From a virus: a stretch of 34,799 nucleotides of DNA. Location of the stretch: IMG/VR virus record IMGVR_UViG_3300012936_003239, positions 1 to 34,799 of that record. One strand, 5' to 3'. Position 1 is the first letter of the stretch; every line of letters starts with the position of its first letter. Under the pieces are notes generated by a model. That model made no database searches. It saw nothing but the letters and a program-made list of their open reading frames with translations, and was not told the origin of the DNA. Positions 1 to 34,799 of the stretch are shown one piece after another. Position numbers and translations under genes: made by a program.

Positions 1-4
1 AATA

Positions 5-1045
5 TCATACCCAACCTCCGGCATGTGCAAGTTGCATTGCCCATAGTCTATGACTAATGGCACTTGGGTATGTTACATTCATTTGTAAACGTTGCCATGA
101 AGTATCATCCCAATAAGCATATATACTCTCGATGCAATCCAACTGTTTCTGTTTATACTCTTTATCAGTGTTAGGGCACCAAGATAGTACGCAATTATTA
201 TTCTCTAAAAGTAATGCTGGATTACTCATTTGTCTACCTTCTTTTAATTCAACTCCGTCAAGTTCTGCATTAAAAGTTGTCCAATCCTTAGGTACTGTTT
301 TACAATTATATTTCTTTCTTTCATTCTCTGTAACTAACCAAGGATTAAAATTTTTCCAAATAACAAATTCAATATCATTGTCAGGATACTGTGCCTTTAT
401 ATCATCTGCCCATTTTAAGAAGGACCTATCATATTCGTAAAGCCATCTACCTACGGAAAGACCTAAATCTTCTCTCTTTTCTCTTGTCCACTTTTTAATA
501 AATTCTGATTCATGTACATGACAAGCATTAGCACATCTGTGTGGATCTGTTATCTGTATGCAAACTCTAATCTTATTATATTGATTTATCCAGTTAGGTA
601 TTTCCTTCTCTGCTTTATTGAACATGTTTGTTGTGTGATCACCAGGCCAACAACTTTGATATAAATCGCTGTTTAGTATTGCACTCATTATAGGACCTAC
701 AGTATCTTTAACACCTTTCTTAATACTTTCGCTTGATTCCTTTGTGGTGTTGCCTATATGCATATCTCTAAGTTTGCCACCATATGCCCAACTTTCACCA
801 AAGAACATTAATAGTGTTCTTGAGTTTCTGTATATTGCAAATTGTGTATTGGGAAAATTATTTTCTCTACTGCCTTGTCGTTCTTCAACAACCTCATTTG
901 CATTCTTCTCAAAAAACTCTATGCCAGTAACTGGTTTGCACATGATGTTATCAGGATCTATTAGGCTGAGGCCGTTACTATCGGTGAATGGGGGAAACAA
1001 TTTATTCCTGCCTCCCCTTTGTAGTGTATTGGGGATAAACGTCAT
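5..1045 (-). CDS. SGNH/GDSL hydrolase-like protein
   Basis: A 346-residue protein. A block-I-like motif FFGESWAYGG near residue 81 resembles the GDS nucleophile motif of SGNH hydrolases (E replacing D before the serine). A C-terminal YPSAISHRLWAMQLA resembles the block-V histidine region, where the partner Asp is not obvious. Family members remove acyl groups from sugars or lipids. In phages they often modify surface polysaccharide, but the substrate here cannot be read. The ATG overlaps the stop of the upstream membrane-protein gene by 4 bases, so it is the last visible gene of a minus-strand operon starting near 3.3 kb. It could instead be a non-catalytic relative. The family call is inference from two short motifs. 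Confidence 0.5.
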   Translation of the reverse strand: MTFIPNTLQRGGRNKLFPPFTDSNGLSLIDPDNIMCKPVTGIEFFEKNANEVVEERQGSRENNFPNTQFAIYRNSRTLLMFFGESWAYGGKLRDMHIGNTTKESSESIKKGVKDTVGPIMSAILNSDLYQSCWPGDHTTNMFNKAEKEIPNWINQYNKIRVCIQITDPHRCANACHVHESEFIKKWTREKREDLGLSVGRWLYEYDRSFLKWADDIKAQYPDNDIEFVIWKNFNPWLVTENERKKYNCKTVPKDWTTFNAELDGVELKEGRQMSNPALLLENNNCVLSWCPNTDKEYKQKQLDCIESIYAYWDDTSWQRLQMNVTYPSAISHRLWAMQLAHAGGWV

Positions 1046-1527
1046 ACTAACCTATCTAATAGTTTTCCGTTTGACCTAGACATAATCTGGTACATATTTT
1101 CTGCATAGTGGAACATTGCTACATATAAACCTGTGCTTACTGCTAATTTAAAATCAAAAGGTATAGCAGATATGTATGTTTCCATAAGCGAACCACCGCC
1201 TATGACCCACACAGAGCCGTTTACAGCAACGTGCCATAAGGCCATGGACCCAACACTTGCCCAAAAAAGGCTCTTTGTACGCCGTGTTATAGTAGGCGTA
1301 ATAGCAAATACTATTAGTATGGTTGCGAGAATAAGAGTGTTTACTGGTTCTAAAAATAGATTTGAGAATGCCATAATTGATACAGGAAGTAAATACTGTA
1401 GTCGCTTATCATCTGTTAGTCTTGGCATAAAAACTGCCATTGCTAGTAGCGGAGAAAAATTAGGTGGCAACCCTATAAACCTACTTGCAATTAATAATGC
1501 TACCAATAATACTAAATTTTTAAACAC
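1042..1527 (-). CDS. DUF6580-like integral membrane protein
   Basis: A 161-residue, very hydrophobic protein with about five predicted membrane segments. The N-terminal pattern SRFIGLPPNFSPLLAMAVF, followed by the Lxx-LLPVSIMAFSNLFL segment and a later WHVAVNGSVWVIG segment, resembles DUF6580 membrane proteins. The function of that family is not established. The start is GTG, placed directly after the TAA of the upstream kinase/nucleotidyltransferase gene, with AAGGAAAG as ribosome-binding site inside that gene's end. Translational coupling is therefore likely. Its 3' end overlaps the SGNH-like gene by 4 bases. Confidence 0.65.
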   Translation of the reverse strand: MFKNLVLLVALLIASRFIGLPPNFSPLLAMAVFMPRLTDDKRLQYLLPVSIMAFSNLFLEPVNTLILATILIVFAITPTITRRTKSLFWASVGSMALWHVAVNGSVWVIGGGSLMETYISAIPFDFKLAVSTGLYVAMFHYAENMYQIMSRSNGKLLDRLV

Positions 1528-2280
1528 TTACTTTCCTTGTCTAATTTTTGTTGCTGAAATATCTTCTATTTCTTTTTCAAAATGTTCTTGTTCTATTTTA
1601 TATCCAACGTCTCTACCGTACGTTATATTTACTATATTTGGCACAATATTGAATATAATCTGACCAGCATAATTTACTAATTCTTTATGCAAGTTTTGTA
1701 CTACTTGTTCTGCTGTATAAGGATTGTTTTCATCAGTTGCCATGTCTCGGACCATAATGTTTACTTGTCCTGTTTTTGCTAATGCCCTATCTAACAATGC
1801 TTGATGTCCTGCATGCCATGGTTGATATCTGCCTAACATTTGTACAGTAGGCTTTTGCCCATCAAATGCATATCCTCCAACCATCCATGCAATGTTTATC
1901 CAATCTGTATCATTCCATTCTGTTACAGTATAATTTGCAAACACACTTCTTTCGAATACTTTATTAGTATCTTCGAATCTCCCCTCTTCAATTGTGTCCA
2001 TAAATATTTCAATGTCTGCACCAAAATCAATTCTTTGTTGTTGATAAGGAGCAACAAAGTCTGCTATTGCTATTTTACCTTCTGCAGATGCTTTATCGCA
2101 TAAATCTTTCATTCTTTTATTTTGTCTAAGTCTTCCCTCTTCAGAGAAGTCCCAGTCATCTGCTTCTTGTCTTACTACATCTGCATTGAACCATTTGACT
2201 CTATCACCAAATGACCAATACAATTTTTCTGCTAACGTTGTTTTACCTGATCCTGGCAGGCCATAAATTAATACTTTCAT
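1528..2280 (-). CDS. Fusion of APS-kinase-like P-loop kinase and HxGH nucleotidyltransferase
   Basis: A 250-residue two-domain protein. Residues 1-125 form a P-loop kinase with Walker A GLPGSGKTTLAEKL at residues 8-21 and a region around NADVVRQ...DFSEEGRLRQNKRM that matches the layout of adenylylsulfate kinases. Residues about 145-250 form a nucleotidyltransferase: GRYQPWHAGH (the HxGH signature, closest in style to NMN adenylyltransferase or cytidylyltransferase) and a C-terminal ISATKIRQG (the ISxTxxR signature). The kinase could make PAPS, which fits the sulfotransferase at 7771-8436, but a nucleoside or sugar-type substrate is equally possible. The kinase-first order differs from NadR. 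It overlaps the TagD-like gene upstream by 4 bases. Confidence 0.75.
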   Translation of the reverse strand: MKVLIYGLPGSGKTTLAEKLYWSFGDRVKWFNADVVRQEADDWDFSEEGRLRQNKRMKDLCDKASAEGKIAIADFVAPYQQQRIDFGADIEIFMDTIEEGRFEDTNKVFERSVFANYTVTEWNDTDWINIAWMVGGYAFDGQKPTVQMLGRYQPWHAGHQALLDRALAKTGQVNIMVRDMATDENNPYTAEQVVQNLHKELVNYAGQIIFNIVPNIVNITYGRDVGYKIEQEHFEKEIEDISATKIRQGK

Positions 2281-2714
2281 ATCTGATTTGTTTGTACTCT
2301 TTTTCTTAAACTTGTGGAAGAGAAAGAGTGGTCTCTCCCATTGTAAACTATTTTCATATTTCTTTGCTTGGCAATGTCTTTACCTGTGAACTCTTTGTTT
2401 TTGTATTCGTCCCCTAGTATTCTAACATTGATTGGCAAAGTGAGAAGTAAATCAACTAAGTCTTGTTCTGTGTTATAAATTACAATCTCATCTACATATT
2501 TTACAGCCGCCAATTGTATTTGTCTTTCAACAATACTTTGAATAGGTTTATTCTTTTCTGGACGGTCTTGTGTAGGATCATTTTGTAAACCTACAATTAA
2601 ATAATCGCAGTGATGTTTTGCTTCTTCAAGCATTGTGATATGACCTGCATGTAGCAAATCAAATGTACTACAAGTGAAACCTATTGTTCCACAATCTTTA
2701 TAACTCAATCTCAT
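2277..2714 (-). CDS. tagD: Glycerol-3-phosphate cytidylyltransferase-like protein
   Basis: A 145-residue single-domain nucleotidyltransferase of the length usual for TagD. The motifs are GFTCSTFDLLHAGH near residue 12 (HxGH CTP-binding), a VGLQNDP segment, RILGDEYKNKEFTGKDI, and SFSSTSLRKRV near the C-terminus (equivalent to the ISTSxxxxRI motif). The family activates an alcohol phosphate with CTP to give a CDP-linked donor for surface polymers. The start overlaps the end of the upstream gene by 17 bases and the end overlaps the kinase fusion by 4, so it sits mid-operon. The exact acceptor cannot be decided. The symbol indicates family only. Confidence 0.8.
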   Translation of the reverse strand: MRLSYKDCGTIGFTCSTFDLLHAGHITMLEEAKHHCDYLIVGLQNDPTQDRPEKNKPIQSIVERQIQLAAVKYVDEIVIYNTEQDLVDLLLTLPINVRILGDEYKNKEFTGKDIAKQRNMKIVYNGRDHSFSSTSLRKRVQTNQI

Positions 2715-3294
2715 TTAGTTCTCTTGGCTCCTCATGAAACTTAAATACCCAAATCCATGCACCTTCATCAGACGCAGAACTTGTCAATATACTATTATTA
2801 CACATTTCTGCATCTACGTCAACCGTTTTTGCAAGTGATAAAGTTCCTTTAGTTGCTGGTATTGGTACACCAACTTGTGTTAATTGTGTGTCTGTTAATG
2901 CTATAACACCCATAGCATGTATAGTACCGTGTGGACTAGTTGCTACAGGACTTTCTTGTACTTTGGGTGAACTAAAACCAGTCATTATTAATTGATTATT
3001 AGGGTTTTGTTTTATTACTTCTGTATAATATAAATGTTCCATAGGCATGCCTACAATACTAGAAACTTTGTGACAAATTAATTTTATAAAGTCATCTGCG
3101 TATGGGCTTATAATGTGCCTATCGATGTCGTCATCACTAATAGTTTCAGTTAATGCAGGAACTATCTTTAATAAATATTGTATGTCTAAGGGAGATATAA
3201 AATCATTATAAAATACAACCTCAGGTTCCTCGGTTATTGCAACCAAACTATCGCCAATGATGTCTTTTATCTCTTCTTCCCTGGATTTAAACAT
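2698..3294 (-). CDS. Unassigned phage protein, possible degenerate prolyl-4-hydroxylase-like fold
   Basis: A 198-residue protein when started at the ATG at 3294, preceded by AGGTGT about 9 bases upstream. A longer reading frame back to 3351 has no comparable ribosome-binding site. The N-terminal EVVFYNDFISPLDIQYLLKIV resembles the opening strand and helix of prolyl-4-hydroxylase-type oxygenases, and a late GAWIWVFKFHEEP resembles the closing strand. I do not see the HxD...H iron triad in place, so any relation would be to a non-catalytic member. It is first in the operon running down to position 5, divergent from the structural gene at 3371. No function is claimed. Confidence 0.6.
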   Translation of the reverse strand: MFKSREEEIKDIIGDSLVAITEEPEVVFYNDFISPLDIQYLLKIVPALTETISDDDIDRHIISPYADDFIKLICHKVSSIVGMPMEHLYYTEVIKQNPNNQLIMTGFSSPKVQESPVATSPHGTIHAMGVIALTDTQLTQVGVPIPATKGTLSLAKTVDVDAEMCNNSILTSSASDEGAWIWVFKFHEEPRELNEIEL

Positions 3295-3329
3295 ATAGAA
3301 TACACCTAAATATATAATTGTTGTAATAT

Positions 3330-3337
3330 GATAAATA
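3330..3337 (+). promoter_or_regulatory. T4-type late promoter box (GATAAATA) before structural gene
   Basis: GATAAATA, one base from the T4 late consensus TATAAATA, lies 33 bases before the ATG at 3371. The leader carries AGTAGG about 10 bases before the ATG. This is the conventional late-promoter-plus-SD arrangement, in contrast with the close-set boxes elsewhere in the window. Confidence 0.65.
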
Positions 3338-3370
3338 CTTATATCAAACAACTTAGTAGGAACACTATAA

Positions 3371-6300
3371 ATGGCTGATTATAAAAATTACGGGCAAAGT
3401 GGAGTAGGTAGAGATGTTCAACTTGGTAAACAAGGACCAAGGCTTATTGCAGACACCTCAGCAGGGACATTCCAATTCAAAGACTTAGGTGGTACATTAA
3501 CTACCGTACAAGGTGCTGATGGCACAGCCGCTTCAGACTTTGTTACAAAAAGTCAGTTAGATGCCGCGTCTTCAGGTACAGAAGCAACTTCATTTACATT
3601 AGGTACAGCACCAGATGGTGCATATTTTATTACACCTAATATTGATGGTGCGGCCAGTAATGCAATTAGACAAAGTGCTGTAACAGGATTCACATCCAGC
3701 ACAACTGTCACAGAGGCTATTGATCAATTAAACGAAGCAATGCTTAACGTACAGAATGACACTTACGTTAGAGATGTAGCATTTACAGTTGACAATGCAA
3801 CTGGTGGTGCTCCTATGACAAGTACATTAACAATTACCTCAAATGGTAGTCCAAACAGATATACAATTAACTGGGGTGACGGTAGTTCAACTACTGCTAC
3901 ATCTGATAGCACACCAAGTCATACATATACCAGTAACGTAGGTTCACCTTTTGACGTAACAGTAACAGCATTTAACAACTTAGGTGCAGGTGCTGGTAGT
4001 ACAGCAAGTCTAACCAAAGAAGACTTTATTACATTGTACACAGCAGATCCAGTAGTAAGTTTTGAAATGTTTGCAGGTAGTTCCGGTGGTACAGCAGTAA
4101 CTTTTGTTGATGACGGTGTTGCATTGTACTTAGATAACAACACAACAAACATTGGTAGTGCTACTGCAACATACGAAATAGAATGGGGCGACAGTACTGC
4201 TAATAGTTCGATTACAAGTAACGATTTCCCAGGTGGTGCGGCAGGTTCAAGACTTGCACACACCTACACAACTTCAACAGAAACAGAAAGAACTTATAAT
4301 ACTAAGTTAAACATGCTCACGCATAGTACAGCAAACCCAACCCAGGTTCCACAAGCAAGTACAGTAGCAATTAAAGTGTATGATACGCATACACCAGAAG
4401 TAGCACTAAGTAGTACAAGCGGTATTAATGAAAGTGCAACAAGTGGACACCCTGTAACATTTACCAATAATACAGAAAACACAATTGGTAGTTATGCAGA
4501 TTACGGCATTCAATATAGATATGTTTGGGGAGATGGTACAACATCAACAGTAAACGTTGGTAGTGGTTCAAATGGTGATACAGGTGGAACAATTAACCAC
4601 ACCTATTCACTAACAAACGGACAACAAGCGGCGGGTACGGCAGTTGACTATACAGGTAACTTAGAAGTTATTTCAAACCATTCAAGTTCACCATTTAAAA
4701 CTTCTAACTTCACAGTTCACGTAGAACCAGATGTTAGAGCAAGTATTACAGCATCAGCAGTAAATTCAAGTTTAAATGATGCTAGTGGTGACAACATTAG
4801 AACAGTTTATAAAGGTACAGATTTAAGTGGTAACGACAGAGCAGTAATCACAGTTGATAATACAACACAAAATGGTGATACTTATGTTTACACTTGGGGA
4901 GATGGAAATAACTCAGGTACAATTAACGAATCAGGTTCACCAGCAGGTTCTGTAGCAGGTGCGAACATTACACATGACTACGGAAGTGCAACGGCAGGAA
5001 ACTATACTTTAGCATTTTCAACCGATGGAACGCCAGATGTAACAGCACAGTCTGATACGGATTCAGCCACGATAGTAGTTAAAGATGTGCCGGCGGCTCC
5101 AGGAGCCTTAAGTACAAAGTCGCTAACATGGAGTACTGCCACCTCTGAGGGTGGAAGAGTAGCATCAGGCTTCTCAAACAATACAACAAGTGCAGATGGA
5201 CTACCAAGTGCTGGTGATTCATTAACATCAAGTACACTAAGAAGATACGAATCAGGTACAGTTCAAACTAACGTTGTTTCTAATGCTTACAGAAGTGATT
5301 CAGGAACATTAAGTGCGGTAGTTAATGCAGTTGCAGATGGACAAAAAGCATTTAGTACATCAACAGGTGAAACAGGAACGTTTACTTCACTGGTTGTTAC
5401 AAGTGAAGGAGATGCTAGAAACGAAATAGGTAGCAGTTATCCTTCTAACTTTTATCAAGTGTTTAGTGCTAGAGGTTCAAAATCAATCAATTCACTTAGT
5501 AAGGGTGCAAACAAAATTAAGTTAAGTCACGATTCTACAGGTGATACTAATGAAGTATTCTTTATCAAAGATAATGTTACAGTAGCACCAACATTAAATG
5601 TAGGTAGTGCTACAGTAACTCAAAAAACTGCAGGTACACTTAGATACATTTCAGGTATTGGTTATTACAATTCAGGATCACCAGAAATTAGAATATCAGG
5701 ACTAACAGTTGATAATTTAGTTGGAGAAGCATATTACGATGGAAGTCAAATTTTACAATTCCAATCAGGTACTAACTATGAAAGTACATCAGGTAGTGCT
5801 ATAAGTACAACTAACTTTGGTTATTCCGATATTGACGGTGCAAGTACAATGCTTAGTGGTGGTGTACCAATAGCACAAACAGGTGTTGATAGTTCATATG
5901 CCTTAGGTGCCTTAGATATTACATTAAATGGTTCAGCAGGTAAAGTTGTTGAAACTATTAAAGCAAGAGCTCAAAACTTAAAAGGTTATGGTAGTTTTGC
6001 CGCAGACTTAGGTACTAAGATACAAGTACATACAGATGCACCAAGTGGATTTGTAGAAAGTGCTATTGCAGTTTCAGACAGTTTAGGTGCAGGACATGAT
6101 GACGATGGATTAAGAATTACAGGATTTAGTGGTTCAACAGATACACCTGCTATTGCAGGATCAACAAACTTTTATACAGCAAATGCATGGAGCGGTGCTG
6201 TAACAGTTGCAGGTACTAGCGAAGCAATAGTTAGACTAGGAACATTGCAACATTATACACAAGATTTGTCAAGCGGGTACCTCCCAGTAGGACCCGACTT

Positions 6301-6700
6301 GAACACTGGTAGAAGTGGAGCACAATACTTTACTTTTGCCTTTAGAAGAACAACAATGTCAAACTTTACAGTTACATTAAGTGGAAAAATTAGTGGCATG
6401 TTTATTGCCGCACCAGGCACAGATATTGATGATGCAAGTACATTGAACGGTTGGTTAGACTGTACAAGTACATACGCAGGTGCAGGGTGCCCGGGTGCTG
6501 ATACAGGTAACGGTGGTAATGGTAGTAACGGTTGTGCATTTACATCAGGTGATAGAATTGTAGATGGCACTACTTATAGCAGTGATGATTTTACATTTAC
6601 ACTTGGAAATCAAAATGCCACAAATGCTACAGGTAACAATGTATTGGTTAGAATTAAACTAGAGTCAGGAGACTCTTTAACAGCAGTGAGTATAGCATAA
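3371..6700 (+). CDS. Large virion structural protein with four PKD-like repeats
   Basis: An 1109-residue Thr/Ser/Gly-rich protein, probably a virion fibre or decoration component. Residues 1-65 hold a module (NYG..GV...VQLGKQG to VTKSQLDA) shared with the products at 29070 and 29688. Four PKD-like beta-sandwich repeats follow, each marked by WGDG or WGDS and a later HTY or HDY, near residues 168, 270, 385 and 507. The part after residue 575 is low-complexity beta-rich sequence. A short Gly-rich segment near residues 1020-1060 contains three cysteines (LDCTS, AGCPG, NGCAF). PKD folds commonly mediate adhesion to carbohydrate or protein. The stop TAA shares its last A with the ATG of the next gene. 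Confidence 0.8.
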   Translation: MADYKNYGQSGVGRDVQLGKQGPRLIADTSAGTFQFKDLGGTLTTVQGADGTAASDFVTKSQLDAASSGTEATSFTLGTAPDGAYFITPNIDGAASNAIRQSAVTGFTSSTTVTEAIDQLNEAMLNVQNDTYVRDVAFTVDNATGGAPMTSTLTITSNGSPNRYTINWGDGSSTTATSDSTPSHTYTSNVGSPFDVTVTAFNNLGAGAGSTASLTKEDFITLYTADPVVSFEMFAGSSGGTAVTFVDDGVALYLDNNTTNIGSATATYEIEWGDSTANSSITSNDFPGGAAGSRLAHTYTTSTETERTYNTKLNMLTHSTANPTQVPQASTVAIKVYDTHTPEVALSSTSGINESATSGHPVTFTNNTENTIGSYADYGIQYRYVWGDGTTSTVNVGSGSNGDTGGTINHTYSLTNGQQAAGTAVDYTGNLEVISNHSSSPFKTSNFTVHVEPDVRASITASAVNSSLNDASGDNIRTVYKGTDLSGNDRAVITVDNTTQNGDTYVYTWGDGNNSGTINESGSPAGSVAGANITHDYGSATAGNYTLAFSTDGTPDVTAQSDTDSATIVVKDVPAAPGALSTKSLTWSTATSEGGRVASGFSNNTTSADGLPSAGDSLTSSTLRRYESGTVQTNVVSNAYRSDSGTLSAVVNAVADGQKAFSTSTGETGTFTSLVVTSEGDARNEIGSSYPSNFYQVFSARGSKSINSLSKGANKIKLSHDSTGDTNEVFFIKDNVTVAPTLNVGSATVTQKTAGTLRYISGIGYYNSGSPEIRISGLTVDNLVGEAYYDGSQILQFQSGTNYESTSGSAISTTNFGYSDIDGASTMLSGGVPIAQTGVDSSYALGALDITLNGSAGKVVETIKARAQNLKGYGSFAADLGTKIQVHTDAPSGFVESAIAVSDSLGAGHDDDGLRITGFSGSTDTPAIAGSTNFYTANAWSGAVTVAGTSEAIVRLGTLQHYTQDLSSGYLPVGPDLNTGRSGAQYFTFAFRRTTMSNFTVTLSGKISGMFIAAPGTDIDDASTLNGWLDCTSTYAGAGCPGADTGNGGNGSNGCAFTSGDRIVDGTTYSSDDFTFTLGNQNATNATGNNVLVRIKLESGDSLTAVSIA

Positions 6701-7770
6701 TGGCAATATCAGATAGTCAAAAGGTCGACCTACTATGGAAGAAAGTTGGTTTTGGTAAAGCCAAAACTGATACTAATGCAAGTAAAAAGGCACCTAACGA
6801 AGCAACCAACTCAGACTTTATTATTAAGGTAGATCAGATTTGGGCTCAAAGTGCCAGCATACCAGGAGTTATACCAACAGCAAATTCAAGCATAGTTACA
6901 GTTTACAGTGATGCATTAGGTAAGGCACACAAACTAACAGAAGATGCAACATCCACTGATAACAGAACATGGACAACAGGTATAACAAATTGGATTGCTC
7001 CAAGTTTTGGTGCAACATATCAAGTTAAAGTTTATGCAAGTGCATCAAACGATACTGCTCCACAAACTAATGGCACACAATTATTTGAAACAGGTTCTGG
7101 TAGTGATGACCAATGGTACTTCGATTATCAATCAGGTGTATTACATTTTATAGGTAATAACTTACCTTCAGCAATTGGTACAGGTACTGCTAATGTAATT
7201 TACTTAGCAGGAGCCAAGTATGCAGGTATTACAGGTATTGGTGCAGATGCCTCCGGAGCAAGTGCTACATTTAGAAAAGCAAACTTGACTGCCGTATTTG
7301 CTGATAATACAATTAACGAAGGTGACATTATTGAAGTAACTACAGATGCAGATGGCGAATATGCCGTATACATTGCTAAACAAGATAATCCAACTGCAAC
7401 TGGACATTTAACATTAATCAGCACAAAAGACAGTTCAGGTGCTGATGCTCAAACATTAAGTGCAACTGCTACATTTGATGGTGGTACACAAACGTTAGGT
7501 GATTTAAGTGCATCAAGTAAGCCAGTACAAGTAATGGTAAATGTTACAACTGCATTTAATGGTTCAACAACATTTAGTGTTGGCGATGACAATAATAACT
7601 CAAGACTGTTTACAGACTCTTATGTTGATTTAAGTGAGACAGGAGTTTATGTAAGTAATCCAAGTTATGTTTATGCTAATGCTTTAGATGCCGATAATAC
7701 ATTAAAAGTATATGTTACGCAGGGTACATCAACACAAGGCTCTGCAACTGTTTACGTTACATACGCATAA
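6700..7770 (+). CDS. Virion structural protein, partner of the PKD protein
   Basis: A 356-residue Thr/Ala/Ser-rich protein whose ATG overlaps the stop of the preceding gene (TAATG), so the two are co-translated. Residues 1-60 are Lys/Asn-rich and differ from the module shared by the neighbouring structural proteins. The last 80 residues (FSVGDDNNNSRLFTDSYVDL, ending TQGSATVYVTYA) match the C-terminal beta domain of the products at 29070 and 29688 (pattern VGD...RLF or RFI, then G..Y, then a G-T-x-x-x-G-T-x-x-V-x-V end). A baseplate or fibre role is likely, but the exact position in the virion cannot be read. Confidence 0.75.
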   Translation: MAISDSQKVDLLWKKVGFGKAKTDTNASKKAPNEATNSDFIIKVDQIWAQSASIPGVIPTANSSIVTVYSDALGKAHKLTEDATSTDNRTWTTGITNWIAPSFGATYQVKVYASASNDTAPQTNGTQLFETGSGSDDQWYFDYQSGVLHFIGNNLPSAIGTGTANVIYLAGAKYAGITGIGADASGASATFRKANLTAVFADNTINEGDIIEVTTDADGEYAVYIAKQDNPTATGHLTLISTKDSSGADAQTLSATATFDGGTQTLGDLSASSKPVQVMVNVTTAFNGSTTFSVGDDNNNSRLFTDSYVDLSETGVYVSNPSYVYANALDADNTLKVYVTQGTSTQGSATVYVTYA

Positions 7771-8436
7771 CTAGATTAAACTATCCCAATCAATTCCTTG
7801 TATCTTTGGACGTCTTTCCCAAGTAACTGGTCTATGATATTTTCCTTCCTGTGAAATATCTTCTAGGAATACTAATTCCTTTTCATGTGATGTGTTGTAC
7901 CACAGTTGAAGTAATTGCATATTTTGTGCATACATTTGTCTTTCACATGTTGAAGTAATTTGTTTAAAAATATCATTATCTGGAATATGGAAAGGCTCTT
8001 CCCAACTACCATGGAAGTTCATTTCTCCAACTGAAACTTTATAAAATGCTATAATGGCACTTTCTACTTGTGCAACAAAATCATTCCTAAATAAGAAATA
8101 CAACTCATCTGTATTAGAAAGTAAATCTTCAAAGAATGTAGGTTTCCTCCAAGGAGAAAAGTTCTCAGTAAGCATAAGAGGAAAAACTTTTACACAATTA
8201 GACACTGAAGGATTTTCCCAACTTCTCATTACACCTTTGAATTGTGCTTTACGTTCTGCATCAGATCTTGGTGTACTCTCAAATCCATGTCCTAATGTTC
8301 TTAGGTTTTCATGATGATTAATCATATCAGGATTTGCGCCTAATATCTTATTTAAAAACCAAGTGCTACCACACCTTGGAGAGGTACATAACACAAAGTT
8401 TGTTCTTTTATTAAATGGTTGGTCGAATATATGCAT
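7771..8436 (-). CDS. Sulfotransferase family protein
   Basis: A 221-residue protein of normal length for small PAPS-dependent sulfotransferases. The 5'-phosphosulfate-binding loop is visible as TSPRCGSTWFLNKIL at residues 18-32. Family members transfer sulfate from PAPS to a hydroxyl of a carbohydrate or small molecule. The gene converges with the structural gene ending at 7770 with no gap and diverges from the GNAT gene at 8468. The APS-kinase-like domain at 1528-2280 could supply its donor (inference). Substrate unknown. The C-terminal ERRPKIQGIDWDSL may be part of the 3'-PAPS region but is not diagnostic. Confidence 0.75.
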   Translation of the reverse strand: MHIFDQPFNKRTNFVLCTSPRCGSTWFLNKILGANPDMINHHENLRTLGHGFESTPRSDAERKAQFKGVMRSWENPSVSNCVKVFPLMLTENFSPWRKPTFFEDLLSNTDELYFLFRNDFVAQVESAIIAFYKVSVGEMNFHGSWEEPFHIPDNDIFKQITSTCERQMYAQNMQLLQLWYNTSHEKELVFLEDISQEGKYHRPVTWERRPKIQGIDWDSLI

Positions 8437-8453
8437 AGTATCAATACTTATCT

Positions 8454-8470
8454 GTTAAATAGTATTTATG
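8454..8470. promoter_or_regulatory. Back-to-back late promoter boxes between divergent genes
   Basis: GTTAAATA at 8454-8461 on the plus strand lies 6 bases before the ATG at 8468. CATAAATA, read on the minus strand at 8463-8470, points at the sulfotransferase gene starting at 8436. The two boxes abut within 17 bases, so simultaneous RNA polymerase binding would be hindered. Confidence 0.5.
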
Positions 8471-8932
8471 AATGCATTTAAGATAACCTTTGATGACATA
8501 CTGCCTATATGGGAAAAACAGTTATGGCCAGATAGACAAAGTGCTATTGAACCAATGAGTGCTATGACTTGGCCTTTTGAGGGCAGTCCAGAAGAATATG
8601 ATATGAACATATTTTCAAGATACGATGCAACGTTCTTTGCAGTATCACGCAAAAATAAAATTGTAGGTGTGAACAGCGGTCATCGTACGTCACCTATGCA
8701 TTATCGCAGTAGAGGTATTTGGGTAGATCCTAAACACAGAAGAGAAGGGATTGCTCAAACACTTTTTAATTTAACTGAACTACAAGCAAAGCAAGAAGGT
8801 TGTGAAATGATTTGGAGTATTCCAAGAAAAACCGCCCTTAGTTCTTATACCAGATTTGGCTTTGAAACTGTGGGCGGGTATATTAAAACTGAAACTTCTG
8901 ATTCAAATATCTACGTTAAGAAGATTTTATAA
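8468..8932 (+). CDS. GNAT-family N-acetyltransferase
   Basis: A 154-residue GNAT protein. The acetyl-CoA-binding region is GIWVDPKHRREGIAQTLF at about residues 77-94 (R/Q-x-x-G-x-A type loop), followed by LSSYTRFGFETVGGY, the usual C-terminal helix and strand. These enzymes acetylate an amine on a protein, antibiotic or metabolite. The acceptor is not predictable. No Shine-Dalgarno sequence precedes the ATG. A late-promoter-like GTTAAATA ends 6 bases before it, so the mRNA may be leaderless. The 3' end overlaps a 27-aa ORF on the opposite strand by 17 bases. Confidence 0.75.
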   Translation: MNAFKITFDDILPIWEKQLWPDRQSAIEPMSAMTWPFEGSPEEYDMNIFSRYDATFFAVSRKNKIVGVNSGHRTSPMHYRSRGIWVDPKHRREGIAQTLFNLTELQAKQEGCEMIWSIPRKTALSSYTRFGFETVGGYIKTETSDSNIYVKKIL

Positions 8933-8999
8933 TCGACAGACCACACCATACAACTAGTGCAACTGTCAATGTAAAGAAATACATTGATAGCAGTCCCAT
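8916..8999 (-). CDS. 27-residue single-span membrane peptide
   Basis: A short ORF encoding MGLLSMYFFTLTVALVVWCG and a basic tail, ending IIKSS. It has one clear membrane segment with a C-terminal lysine. It starts 3 bases after the peroxiredoxin stop. A strong AGGAG sits 8 bases before the ATG, inside the end of the peroxiredoxin gene, which is the main reason to believe it. Its 3' end overlaps the convergent GNAT gene by 17 bases. It could be a small membrane regulator or holin-like peptide. The function is not recognisable. Confidence 0.6.
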   Translation of the reverse strand: MGLLSMYFFTLTVALVVWCGLSIIKSS

Positions 9000-9002
9000 G
9001 TG

Positions 9003-9554
9003 TTATTCTCCTTGTTCAGATTCCAGTTTGCGTTGATGTACTTCGGACAAGTACTCAATCATAGTTTGTGCGTCACTTCTTTCAAAAGGATCACCATCGA
9101 CATTGTCGTCAAATCCTGGTTCGATAAACATTTGTTCTACAATACCGTTATCAATAACCATACTGTATCTCCAACTTCTCAAACCAAATCCAATGTTTGA
9201 CTTGTCAATAAGAAAACCCATCTTTCTAGTAAATTCGCCAGCACCATCTGGTACTGCTCTTACTTTCTCGATACCTAATGACTTAAACCATGCATTCATA
9301 ACAAAACTGTCATTAACACTGATACAGTAAATGTCATCAATACCTAAGTCAGTAATTTCCTTATGAGCGGCTTCGTATCCTGGTAAGTGTGTGCTTGAAC
9401 AGGTTGGTGTGAAAGCACCAGGTAATGCTACTAATACAACTCTACGGTCGTTAAACATTTCTGATGTTTTCATATCTTTCCAAGCAAATCCAGGTGCTTC
9501 ATCAATTTGAATTCTGCTTTTGAATGTGACTTGTGGGGTAGTTACATAAAACAT
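9003..9554 (-). CDS. Peroxiredoxin (Prx5-like)
   Basis: A 183-residue thioredoxin-fold peroxidase. The signature PGAFTPTCSSTHLPGY places the peroxidatic cysteine at residue 52 with the conserved Thr three residues before it, as in the Prx5/AhpE-like group. SVNDSFVMNAWFKSLG and LRSWRYSMVIDNG are further family segments. It reduces peroxides at the expense of thiols such as glutathione or glutaredoxin. It lies directly after the SufS-type desulfurase, which suggests protection of Fe-S assembly or of the infected cell against oxidative damage (inference). It has its own AAGGAAC ribosome-binding site and a late promoter box at 9583-9590. Confidence 0.88.
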   Translation of the reverse strand: MFYVTTPQVTFKSRIQIDEAPGFAWKDMKTSEMFNDRRVVLVALPGAFTPTCSSTHLPGYEAAHKEITDLGIDDIYCISVNDSFVMNAWFKSLGIEKVRAVPDGAGEFTRKMGFLIDKSNIGFGLRSWRYSMVIDNGIVEQMFIEPGFDDNVDGDPFERSDAQTMIEYLSEVHQRKLESEQGE

Positions 9555-9582
9555 TTTTAGTTCCTTCTGTTTATTACAGATA

Positions 9583-9590
9583 TATTTATT
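9583..9590 (-). promoter_or_regulatory. Late promoter box before peroxiredoxin gene
   Basis: AATAAATA on the minus strand overlaps the last codons of the SufS-type gene and lies 28 bases before the peroxiredoxin ATG. The leader between them carries AAGGAAC as SD. Confidence 0.55.
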
Positions 9591-10791
9591 TTACTTTGAG
9601 TAGAGCATATTGAAGTTCTTGGCAAAGTTTCTTACAATCTTCTTCATCATTGTAAGGAGCAAAACTAATTCTCACTATACCCTTGCCTCCGCTTATCCTG
9701 TCTACTATAGGGTGGGCACATACTTTGCCTGTGCGTATGGCTACGTCTGTGTTTGCCATTAACATACCAACGTCTGCACTATGTCCTGACTCTGGTATAA
9801 GTGTTATGATGTTGTTTGTGAATCCTTGTATTGGAAACACTTTACAATTAGGTAGTACATCAACACCATATGCAAGTAGATGTTTTAACACATCTTGTTC
9901 CTGCAAATATATTGTAGGGAAGCCAACATAAGTAAGCATCTCACATGCCATTCCGAATCCTATTATGTTAGCAATATCAGGAGTTCCTGGACAATGTTTG
10001 TCTACTCCTCTTTTAAGTTTTACATTATTAAATGTAACTTGTTCAACTGCACCACCTCCAAAATATTGTGGAAATAAATCATCAAAATCAAAGTTAGAAT
10101 ACAATGCTCCAATTCCAGTAGGTCCATACATTTTGTGGGCACTGAATACAGCAAACTCTACAGGTGTATCTGTTAAATCTATTTGTTCGTGTGCAACTGT
10201 TTGACAAAAGTCTACGCATACTGTAGCACCAAACTTATGAGATAAATCTGCAATAGCGGCCCAAGGTTGTGTTACACCTGTTACATTACTTGTTGCACAA
10301 ATACTAACTAATAAATCCTGATGACCGTTTGCATGTTCTTGTAATAGTTTTTCTAACTCATACATATCCACGCAACCATCAAAATCATTTATAGGGACTA
10401 CAATAAGTTGACCATTTTCAACAGACCTTCCTTGTGTAAGCCAAGGCACAATGTTTGCATTATGTTCTGCTTCTGTTACTAAAACTTTTTTAAATCCTTC
10501 CATCCAACGAGCAATAAGATTAAGTCCTTGTGTTGTTCCGCCAGTGAACATAATATTTTCAGGTGATACATTTATTAAATTTGCAACTTGTCCTCTTGCT
10601 ACATCTATTGCTACACTGGCACGTTCGCTAATTGCATACTCGCCTCTGTTAGTATTACTGCGATACTCTTCATAGTATTGGTTCATTGCTTTTAGCACAG
10701 ATGAGTGCGTTTGCGTACTTGCGGCGGAATCAAAGTAAGCCAGGTTTGGATTGTTTACAAGTGTTGGGAAGCCTTGTTTTAAGTCCAACAC
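9586..10791 (-). CDS. sufS: Cysteine desulfurase, SufS/CsdA (group II) type
   Basis: A 401-residue PLP enzyme of normal SufS length. Visible are the N-terminal YFDSAASTQ, the PLP-stacking His in TEAEHNAN (residue 110), the Schiff-base lysine in FSAHKMYGPTG (residue 220) and the catalytic cysteine in AIRTGKVCAHP (residue 358), set in the short R-x-G-x-x-C-A-x-P loop typical of SufS rather than IscS. It moves sulfur from cysteine to an acceptor for Fe-S cluster or thio-modification synthesis. No SufE or SufU is seen nearby. The start is GTG, one base after the clpS stop, so translation is probably coupled. A second desulfurase of the IscS type lies at 15185. Confidence 0.9.
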   Translation of the reverse strand: MLDLKQGFPTLVNNPNLAYFDSAASTQTHSSVLKAMNQYYEEYRSNTNRGEYAISERASVAIDVARGQVANLINVSPENIMFTGGTTQGLNLIARWMEGFKKVLVTEAEHNANIVPWLTQGRSVENGQLIVVPINDFDGCVDMYELEKLLQEHANGHQDLLVSICATSNVTGVTQPWAAIADLSHKFGATVCVDFCQTVAHEQIDLTDTPVEFAVFSAHKMYGPTGIGALYSNFDFDDLFPQYFGGGAVEQVTFNNVKLKRGVDKHCPGTPDIANIIGFGMACEMLTYVGFPTIYLQEQDVLKHLLAYGVDVLPNCKVFPIQGFTNNIITLIPESGHSADVGMLMANTDVAIRTGKVCAHPIVDRISGGKGIVRISFAPYNDEEDCKKLCQELQYALLKVK

Positions 10792-10792
10792 T

Positions 10793-11089
10793 TCAGACTT
10801 CTTCAGTAATTATCTGTAGTGGGTGTCCTGCATGTCGAGCCACAACAGTTGATTCATGTACTTTTTGCTCGGCAATTTCTAAACTATAGGTTGCAACAAT
10901 ACACTTTCCTTGTTCGTGAACTTGCTGAGTGATTTGTTGAGCCTCTTCAATATTTTTATTAAAAACCTCAATAAGCAAATGGATCACGAAAGGGACAGGT
11001 GTAAAGTCGTCATTAAGGAATATGACATTGTATCTCTTTGGATAGCGAATCTCTGTTGCTGTTCTTTCTTGTGTTTTAGTTTGTGCCAT
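10793..11089 (-). CDS. clpS: ClpS, N-degron adaptor for Clp protease
   Basis: A 98-residue protein matching the full ClpS core from YNVIFLNDDFTPVPFV to HPLQIITEEV. The N-degron pocket residues are present: N26, D27, D28 and H58, in the same spacing as the E. coli N34-D35-D36-H66. The gatekeeper position equivalent to E. coli Met40 is Val32, which could change side-chain selectivity. ClpS delivers N-end-rule substrates to ClpAP, a host complex. A late-type box CATAAATA ends exactly 5 bases before the ATG and no SD is visible, so a leaderless mRNA is predicted. The SufS-type gene follows after 1 base. Confidence 0.92.
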   Translation of the reverse strand: MAQTKTQERTATEIRYPKRYNVIFLNDDFTPVPFVIHLLIEVFNKNIEEAQQITQQVHEQGKCIVATYSLEIAEQKVHESTVVARHAGHPLQIITEEV

Positions 11090-11094
11090 ATGTG

Positions 11095-11102
11095 TATTTA
11101 TG
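11095..11102 (-). promoter_or_regulatory. Late promoter box, leaderless arrangement, clpS
   Basis: CATAAATA on the minus strand, then 5 bases (CACAT), then the clpS ATG. In T4 late promoters the start site lies about six bases after the box, which would place +1 on the ATG itself. Confidence 0.55.
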
Positions 11103-11113
11103 TCCTATCAAGG

Positions 11114-11148
11114 TAGTGGGTGACTAACTTTTGGTAGCCACCACACTA
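11114..11148 (-). other. Long hairpin between hsp20 and clpS
   Basis: Read on the minus strand, TAGTG-T-GGTG-GCTA pairs with TAGT-CACC-CACTA around an 8-base loop: 13 pairs with one bulged T and one G-U. No U-run follows, so it is not a standard terminator. It may be a processing or stability element at the 3' end of the hsp20 message. Confidence 0.45.
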
Positions 11149-11171
11149 TATACAATTTTAGGGATTGATAA

Positions 11172-11627
11172 TTAAGAAATATCAATTGTTTTAGGTTTCA
11201 TTGCCTCAGGCACATTCCTAAACAAATTGATTCTTAAAATGCCATCTTCTAGTTTGGCACTTTCTACTTCTACATAATCAGCAAGTTTGAAAGTTCTTGT
11301 GAAGTTTCTTTCTGCAATACCTTTATGTAAAAACTCAACTGAATCATCGGCATCTAATGTATTAGTCTTGCCCTCAATTTTGAGAGTACCGTCTTCAATT
11401 GAAATATCAATATCTTTCTTTGTAAAACCAGCAACTGCCAGTGTGATAGCATACACAGGTTCCGCATCTTCCATATCATGCTTAGTAATATTAAAAGGTG
11501 GATAGCCTGTTTGAGCCGTTGCGAATGAAGGATCGTTAAAAAACTGATCTGCTAATCTGTCAAATCCGACGCTCATTCTGTATAGTGGGGATAGTGATTC
11601 TGTAGTGAATCGTAATTGCTTTGTCAT
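11172..11627 (-). CDS. Small heat-shock protein (Hsp20/IbpA family)
   Basis: A 151-residue alpha-crystallin-domain chaperone. The N-terminal LYRMSVGFDRLADQFF is IbpA-like. The core includes FNITKHDMEDAEPVYAITLAVAGF, ISIEDGTLKIEG and the A-x-L-E-D-G-I-L-R-I strand, ending in a short tail with the KPKTIDI motif. The protein binds unfolding proteins without ATP. Hsp20 is frequent in marine T4-like phages. It has a good SD (AGGAG) 8 bases before ATG. It leads the minus-strand group hsp20-clpS-sufS-peroxiredoxin, although a hairpin and a separate promoter precede clpS. Confidence 0.92.
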   Translation of the reverse strand: MTKQLRFTTESLSPLYRMSVGFDRLADQFFNDPSFATAQTGYPPFNITKHDMEDAEPVYAITLAVAGFTKKDIDISIEDGTLKIEGKTNTLDADDSVEFLHKGIAERNFTRTFKLADYVEVESAKLEDGILRINLFRNVPEAMKPKTIDIS

Positions 11628-11866
11628 ATTAATCTCCTATAAATAGCAAGTTAATCTATCTTAAACTTTCTAAACCCTTATGGCGAATAAAAAGTTCGCG
11701 GAGTGAGGTCGTTTCTGTTAGTGTGTATCTGTATCTCCTCACAACACTTGGTATACTTCTTCGGTTCCTTTGATGTTGCCATCTCCGGTCGTTTGTTGGA
11801 TACCCCAAATAAAAAAGCCTCTTCAATGTTATTGTTTTCAGCTCTTTCTAAACTTGGACGAATAAA

Positions 11867-11916
11867 CCCGAGCTCTTTTGAAGACTTATATTGCAAAGCC
11901 CGAGCTCTTTTGAAGA
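11867..11916. repeat. 18-bp direct repeat, 32-bp period, two copies
   Basis: CCCGAGCTCTTTTGAAGA occurs at 11867-11884 and again, exact, at 11899-11916. The second copy runs into the small palindrome GAAGATTTAATCTTC. Only two copies are present, so this is not a CRISPR array. Confidence 0.7.
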
Positions 11917-12106
11917 TTTAATCTTCCTGATAGAACGGTGTCTATCGTAATGTAGGTAGCCTTCTTTGGTAGTTACCATTCGGTTTGTTTCACTTACGAT
12001 CCACTTACCTTGTGTATCATCTCAGTCGACTTCTACATGCAATTTCAATTGTAGTAGGCTTTTTTCACTTACGATCTAATCGCCCTTACTTTTGTTATTG
12101 CAAAGA

Positions 12107-12114
12107 TATTTATC
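12107..12114 (-). promoter_or_regulatory. Late promoter box facing the noncoding stretch
   Basis: GATAAATA on the minus strand, embedded in AAAGATAAATATCTTT, itself a near palindrome. Transcription from it would run leftward through the structured 11.6-12.1 kb stretch toward hsp20, giving a leader of about 470 bases or a separate ncRNA. Confidence 0.4.
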
Positions 12115-12161
12115 TTTTGTATATACTATATAGTACTTTTTTGGTAAAAATCAACCTAATT

Positions 12162-12437
12162 TTAACAAAAACTTGGAGAAACTAATGATTTTTGTGGTAA
12201 ACTAGGAAAACTTGTGATAAAAAATGCTGAATCTGTATTGCTTTTGAAATCTGCAATAACTTCAACAGTAGGATAGTAATCAGCAACTCCCCAATGTTTT
12301 ATAAATGTTACTTCTACTTCTGGATTTTCACTATGCCAATCAAAGTATGGTTTCATAGTCTGCTGTATCATGTCATCTAAAATCCAATCCTCAACAGAGT
12401 CGTTGTATTTACATTTAAGAATTTGAATTGTTTTCAT
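12162..12437 (-). CDS. Hypothetical protein, 91 aa
   Basis: A 91-residue protein, MKTIQILKCKYNDSVEDWI..., with alternating strands and an aromatic acidic middle (YFDWHSENPEVEVTFIKHWG). It overlaps the end of the upstream 67-aa gene by 23 bases and ends the small-gene operon. Its ribosome-binding site is weak. No family is recognised. The tight overlap with neighbours and normal codon use support it as a real gene. Confidence 0.6.
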   Translation of the reverse strand: MKTIQILKCKYNDSVEDWILDDMIQQTMKPYFDWHSENPEVEVTFIKHWGVADYYPTVEVIADFKSNTDSAFFITSFPSLPQKSLVSPSFC

Positions 12438-12618
12438 GTTTTTCTAGTTCATGTATTTCACTTACATGAACATATACCTTGCCATCTAAGTTTACATAAT
12501 TGTTGTATTGCTCTAGTTGATAGTCTCTAGAATTTTTAGTAATTAATCCTGCATCGTATCTTCTTTGAACATGAGAATGAAACTCCAATATAGTCATTGG
12601 TTTGTAAGTTTCATTCAC
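12415..12618 (-). CDS. Hypothetical protein, 67 aa
   Basis: A 67-residue protein with a mixed charged composition (LEFHSHVQRRYDAGLITKNS, then a Tyr/Asn-rich part, ending HELEKHENNSNS). The ATG overlaps the stop of the upstream membrane-protein gene by 4 bases, and its end overlaps the following gene. The operon position argues for a real gene. Function not recognised. Confidence 0.6.
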   Translation of the reverse strand: MNETYKPMTILEFHSHVQRRYDAGLITKNSRDYQLEQYNNYVNLDGKVYVHVSEIHELEKHENNSNS

Positions 12619-12980
12619 AGTAGAGGACCGCCTGCAATATATTGTGCTAAGTTTCTAAGTAATAACATGAGTCCAACACCATTAAGTATAATGAGTGCTC
12701 TATCTTTCCAAAGGAAACTTACACCAAGCCAACCTGTTATACCTACAATACTTAATATCAAATCGTAGACTTGCATTCCTTCAACACCACGTATGCTCAT
12801 AGCCGCCAATACAAAAATACTAGATACCCATTTTAAATACCAGTCTGTTGTGTACTTTGGTGTAGCACTCTTTTGAATTCTTGGAGAGTGTTTAATTTCT
12901 GCAACTGTAAGTTCTCCCTTAGGAGTTTCAATTACTACGTTGTCTAACTTTTCTGAATCTCTATGGACCTTGCGTGTCAT
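12615..12980 (-). CDS. Small integral membrane protein, 121 aa
   Basis: A 121-residue protein. A charged cytoplasmic-looking first 40 residues precedes two or three membrane segments: WYLKWVSSIFVLAAMSIRG, LILSIVGITGWLGVSFLW and ALIILNGVGLMLLL. A GVEG-MQVYD linker joins the first two. It resembles a group of short phage and bacterial membrane proteins of unknown role. The ATG lies just inside the end of the 74-aa gene upstream, and its stop overlaps the next ATG by 4 bases, so the three are translationally linked. Confidence 0.65.
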   Translation of the reverse strand: MTRKVHRDSEKLDNVVIETPKGELTVAEIKHSPRIQKSATPKYTTDWYLKWVSSIFVLAAMSIRGVEGMQVYDLILSIVGITGWLGVSFLWKDRALIILNGVGLMLLLRNLAQYIAGGPLL

Positions 12981-13201
12981 TTTTTATCACTTCTCCTACT
13001 AGCCTCTAATGGATCCATTAGGACTTGCTCACGTTTACTTAAATATTTAGTACCACTAGGAGGATTCCTATCTGTGCCATTAGAACCTTCGTGGGTTTTC
13101 TTTTTACCCCAAATTTTTTCCCAAGCATCTCCATACTGCTTGTTGTCTTTGCTAATTTTTGTTCTTATACTGTCGCCAGTAATATCATTCTTGCTTGTCA
13201 T
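12977..13201 (-). CDS. Small charged hypothetical protein
   Basis: A 74-residue Lys-rich protein starting MTSKNDITGDSIRTK. The longer frame to 13258 lacks an SD and is occupied by another gene in a different frame, so the ATG at 13201 is preferred. The ATG lies inside the last codons of the zinc-binding ORF at 13185-13337 (17-base overlap), with AAAGGG and AAAGAG before it. The C-terminal KYLSKREQVLMDPLEASRR looks helical. Function not recognised. Confidence 0.55.
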   Translation of the reverse strand: MTSKNDITGDSIRTKISKDNKQYGDAWEKIWGKKKTHEGSNGTDRNPPSGTKYLSKREQVLMDPLEASRRSDKK

Positions 13202-13337
13202 TCTCTTTATCCCTTTTTGCGTACCAATCGTGACTACAATATGCATCACAAAAAACATGCTGTTGGTCGGCCGTAAAGTATTTAACCTCTGTTAAGTCTA
13301 CCACCTTACCACAAGTGGAACATGGGAGTACTCTCAA
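13185..13337 (-). CDS. 50-aa zinc-binding (C2C2) mini-protein, TTG start
   Basis: The ORF starts at TTG, whose last two bases belong to the TGA stop of the upstream gene (TTGA overlap), with AAGGA upstream. It encodes 50 residues with four cysteines: PCSTCGK (C6, C9), then VFCDAYCSHDWY (C30, C34), a CX2C...CX3C arrangement typical of small zinc ribbons. The acidic/basic tail KRDKENDKQE is hydrophilic. Its 3' end overlaps the next gene by 17 bases. Zinc binding is inferred from cysteine spacing. It could be a small regulator or an RNA- or protein-binding accessory. Confidence 0.65.
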   Translation of the reverse strand: MRVLPCSTCGKVVDLTEVKYFTADQQHVFCDAYCSHDWYAKRDKENDKQE

Positions 13338-13813
13338 CCTCTTCTCATCCTTGCAATATCTTTTGCTTGATCTGTACCTTTCATAACAGGAACAGCATTA
13401 CTTTTGTGCATAGTTGCAATACCTTGTATAAGATCACCTGTGTACTTCATAGGCTCTTTCTTACGCATACCATCACCGCTGTTTTTGTATGTACCATTCT
13501 TCATTTGCTCTTCCATGAGACTTGGATACTTTTTGCGATGATCTTTGTCTTGTTCTGCTCGCCAATTAGTATCTGGTTTGCGTTTTGTAAATGTAGCAGG
13601 ATTACGAGGATCGGGACGTTTGATACGACCATAGCAATAATCAATATACTCTTCAAGTGTGTCGTATCTCATATGATGCATGTGAGTTTGCTTCATACGT
13701 TTGTTATGTTCTCTCCAACGTAATTCTAACTCAGCCATTTTTGCTTTAGTAATCTTAACTTTACGTTTACGAGTGTTAATGGTACTTAAACCTTGTTGCA
13801 AATGCATAGTCAT
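13334..13813 (-). CDS. Conserved phage hypothetical protein, basic, 159 aa
   Basis: A 159-residue, very basic protein. It opens with QGLSTINTRKRKVKITKAKM, follows with a helical RWREHNKRMKQTH and a YDTLEEYIDYCYGR segment, and ends in a Lys/Arg-rich half. The sort of N-terminus seen here recurs in hypothetical proteins of T4-like marine phages. Nucleic-acid or virion association is plausible from charge only. It has its own sigma70-type promoter at 13837-13864, and its SD (AGGAG) lies in the 3' arm of a hairpin. Confidence 0.75.
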   Translation of the reverse strand: MTMHLQQGLSTINTRKRKVKITKAKMAELELRWREHNKRMKQTHMHHMRYDTLEEYIDYCYGRIKRPDPRNPATFTKRKPDTNWRAEQDKDHRKKYPSLMEEQMKNGTYKNSGDGMRKKEPMKYTGDLIQGIATMHKSNAVPVMKGTDQAKDIARMRRG

Positions 13814-13851
13814 AAAAAACTCCTGTTACAGCATATAGTATAACAGGAGTT
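13814..13851 (-). promoter_or_regulatory. RBS-sequestering, terminator-like hairpin
   Basis: On the minus strand AACTCCTGTTA (13851-13841) pairs perfectly with TAACAGGAGTT (13828-13818) across a 12-base loop: 11 pairs, then TTTT, then ATG at 13813. The AGGAG in the 3' arm is the SD of that gene. Only RNA arriving from upstream contains both arms. RNA started at the local promoter begins in or after the loop. The same fold followed by six U could also act as an intrinsic terminator. Confidence 0.7.
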
Positions 13852-13864
13852 CATTATTTGTCAA
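13837..13864 (-). promoter_or_regulatory. Sigma70-type promoter (TTGACA-16-TATACT)
   Basis: On the minus strand TTGACA (13864-13859), a 16-base spacer and TATACT (13842-13837). The predicted start is about 24 bases before the ATG at 13813, inside the hairpin loop described above. Confidence 0.75.
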
Positions 13865-13870
13865 GTGTTA

Positions 13871-14038
13871 TTATACTAATCTCGAAGCAATAAACATTAA
13901 AAATGCTACTGTTCCTAGGAAAATAATACCGACTAGGAGTGCAAAGAATAGTATTCTGCCAGGACTAATATCCTCATGCTCTGCTTTTTTGCCTACGCCT
14001 ATTACGGCTTTTAAGGCATGTTTAATTAAAGAAAACAC
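13871..14038 (-). CDS. 55-aa single-span membrane protein, GTG start
   Basis: The ORF starts with GTG inside the last codons of the upstream 60-aa gene (17-base overlap). An in-frame TAG lies two codons before it, so GTG is the only available start. The product has a basic N-terminal third (SLIKHALKAVIGVGKKAEHED) and a membrane segment ILFFALLVGIIFLGTVAFLMFIA with a short RLV tail. It ends just before the sigma70 promoter of the next gene. Function not recognised. Confidence 0.55.
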   Translation of the reverse strand: MFSLIKHALKAVIGVGKKAEHEDISPGRILFFALLVGIIFLGTVAFLMFIASRLV

Positions 14039-14204
14039 CTGCTATGTACATTACGCCACCCATCATAGCCAGACAACTTAACTGAATAATACTTGGTATA
14101 ACAACAAACATCACTAACGGATTATAGTCTCCTCTGTTCCAATAGTCTGTTTTTCTCCAGGCTTCAAATTCTTCTGGTGTTGCGTCTCTTACTTCGTATT
14201 TCAT
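14022..14204 (-). CDS. 60-aa membrane protein
   Basis: A 60-residue protein. A charged first 25 residues (EVRDATPEEFEAWRKTDYWNRGD) precedes a hydrophobic second half, LVMFVVIPSIIQLSCLAMMGGVMYIAGVFF, probably one long or two short membrane segments. GAGGAAT precedes the ATG at a good distance, inside the end of the upstream gene. It overlaps the 55-aa membrane gene downstream by 17 bases. No family recognised. Confidence 0.6.
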   Translation of the reverse strand: MKYEVRDATPEEFEAWRKTDYWNRGDYNPLVMFVVIPSIIQLSCLAMMGGVMYIAGVFFN

Positions 14205-14405
14205 TTATTCCTCTGTTAATGCTGGCTGTTCTTCAACAGTCTCAACTGGTGCTTTTTCATCTATTTTTATAATTGTGGTACCATCACAATATCCTACCAT
14301 TTTGCGTCTTTGAATTTCTCGACGTGCTTCTTTGCCCGAGTAGTCCTTTAAGTCTCTCAGTTCCTGAAGTTTCAAATCAGTAAGTTTGAGAAAACTTAAA
14401 TCCAT
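14205..14405 (-). CDS. Hypothetical protein, 66 aa
   Basis: A 66-residue soluble protein. The N-terminal half is a charged helix-like stretch (LTDLKLQELRDLKDYSGKEARREIQRRK), followed by YCDGTTIIKIDEKAP and a Glu-rich tail. GGGAGTAG lies about 8 bases before the ATG. It abuts the 60-aa membrane gene and follows the 30-aa peptide gene by 11 bases. Function not recognised. Confidence 0.6.
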   Translation of the reverse strand: MDLSFLKLTDLKLQELRDLKDYSGKEARREIQRRKMVGYCDGTTIIKIDEKAPVETVEEQPALTEE

Positions 14406-14416
14406 TATTCTACTCC

Positions 14417-14509
14417 CTATGTACCTGGCGTTAAAGCAACAAGGCTAATAGCAAACAAACAGATTAGACAGGTAATCTCTGCTTTGTCTTTAAATTCTTC
14501 CCAATTCAT
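14417..14509 (-). CDS. 30-aa membrane peptide
   Basis: MNWEEFKDKAEITCLICLFA plus a short hydrophobic end (ISLVALTPGT). The ATG overlaps the TGA of the upstream lipoprotein ORF (ATGA), and GAGGTC lies 8 bases before it, so translation is coupled. One membrane span. The tight pairing with a lipoprotein suggests a two-component envelope function, but nothing identifies it. Confidence 0.5.
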   Translation of the reverse strand: MNWEEFKDKAEITCLICLFAISLVALTPGT

Positions 14510-14625
14510 ACTATTGACCTCACTAAGTTGTCTCTGCTCTCAATATCCCTCAAGGCTCTATTTACTCCGGCCACATCAATCTGACATGCCAATAGTAAAA
14601 ACGACATAATAAGTATGCGAGACAT
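14506..14625 (-). CDS. 39-aa putative phage lipoprotein
   Basis: MSRILIMSFLLLACQ is a short signal with a classical lipobox (LLAC) that would leave Cys14 as the lipidated residue. The mature part (QIDVAGVNRALRDIESRDNL...) is hydrophilic and helical. AAAGGG precedes the ATG at a slightly long distance, and a consensus late promoter lies 60 bases upstream. Small phage lipoproteins of this size include outer-membrane spanins, but here the lipoprotein gene comes first, the reverse of the common spanin order. Too short for a firm call. Confidence 0.5.
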   Translation of the reverse strand: MSRILIMSFLLLACQIDVAGVNRALRDIESRDNLVRSIV

Positions 14626-14647
14626 AATTAATATTACCCTTTAGAAT

Positions 14648-14674
14648 AATGATATACAGGATTGTTATATCATT
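14648..14674 (-). other. Leader hairpin downstream of late promoter
   Basis: AATGATATA at 14648-14656 and TATATCATT at 14666-14674 form a perfect 9-bp stem with a 9-base loop. It lies in the leader between the TATAAATA box and the lipoprotein ATG. It may protect the 5' end of the message. Confidence 0.5.
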
Positions 14675-14684
14675 TTATAAACTC

Positions 14685-14692
14685 TATTTATA
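14685..14692 (-). promoter_or_regulatory. Consensus T4 late promoter TATAAATA
   Basis: Exact TATAAATA on the minus strand, placed in the gap between iscU and the small-gene operon, followed by a hairpin leader and the lipoprotein ORF at 14625. It is one of two exact consensus boxes noted in the window. Confidence 0.7.
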
Positions 14693-14740
14693 TAGAATTA
14701 ACAGATGTGTTATGTTTATAGGTTATTTTTTGGCCAAAAA

Positions 14741-15169
14741 TTATTTTGGAGGATTGTTGTGATGACGAATTGCTTTTTTCTCTTCCCAATTTTCAATGGC
14801 TTCTTGAATTGATTCCTCTGCTAACACTGAGCAGTGAATTTTGATTGGAGGAAGATCAAGTGCCTCAGCAATTTCTTTGTCTTTGATTTGTTGTGCTTCT
14901 TGTGTAGTCTTGCCTGTAAGCAGTTCTACAAACATGTGCGAACTTGCAATAGCAGAACCACAACCATATGTTTTGAATTTGACATCTTCGATAACATCAG
15001 TATCAGGATTAATTTTTAAGTCTAGTTTCATAACATCGCCACATGCTGGAGCACCAGTCATGCCAGTAGCAACATTTGGATCTTTAGGATCAAAACGTCC
15101 TACTCCGTTCTCTTTAGGATTGTTGAGAACTTTCTTAAATCTATCTACTACATCGTTTGAATATGCCAT
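14741..15169 (-). CDS. iscU: IscU Fe-S cluster scaffold
   Basis: A 142-residue IscU of nearly standard length. All ligands are present: C43 and D45 in GAPACGDVMKL, C70 in KTYGCGSAIASS, and H112-C113 in LPPIKIHCSVLAEE. The LPPIK stretch is the region recognised by HscA-type chaperones in cellular IscU. The scaffold receives sulfur from IscS and assembles [2Fe-2S] clusters. It follows iscS by 15 bases, as in bacterial isc operons, but hscBA, fdx and iscA are absent here. GGTAAATA ends 5 bases before the ATG and may add a leaderless late transcript. AAGG about 12 bases upstream could serve read-through translation. Confidence 0.95.
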   Translation of the reverse strand: MAYSNDVVDRFKKVLNNPKENGVGRFDPKDPNVATGMTGAPACGDVMKLDLKINPDTDVIEDVKFKTYGCGSAIASSHMFVELLTGKTTQEAQQIKDKEIAEALDLPPIKIHCSVLAEESIQEAIENWEEKKAIRHHNNPPK

Positions 15170-15174
15170 ACTAT

Positions 15175-15182
15175 TATTTACC
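15175..15182 (-). promoter_or_regulatory. Late-type box, leaderless arrangement, iscU
   Basis: GGTAAATA on the minus strand in the iscS-iscU gap, then 5 bases (ATAGT), then ATG. It deviates from consensus at the first two positions, so it is weaker evidence than the ATAAATA cases. Confidence 0.4.
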
Positions 15183-15184
15183 TT

Positions 15185-16447
15185 CTAGTGTGTATTCCAT
15201 TTAACTGTACTGAAATCCACACCGTCTAAGTACATATCCCATAATGGGGATAGTTCTCTGAGTTGTTCCATAACTCTAACCATTGTTTCTGCAACTTGAT
15301 CTACTTCTTCAACAGTTGTATTCTTACCAAAACTAAATCTAATACTGCTATGTGCTAACTCGTCATCTCTACCTATTGCTCTCAACACATAACTAGGCTC
15401 TAAACTTGCACTTGTACATGCACTACCGCTACTTACAGCAACATTATCAAGTGCCATTATTAAACTTTCGCCTTCTACAAAGTTAAAACTTATATTAAGT
15501 ATGTTTGGTACTTTGTGTTCTAATGAACCGTTAACGTATGTTTCTTCTATGGTTATAAGTTTGTTTAGTAATCTATCATGTAACATTTGTACATGCTTTT
15601 TGTTTTCTTCCATTTCAAGTTTTGCATATCTAAATGCTTCACCCATACCAACAATTTGATGTGTAGGTAATGTTCCCGATCTCATATTTCTTTCGTGTCC
15701 ACCACCATGCATTTGTCCTCTTAATCTTACTCTTGGCTTTTTCCTTACATATAATGCACCAATTCCTTTTGGACCGTAAGTTTTGTGTGCTGACAAACTC
15801 ATTGCGTGTACAGGAAGTTCTTGTAAATTAAAATCTATTTTTCCTGTAGCCTGTGCGGCATCAACGTGGAACATAATTTTCTTTTCAAAGCAAAATTCAC
15901 CTATGCCTTGAATATCATTTATAGTACCCATCTCATTGTTTATAAACATAATGCTAACAAGTACTGTGTCGTCTCTAACAGCATTCTTTACCATATCTGC
16001 TGTTACGATACCATCTTCATTTGGATCTAAGTATGTGACTTCGTATCCAATCCTTTCTAGTTCTCTACACGGATCTAATACTGCTTTGTGTTCTATTTTA
16101 GAAGTTACAATGTGTTTTCCTTTTGTATTGTAAAACTCTGCAATACCTTTAATTGCTAAGTTGTCTGCCTCTGTGGCACCACTTGTAAAAATAATTTCCT
16201 TAGGATCTGCTCCAACTAAGTCTGCAACATTGGCTCTTGCTTTTTCAACGGCATCTTCTGCCTCCCAACCAAAACTATGACTTCTACTTGCAGGATTACC
16301 AAAGTCGCCATCCTCTGTTAAGTATTGCAACATAGTTTCAGCGACACGTTTGTCGCATGGAGTAGTAGAGGCATAATCCATATAGATTCTGTCTCCCGTT
16401 GGTTGAGATTTTATTGCAGTAATATCTCTGTGTGCTTTATGATCCAT
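15185..16447 (-). CDS. iscS: Cysteine desulfurase IscS (group I)
   Basis: A 420-residue PLP enzyme, slightly longer than E. coli IscS owing to an N-terminal extension of about 15 residues. Key residues: YMDYASTTP near 22, H120 in [10 protein letters not shown]222 in [12 protein letters not shown] (Schiff base), and C344 in [20 protein letters not shown], the long flexible loop of group I enzymes. It provides persulfide sulfur to IscU, encoded immediately downstream, and in cells also to tRNA thiolation. The ATG overlaps the ferritin-like gene by 11 bases. All catalytic residues are intact, so this is not a decaying host fragment. Confidence 0.95.
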
Positions 16448-16880
16448 AATCCTTTAACATCTTTTTAATCTCTAATGCGTGTTGTTCTTCCATACCAATT
16501 TGACCTCTGGCATATTCTTCTAACATAATACTTGCATCAGCAACTTCTTGTAAAAGTTCTTTATATTTTTCTACAGCCTTTTGTTCGTGTTCTAAACTTT
16601 CTGTGAGTATTTGCACTACACTATGGTCGTTTACATCTTCTATTTTTGCAATAGTTTGGCTAGGGTGTCCATCAAAACCTGTGATGTATTCACCTGCTTG
16701 TAAGGCATGTGCTAAACTTTCATTTGCTTGTTCTTGCAAAAATGCTACTATTGGTATTCTATACGGTCCTGTAACCATAAGAGAACTATGTGCATATCTC
16801 ACTACGCCAGCCATTTCTAACTCAACTATCTCATTGAGAATACTACAAACTCTTTCTATGTTTAAATCACGCAACTCCAT
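16437..16880 (-). CDS. Ferritin-like diiron protein (bacterioferritin-like)
   Basis: A 147-residue four-helix protein with carboxylate and histidine ligands in the ferritin-like order. [12 protein letters not shown] lies near residue 20, [15 protein letters not shown] near 54-58 (E...H), [17 protein letters not shown] near 94 and [16 protein letters not shown] near 131-134 (E..H). The length suits a Dps- or bacterioferritin-type iron-storage or oxidase subunit. Next to iscS and iscU the natural reading is iron supply for cluster assembly, or detoxification (inference). The ATG overlaps the cytochrome stop as TAATG with GGAG before it. A rubrerythrin-like or DUF-type ferritin fold is the alternative. 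Confidence 0.8.
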
Positions 16881-17326
16881 TATTCTCCTGGCAAGCCGGC
16901 TTGTATAAATTCGCCGATCGTTTCTATATCTTTCTCAGATAGCATTGCCGCTTGTCCCCACATAAGAGCACTTTGACTTCCTATCTGTCCATTGTTTTTA
17001 TAAATTGTAAGTTTACTTATAATATCTTGAGAACTTTGTCCTGCTAACATTGGACCAATTCCACCACCGCCATCTGCACCATGACATGCGGCACAACCTG
17101 CCCATAAACTTCTGATACTGCTAAAAGGGTCTCCTTCTGCTAATGCTCTTTTACGTTGTTCTATTTCTGCTGGCGTACCAAACTGTTCAACATAATTTGC
17201 GTAACATACTCCGGTGCAACTATGTCCGCCTGTACCACCAGTGTATTCTAAATCTGGATAAATTTTAAATCCAAAGAACAATGCTATTGCAAATGTTCCT
17301 AATAAAGCCATTCCTAATTCTTTCAT
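16880..17326 (-). CDS. Membrane-anchored c-type cytochrome
   Basis: A 148-residue protein. An N-terminal hydrophobic segment (residues 5-22) serves as membrane anchor or uncleaved signal, then a class-I cytochrome c domain with heme motif CAACH at residues 78-82. The following GADGGGGIGPMLAGQSS and the Met-containing MWGQAAMLSEKDIETIGEFI supply the usual distal region. Two further cysteines (HSCTGVCYAN, C37 and C41) may form a disulfide. Heme attachment would occur in the periplasm through the host Ccm system. Start and stop overlap the neighbouring genes (TAATG on both sides, each with GGAG). A cytochrome c inside a phage operon is unusual. Confidence 0.88.
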   Translation of the reverse strand: MKELGMALLGTFAIALFFGFKIYPDLEYTGGTGGHSCTGVCYANYVEQFGTPAEIEQRKRALAEGDPFSSIRSLWAGCAACHGADGGGGIGPMLAGQSSQDIISKLTIYKNNGQIGSQSALMWGQAAMLSEKDIETIGEFIQAGLPGE

Positions 17327-18105
17327 TATTCTCCGTCGTAATACTCAAGACGCTCTATGTCGTCTTCAGTAGTTTCTTCACCATATTGGATTTCGATAAT
17401 GTGGCAGGGCTCTTGTTCTCTGTTATAAACCTGGTGCCAATCACCAACTCCAATCCTTATAACTTCATCAGTATTTAGTTTCTTTACGGTAAAAGATGTG
17501 GGGTTATCGGTATCAATTCCGTGTTTTACTACACAACTACCTTTACTGACGAACCATATTTCGCTACGTTTAAAATGTCTTTGATAACTTATTCCTTTAC
17601 CAGGCTCTAATACAAGTTCTTTTACTTTAACTGCATTGTCCTGAAACAAGTCGCTAAATTCACCCCAAACTCTGCGTTCTGTAGGATATTGCCATTCCTT
17701 TAATATCCAACTACTACTATTTGCTTTGTAATCACCGCCAACACCAAATCGGAAACTGTAACCCTCAACTGACATCTCTGGTATGTTGTTCTCCTTTCTA
17801 TCACCTCCGTTACAGAAGACATATTCGTGTTCTTTTCCGAATGCATTCCTTATGTCTACGAGGCCTTGGGTTACACTTCCATCGGCATCTGATACACCGT
17901 ATACGTTATCTACCATGTGCATACGTTCTATGATAGTAGTACGTTCTTCGAAAGGCATAAAGGGTCTACCTTTCTTTCTCGTAAGCCAGTCATCGCTGTT
18001 AACCAGTACAACTAGTTTGTCGCCATAAGCGGCCGCCGATTCTAGTAAATTTATGTGACCTGTATGTAGTGGATCGAAACCTCCACTAACAACTGCTATT
18101 TTCAC
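17326..18105 (-). CDS. Fusion of HldE/RfaE-like nucleotidyltransferase and cupin
   Basis: A 259-residue two-domain protein. Residues 1-130 form a nucleotidyltransferase with SGGFDPLHTGHINLLESA (HxGH) and NSDDWLTRKKGRPFMPFEER, as in the heptose-1-phosphate adenylyltransferase domain of HldE. Residues about 165-255 form a cupin with YQRHFKRSEIWFVSKGSCVV, a VGDWHQVYN histidine and IEIQYGEETTEDDIERLEYY, closely resembling the C-terminal isomerase domain of ManC-type proteins. The pairing suggests synthesis of an activated sugar for surface glycans. It starts 2 bases after the bS21 stop. No standalone pathway partner is visible here. Confidence 0.78.
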   Translation of the reverse strand: MKIAVVSGGFDPLHTGHINLLESAAAYGDKLVVLVNSDDWLTRKKGRPFMPFEERTTIIERMHMVDNVYGVSDADGSVTQGLVDIRNAFGKEHEYVFCNGGDRKENNIPEMSVEGYSFRFGVGGDYKANSSSWILKEWQYPTERRVWGEFSDLFQDNAVKVKELVLEPGKGISYQRHFKRSEIWFVSKGSCVVKHGIDTDNPTSFTVKKLNTDEVIRIGVGDWHQVYNREQEPCHIIEIQYGEETTEDDIERLEYYDGE

Positions 18106-18107
18106 TT

Positions 18108-18515
18108 TTACCTCATACCGTTTGATCTAAGGTGTCTGTCTACAGCAGATTTTTGATCTGAATACTTCCTTCTCTTTCTTTTAGACTTCATAAACGAAAA
18201 GTCTGCTACTTGTTGTAAAGGTGCCTCACCTGAGAAAATCTTTTTGTTCATTTCTCTTTTTGTTCTTTTTATAGCGGCATCTTTTCTACGTTTCTTTTTA
18301 GCACTTGGCTTTTCGTAAAATTCTCTTTTAGACAATTCTTTTTGTCTATCTGCATTTTCAAGAATCTTTTTCAACTTACGGATAGCACCGTTAACATCAC
18401 CATTTCGCACTTCAACTGAAGCACCTTTGAACTTATCTAAGTAATGCTCTTCTTTCTTTGGACCTTTATTAAACTTCTTTTTGTAGTGTCCTTTCCAATT
18501 ATTTTGTCTTGCCAT
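18108..18515 (-). CDS. rpsU: Ribosomal protein bS21 with long extensions
   Basis: A 135-residue protein. The core VEVRNGDVNGAIRKLKKILE...LSKREFYEKPSAKKKRRK...AIKRTKREM matches bS21. Cellular bS21 is about 70 residues, so this copy carries roughly 30 extra N-terminal and 30 extra basic C-terminal residues. bS21 sits on the 30S platform near the anti-Shine-Dalgarno end of 16S rRNA and influences initiation. Phage-encoded bS21 is known from marine and other large phages and could bias ribosomes to phage messages. It overlaps clpX by 17 bases. Confidence 0.9.
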   Translation of the reverse strand: MARQNNWKGHYKKKFNKGPKKEEHYLDKFKGASVEVRNGDVNGAIRKLKKILENADRQKELSKREFYEKPSAKKKRRKDAAIKRTKREMNKKIFSGEAPLQQVADFSFMKSKRKRRKYSDQKSAVDRHLRSNGMR

Positions 18516-19776
18516 ATATTCCTCGGTATATCCTGTAGTTTGTGTCTATCTCCGTGTTTCCGTTATCAAATTTTAGCAACGGAAAATTCGTTGCTTCTAA
18601 TGGATATTTATGAAACTCTATTTCATAAACTCCTTGTTTTCTGAGTGTAGGTGCTCTGTACATTACACTTAGTAAAGTGTTCTCTATCAAAGTCTTTAAT
18701 CCTCTAGCACCCAACTTAGAGGCACTAGATATACTTGCAATTTCATCTAAGTATTCTTTGCCCACTTTTAATTTTATTTCGTCTAGTGCAAATAGTTCTT
18801 TATACTGCGACATAATACTATTTTCAACAGAGTCAAGTATAAGTCTTAAATGATCTTTGCTTAGTTCTTCAAGTACAGCAATTACTGGTACTCTACCTAC
18901 TAACTCTGGTATAAGTCCATATTCAACTACGTCTTTGCTTGTAACTTGACTTAGTATGCTTTCTTTTTCTTCTGTGCTAATAAGTTTTGAGCCAAATCCT
19001 ATTTGTGCATTTTTAGATATATTCTTAGATACAATCTTATCCAATCCAACAAATGCACCGCCTAATATAAACATTACATTCTTTGTGTCAAACTCTATGT
19101 ACTCGTTTGCAAACTTAGGACCAGTCTTGCCTGTTTTAACTTTAACAACTGTGCCTTCTATTAATCTTAAGAGTGCTTGTTGTACTCCTTCGCCACTAAC
19201 ATCGCGTGTAGACGTGTTAGATTCGCTCCTACGGGCCTTTTTATCTATCTCATCTATATACACTATACCCTTTTGTGCTTTGTCAACGTCCCAGTCAGCA
19301 ATGCTCAGCAGACGCTCTAAGACGCTCTCTACGTCTTCTCCAACGTATCCTGCTTCTGTTAGTGTAGTTGCATCAGCAATAGCAAAAGGAACACTTAATT
19401 TTTTTGCAAGTGTTTTAGCAAATAATGTTTTACCTGTTCCAGTAGGACCTACAAGCAATACATTTGTTTTGTCTATTTCAACATTAGTTTGCCCTAGTAT
19501 TCTTTTATAGTGATTGTATGCACTAACTGAAAGCAATTCTTTTGTTTCATTGTGTGCTATTATGTGGGAATCAAGATATTCTTTTATTTCTTCGGGACTA
19601 GGAATGTCCTCAAATGATATTGTGCTTTCATCAGATTCGGAATCTGCTACAACAATATCATGACTTATAACTATACACTCGTTGCAAATGTAAACGTTTG
19701 GACCTGCTATTAGTTTGTCTACATTGTCTCTGTCTTTACCGCAAAAACTACATTGCAGATTTTTATTATCTGGCAT
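18499..19776 (-). CDS. clpX: ClpX, unfoldase of the ClpXP protease
   Basis: A 425-residue, full-length ClpX. The N-terminal zinc-binding domain has C9-C12 and C31-C34. Walker A GPTGTGKT lies at 110-117, pore loop GYVG at 143-146 and Walker B IVYIDEIDK near 171-179. The IGF loop for ClpP docking is at 259-261, and the sensor-2 region LGARGLKTL is present. Every functional element is retained, including ClpP docking, so it could drive the host ClpP. No clpP is seen here. It could redirect degradation or remodel phage or host complexes. GAGGTC precedes the ATG, and a GGTAAATA box lies further upstream. Confidence 0.95.
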   Translation of the reverse strand: MPDNKNLQCSFCGKDRDNVDKLIAGPNVYICNECIVISHDIVVADSESDESTISFEDIPSPEEIKEYLDSHIIAHNETKELLSVSAYNHYKRILGQTNVEIDKTNVLLVGPTGTGKTLFAKTLAKKLSVPFAIADATTLTEAGYVGEDVESVLERLLSIADWDVDKAQKGIVYIDEIDKKARRSESNTSTRDVSGEGVQQALLRLIEGTVVKVKTGKTGPKFANEYIEFDTKNVMFILGGAFVGLDKIVSKNISKNAQIGFGSKLISTEEKESILSQVTSKDVVEYGLIPELVGRVPVIAVLEELSKDHLRLILDSVENSIMSQYKELFALDEIKLKVGKEYLDEIASISSASKLGARGLKTLIENTLLSVMYRAPTLRKQGVYEIEFHKYPLEATNFPLLKFDNGNTEIDTNYRIYRGIYGKTK

Positions 19777-19801
19777 TTATTCTATTGACCTCTTTTGATA
19801 T

Positions 19802-20533
19802 TTACCTTTTCTTTCCTGTGTATTTTTTATTTGTCGGTTGTGTATTGTCTGTGGGTAAAGGCATTGCCCAGAAACCAATTTTACGTTTTACTTCTTCCTC
19901 TGATTCTTTCAATAGTATTTTATATATTTGTTCCTCTGATAAATCTTCTTTGTTGAATTCGCTTTGTGACATAAGTCTTGCGGCTTCATGCAAATCCTTT
20001 GTTGACTCTTTTTCTATAACTTCTGGTGCTGAATCAACAAACTCAGTTACAGGTACTTCAACAATTACTTCTTTTTCGATTATTTTTACTTCAGGTTCAA
20101 CTTTTTTAAGCCTGTCTATCTCTGCAGACAGTTCTAAGTTTTGTTGTTTTAATTTTATATCTTCAGGATTTACTACTTCGACTTCTTTGATGACTTCGAC
20201 GATTCGTTCTGGTCCTGGGACTTCGACTTCGCGAGTGACCACTGTCTCCTTTGGGACCTCGACCTCTTTAATTGTTTCGACAACCTTTTCGATCTCAACC
20301 GGAACCTCCTTTATTACTTCCTTGGTTACTATCTTTTCTACTGGTACTTCTACTTCTTTAATTACTTCGACTTCAATTTCTTTATTAACTTCTACTATAA
20401 CTTCTTTTGGTTTTTTGTCAAGTTCTTTTTCTAATTTTTCTATTTTGTCCAAAGACTCTACCAGCAACTCCATAGTGTGTTGATATTTGCTGTACAGTTC
20501 ATCAAACTTCTCTTTAACTTCTTGTTCCGTCAT
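19802..20533 (-). CDS. Coiled-coil protein with Glu-Val-Lys repeats
   Basis: A 243-residue protein. Residues 1-45 are a charged helix (coiled-coil type), residues about 45-120 consist of degenerate repeats around KEVEVP, VEKIV and KEVIKEV, and residues 125-150 give another coil. The C-terminal third ends in basic residues after an FWAMPLPTDNTQ turn. The repeat style recurs in the last 60 residues of the protein encoded immediately upstream, with which it overlaps by 20 bases. The two may therefore interact. Probably a scaffold or virion-associated protein. No enzyme motif. Confidence 0.7.
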   Translation of the reverse strand: MTEQEVKEKFDELYSKYQHTMELLVESLDKIEKLEKELDKKPKEVIVEVNKEIEVEVIKEVEVPVEKIVTKEVIKEVPVEIEKVVETIKEVEVPKETVVTREVEVPGPERIVEVIKEVEVVNPEDIKLKQQNLELSAEIDRLKKVEPEVKIIEKEVIVEVPVTEFVDSAPEVIEKESTKDLHEAARLMSQSEFNKEDLSEEQIYKILLKESEEEVKRKIGFWAMPLPTDNTQPTNKKYTGKKR

Positions 20534-21836
20534 CGTCTAATTTCTTCTTAAGTTTCTTTTCAAGGGCCTTTACTGCTCGAGGTGTTTTTATTACATCAGG
20601 ATCTATTTCTTTTTCTACCTCCACTTCCTTTACTACTTCCACTTCTTTAATAACTTCTTTCTCTACGATTTCTGGTTCTACTGGTTGATCTTCTAAAATC
20701 TCATCTACAAAATGAGGTTCTGGTCCTGCTTTTTCTAAGTTAATGCCATAACGTAATAATGTTTGGTTAGCGGCAATCAGTAGCATAACTGCTAATGGGT
20801 CAAAAACAACAACAAGTAAAATGATAAACAATCTGATTGCTTGTCCTAATACTTCTTCTGAGCTCTCACCATATATTAATTCTGCTACATATTTTATTGG
20901 TCCTATTTCTTTTTCTAAATTTCTAACAACACTTTCTGCTTCAAATTTCTCATCTTTAATTACAACAATGTTTTCATATATTGCGTCTATATCATCATTG
21001 TAGTTGTCTATCTTAACAAGTATCTCATCTTGATCTGTGCTACTGCTTTCTCTCAATCTATTGATTTCTGCGTTTGCGTTGTTAATTGTTGTTTGTGCTT
21101 GTTCTCTATACTTGTCTATATTTGCTTGTTGCTTGTCAATGTCAGTTTTAATATCAGCACGTTGTTGTGATTGCTGTTCAAACAATGCATCTGCTTGAGC
21201 AACATAATCTATTGTCTCAGTTTCACCTCTTCTAAATGTTCCGCCCTCATCAATAGTGATAACTTCGACACCTTTTGCTCTAAGGTCATTTACTGCTTTG
21301 TCTAATACTGCTAACTGATCTCTGAGTCTATCAATTTGTCCTTGTGCATAGTCTATGTCTCCTTGTACTCTTGCCCATGCACCATCTCTGATTTCTTCTT
21401 GTTGTTTAATACTTTCACTAACATCTAATCCGCCACCTGTTTGTAAACTAGCAATACGATCTTCAAGTATTTCTATTTTGTTTTCTTCTCTTGCAATTTG
21501 TCCATCAAGTCTTTCTACAATAGCAAAAGCATCAGCACTACTGCCTGATACTTCTTGGTGTGCTTTACTGAGATAACCGAATATGCCTATACTTGTAATG
21601 AGCATTAAAAATAGTACGGCCGTAGACAAATACGTCTTTACAAGTAATGAAGTTTCTTTCCAATACCTATAAAGCCAACTAACTGTGACTAATTTACCAA
21701 CTTCTAGTGCGCCTGCCATAATAGCAATACTCATTGCCGCTCCTTGGAAGAACGTCATAAGACCCACTATACTAAACCATGCGGCCACGCCTGCAATAGC
21801 CAAAGCGGTAAACAATGTTAATAATCCGAATAGCAT
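20514..21836 (-). CDS. Membrane protein with long coiled coil
   Basis: A 440-residue protein started at the ATG at 21836. The ATG at 21842 overlaps the promoter box and is less likely. Three or four membrane segments occupy the first 90 residues (LFGLLTLFTALAIAGVAAWF, AAMSIAIMAGALEVGKLV, AVLFLMLITSIGIFGYL). A coiled-coil region of about 200 residues follows, then another membrane segment (LFIILLVVVFDPLAVMLLIAA) and a Glu/Val repeat tail. Similar coil-containing membrane proteins occur in marine T4-like phages. GATAAATA lies 5 bases before the ATG with no SD. It heads the clpX-iscU operon. Confidence 0.72.
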   Translation of the reverse strand: MLFGLLTLFTALAIAGVAAWFSIVGLMTFFQGAAMSIAIMAGALEVGKLVTVSWLYRYWKETSLLVKTYLSTAVLFLMLITSIGIFGYLSKAHQEVSGSSADAFAIVERLDGQIAREENKIEILEDRIASLQTGGGLDVSESIKQQEEIRDGAWARVQGDIDYAQGQIDRLRDQLAVLDKAVNDLRAKGVEVITIDEGGTFRRGETETIDYVAQADALFEQQSQQRADIKTDIDKQQANIDKYREQAQTTINNANAEINRLRESSSTDQDEILVKIDNYNDDIDAIYENIVVIKDEKFEAESVVRNLEKEIGPIKYVAELIYGESSEEVLGQAIRLFIILLVVVFDPLAVMLLIAANQTLLRYGINLEKAGPEPHFVDEILEDQPVEPEIVEKEVIKEVEVVKEVEVEKEIDPDVIKTPRAVKALEKKLKKKLDDDGTRS

Positions 21837-21841
21837 ATACA

Positions 21842-21849
21842 TATTTATC
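21842..21849 (-). promoter_or_regulatory. Late promoter box heading the clpX-iscU operon
   Basis: GATAAATA on the minus strand, then TGTAT (5 bases), then the ATG at 21836. It would start transcription of the long operon down to iscU. Confidence 0.6.
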
Positions 21850-21891
21850 GCTTATCAGTGCCAGGAGTCAAGAATTCTAGTATGTGTTAAT

Positions 21892-21899
21892 AATAAATA
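21892..21899 (+). promoter_or_regulatory. Late promoter box, leaderless arrangement
   Basis: AATAAATA, then TAGGC (5 bases), then the ATG at 21905. It is divergent from the GATAAATA at 21842-21849, with only 42 bases between the two boxes. Confidence 0.55.
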
Positions 21900-21904
21900 T
21901 AGGC

Positions 21905-23089
21905 ATGATACACTTAGAAAAGATATCTACAAAAAGATCTAAAACATACAATAAGTTACAGTATGCTTTCAGTGATGCAATGGATCACCCAGGATTAATA
22001 GGTATTTTTTACAATAATCCAGAGTTTGGTGACGAAATCAAAAAGCAATGCAAACAAAAAGGCATTGGATTTGGAGAAAGGTTTGGTGCAGAAGGTGTAA
22101 GTGTTGATGCATTATTACAACTACAAGAGCCAATGGAAGACTTTTGGTTTGAAATAACACCTTTTGATTTTATGTCTCTGCCTGTAAAACAACGAGAGCA
22201 ATTGATATCAATATATAATATCATTGTGTTTGACTACATAGACGGAGGCTATCACGTAGAACTTGTATTACCTAAGCAATATCTAAATGACAACAGGATA
22301 CTAAATGCCAGTGGAGCAATGGATAAGTTTGGCAATGAAACATTAAACATTCCTGTGTTTCCGCATATTACATATATGGAGGCTGTTAGAACAGGAAACG
22401 TTGTTCCTGAAAGTGTAATTGACAATGTAAAGAAAAAGCAATGCTTGTTTCCAAATCATAAACCACGTCCTGGTAGACTTGCAACTTTGGCAAGACTAGA
22501 TGAACTACAAGTGTTAGATCACAATGTTGAATGGAGTCTAACTGTTAATTGGGAAGAAGAAGGACAGCATGGAGACTTTTTTAAAAGTCCTAATGTAAGT
22601 TTAGGAAGATATGGGCATTCTCTGATACAATCAGAATCTGTTAAAAAGTTTGTAAGCAGAAATAGACATGCATTACCCAAAGTATTAGAAGATAGCACAA
22701 TAGAACTTTTTAAAGATTGTATACCACTTAATAAAAGATATGCTGGAAACTATACGTGGAAAATTGCTTGTGAAACTTATCCACACATTAAATTTAATAC
22801 TGAAAAAACATTCAAAGGATTTATGGCTGGTCTGCCTGTTCTTACACTAGGTCCTAAGAATTTGAATAAATGGCTTACTGATGTAGGCTTTCAAATGGAA
22901 TACTCTGATCTCTATGATCATTTAGAGTTTGGTGAGGAAAGAATCGAAGCAGTTATAGATACCATGCTTTCAAAACAACCTGACTTATACAAAGCAAAAG
23001 TCAATCACAGGTTGATGCATGATGTAGAATTTTTAACAAGTTTGATTGTGAAGCCTTTGTCTGAAAGACTAGTACCTAAATATTTGTAG
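21905..23089 (+). CDS. Glycosyltransferase-like phage protein
   Basis: A 394-residue protein. The frame also opens at a GTG at 21884, but that lies upstream of the late promoter box, so the ATG at 21905 is chosen. The C-terminal region INT-like KFNTEKTFKGFMAGLPVLTLGPKNLNKWLTDVGF resembles the donor-binding half of fucosyltransferase-like (GT10-type) enzymes (EKTFK...G.P....G....L...GF), followed by a conserved-looking E-R-I segment. The N-terminal half is not recognised. It might decorate phage or host surfaces. The tRNA genes follow on the opposite strand. Confidence 0.5.
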   Translation: MIHLEKISTKRSKTYNKLQYAFSDAMDHPGLIGIFYNNPEFGDEIKKQCKQKGIGFGERFGAEGVSVDALLQLQEPMEDFWFEITPFDFMSLPVKQREQLISIYNIIVFDYIDGGYHVELVLPKQYLNDNRILNASGAMDKFGNETLNIPVFPHITYMEAVRTGNVVPESVIDNVKKKQCLFPNHKPRPGRLATLARLDELQVLDHNVEWSLTVNWEEEGQHGDFFKSPNVSLGRYGHSLIQSESVKKFVSRNRHALPKVLEDSTIELFKDCIPLNKRYAGNYTWKIACETYPHIKFNTEKTFKGFMAGLPVLTLGPKNLNKWLTDVGFQMEYSDLYDHLEFGEERIEAVIDTMLSKQPDLYKAKVNHRLMHDVEFLTSLIVKPLSERLVPKYL

Positions 23090-23097
23090 ACTGAGGA

Positions 23098-23115
23098 CCT
23101 AACTCGTCAGTTAGG
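23098..23115. other. Hairpin after the glycosyltransferase-like gene
   Basis: CCTAACT and AGTTAGG form a perfect 7-bp stem with a CGTC loop, 8 bases after the stop codon. No U-run follows on either strand, so it is more likely a 3'-end stability element than an intrinsic terminator. Confidence 0.4.
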
Positions 23116-23207
23116 AATCTCTCATATTCAACACTCTTCATATATTTCTCATTGTATTGACAGCATTCGTTCGTCAACTAGGCCACTGTCGGGACCTATT
23201 TGGTTAA

Positions 23208-23297
23208 TGGCGGAAAGGGAGAGATTCGAACTCTCGGTACAGTTACCCGTACTCTTCCTTAGCAGGGAAGTGCTTTAAGCCACTCAGCCACCTTTCC
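23208..23297 (-). tRNA. tRNA-Ser (anticodon GCU)
   Basis: On the minus strand a full class-II tRNA: acceptor GGAAAGG/CCTTTCC, D-arm region GGCTGAGTGGCTTAAAGC, anticodon stem CTTCC/GGAAG around loop CTGCTAA (anticodon GCT), long variable arm, T-arm with GTTCGAAT, discriminator G and encoded CCA. It decodes AGC/AGU, codons common in this AT-rich genome. Confidence 0.95.
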
Positions 23298-23302
23298 AAA
23301 AC

Positions 23303-23377
23303 TGGTACCCTGTAGGAGAATCGAACTCCTGTTGCCGGGATGAAAACCCGGTGTCCTCACCACTAGACGAACAGGGC
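23303..23377 (-). tRNA. tRNA-Glu (anticodon UUC)
   Basis: On the minus strand, 75 bases with encoded CCA. The acceptor is GCCCTGT/ACAGGGT (G1-U72 wobble). The anticodon stem CCGGG/CCCGG encloses TTTTCAT, giving anticodon TTC. The T-arm contains GTTCGATT. It lies 5 bases from tRNA-Ser and is probably co-transcribed. It reads GAA, the dominant Glu codon in the window. Confidence 0.95.
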
Positions 23378-23380
23378 ATG

Positions 23381-23485
23381 TGTGAGATATAGTACACTCT
23401 GGGAAATTTAACAAGGGAAACGGCTCTTGCTACTCTGTCCTCTTACCCTAACCCAATTTACGAAATACCACTCGGATATCTCACA
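23381..23485 (-). ncRNA. Stem-bounded unknown RNA element beside the tRNAs
   Basis: Perfect 10-base arms TGTGAGATAT/ATATCTCACA (23485-23476 and 23390-23381, minus strand) enclose 85 bases beginning CCGAGTGGTATTTCG, which resembles a class-II tRNA D-arm (CGA/UCG stem, GUGGUAUU loop). No T-arm (TTCGA) or credible anticodon arm is visible. It could be a decayed tRNA, a tRNA-derived RNA or an unrelated structured RNA. Confidence 0.4.
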
Positions 23486-23666
23486 TGCTCTCTACAACCT
23501 GTAGTTTATAGTCCATAAAGGTTTAGGACTCTATATAGTTTTTATTTAAAGTCACTTAACTATTAAAAAATTGACTCGCAAATTATGTTGTAAGTTTTAT
23601 AGTGCAGTAAACACCCGGGCACCCGGGAAAAGTTACACTCCCCTACTCTCTCGTTTTCAGTCAACA
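23486..23666. other. Non-coding gap with small hairpins and a GC-rich tandem 8-mer
   Basis: Between the tRNA cluster and the QueD-like gene. It contains CTACA/TGTAG and AGTCC/GGACT hairpins. CACCCGGG is exactly duplicated at 23612-23619 and 23620-23627, GC-rich against AT-rich surroundings and able to fold into CCGGG/CCCGG. No ORF with a start signal is seen. Confidence 0.5.
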
Positions 23667-24155
23667 CTAGTCCGAGTAACGTGTCTTCTGATGGTCAGCA
23701 AGTTCACATGTTGCACTATTGGCCTCATGCTCTCTTACTGTCACCTTTTGAACCCAGCAACGACCATCTGTTAAATCTTTAACAATACGATCTGCTTCGT
23801 CAAAAGCCTGTTCGGCAAATCTTTCACAACCTACTGCTCCAACTACTCTCAAATCTATAAGATTTTTATCTGCTAGATCTTGGAATGTTTGAAACTCCGG
23901 GTCATCACTTGCCAATAAATATGTGTGGTCAAACATAAACTTCAACCACTCTTTAAGTGGCTTTAGTCCGCCAAAGTCTACTGCCCAGTTACGATCATCT
24001 AATTCATCGCAACCAAATGTAAACTCAAACTGTAATGCGTAACCATGTATCAAATTGCAATGGCTGTCTGCTCTCCATTGTCTAAATGCACAGGAATGAC
24101 CTGTGTTATGTGTATAAGTTTTACCTGAATAAAATCTCTTTGGTATCATGTTCAT
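23667..24155 (-). CDS. queD: QueD / 6-pyruvoyltetrahydropterin synthase-like protein
   Basis: A 162-residue protein of the PTPS/QueD fold. Visible are H20 (TGHSCAFRQW), the nucleophile-type C33 and H37 in SHCNLIHGYALQFEF, VDFGGLKPLKEW, FDHTYLLASDDP, and a REHEANSATCE end. The usual zinc motif HGH reads HGY here, so a ligand is altered. Marine phage relatives, as I remember them, show the same form. Canonical QueD makes the queuosine and 7-deazaguanine precursor carboxytetrahydropterin. A biopterin-like or changed activity is possible. It is driven by a strong sigma70-type promoter, so probably expressed early. Confidence 0.82.
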   Translation of the reverse strand: MNMIPKRFYSGKTYTHNTGHSCAFRQWRADSHCNLIHGYALQFEFTFGCDELDDRNWAVDFGGLKPLKEWLKFMFDHTYLLASDDPEFQTFQDLADKNLIDLRVVGAVGCERFAEQAFDEADRIVKDLTDGRCWVQKVTVREHEANSATCELADHQKTRYSD

Positions 24156-24174
24156 GCCTCTAAAATGTTTGTAT

Positions 24175-24203
24175 ATTATACGGTCTATTTAGACGTATGT
24201 CAA
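24175..24203 (-). promoter_or_regulatory. Perfect sigma70-type promoter with internal palindrome, queD
   Basis: On the minus strand TTGACA (24203-24198), a 17-base spacer and TATAAT (24180-24175). Spacer and flanks form an interrupted palindrome, ATACG-TCTA-AA-TAGA-C-CGTAT, with one extra base. It could be an operator for a repressor or simply an artefact of AT-rich sequence. Confidence 0.8.
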
Positions 24204-24225
24204 CCTAAATCTTAATTTTATTGGA

Positions 24226-24429
24226 TTACTTCTGATGCTTGGGTAGTTTGGCTTCAATAAACATTTCGTGTACTCTTTTAACAGGATTGTACTTTCTTAA
24301 TTTAAGTTTCCTGTTTTCAGATACTAATGTTTTTGTTTTAACTGCTGTATAATGATAAGTGTGACTATCCCTAGTTTCTCCTTCAGGGATAAGATACACT
24401 ATGGTTTTTCTTTTATCCTTTTTTGCCAT
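24226..24429 (-). CDS. rpmG: Ribosomal protein bL33-like
   Basis: A 67-residue basic protein. The C-terminal KLKLRKYNPVKRVHEMFIEAKLP aligns without gaps to the bL33 signature ([21 protein letters not shown]). The middle YHYTAVKTKTL corresponds to the HFYTTTKN strand. It lacks the four cysteines of zinc-binding bL33 forms. bL33 lies on the 50S near the E site. With bS21 at 18108, the phage would encode one protein for each subunit. A 7-bp hairpin (24451-24467) lies in its leader. A bL33-derived protein with another function remains possible. Confidence 0.82.
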   Translation of the reverse strand: MAKKDKRKTIVYLIPEGETRDSHTYHYTAVKTKTLVSENRKLKLRKYNPVKRVHEMFIEAKLPKHQK

Positions 24430-24450
24430 GTGTCTTACTGTTTGTGTAAT

Positions 24451-24467
24451 GCCCTACTTGGTAGGGC
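24451..24467 (-). other. Strong hairpin in the bL33-like gene leader
   Basis: GCCCTAC and GTAGGGC form a perfect 7-bp, GC-rich stem with a 3-base loop, 22 bases before the ATG at 24429. It is not followed by a U-run. It may act as a translational operator (ribosomal protein genes are often autoregulated) or as a processing site between the nuclease and bL33-like genes. Confidence 0.45.
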
Positions 24468-24476
24468 AAATACGGG

Positions 24477-24974
24477 TTACTTTTTCTTTTTATTTTTCTT
24501 TTCCATTATTGCTACGGCTTTTTCATAATCACTTTTTGCAACTATACCTTCACGCAATAACTTCTTTCTGTTGGCCAAATGTTTTTGTTCGATCTCTTCT
24601 TTGCTACCTCCAAAGTATGCTACTGCATGTCCTTCTTCAATTAGCACGTCTGTGGCCATTCTTCTCTTTCCATTCTTCTCAACTTCAAAGTCACCTAAGA
24701 TACGTCCAAATTTACCTTTCATATCTTCGCCGTCCTTGTTAATCTGTGTCTTGAGGATAGGTCCTGATCTTCCTGCAATAAGTTCTTTCAGTCTAACTTT
24801 ACTTGCATTGCCAAAAACTTTTTCAACTTTATCACTTGTTCTGCTTTCTGGAGTATCTATACCCATTAGCCTAACACGTTCATCACTGAGGATTATTCCA
24901 AATCCTAAATCTATATCTACGTCTGCTGTGTCTCCATCGACAACTTTCAAGACTTTACATCTATATTCATACAT
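24477..24974 (-). CDS. Thermonuclease (SNase-like)
   Basis: A 165-residue staphylococcal-nuclease-fold protein. The core shows VLKVVDGDTADVDIDLGF, ERVRLMGIDTPESR (catalytic R, D and E equivalent to Arg35, Asp40 and Glu43) and KGKFGRILGDF (equivalent to Arg87). It ends in a Lys-rich tail. There is no signal peptide, so action in the cytoplasm is likely, for example on host DNA or RNA. It has a late promoter box at 25012-25019 and SD GTAGGAG about 10 bases before ATG. Confidence 0.9.
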   Translation of the reverse strand: MYEYRCKVLKVVDGDTADVDIDLGFGIILSDERVRLMGIDTPESRTSDKVEKVFGNASKVRLKELIAGRSGPILKTQINKDGEDMKGKFGRILGDFEVEKNGKRRMATDVLIEEGHAVAYFGGSKEEIEQKHLANRKKLLREGIVAKSDYEKAVAIMEKKNKKKK

Positions 24975-25011
24975 ACCTACTACTCCTACATAATTGTGTG
25001 TATTAAAGTAG

Positions 25012-25019
25012 TATTTATC
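25012..25019 (-). promoter_or_regulatory. Late promoter box before thermonuclease gene
   Basis: GATAAATA on the minus strand, 37 bases before the ATG. The leader carries an SD, so this is the conventional arrangement. Confidence 0.6.
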
Positions 25020-25042
25020 GTATGTTGCTAAAAAAACACGGT

Positions 25043-25666
25043 TTAATAAATGGTTGTTTGTCTGTGAAAAACGTGATTATCTATTTGTGCAACTTTAACA
25101 TAAACATCTGCCCAAAAAGGATCTGCAATTTTATCATTGTAATAGTGTGTTGCACCTGATGTTATATCTTGTATGTCATGTTTCAGTAATGCTGTGGCAA
25201 CATCAAGACTGTCTTCCCAGGCTTCCATATTTTTTTGAATAATTTTTCCTGAGGAAGTTTTCAAAACTATGTCGTCACTCTTACCATCACAGAACCAACT
25301 GAACTGACACCTATGACGTTTAGGCACCATGTTGCCTTTCCAGTTCTCTCTAAGTTCCGCTTGATATACAACTCCGCATATACTATTCGGATATCTTTCG
25401 CTGTTTACTCTGTTTAGTGTTACGTGGCCTACTGCAAATTTTCCTTCTATGCTTTCTCCACGTGCTTCGTGATATATGTTTGTGGCTAGACAATGCATTT
25501 GATCAATGTCTATTGCTTTGGCTTTTGGTAATGGTAAAGGTTTAGGAACCTGTTTTACTTTTACCTCTGCGATTTCGATTGTTGGCGCAAGTGCTTCGGA
25601 AGTCTTACTGACTATCACATTACCTGCTATTAACACCAACCCAGTTATAATAATTATTCGTCTCAT
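25043..25666 (-). CDS. SleB-type cell-wall hydrolase with N-terminal signal/anchor
   Basis: A 207-residue protein. RRIIIITGLVLIAGNVIV is a signal peptide or anchor, followed by a Pro/Lys linker to about residue 50 (KQVPKPLPLPKAKA). The Hydrolase_2 (SleB) domain then shows HCLATNIYHEARGES with the catalytic Glu, AVGHVTLNRVNSERYPNSICGVVYQ and CQFSWFCDGKSD. It would cleave peptidoglycan in the periplasm: a secreted endolysin candidate. Its coding start follows the small gene at 25697 by about 30 bases. Confidence 0.9.
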   Translation of the reverse strand: MRRIIIITGLVLIAGNVIVSKTSEALAPTIEIAEVKVKQVPKPLPLPKAKAIDIDQMHCLATNIYHEARGESIEGKFAVGHVTLNRVNSERYPNSICGVVYQAELRENWKGNMVPKRHRCQFSWFCDGKSDDIVLKTSSGKIIQKNMEAWEDSLDVATALLKHDIQDITSGATHYYNDKIADPFWADVYVKVAQIDNHVFHRQTTIY

Positions 25667-25696
25667 TTCGGTCTCCCTAATTTGATTCTAGCAATC

Positions 25697-25984
25697 CTAT
25701 ACTAGTTTTATATCAGTGGTATTCTCCTGATATGATTTAGCGATCTCCTCGTCTGTTGGTGTGTATGCTACCACTGTAGATTTATTTATTGAAATTGTTG
25801 CTGTTTGAGATGTCATCATCCAGGGGATAATACCCAAACCTTGCTGTCCATGTGCAACTGTTCTAACCTTAGAGATGTTCAACGAATCATCATCCTCAGA
25901 CTCAAACCTTGCAACTAGTTCCTCTCCACTGTTTAATTTAACAGTTACAATACTTCCTTTCTTAATGGGTTTTTCTAATAACAT
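25697..25984 (-). CDS. Conserved small phage protein, Sm-like candidate
   Basis: A 95-residue protein. KGSIVTVKLNSGEELVARFESEDDDSLNISKVRTV has the strand spacing and the L-x-S/D-G-E/R pattern of an Sm/Hfq beta-barrel, though I see no diagnostic RNA-binding residues. An acidic C-terminal tail follows. Similar short proteins occur in T4-like marine phages without known function. It is preceded by a strong sigma70-type promoter (26011-26038), so probably expressed early. A structured element lies further upstream at 26104-26194. Confidence 0.6.
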   Translation of the reverse strand: MLLEKPIKKGSIVTVKLNSGEELVARFESEDDDSLNISKVRTVAHGQQGLGIIPWMMTSQTATISINKSTVVAYTPTDEEIAKSYQENTTDIKLV

Positions 25985-26010
25985 ATAGTTCTATTCCGTT
26001 TTAATATACT

Positions 26011-26038
26011 ATTATATACTGTTTTAAGTTATTGTCAA
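26011..26038 (-). promoter_or_regulatory. Sigma70-type promoter (TTGACA-16-TATAAT)
   Basis: On the minus strand TTGACA (26038-26033), a 16-base spacer and TATAAT (26016-26011), preceded by GG as in the queD promoter. It drives the 95-aa gene, and probably the SleB gene after it. Confidence 0.8.
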
Positions 26039-26103
26039 CCTTAAATTTGGCTAAAAATACCATGTTTTGAATGTCAAAAATAGTAAGATAGTAAATATTA
26101 GTA

Positions 26104-26194
26104 TGGACAGACTTAATTCAGTCTAACAAATTAAAAATATTGCCTCCCTCTTAGAAAAGGCTAGATAGCAGAAGAGTACTGCAATATCTGTCCA
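26104..26194. ncRNA. Candidate structured RNA with nested stems
   Basis: TGGACAG (26104-26110) pairs with CTGTCCA (26188-26194). Directly stacked on it ATATTGC (26137-26143) pairs with GCAATAT (26181-26187). Inside that, CTCTT (26148-26152) pairs with AAGAG (26172-26176). A further small hairpin AGACT/AGTCT at 26109-26124 competes with the outer stem. All pairs are perfect and nested, in a gap with no ORF. Both strands can fold. Flanking genes are minus strand. Confidence 0.45.
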
Positions 26195-26228
26195 GAACTT
26201 TAATAAAGTTATGTGGCGCCACTATACT

Positions 26229-26981
26229 TTATAAAAATAGAGTTTCTTCAGTTTGTGGAATGCGATTTTCTGCAAAGTTTTCCATCAAGGTTAATCTATC
26301 CGAACTTCCTCGACTTCCATGCACATGAACAGCACATGCTTCTTGCAAATCTATTTGATTGAATTGCTTGTTTATCCTGTTGCCTTGTATGTGCTGAGGA
26401 TCATGCAATAGTTGATATGCAAGTCTTGGATTATAAACATCATCTGGTTTGATATTTTGGCTCCACAGCATTGCATTGTAAATAATTTGTTCACTATCCC
26501 ATCTTTCAGGATTCCAATTTTCTAACATTTTAAATCCTAAGTCCCAAACTTCTTGGCTCATATCTTTTGGATAGTATCTAATACCACAATTAAAATATGT
26601 TTCGAATTTTAAATCATAATGTTCGCAAACAGTTTTAACAGGGTCTGTGAGATTATACATTCTAAATATCTCACTATTCTCAAAATAGTTTACAGGTTGA
26701 GTAAACACAACATCTAAGTCTGCATATAAAACATTGTTACCTTCTTTCCAAAGGTAATACAACTCTGAAAAGTTTTCCTTAAAAACATCTCTGATATTGT
26801 CTGCTTCTCCTCGGAACACTCTAATTTCATTTATGTTCTCAAGATTTTTCATTGCTGAAGAAACACAAACCTTTTCCATTTTTAAATAGTTTTCGGCAAG
26901 GTTGGCTTCGTTGGTACGATCGTTGTACCACTTAGAATTGTCTTTTATATTGTAATTTTTTAATGCTAGGAAATTAGCCAT
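26229..26981 (-). CDS. GT-A fold glycosyltransferase (nucleotide-sugar transferase)
   Basis: A 250-residue protein. The donor-binding DxD motif is clear in NNVLYADLDVVFTQPV near residue 86. YFNCGIRYYPKD, WDSEQIIYNAM and the late AVHVHGSRG are consistent with GT32-, GT77- or GT8-like enzymes. It would transfer a sugar from a nucleotide-sugar donor. The end overlaps nothing, but the ATG lies 8 bases inside the FkbM-like gene, so the two are coupled. Possibly part of surface or virion glycosylation. Confidence 0.72.
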   Translation of the reverse strand: MANFLALKNYNIKDNSKWYNDRTNEANLAENYLKMEKVCVSSAMKNLENINEIRVFRGEADNIRDVFKENFSELYYLWKEGNNVLYADLDVVFTQPVNYFENSEIFRMYNLTDPVKTVCEHYDLKFETYFNCGIRYYPKDMSQEVWDLGFKMLENWNPERWDSEQIIYNAMLWSQNIKPDDVYNPRLAYQLLHDPQHIQGNRINKQFNQIDLQEACAVHVHGSRGSSDRLTLMENFAENRIPQTEETLFL

Positions 26982-27618
26982 CGTGTGTCCAAATGTAAGA
27001 ATTCAAATCATCTTCTTGTAATGTGTAATTCATCATGTCCATGAATTCTTTGATATCCTCAGATTCCATATTTTTGTCTTCCACAAAAATTGTAGGCTTA
27101 TATTTCTTGATTGTTTTTTGAGCACCTTCTAATATTTCTAGTTCCCAACCCTCTACAACAATTTTAATAAAGTCAATGCTTTCAGCACCTTCAACAGGAT
27201 CATCTAACATTTCTTCTACAAATTTATCTAGTGTATATTCAGTTGATTGTTCTTCGCATTGATAATCTGCTGTGGTTGTAAGTGTTGAGTTTGTTTTTAC
27301 TCTATCTACGTCTAGCACTCTTTCATTTTTACTACCTAGTCCTAAACCGTGTATTTCTATTTTATGTTCCCAGGTTGCTGTATTCTTTTCGAGACATCTA
27401 ATATAGTCTTCAACAGGTTCTATAGCAATAACTCTATCAAACTCAGGTGCTAATCTGTGTGTCCAAAAACCAACATGGGCACCAACATCAATAGCAACAC
27501 TATTGTTTTTAAAGAAAGGCTCTGCCATTTCGAATTCTTCTTTCTTGTATGAAGGTTTGCCTGGTAGGAATGTGTCACCTGTAGGAATATAAAAGTTTGT
27601 GTTCTTAATTTTTTTCAT
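26974..27618 (-). CDS. FkbM-family methyltransferase
   Basis: A 214-residue SAM-dependent methyltransferase. SAM-binding motif I is VAIDVGAHVGFWTHRLAPEFDRVIAIEP. The FkbM signature region near residue 163 reads IDFIKIVVEGWELEILEGA, where the usual Asp of KIDVEG is Val. The fold is clearly FkbM, which methylates a hydroxyl, often of a sugar. The Asp-to-Val change leaves activity open. A late box at 27639-27646 and SD TAGGGT precede it. It is coupled to the GT-A gene that follows. Confidence 0.82.
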   Translation of the reverse strand: MKKIKNTNFYIPTGDTFLPGKPSYKKEEFEMAEPFFKNNSVAIDVGAHVGFWTHRLAPEFDRVIAIEPVEDYIRCLEKNTATWEHKIEIHGLGLGSKNERVLDVDRVKTNSTLTTTADYQCEEQSTEYTLDKFVEEMLDDPVEGAESIDFIKIVVEGWELEILEGAQKTIKKYKPTIFVEDKNMESEDIKEFMDMMNYTLQEDDLNSYIWTHDG

Positions 27619-27637
27619 ATCGTTACCCTAATAGCAA

Positions 27638-28696
27638 CTATTTATTTGTGGCTAATGCTCTTTCATATAATTGTTGGCTAGCCAAGTTTTTAGCCTTAGC
27701 CTCACATTGTATGTCAAAGTCGTCCCAGAATGACAATGCCCAATCGTTAGCATCGTCATTTGGATAGTAGTCTGAGTGTGCTCTAAGTTTTTGTTTCTTA
27801 GCACCAGACTCTAAAAGGTCAGGTATGGAATGTAAGGAATCATGCCTGTTTCCTTCATCAATTCTGCTTGATTGATCCAGCCATTCATCTCTGCTGTAAC
27901 TGTAATGTAGAGTAGGCCTAACACCGCGCCAACTATCAATGACCCTTTTAACACGGTCATCATCTGCTTGAATATATTCTTCATTTCTAATCCAATGGTG
28001 ATGTATATCTAATACAAGTGCCAAATGTTTTTCAAGTTTAAGACTTTCATCTAAGCCATGGCACATTTCATCATTCTCGATAGTAATGATGTTTCTGGCC
28101 TCAGGTGATAGCCTCGGTAATACTTCTATAAGTCCTTCAGCACCTTTCCTGCCGGAAATGTGTACATTGCACTTGAAGTCTTGGAACTCTTTGCCATAGC
28201 CCATCCAACGTGCCATGTTCACGTGATACTCAAATTCGTCAATGCTACGTTCTACTACGTCATCATTGTCCGAAGCAAGGACACAAAACTGACCAGGATG
28301 AAAACTGAGCTTAACGTCATGCTTACGAGCATGATCACCAACTCTTCGGAATCCACGTTCAAGTTCTGAAAGAACTGTTTTATCTTCGAATACATAACGC
28401 CAGTTAGGCTCTGTAGCCATAGGAATCTGATTGCTACCTAACCGGACCATTCTCCTTTCAGCAGGCAATGAGCCTACATAATCCACTAGATTGTATGCAC
28501 TCTGCATATTATGTCGTGCAATTTCTAGTAATCTATCTTCAGCAACAGAACGCTCTTGTCTGTTACACCATGCAACTGTAGTCTGCCTTTCTGTGTAGTT
28601 CTGCTGTATTTCTTTGAGGATTTTGGGTTTCTGTGTTTGATCGCTGTCTAAATATTTACAACAGAAGCCAATTCTTTTAACGTTATTGTTAAACAT
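27638..28696 (-). CDS. uvsE: UV damage endonuclease UvsE/UVDE
   Basis: A 352-residue TIM-barrel nuclease. The metal-binding segments in order are RIGFCCKYL, VRLGSNQIP, KLSFHPGQFCVLASD, CNVHISGRKG, ITIENDEM, LVLDIHHHWIRNEE, LHYSYSRDEW and RAHSDYYP, the full UVDE set. It nicks DNA 5' to UV photoproducts to begin repair. UvsE is found in several marine phages. The ATG overlaps the 91-aa gene upstream by 8 bases. No deletion of catalytic residues is seen. Confidence 0.92.
   Translation of the reverse strand: MFNNNVKRIGFCCKYLDSDQTQKPKILKEIQQNYTERQTTVAWCNRQERSVAEDRLLEIARHNMQSAYNLVDYVGSLPAERRMVRLGSNQIPMATEPNWRYVFEDKTVLSELERGFRRVGDHARKHDVKLSFHPGQFCVLASDNDDVVERSIDEFEYHVNMARWMGYGKEFQDFKCNVHISGRKGAEGLIEVLPRLSPEARNIITIENDEMCHGLDESLKLEKHLALVLDIHHHWIRNEEYIQADDDRVKRVIDSWRGVRPTLHYSYSRDEWLDQSSRIDEGNRHDSLHSIPDLLESGAKKQKLRAHSDYYPNDDANDWALSFWDDFDIQCEAKAKNLASQQLYERALATNK
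27639..27646 (-). promoter_or_regulatory. Late promoter box before FkbM gene
   Basis: AATAAATA on the minus strand overlaps the last codons of uvsE, 20 bases before the FkbM ATG. TAGGGT in the short leader serves as SD. Confidence 0.5.
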
Positions 28697-28964
28697 TTTT
28701 CTTTAGTAGTCCAAGTGTTGTGTCAATTGTTTTCTTAGGATTCTCATCTTTCTCAAATATTTTAGCATCTAATACAGGCTTTGTCAATGCTTGTAGCATA
28801 TAAATCATGCTGTGACTTAGCTCTTCTAAATCTTCGCCAAAAGGTGTTACTCCTTTCTCAGTGATCATGTCTGGCTGTTCGTTTTTATAGAATACTTCAT
28901 GTATTTGATAAAATTCTTCGCCATCTTCATGTGTGTGTTTTACCACACGATAGTTCCAAGTCAT
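28689..28964 (-). CDS. Small conserved protein, 91 aa
   Basis: A 91-residue protein, MTWNYRVVKHTHEDGEEFYQ..., with two opening beta strands (WNYRVVKH, YQIHEVFY), a GVTPFGEDLEELSHSMIYML helix and a Lys-rich tail. Similar short proteins with an N-terminal TWNYR-V-KH pattern occur in marine T4-like phages and some bacteria, as I recall. Function unknown. CTAGGAGT provides the SD. A sigma70-type promoter (28985-29012) lies upstream, and uvsE overlaps its end. Confidence 0.75.
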   Translation of the reverse strand: MTWNYRVVKHTHEDGEEFYQIHEVFYKNEQPDMITEKGVTPFGEDLEELSHSMIYMLQALTKPVLDAKIFEKDENPKKTIDTTLGLLKKNV

Positions 28965-28984
28965 ATGTACTCCTAGTTAGAACT

Positions 28985-29012
28985 ATTATACAACATATTA
29001 TCTTTATGTCAA
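28985..29012 (-). promoter_or_regulatory. Sigma70-type promoter (TTGACA-16-TATAAT)
   Basis: On the minus strand TTGACA (29012-29007), a 16-base spacer and TATAAT (28990-28985). It drives the 91-aa gene and uvsE. Confidence 0.8.
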
Positions 29013-29024
29013 TCATTAATTTTA

Positions 29025-29032
29025 GATAAATA
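29025..29032 (+). promoter_or_regulatory. Late promoter box before structural paralogs
   Basis: GATAAATA on the plus strand, 37 bases before the ATG at 29070, with TTTAGGA in the leader. It is divergent from the sigma70-type promoter 13 bases away. Confidence 0.65.
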
Positions 29033-29069
29033 TGTTATGTAAAAACATTCAATTTTAGGAATTATAACT

Positions 29070-29675
29070 ATGGCAACAGTAAAGAAATACAATTTAGCAG
29101 GTTTAAATGCTAATGTTGAACTAGGTAAACAAGGTTCTTACATCACTGGCGCATCAGGAAAAGTTGGCTTTTATGCTAACGGTGGTGCATTAACTAAGTT
29201 AGAGATTGCAGATGCGACAGCGGCCACAGAAGCAGTAACTAAAAGCCAGTTAGATGCAGTAGCGGCAGAACTTATTCAGCATATTACTTTAGATTTTGAT
29301 TACGATTCAGCAGATTCAAACATTGCCAGTATCTCGGCAGGCAGTAGAATAATCAGTGTTACAGTTGATATTCCTACAGCATGGACGGCTCCGAACAATA
29401 CTGCAACATATATTGAAGTAGGCGATTCATCAAACAACAGCAGATTTATCCGAGCAGGTGATGTTGATGTGCTTAAAGCAGGTCAATACCATTCTCAATA
29501 TCAATACGAATACCAAACAGCAGATAACTTACAGATTAACATTGTTGAAGGTACTGCGTCAGCAGGTACTGGAACAGTTAGTGTTGTACTAGCAAGTGAT
29601 AGTGTTACAGTTACTGATTACGGTTCAATTACACAATCGCAAAATAGTAACAGCGATCTTGGTAACATATCTTAA
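29070..29675 (+). CDS. Small virion structural protein, paralog A
   Basis: A 201-residue protein. Residues 4-65 carry the module KYNLAGLNANVELGKQGSY...VTKSQLDAV, shared with the PKD protein at 3371 and with paralog B. Residues about 100-185 form the beta domain (VGDSSNNSRFIRAGD, ending GTASAGTGTVSVVLAS), shared with paralog B and with the C-terminus of the product at 6700. Probably a repeated virion component such as a fibre or decoration protein. It is followed by paralog B after 12 bases with a GGAG site. Confidence 0.75.
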   Translation: MATVKKYNLAGLNANVELGKQGSYITGASGKVGFYANGGALTKLEIADATAATEAVTKSQLDAVAAELIQHITLDFDYDSADSNIASISAGSRIISVTVDIPTAWTAPNNTATYIEVGDSSNNSRFIRAGDVDVLKAGQYHSQYQYEYQTADNLQINIVEGTASAGTGTVSVVLASDSVTVTDYGSITQSQNSNSDLGNIS

Positions 29676-29687
29676 TAGGAGTTTAGT

Positions 29688-30230
29688 ATGGTAGATGCAG
29701 TAAAAAATTATGGCTTAACAGGTGTAGCAAAAGAAGTTGAACTTGGAAAGTCAGGCAACAAGATTGATGGTGAAACAAGCAGTTCAAAGATTAGTCTTAG
29801 AAATAATTCCGATGCCTTGATAAGAGCCGAGATTGCCGATGGAACTGAATCTACCCATGCTGTAACTCAAAGCCAATTAGATTCCATACAGTCCAGTAAA
29901 GTAGGTGTTAGCGAACATACAGTTAATTTTGATGACAGCAGTCCAGTAACATTATGTACTGTGAATGCTGGTACAAGAGTATTAAGTGTAACAATGGAAA
30001 AAGGTACAGGTAACTGGACCAATGCAACTGCAACTACAAATATCACAGTAGGAGATGCGGCAGACCCAGATAGACTGTTTACTTCATTTGATTATGAAGG
30101 TGCTCAAGTAATTGATCAAACAGATCATACTTATTCTGCACAAACAGCCTTAATTGCTACTATTACACAAGGTGGTGCAACAGCAGGTACGGCTACAATA
30201 TTAGTTAGATACGCAGGTTCATTAGCATAA
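29688..30230 (+). CDS. Small virion structural protein, paralog B
   Basis: A 180-residue protein. The N-terminal module VKNYGLTGVAKEVELGKSGN...VTQSQLDSI and the C-terminal beta domain (ITVGDAADPDRLFTSFD, ending ATAGTATILVRYAG) both match paralog A. The central part is shorter. AGGAG lies about 7 bases before the ATG. It follows paralog A in the same operon. The two probably arose by duplication. The role is inferred from modules shared with large structural proteins. Confidence 0.75.
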   Translation: MVDAVKNYGLTGVAKEVELGKSGNKIDGETSSSKISLRNNSDALIRAEIADGTESTHAVTQSQLDSIQSSKVGVSEHTVNFDDSSPVTLCTVNAGTRVLSVTMEKGTGNWTNATATTNITVGDAADPDRLFTSFDYEGAQVIDQTDHTYSAQTALIATITQGGATAGTATILVRYAGSLA

Positions 30231-30233
30231 GAT

Positions 30234-30890
30234 ATGAAGTTGTCGGACATCAAACTCGAGGCCAAGAAACCTAAGCAGGTTAAAGCCAAAAGTAAAAAGC
30301 CAAAGATAGTAAAACCAAATAAGGGTGGTAGTTCAAAACACCCTTATAGAGGTTCGCTTGTTGGTGAAGATTTAACTAGACGTCAAGCAATTAAAGGTTT
30401 AAGAGATGCTATAGGAGACTTCCTTGATTTTACAAAAGGTCAAGGCATGATATCTATTGCAGATGTACAACAAAACTTTGATCAGTTAGCATTAAAGTTT
30501 TATAATTTAACAGGCACAAACTTTACAGAAGGTAAAAAGCCTGAACTTCCAAAACAAAACAATCCAGTAGCAAAACACTCTCGCAATAAGAGTGGTGCTG
30601 GTGCTCACAAATCACCAAAAGATTATGACAGAAGAAAGGAAAAGCAGGATCTAAGAAAACAATTAGACGAAGCACCTTTAGTCATGCATCTAAAAGACGC
30701 AGACAATATTGCCATAGATAAAACAGATAAGTGGTTAAAATCACACTATGAAAAAGGCAATCCAGAGAAAAAAATGTCTGCGTACAAAAAACTAGGGAAC
30801 CTAGTTGGTTATGAGATATCCCCGAGAGGCGAGGATACTGTTATTTTCAAAAGATTTTTCACACAGACAGAGAATAAAAAAAATAAATAA
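30234..30890 (+). CDS. Basic hypothetical phage protein, 218 aa
   Basis: A 218-residue, very basic protein. The Lys/Pro-rich first 45 residues resemble a nucleic-acid-binding tail. A helical domain follows (TRRQAIKGLRDAIGDFLDFTKGQ), then a second basic linker with SRNKSGAGAHKSPKDYDRRKEKQ, and a C-terminal domain with YKKLGNLVGYEISPRGEDTVIFKRFF. It starts 3 bases after paralog B. No family recognised. A core, scaffold or DNA-associated role is possible from charge alone. Confidence 0.65.
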   Translation: MKLSDIKLEAKKPKQVKAKSKKPKIVKPNKGGSSKHPYRGSLVGEDLTRRQAIKGLRDAIGDFLDFTKGQGMISIADVQQNFDQLALKFYNLTGTNFTEGKKPELPKQNNPVAKHSRNKSGAGAHKSPKDYDRRKEKQDLRKQLDEAPLVMHLKDADNIAIDKTDKWLKSHYEKGNPEKKMSAYKKLGNLVGYEISPRGEDTVIFKRFFTQTENKKNK

Positions 30891-30905
30891 TTAAGGAGTG
30901 CAATC

Positions 30906-31091
30906 ATGAATTATTTAAATTTAGCAAAAGACTGGGTCATGGCTAGACTCGGTGAAAGAACATCATGGGACGGCGGTGTTATTATAGCAGTAAGTATACT
31001 GGCTCTAATCGCAAGTCCAATGATTAAGTGGGCCGCATGGGCAGGTTTGCTCTACGGTGCATGGGCCATCTATAAGGAAGAATCTAAATAA
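30906..31091 (+). CDS. 61-aa membrane protein (holin-like candidate)
   Basis: A 61-residue protein. An amphipathic N-terminus (NLAKDWVMARLGERTSWDGG) is followed by two short membrane segments, VIIAVSILALIASPMI and WAAWAGLLYGAWAIY, and a charged tail KEESK. The SD AAGGAG is strong. The size and topology would suit a holin, but nothing specific shows it and no endolysin is adjacent (the SleB gene is about 5 kb away). Confidence 0.6.
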   Translation: MNYLNLAKDWVMARLGERTSWDGGVIIAVSILALIASPMIKWAAWAGLLYGAWAIYKEESK

Positions 31092-31111
31092 AATTAATTT
31101 TTCCTTTCTTT

Positions 31112-31119
31112 GATAAATA
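31112..31119 (+). promoter_or_regulatory. Late promoter box, leaderless arrangement
   Basis: GATAAATA, then CTACT (5 bases), then the ATG at 31125. No SD lies between box and start, or immediately upstream of the box. Confidence 0.6.
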
Positions 31120-31124
31120 CTACT

Positions 31125-33800
31125 ATGAACCTCAAAGACATAGTAGTATTATCAGAGACACCAGAAGACGAAGCCTTACTGGATAAGGCCGAGTCTGCAT
31201 TTGCTCAGGTCAGAGCAACAACCAAAGATATAAAATATGATGATACAGCCATTGAGATATTATCTAAAGTGGGTACTATTGCTGATGAACTAAGTCAAGA
31301 GGAAGTATTGCAAGAACTTGAATACTTAGAAAGAGCAGTATTCGACGCAAAAAACAAATTAGAATCTACAGTATACGGATTAGAAGAACCTTTTGAGGAT
31401 TTAATTCGCACACTAAGAAATAAAATCGACGATGAAGAATTAGATCGAGAGTATAACGAAGAAAGTAAATTTGCTCAACCACAACCAAAAGGCAAAAGCA
31501 TGTTAGATTTCATGCGTGAGCCTCCGCAAGAAAAGTTCCAATATAAAAAACACGAAAGTCCTTTAACAAACTTTGACAAGTATTTTAAATATTTCTTAGT
31601 TCCAAGAGGACTTAAAGTAGATTATCAAGAAGCATGGAATGACTTTAAAAAGGAATTTGGTCACATGTTTCCTCAAGATGATAATCCAAACTTCATGGAC
31701 GAAACAGCAATGGCAAACCCTGCCTTAGATGCCGAGTTTATTCAGTGGTTAGCAAAGAAAGGTGAAAACAGCCTATTCGCGTATAGATTAGGTGATATAG
31801 ATGACCCTGAGATAATGAACTTATTAAAGCAAGAGTATTATCAAGAGAAAGGACTTTATCCAGGTGATGGTGGTGCTACTGCCACTGATGCCGCAAAAGC
31901 AAGAGCAAAAGCGGCTGGCGATAGTTTACAAACTCACAGTATGCACGAAGATGAAGAAAACATGATTGGCGAGCCTGATGATTACTATGATGCTGAAGAA
32001 AGAAAAGAAGCATACCAAGAACTTAAAGATGCATTACAAGGCAACTACATGGACGACTATATCAAAGTTGGGGCATGTCCTAACTGTGCTGGTACTGGTT
32101 ATCAAGATGCTGAAGATGAAGTATGGGACGATGAAGAAGGCGAGTACGTTGAAGGAAACGAATGTGATGGCTTTGGTAGATACGGTTGTGATGAAGGTGA
32201 AATGATGGGTGCTAGTTGGGTTGACATTGTTAAACATGATGAACGTCAAGCAGAACGTAAAGCATTAAGAGACAAACCACAACCAAGCGACGACTTGCTG
32301 TACAAGTCTGCAAAACATTTACATAAAGAATACGTTATCGACAGAGGTACACATAACGCATTTGAAATAAGCAATTTATTAAGACAGATGTACCCAGAAA
32401 TAAGTAAGCCGAAGGCTAGGGAAATAGGTGCTAAAGTGTTAGGTGATTATAAACAAGAAAGTATACAAGAAGGTGTTAAAAGTGAGAAAGCAGTAAGAAT
32501 ATTAGTAGACATGTTCGATGATGGTCTTGATAATTTTAGCAGTGAAGAAGAATTAGAATCAGCAGTAAGCTCAGAAGCGGGAAGATTAACATACCAACTA
32601 GGCGACTTCGATATAGGTAAAGCAACTGAAGATGCTTTGACTATACTCAGAGACTATAACATGGATGACTATCCAGGCTCCATTGACAGAGATTACGATG
32701 CTAGATATGAAGATGTAGCACAAGGCTACATAACATTTTCTGATTTTATTAAAAAAGCAAAACAGACTCAAGAATTTAAAGTAATTAGAGATAAAGAACT
32801 TATGCTAAAAGCATATGAACTATTTTCAAAAGGTGTTGCTAAAACACCAGACGAAGCAATTGGTATGGCACAGGCACACATGGATAATATGGCTTACGAA
32901 GGTAAGTCACCACATAAAAAAGGCACAAAGAAATATAAGAAACACATGGCGGCTATGCATGCCGGTGAAAGTGTATTAAGTGGACCTACAAAGAAGAATA
33001 TGAGACTTAAAGAGTTAAGTCCTGCAAGAGATAATAGTGCAAACGAACAGAAAGTTGCTGAACTAATTAAAAAAGCAATCAAAGATCCTAAAGGTGAAGA
33101 TGCATATGATTTATATGCAGAACTAGAAAGTGAGAATCCTGAACTTGCTGACTTATACAAAGATGTAGCATTACATCAATACGAAGTTAATCTCGAAGAA
33201 GGCAAAGGTGCAATCAGAGGCGGACTTGCCGCTTTATTGCTTTTACTAGGATTGAATACAGCGAACGAATTCACAAGTGCTAAGAATACACCATTAGGAC
33301 AAGACTTAAAAGTAGCGGCACAACAAGCCGGAGAACATGCCGACATTGCTAAGTTTTATTACAAGAACTTAGATCTCTATGTTGAAGAAAACGACATGAG
33401 AACATTAGTAAACTTAAAAATAATGTTCGATAATGATGACCCAAGATTCGATCCAGCAAGAGATGATGTTGAAGATTTTCTCAGAAATCAAGCAAGATTG
33501 CCTGAGCCAACTAACGAAAGAAAGTTTAGAGATCAAGGTGTAATGGATGTTGTTACAGACAGAAGAGGCAAAGAGTTTAAGTTTGATAAAGATAGCAAAC
33601 AGTTCAAATCATTAGATGGTGAAATAGCAGATCCTAAAACTCCATTAGGTAAAGATTTGATGAGACTTAGAAAAAATCAAATGAAGAGAACAACACCAAG
33701 TTACAATGCAAAACTTAAAACACCGGGTGGACTTAAAACTGTAAGCAAAGAAGGTTGGAGTCCAGAGCAAGCCGGAAGAAAGTATTGGTGGTCTAAATAA
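31125..33800 (+). CDS. Very large modular phage protein
   Basis: An 891-residue acidic protein. The ATG at 31125 is used. The frame extends to a TTG at 31110, but that lies in the promoter box. Parts seen: an N-terminal helical region; a DnaJ-like zinc segment near residues 317-350 with CPNCAGTG and ECDGFGRYGC; a central region with long charged helices; a basic SPHKKGTKKYKKHMAAMHAG near 595; a hydrophobic GGLAALLLLLGLN near 705; and a basic C-terminus (GWSPEQAGRKYWW). The overall role is unknown: it could be a scaffold, an internal virion protein or an injected protein. The domain mix suggests fusion of several units. Confidence 0.65.
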   Translation: MNLKDIVVLSETPEDEALLDKAESAFAQVRATTKDIKYDDTAIEILSKVGTIADELSQEEVLQELEYLERAVFDAKNKLESTVYGLEEPFEDLIRTLRNKIDDEELDREYNEESKFAQPQPKGKSMLDFMREPPQEKFQYKKHESPLTNFDKYFKYFLVPRGLKVDYQEAWNDFKKEFGHMFPQDDNPNFMDETAMANPALDAEFIQWLAKKGENSLFAYRLGDIDDPEIMNLLKQEYYQEKGLYPGDGGATATDAAKARAKAAGDSLQTHSMHEDEENMIGEPDDYYDAEERKEAYQELKDALQGNYMDDYIKVGACPNCAGTGYQDAEDEVWDDEEGEYVEGNECDGFGRYGCDEGEMMGASWVDIVKHDERQAERKALRDKPQPSDDLLYKSAKHLHKEYVIDRGTHNAFEISNLLRQMYPEISKPKAREIGAKVLGDYKQESIQEGVKSEKAVRILVDMFDDGLDNFSSEEELESAVSSEAGRLTYQLGDFDIGKATEDALTILRDYNMDDYPGSIDRDYDARYEDVAQGYITFSDFIKKAKQTQEFKVIRDKELMLKAYELFSKGVAKTPDEAIGMAQAHMDNMAYEGKSPHKKGTKKYKKHMAAMHAGESVLSGPTKKNMRLKELSPARDNSANEQKVAELIKKAIKDPKGEDAYDLYAELESENPELADLYKDVALHQYEVNLEEGKGAIRGGLAALLLLLGLNTANEFTSAKNTPLGQDLKVAAQQAGEHADIAKFYYKNLDLYVEENDMRTLVNLKIMFDNDDPRFDPARDDVEDFLRNQARLPEPTNERKFRDQGVMDVVTDRRGKEFKFDKDSKQFKSLDGEIADPKTPLGKDLMRLRKNQMKRTTPSYNAKLKTPGGLKTVSKEGWSPEQAGRKYWWSK

Positions 33801-33802
33801 CA

Positions 33803-33810
33803 TATAAATA
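33803..33810 (+). promoter_or_regulatory. Consensus late promoter TATAAATA, leaderless arrangement
   Basis: Exact TATAAATA, then GTAGC (5 bases), then the ATG at 33816. It lies directly after the stop of the large gene. No SD is visible. Confidence 0.65.
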
Positions 33811-33815
33811 GTAGC

Positions 33816-34355
33816 ATGTTGCATGTTACTGAATTAGATTACAAAACAAACCCACAACGTTTAAAAGAAGAACTAGATAGTTTACTAGAGGACGTTGGAT
33901 TTGCAAATCCTAATCAACTAACACTAACTAGTGTACTTGGTAACAATCAATGGACAGAAAGCACAGGTAAAATACAGCATTTACAATATCCTGAAAAAGC
34001 ATACAGCCAAATAAACGAACGTCTCAAAGGCACTTACTTTGAAGAAATCATAAACCAGTTTCCATCATATACACGTTGGAGATTATTAAAATTACCTTCC
34101 CACAATAACTACAGTATTCATTCTGATAGCGACAATGGTAAAATGAATATTAGATGTCATATACCAGTTGTTACTAATCCTGATGCATACTTGATGTTTT
34201 TTGATGAAAGAACAAAGCCAAAGATGTATCATTTAGAAGTAGGCAATGCATATGAAGTAAACACAACAGGTTTACATAGTGCAATTAATTTTGGATGGCA
34301 AGACAGATATCACATAGTTGGAGTAAGATATGAAAATAGCAATAACAGGACATAG
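33816..34355 (+). CDS. 2OG-Fe(II) oxygenase, Asp/Asn beta-hydroxylase-like
   Basis: A 179-residue protein. The iron and 2-oxoglutarate ligands appear in order: IHSDSD near residue 97 (HxD), then RCHIPVVTNPDAYLMFF, then GLHSAINFGWQDRYHIVGVRY with the distal His and the Arg. This is the layout of the aspartyl/asparaginyl beta-hydroxylase and related phage oxygenases. It would hydroxylate a protein side chain or small molecule. Substrate unknown. A consensus TATAAATA lies 5 bases before the ATG. The SDR gene overlaps its end by 26 bases. Confidence 0.8.
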   Translation: MLHVTELDYKTNPQRLKEELDSLLEDVGFANPNQLTLTSVLGNNQWTESTGKIQHLQYPEKAYSQINERLKGTYFEEIINQFPSYTRWRLLKLPSHNNYSIHSDSDNGKMNIRCHIPVVTNPDAYLMFFDERTKPKMYHLEVGNAYEVNTTGLHSAINFGWQDRYHIVGVRYENSNNRT

Positions 34356-34799
34356 TAAAGGCATAGGTAAAGCATTATACGATACTTTGTCTGCTGAACA
34401 TGAAGTCGAAGGCTTTAGCAGAAGCAATGGATTTGATATACAAAATACAAACCTCATTGTGAGAGCAGTAAAAGGTTTTGATGTATTTGTAAACAATGCT
34501 TACTTTGATTTAAAGCAGGTAGACATACTTAATAGTTTATGGCAGAAATGGAAATATGATGAGACTAAAACTATTGTAAACATCAGTAGTATGAGTAAGT
34601 ATCCAGGACTCAGTGGAAACGAAACAGGTTATTCTGCACACAAGGCCGCACTATCACATCAAGCATTTTTATTAATGTTTTCTGACAGGCAACGCAAGTG
34701 CAGAATGATAAATGTAAATCCAGGTTATGTAGAAACAAACATGACTTCTAGTAATCATGGAAAAGTAAACATGCTAACACCCGAAGAGAGTGTACAGCC
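34330..34799 (+). CDS. Short-chain dehydrogenase/reductase, truncated by window end
   Basis: 156 residues are visible from the ATG at 34330, in another frame from the oxygenase gene and overlapping its last 26 bases. A Rossmann fold with TGHSKGIGKAL (the TGxxxGIG motif), VNNAY (NNAG-like), the catalytic NISSMSKY...YSAHKAA (Ser, YxxxK) and NPGYVETNM all fit the classical SDR family using NAD(P). The C-terminal end is cut off at the window border. Substrate cannot be told, but the pairing with an oxygenase hints at a common small-molecule or sugar pathway. Confidence 0.82.
   Translation, partial: MKIAITGHSKGIGKALYDTLSAEHEVEGFSRSNGFDIQNTNLIVRAVKGFDVFVNNAYFDLKQVDILNSLWQKWKYDETKTIVNISSMSKYPGLSGNETGYSAHKAALSHQAFLLMFSDRQRKCRMINVNPGYVETNMTSSNHGKVNMLTPEESVQ

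Follow-up and report, generated by a model that had tools for sequence, protein, structure and literature searches.

A promoter-embedded hairpin predicted to restrict translation of a small phage gene to RNA from its own promoter

A 34,799-nucleotide stretch of viral DNA, referred to here as the window, carries on its minus strand a 159-aa gene (13334-13813) preceded by a hairpin that pairs the ribosome binding site (RBS) and overlaps the promoter of the same gene. We consider it probable that this promoter-embedded hairpin gates the gene to RNA started at its own promoter. Promoter, hairpin, masking energies, conservation, covariation and independence from the U run were computed, and the scheme that follows, including the transcription start, the absence of translation, the timing and all expression effects, is predicted. 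RNA arriving from the upstream co-directional genes would carry both arms, fold and hide the Shine-Dalgarno (SD) sequence, or the start codon in leaderless relatives, and the gene would not be translated from it; where a U run follows the hairpin, such read-through RNA may also terminate just before the AUG. RNA from the own sigma70-type promoter would begin in the loop, lack the 5' arm and leave the RBS open. The gene would then be made only while its vegetative-type promoter is active, presumably in early infection, and would be insulated from later polycistronic transcription.

Promoter and hairpin at the window locus

The 57 bases between the 55-aa and 159-aa genes hold both the promoter and the inverted repeat. 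The parts of the locus are as follows.

13871..14038, minus strand: upstream co-directional gene for a hydrophobic 55-aa product, with its stop 57 nt before the ATG at 13813
13859..13864, minus strand: -35 hexamer TTGACA, part of an 11/12 promoter match, adjoining the upstream stop
13841..13851, minus strand: 5' arm of the hairpin, AACTCCTGTTA, lying 5' of the inferred start and so in read-through RNA only
13837..13842, minus strand: -10 hexamer TATACT with extended -10 TG, from the promoter scan
13829..13840, minus strand: 12-nt loop, with the remaining -10 bases and the inferred transcription start (~13830)
13818..13828, minus strand: 3' arm of the hairpin, TAACAGGAGTT, holding the SD AGGAG (13824-13820)
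13814..13819, minus strand: run of six T/U, SD-to-AUG spacer and possible terminator tail
13334..13813, minus strand: putatively controlled gene, 159 aa, MTMHLQQGLST..., phrog_27048-like, with the C-terminal motif HKSNAVPV

Read on the minus strand from 13890 to 13790, the order is TTGACA AATAATGAACTCCTGT TATACT ATATGCTG TAACAGGAG TTTTTT ATG. The sigma70-type promoter TTGACA-16-TATACT, with 11/12 matches, was the top scan match in 10-18 kb, and its 16-nt spacer ends in TG plus one base (extended -10); this putative promoter is of the host vegetative type. The transcription start was placed at the 7th base after the -10. The 55-aa product is probably a small membrane protein, and its gene is the predicted source of read-through RNA for the 13334-13813 gene. 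Pfam and PHROG searches assigned no function to the phrog_27048-like 159-aa product.

An initial annotation of this DNA had described an 11-bp perfect stem with AGGAG in its 3' arm, and this was borne out: the arms AACTCCTGTTA/TAACAGGAGTT (13851-13841/13828-13818) form 11 Watson-Crick pairs, 4/11 of them G-C, around the 12-nt loop. The 3' arm holds the only good SD for the ATG at 13813, and its end at 13818 is four bases short of that ATG. The hairpin was also said to end in six U; the run of six is present, but two of them (13819-13818) pair with the AA of the 5' arm and four are left unpaired. Likewise, the promoter does overlap the 5' arm as proposed, but only the first two bases of TATACT are within the 11-bp stem and the remainder lies on the loop side.

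This stem was the sole perfect inverted repeat of at least 11 bp, with at least 4 G-C pairs and a loop of 3-30, in the 34.8-kb window. Dinucleotide-shuffled windows contained a mean of 0.14 such repeats, and 13/100 had one; this chance was counted before overlap with a promoter and an SD was required, and that coincidence is additional. The RNA fold of 13875-13790 reached -23.2 kcal/mol (z = -4.5, with 0/200 shuffles as good), and the part downstream of the -10 alone gave -4.5 (z = +0.4), with no notable structure.

Masking was expressed as the free energy cost of opening positions -18..+3, the ribosome zone. Two RNAs were compared, one with the promoter region and one whose first base is the 7th after the -10; for the null, shuffling of the read-through RNA was confined to the sequence upstream of the start. 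Opening the zone cost 19.2 kcal/mol in the read-through RNA compared to 2.9 kcal/mol in the promoter-started RNA, while the null gave 6.8 ± 1.8 kcal/mol. The cost in promoter-started RNA was 1.9-4.1 kcal/mol for any start from -10+4 to -10+11. By computation, read-through RNA keeps the ribosome zone shut and promoter-started RNA leaves it accessible, in agreement with the earlier proposal, made here for the inferred start, that own-promoter RNA exposes the SD.

Apart from this locus, the window contains genes for a ClpX-like ATPase, Hsp20, bS21 and an endolysin. The same phage fragment also carries an Fe-S assembly set, made up of a NifU-like gene (14741-15169) and two distinct cysteine desulfurase-like genes (9586-10791 and 15185-16447, minus strand). 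The gene at 31110-33800 has a 12-bp perfect inverted repeat AATACTACTATG/CATAGTAGTATT at 31116-31150 (plus strand); its likely ATG (31125) falls in the 5' arm, the codons after it make up the 3' arm, and the start is predicted to be paired in any mRNA with both.

Occurrence and forms of the hairpin in relatives

Relatives of the 159-aa product were fetched from IMG/VR, and the family counts are samples among the matches listed. These comprised 201 distinct family starts, 148 of them with a sigma70-like promoter; the gene caller and the promoter scorer were home-made. A hairpin was called at a masking of at least 12 kcal/mol and z of at least 3, cut-offs that are arbitrary; the distribution is bimodal. 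By this measure 58 of the 148 distinct promoter-bearing members among the matches listed had a hairpin, with median opening energies of 17.7 kcal/mol for read-through RNA, 4.0 for own-promoter RNA and 6.4 for the null. The 68 listed hairpin-less members with good promoters required 6.4 kcal/mol in read-through RNA. Of 277 other start candidates with strong promoters at the same loci, 11 passed the hairpin criteria (among the matches listed), and several of these 11 were family members missed by the motif filter, which left out the hairpin-bearing L018, L019 and L168. A pattern scan for CTCCTGNTA-N8-24-TANCAGGAGTTTT matched 57 viral stretches, most of them with TTGAC upstream, a -10 that starts in the 5' arm, and a downstream gene of the same family.

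Among the matches listed, a TTGAC[AT] -35 was present in 58/58 hairpin loci and the extended -10 TG in 56/58 hairpin relatives, the -10 was within the hairpin in nearly all cases, and the -35/-10 pair was kept across the family, hairpin-less relatives included. A 31-member clade (again among the matches listed) kept a strong promoter and similarly tight spacing and had no hairpin, which indicates that the gene itself can do without the gate; the promoter is a feature of the wider family and the gate an addition. No separate terminator before the promoter was found as a substitute in hairpin-less relatives. The hairpin state switches at least 12 times on the family tree, which is partly a threshold effect. 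The putative element is conserved over a large group of uncultured phages.

The upstream gene was co-directional in 58/58 hairpin loci (home-made gene caller; among the matches listed). In most cases its stop lay 34-85 nt ahead of the ATG, a gap that promoter and hairpin occupy. Four family loci among the matches listed were called divergent, L004 being the clearest, and 0 had the hairpin, a number too small for a test of orientation. At the window locus, ribosomes completing translation of the upstream gene, 57 nt away, could interfere with folding of the hairpin. The upstream operon had been labelled late by the initial annotation, and this was not supported: the T4-type late motif TATAAATA occurred 3 times in the window versus 4.2 expected, and by this count no late-promoter signature stood above chance there. 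Early activity of the own promoter combined with read-through from late transcription is plausible.

Among close relatives the promoter stays and the form of the hairpin differs. L018 and L019 hold the form of the window, and a T-A to C-G change in L019 is present in both arms. In forms that have no U run, unrelated arms cover GGAG or the start, as in L032 (CTATTCCGTGC/GCACGGAGTAG), L095 (TTTTGCGCCT/AGGCGCAAAA) and L091 (TTTACGCT/AGCGTAAA). Within a supported 10-member clade, arms were replaced wholesale with pairing kept: five members (L245, L246, L250, L031 and L032) have GGAGTAGGC/GAGGTAGGC-type arms and no U run, and five (L252, L255, L256, L258 and L259) have CTCCTG-type arms and a U run. 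Lack of conservation of the arms in relatives had been named beforehand as evidence that would speak against the hairpin; what we found was that pairing is retained in many relatives, whose arms have compensatory changes or G-U pairs or have been replaced completely.

Seven loci (L001, L003, L005, L006, L009, L011 and L038) have a "leaderless" start, with TATAAT placed six bases ahead of the ATG. They share the palindrome AACCTGTTAT/ATAACAGGTT, with its 3' arm in codons 6-9; its loop contains the AUG, which takes part in an inner stem. In promoter-started RNA these L001-type loci have no space for an SD, and they represent apparent leaderless mRNAs in marine phages. The -10 also ends ~6 nt before the ATG in L002, L004, L007 and L012, without the leaderless hairpin.

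The proteins of L017 and L018 share the N-terminal part of the family with the window gene at 13334-13813 and have another C-terminal domain, with no HKSNAVPV; L018 has the same upstream hairpin. The L017/L018-type gene appears to be modular, with the 5' control region and the N-terminus conserved.

The same arrangement, with CTCCTG arms and CTCCTGTTAGTATAAT...TACTAACAGGAGTTTTT-ATG, was found at MazG nucleotide pyrophosphohydrolase genes in L123 (1823-1897, plus strand) and L141, and a MazG gene in L062 (6906-7000, plus strand) has a start-codon-masking hairpin, AAGGTCCAT/ATGGACCTT. These cases suggest that the device is not restricted to one gene.

A further hairpin was noted at an unrelated gene, MNILHNFLIPEA..., in L145 (6448-6540, plus strand), where a 16-bp perfect stem, AAAATATTCATAGTAT/ATACTATGAATATTTT, has the start codon in its 3' arm and the first -10 bases in its 5' arm.

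Masking, termination and DNA binding

The best surviving alternative is an insulating intrinsic (Rho-independent) terminator, in which the hairpin and U run stop read-through ahead of the gene, the own RNA escapes owing to the embedded promoter, and RBS masking is a by-product of compactness. We regard this as rather unlikely. It would fit the energy of the window hairpin (-16.2 kcal/mol), the stem-loop with a U run between SD and AUG, directly before the AUG, in 37/58 hairpins, and the UUUUC(U) that follows the 3' arm inside the coding region in the 7/58 leaderless relatives, which reads UUUUCU in the terminator account (counts among the matches listed). However, in 14/58 hairpins among the matches listed, three of which have TTTATT, the U run is absent or incomplete and the SD or the start is masked all the same, and forms with and without the U run occur within one clade. 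Unlike in an intrinsic terminator, the stem is A-U rich, the U run is optional, the promoter sits in the 5' arm and the 3' arm doubles as the SD; in the window only 4/11 pairs are G-C and four U are unpaired. A terminator scan did not call the site, whose 12-nt loop exceeds the loop allowed by that scan, and the T-rich stretch is equally good as an SD-AUG spacer. Since hairpins without a U run and leaderless hairpins are included, the property common to them is masking of initiation rather than termination or a DNA operator. This suggests that translation masking is the common function of the hairpins, and termination is a plausible extra in the U-run versions, with the same direction of effect.

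The dyad over the promoter and the palindromic arms could also mark a DNA operator at which a repressor or activator binds over the -10, a reading that we consider very improbable in view of how the arms vary. Among 23 distinct CTCCTG-type arm pairs, 95% of the cells pair versus 37-58% when the arms are slid, and 8 cells were changed on both sides versus 2.0 in shuffled sets. The covariation score was 0.148 compared to 0.081 when shuffled, with 0/500 shuffles reaching it, a comparison that related sequences can inflate. Three pairs were changed on both sides, and the arms covary, with C-G/U-A and C-G/G-C exchanges. In a wider set of 33, the non-Watson-Crick stem cells were G-U in 16 and A-C in 4, a small count but one biased as expected for RNA; the mismatches flanking perfect seeds, mostly loop positions and less informative than the count inside the stem, showed no strand asymmetry (A-C 65, G-U 64). 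Neither the fixed half-site spacing nor the conserved half-site sequence of a dyad operator was found: the arm centre distance was 21-32 bp among CTCCTG-type sites, and the arms belong to classes unrelated between lineages, each complementing the local SD or start. The G-U bias, the variable spacing and the unrelated arms indicate that a fixed protein operator is no explanation, and there was one such site in the 34.8-kb window.

It is equally hard to credit that the hairpin is a riboregulator (a temperature, protein or ribosome sensor) in a longer normal mRNA, with the promoter-like sequence not being the main start: RBS-occluding hairpins in primary leaders do exist, such as the conserved one that lowers translation and tunes sigG expression in B. 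subtilis, which shares conserved RBS occlusion with the present hairpin but lies in the gene's own 5' leader (PMC5942855), whereas here, among the matches listed, the -35/-10 pair is kept even without the hairpin and the -10 is inside it in nearly all cases.

Relation to known systems and significance

RBS-sequestering hairpins are described for T4 e, soc, 49, I-TevI/II/III and segB and for Aeh1 mobE in the available text of PMC3014915 and PMC2988022. According to that text, the long early and middle RNAs of the T4 genes are silent with the RBS paired, RNA from the late promoter, which lies in the 5' strand, is translated, and the effect for e is ~100-fold (PMC3014915, PMC2988022); PMC2988022 notes that every gene under this kind of control is a late gene. 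As in the T4 e type, the 3' hairpin strand here holds the SD and/or the start codon, and the proximal promoter overlaps the 5' strand at the sequence level, giving, from the inferred start, RNA without it. In contrast to that type, as far as it is described there, whose proximal promoter is of the late class (TATAAATA for e), the window has TTGACA-16-TATACT with the -10 in the 5' arm. In T4, by the same text, early read-through of late genes is silenced, while here the silenced RNA would be any that enters from upstream, possibly late. Due to the different promoter class, the window element is not a strict member of the T4 e type. The initial annotation had likened it to the T4 lysozyme logic with the promoter class reversed, and the sigma70-type promoter, with TTGAC[AT] in all 58 hairpin loci among the matches listed, upheld this; within the own-promoter-only gate reading, the element would be a mirrored version of the T4 lysozyme switch. 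The AUG-in-loop leaderless version and the U-run versions seen here are not among the T4-system descriptions in the available text of PMC3014915 and PMC2988022. Measured against that text, the e/soc/I-TevI logic is known; the present variant has a vegetative-type promoter, a leaderless version, arms replaced between lineages and conservation in an uncultured group.

IS10/Tn10 and IS50 are protected from read-through in a comparable way: the transposase RBS is folded away in RNA that enters from outside and stays open in RNA from the element's own promoter. That setting is a mobile element, while here a phage gene lies in an operon-dense region, and the window gene is phrog_27048-like, with no transposase.

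A DNA search of cultured phages for the window locus gave no match, and the search of 50,697 phage records brought up no cultured relative with the promoter-in-hairpin arrangement. The protein relatives in Delftia PhiW-14, C48C1 and BUCT-ZZ01 matched in the C-terminal part only; the gene of PhiW-14 and C48C1 overlaps its upstream neighbour, so the arrangement is not present there.

Going by sequence, many marine phages appear to carry a small gene behind a hairpin that would hide the RBS or start only in RNA from the preceding gene, and RNA from the own promoter should be translated. A wider reading, which we offer tentatively as a real possibility, is that marine phages repeatedly re-evolve or rewrite a hairpin with its 5' arm built around a vegetative -10, and that this own-promoter-only gate, the leaderless AUG-masking form included, locks phrog_27048-like and at least some MazG genes to early RNA from their own promoter and mutes them in later polycistronic RNA.

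If the gate operates as proposed, the choice of transcription start alone, with no protein factor, would decide whether the gene is translated, through a compact device with promoter, masking hairpin, SD and possible terminator within ~50 bp. It would explain how phages with dense co-directional genes could silence an early gene after upstream transcription takes over. The rule can be read from sequence and is therefore searchable across phages, and the metatranscriptome abundance of such genes would overstate their protein output.
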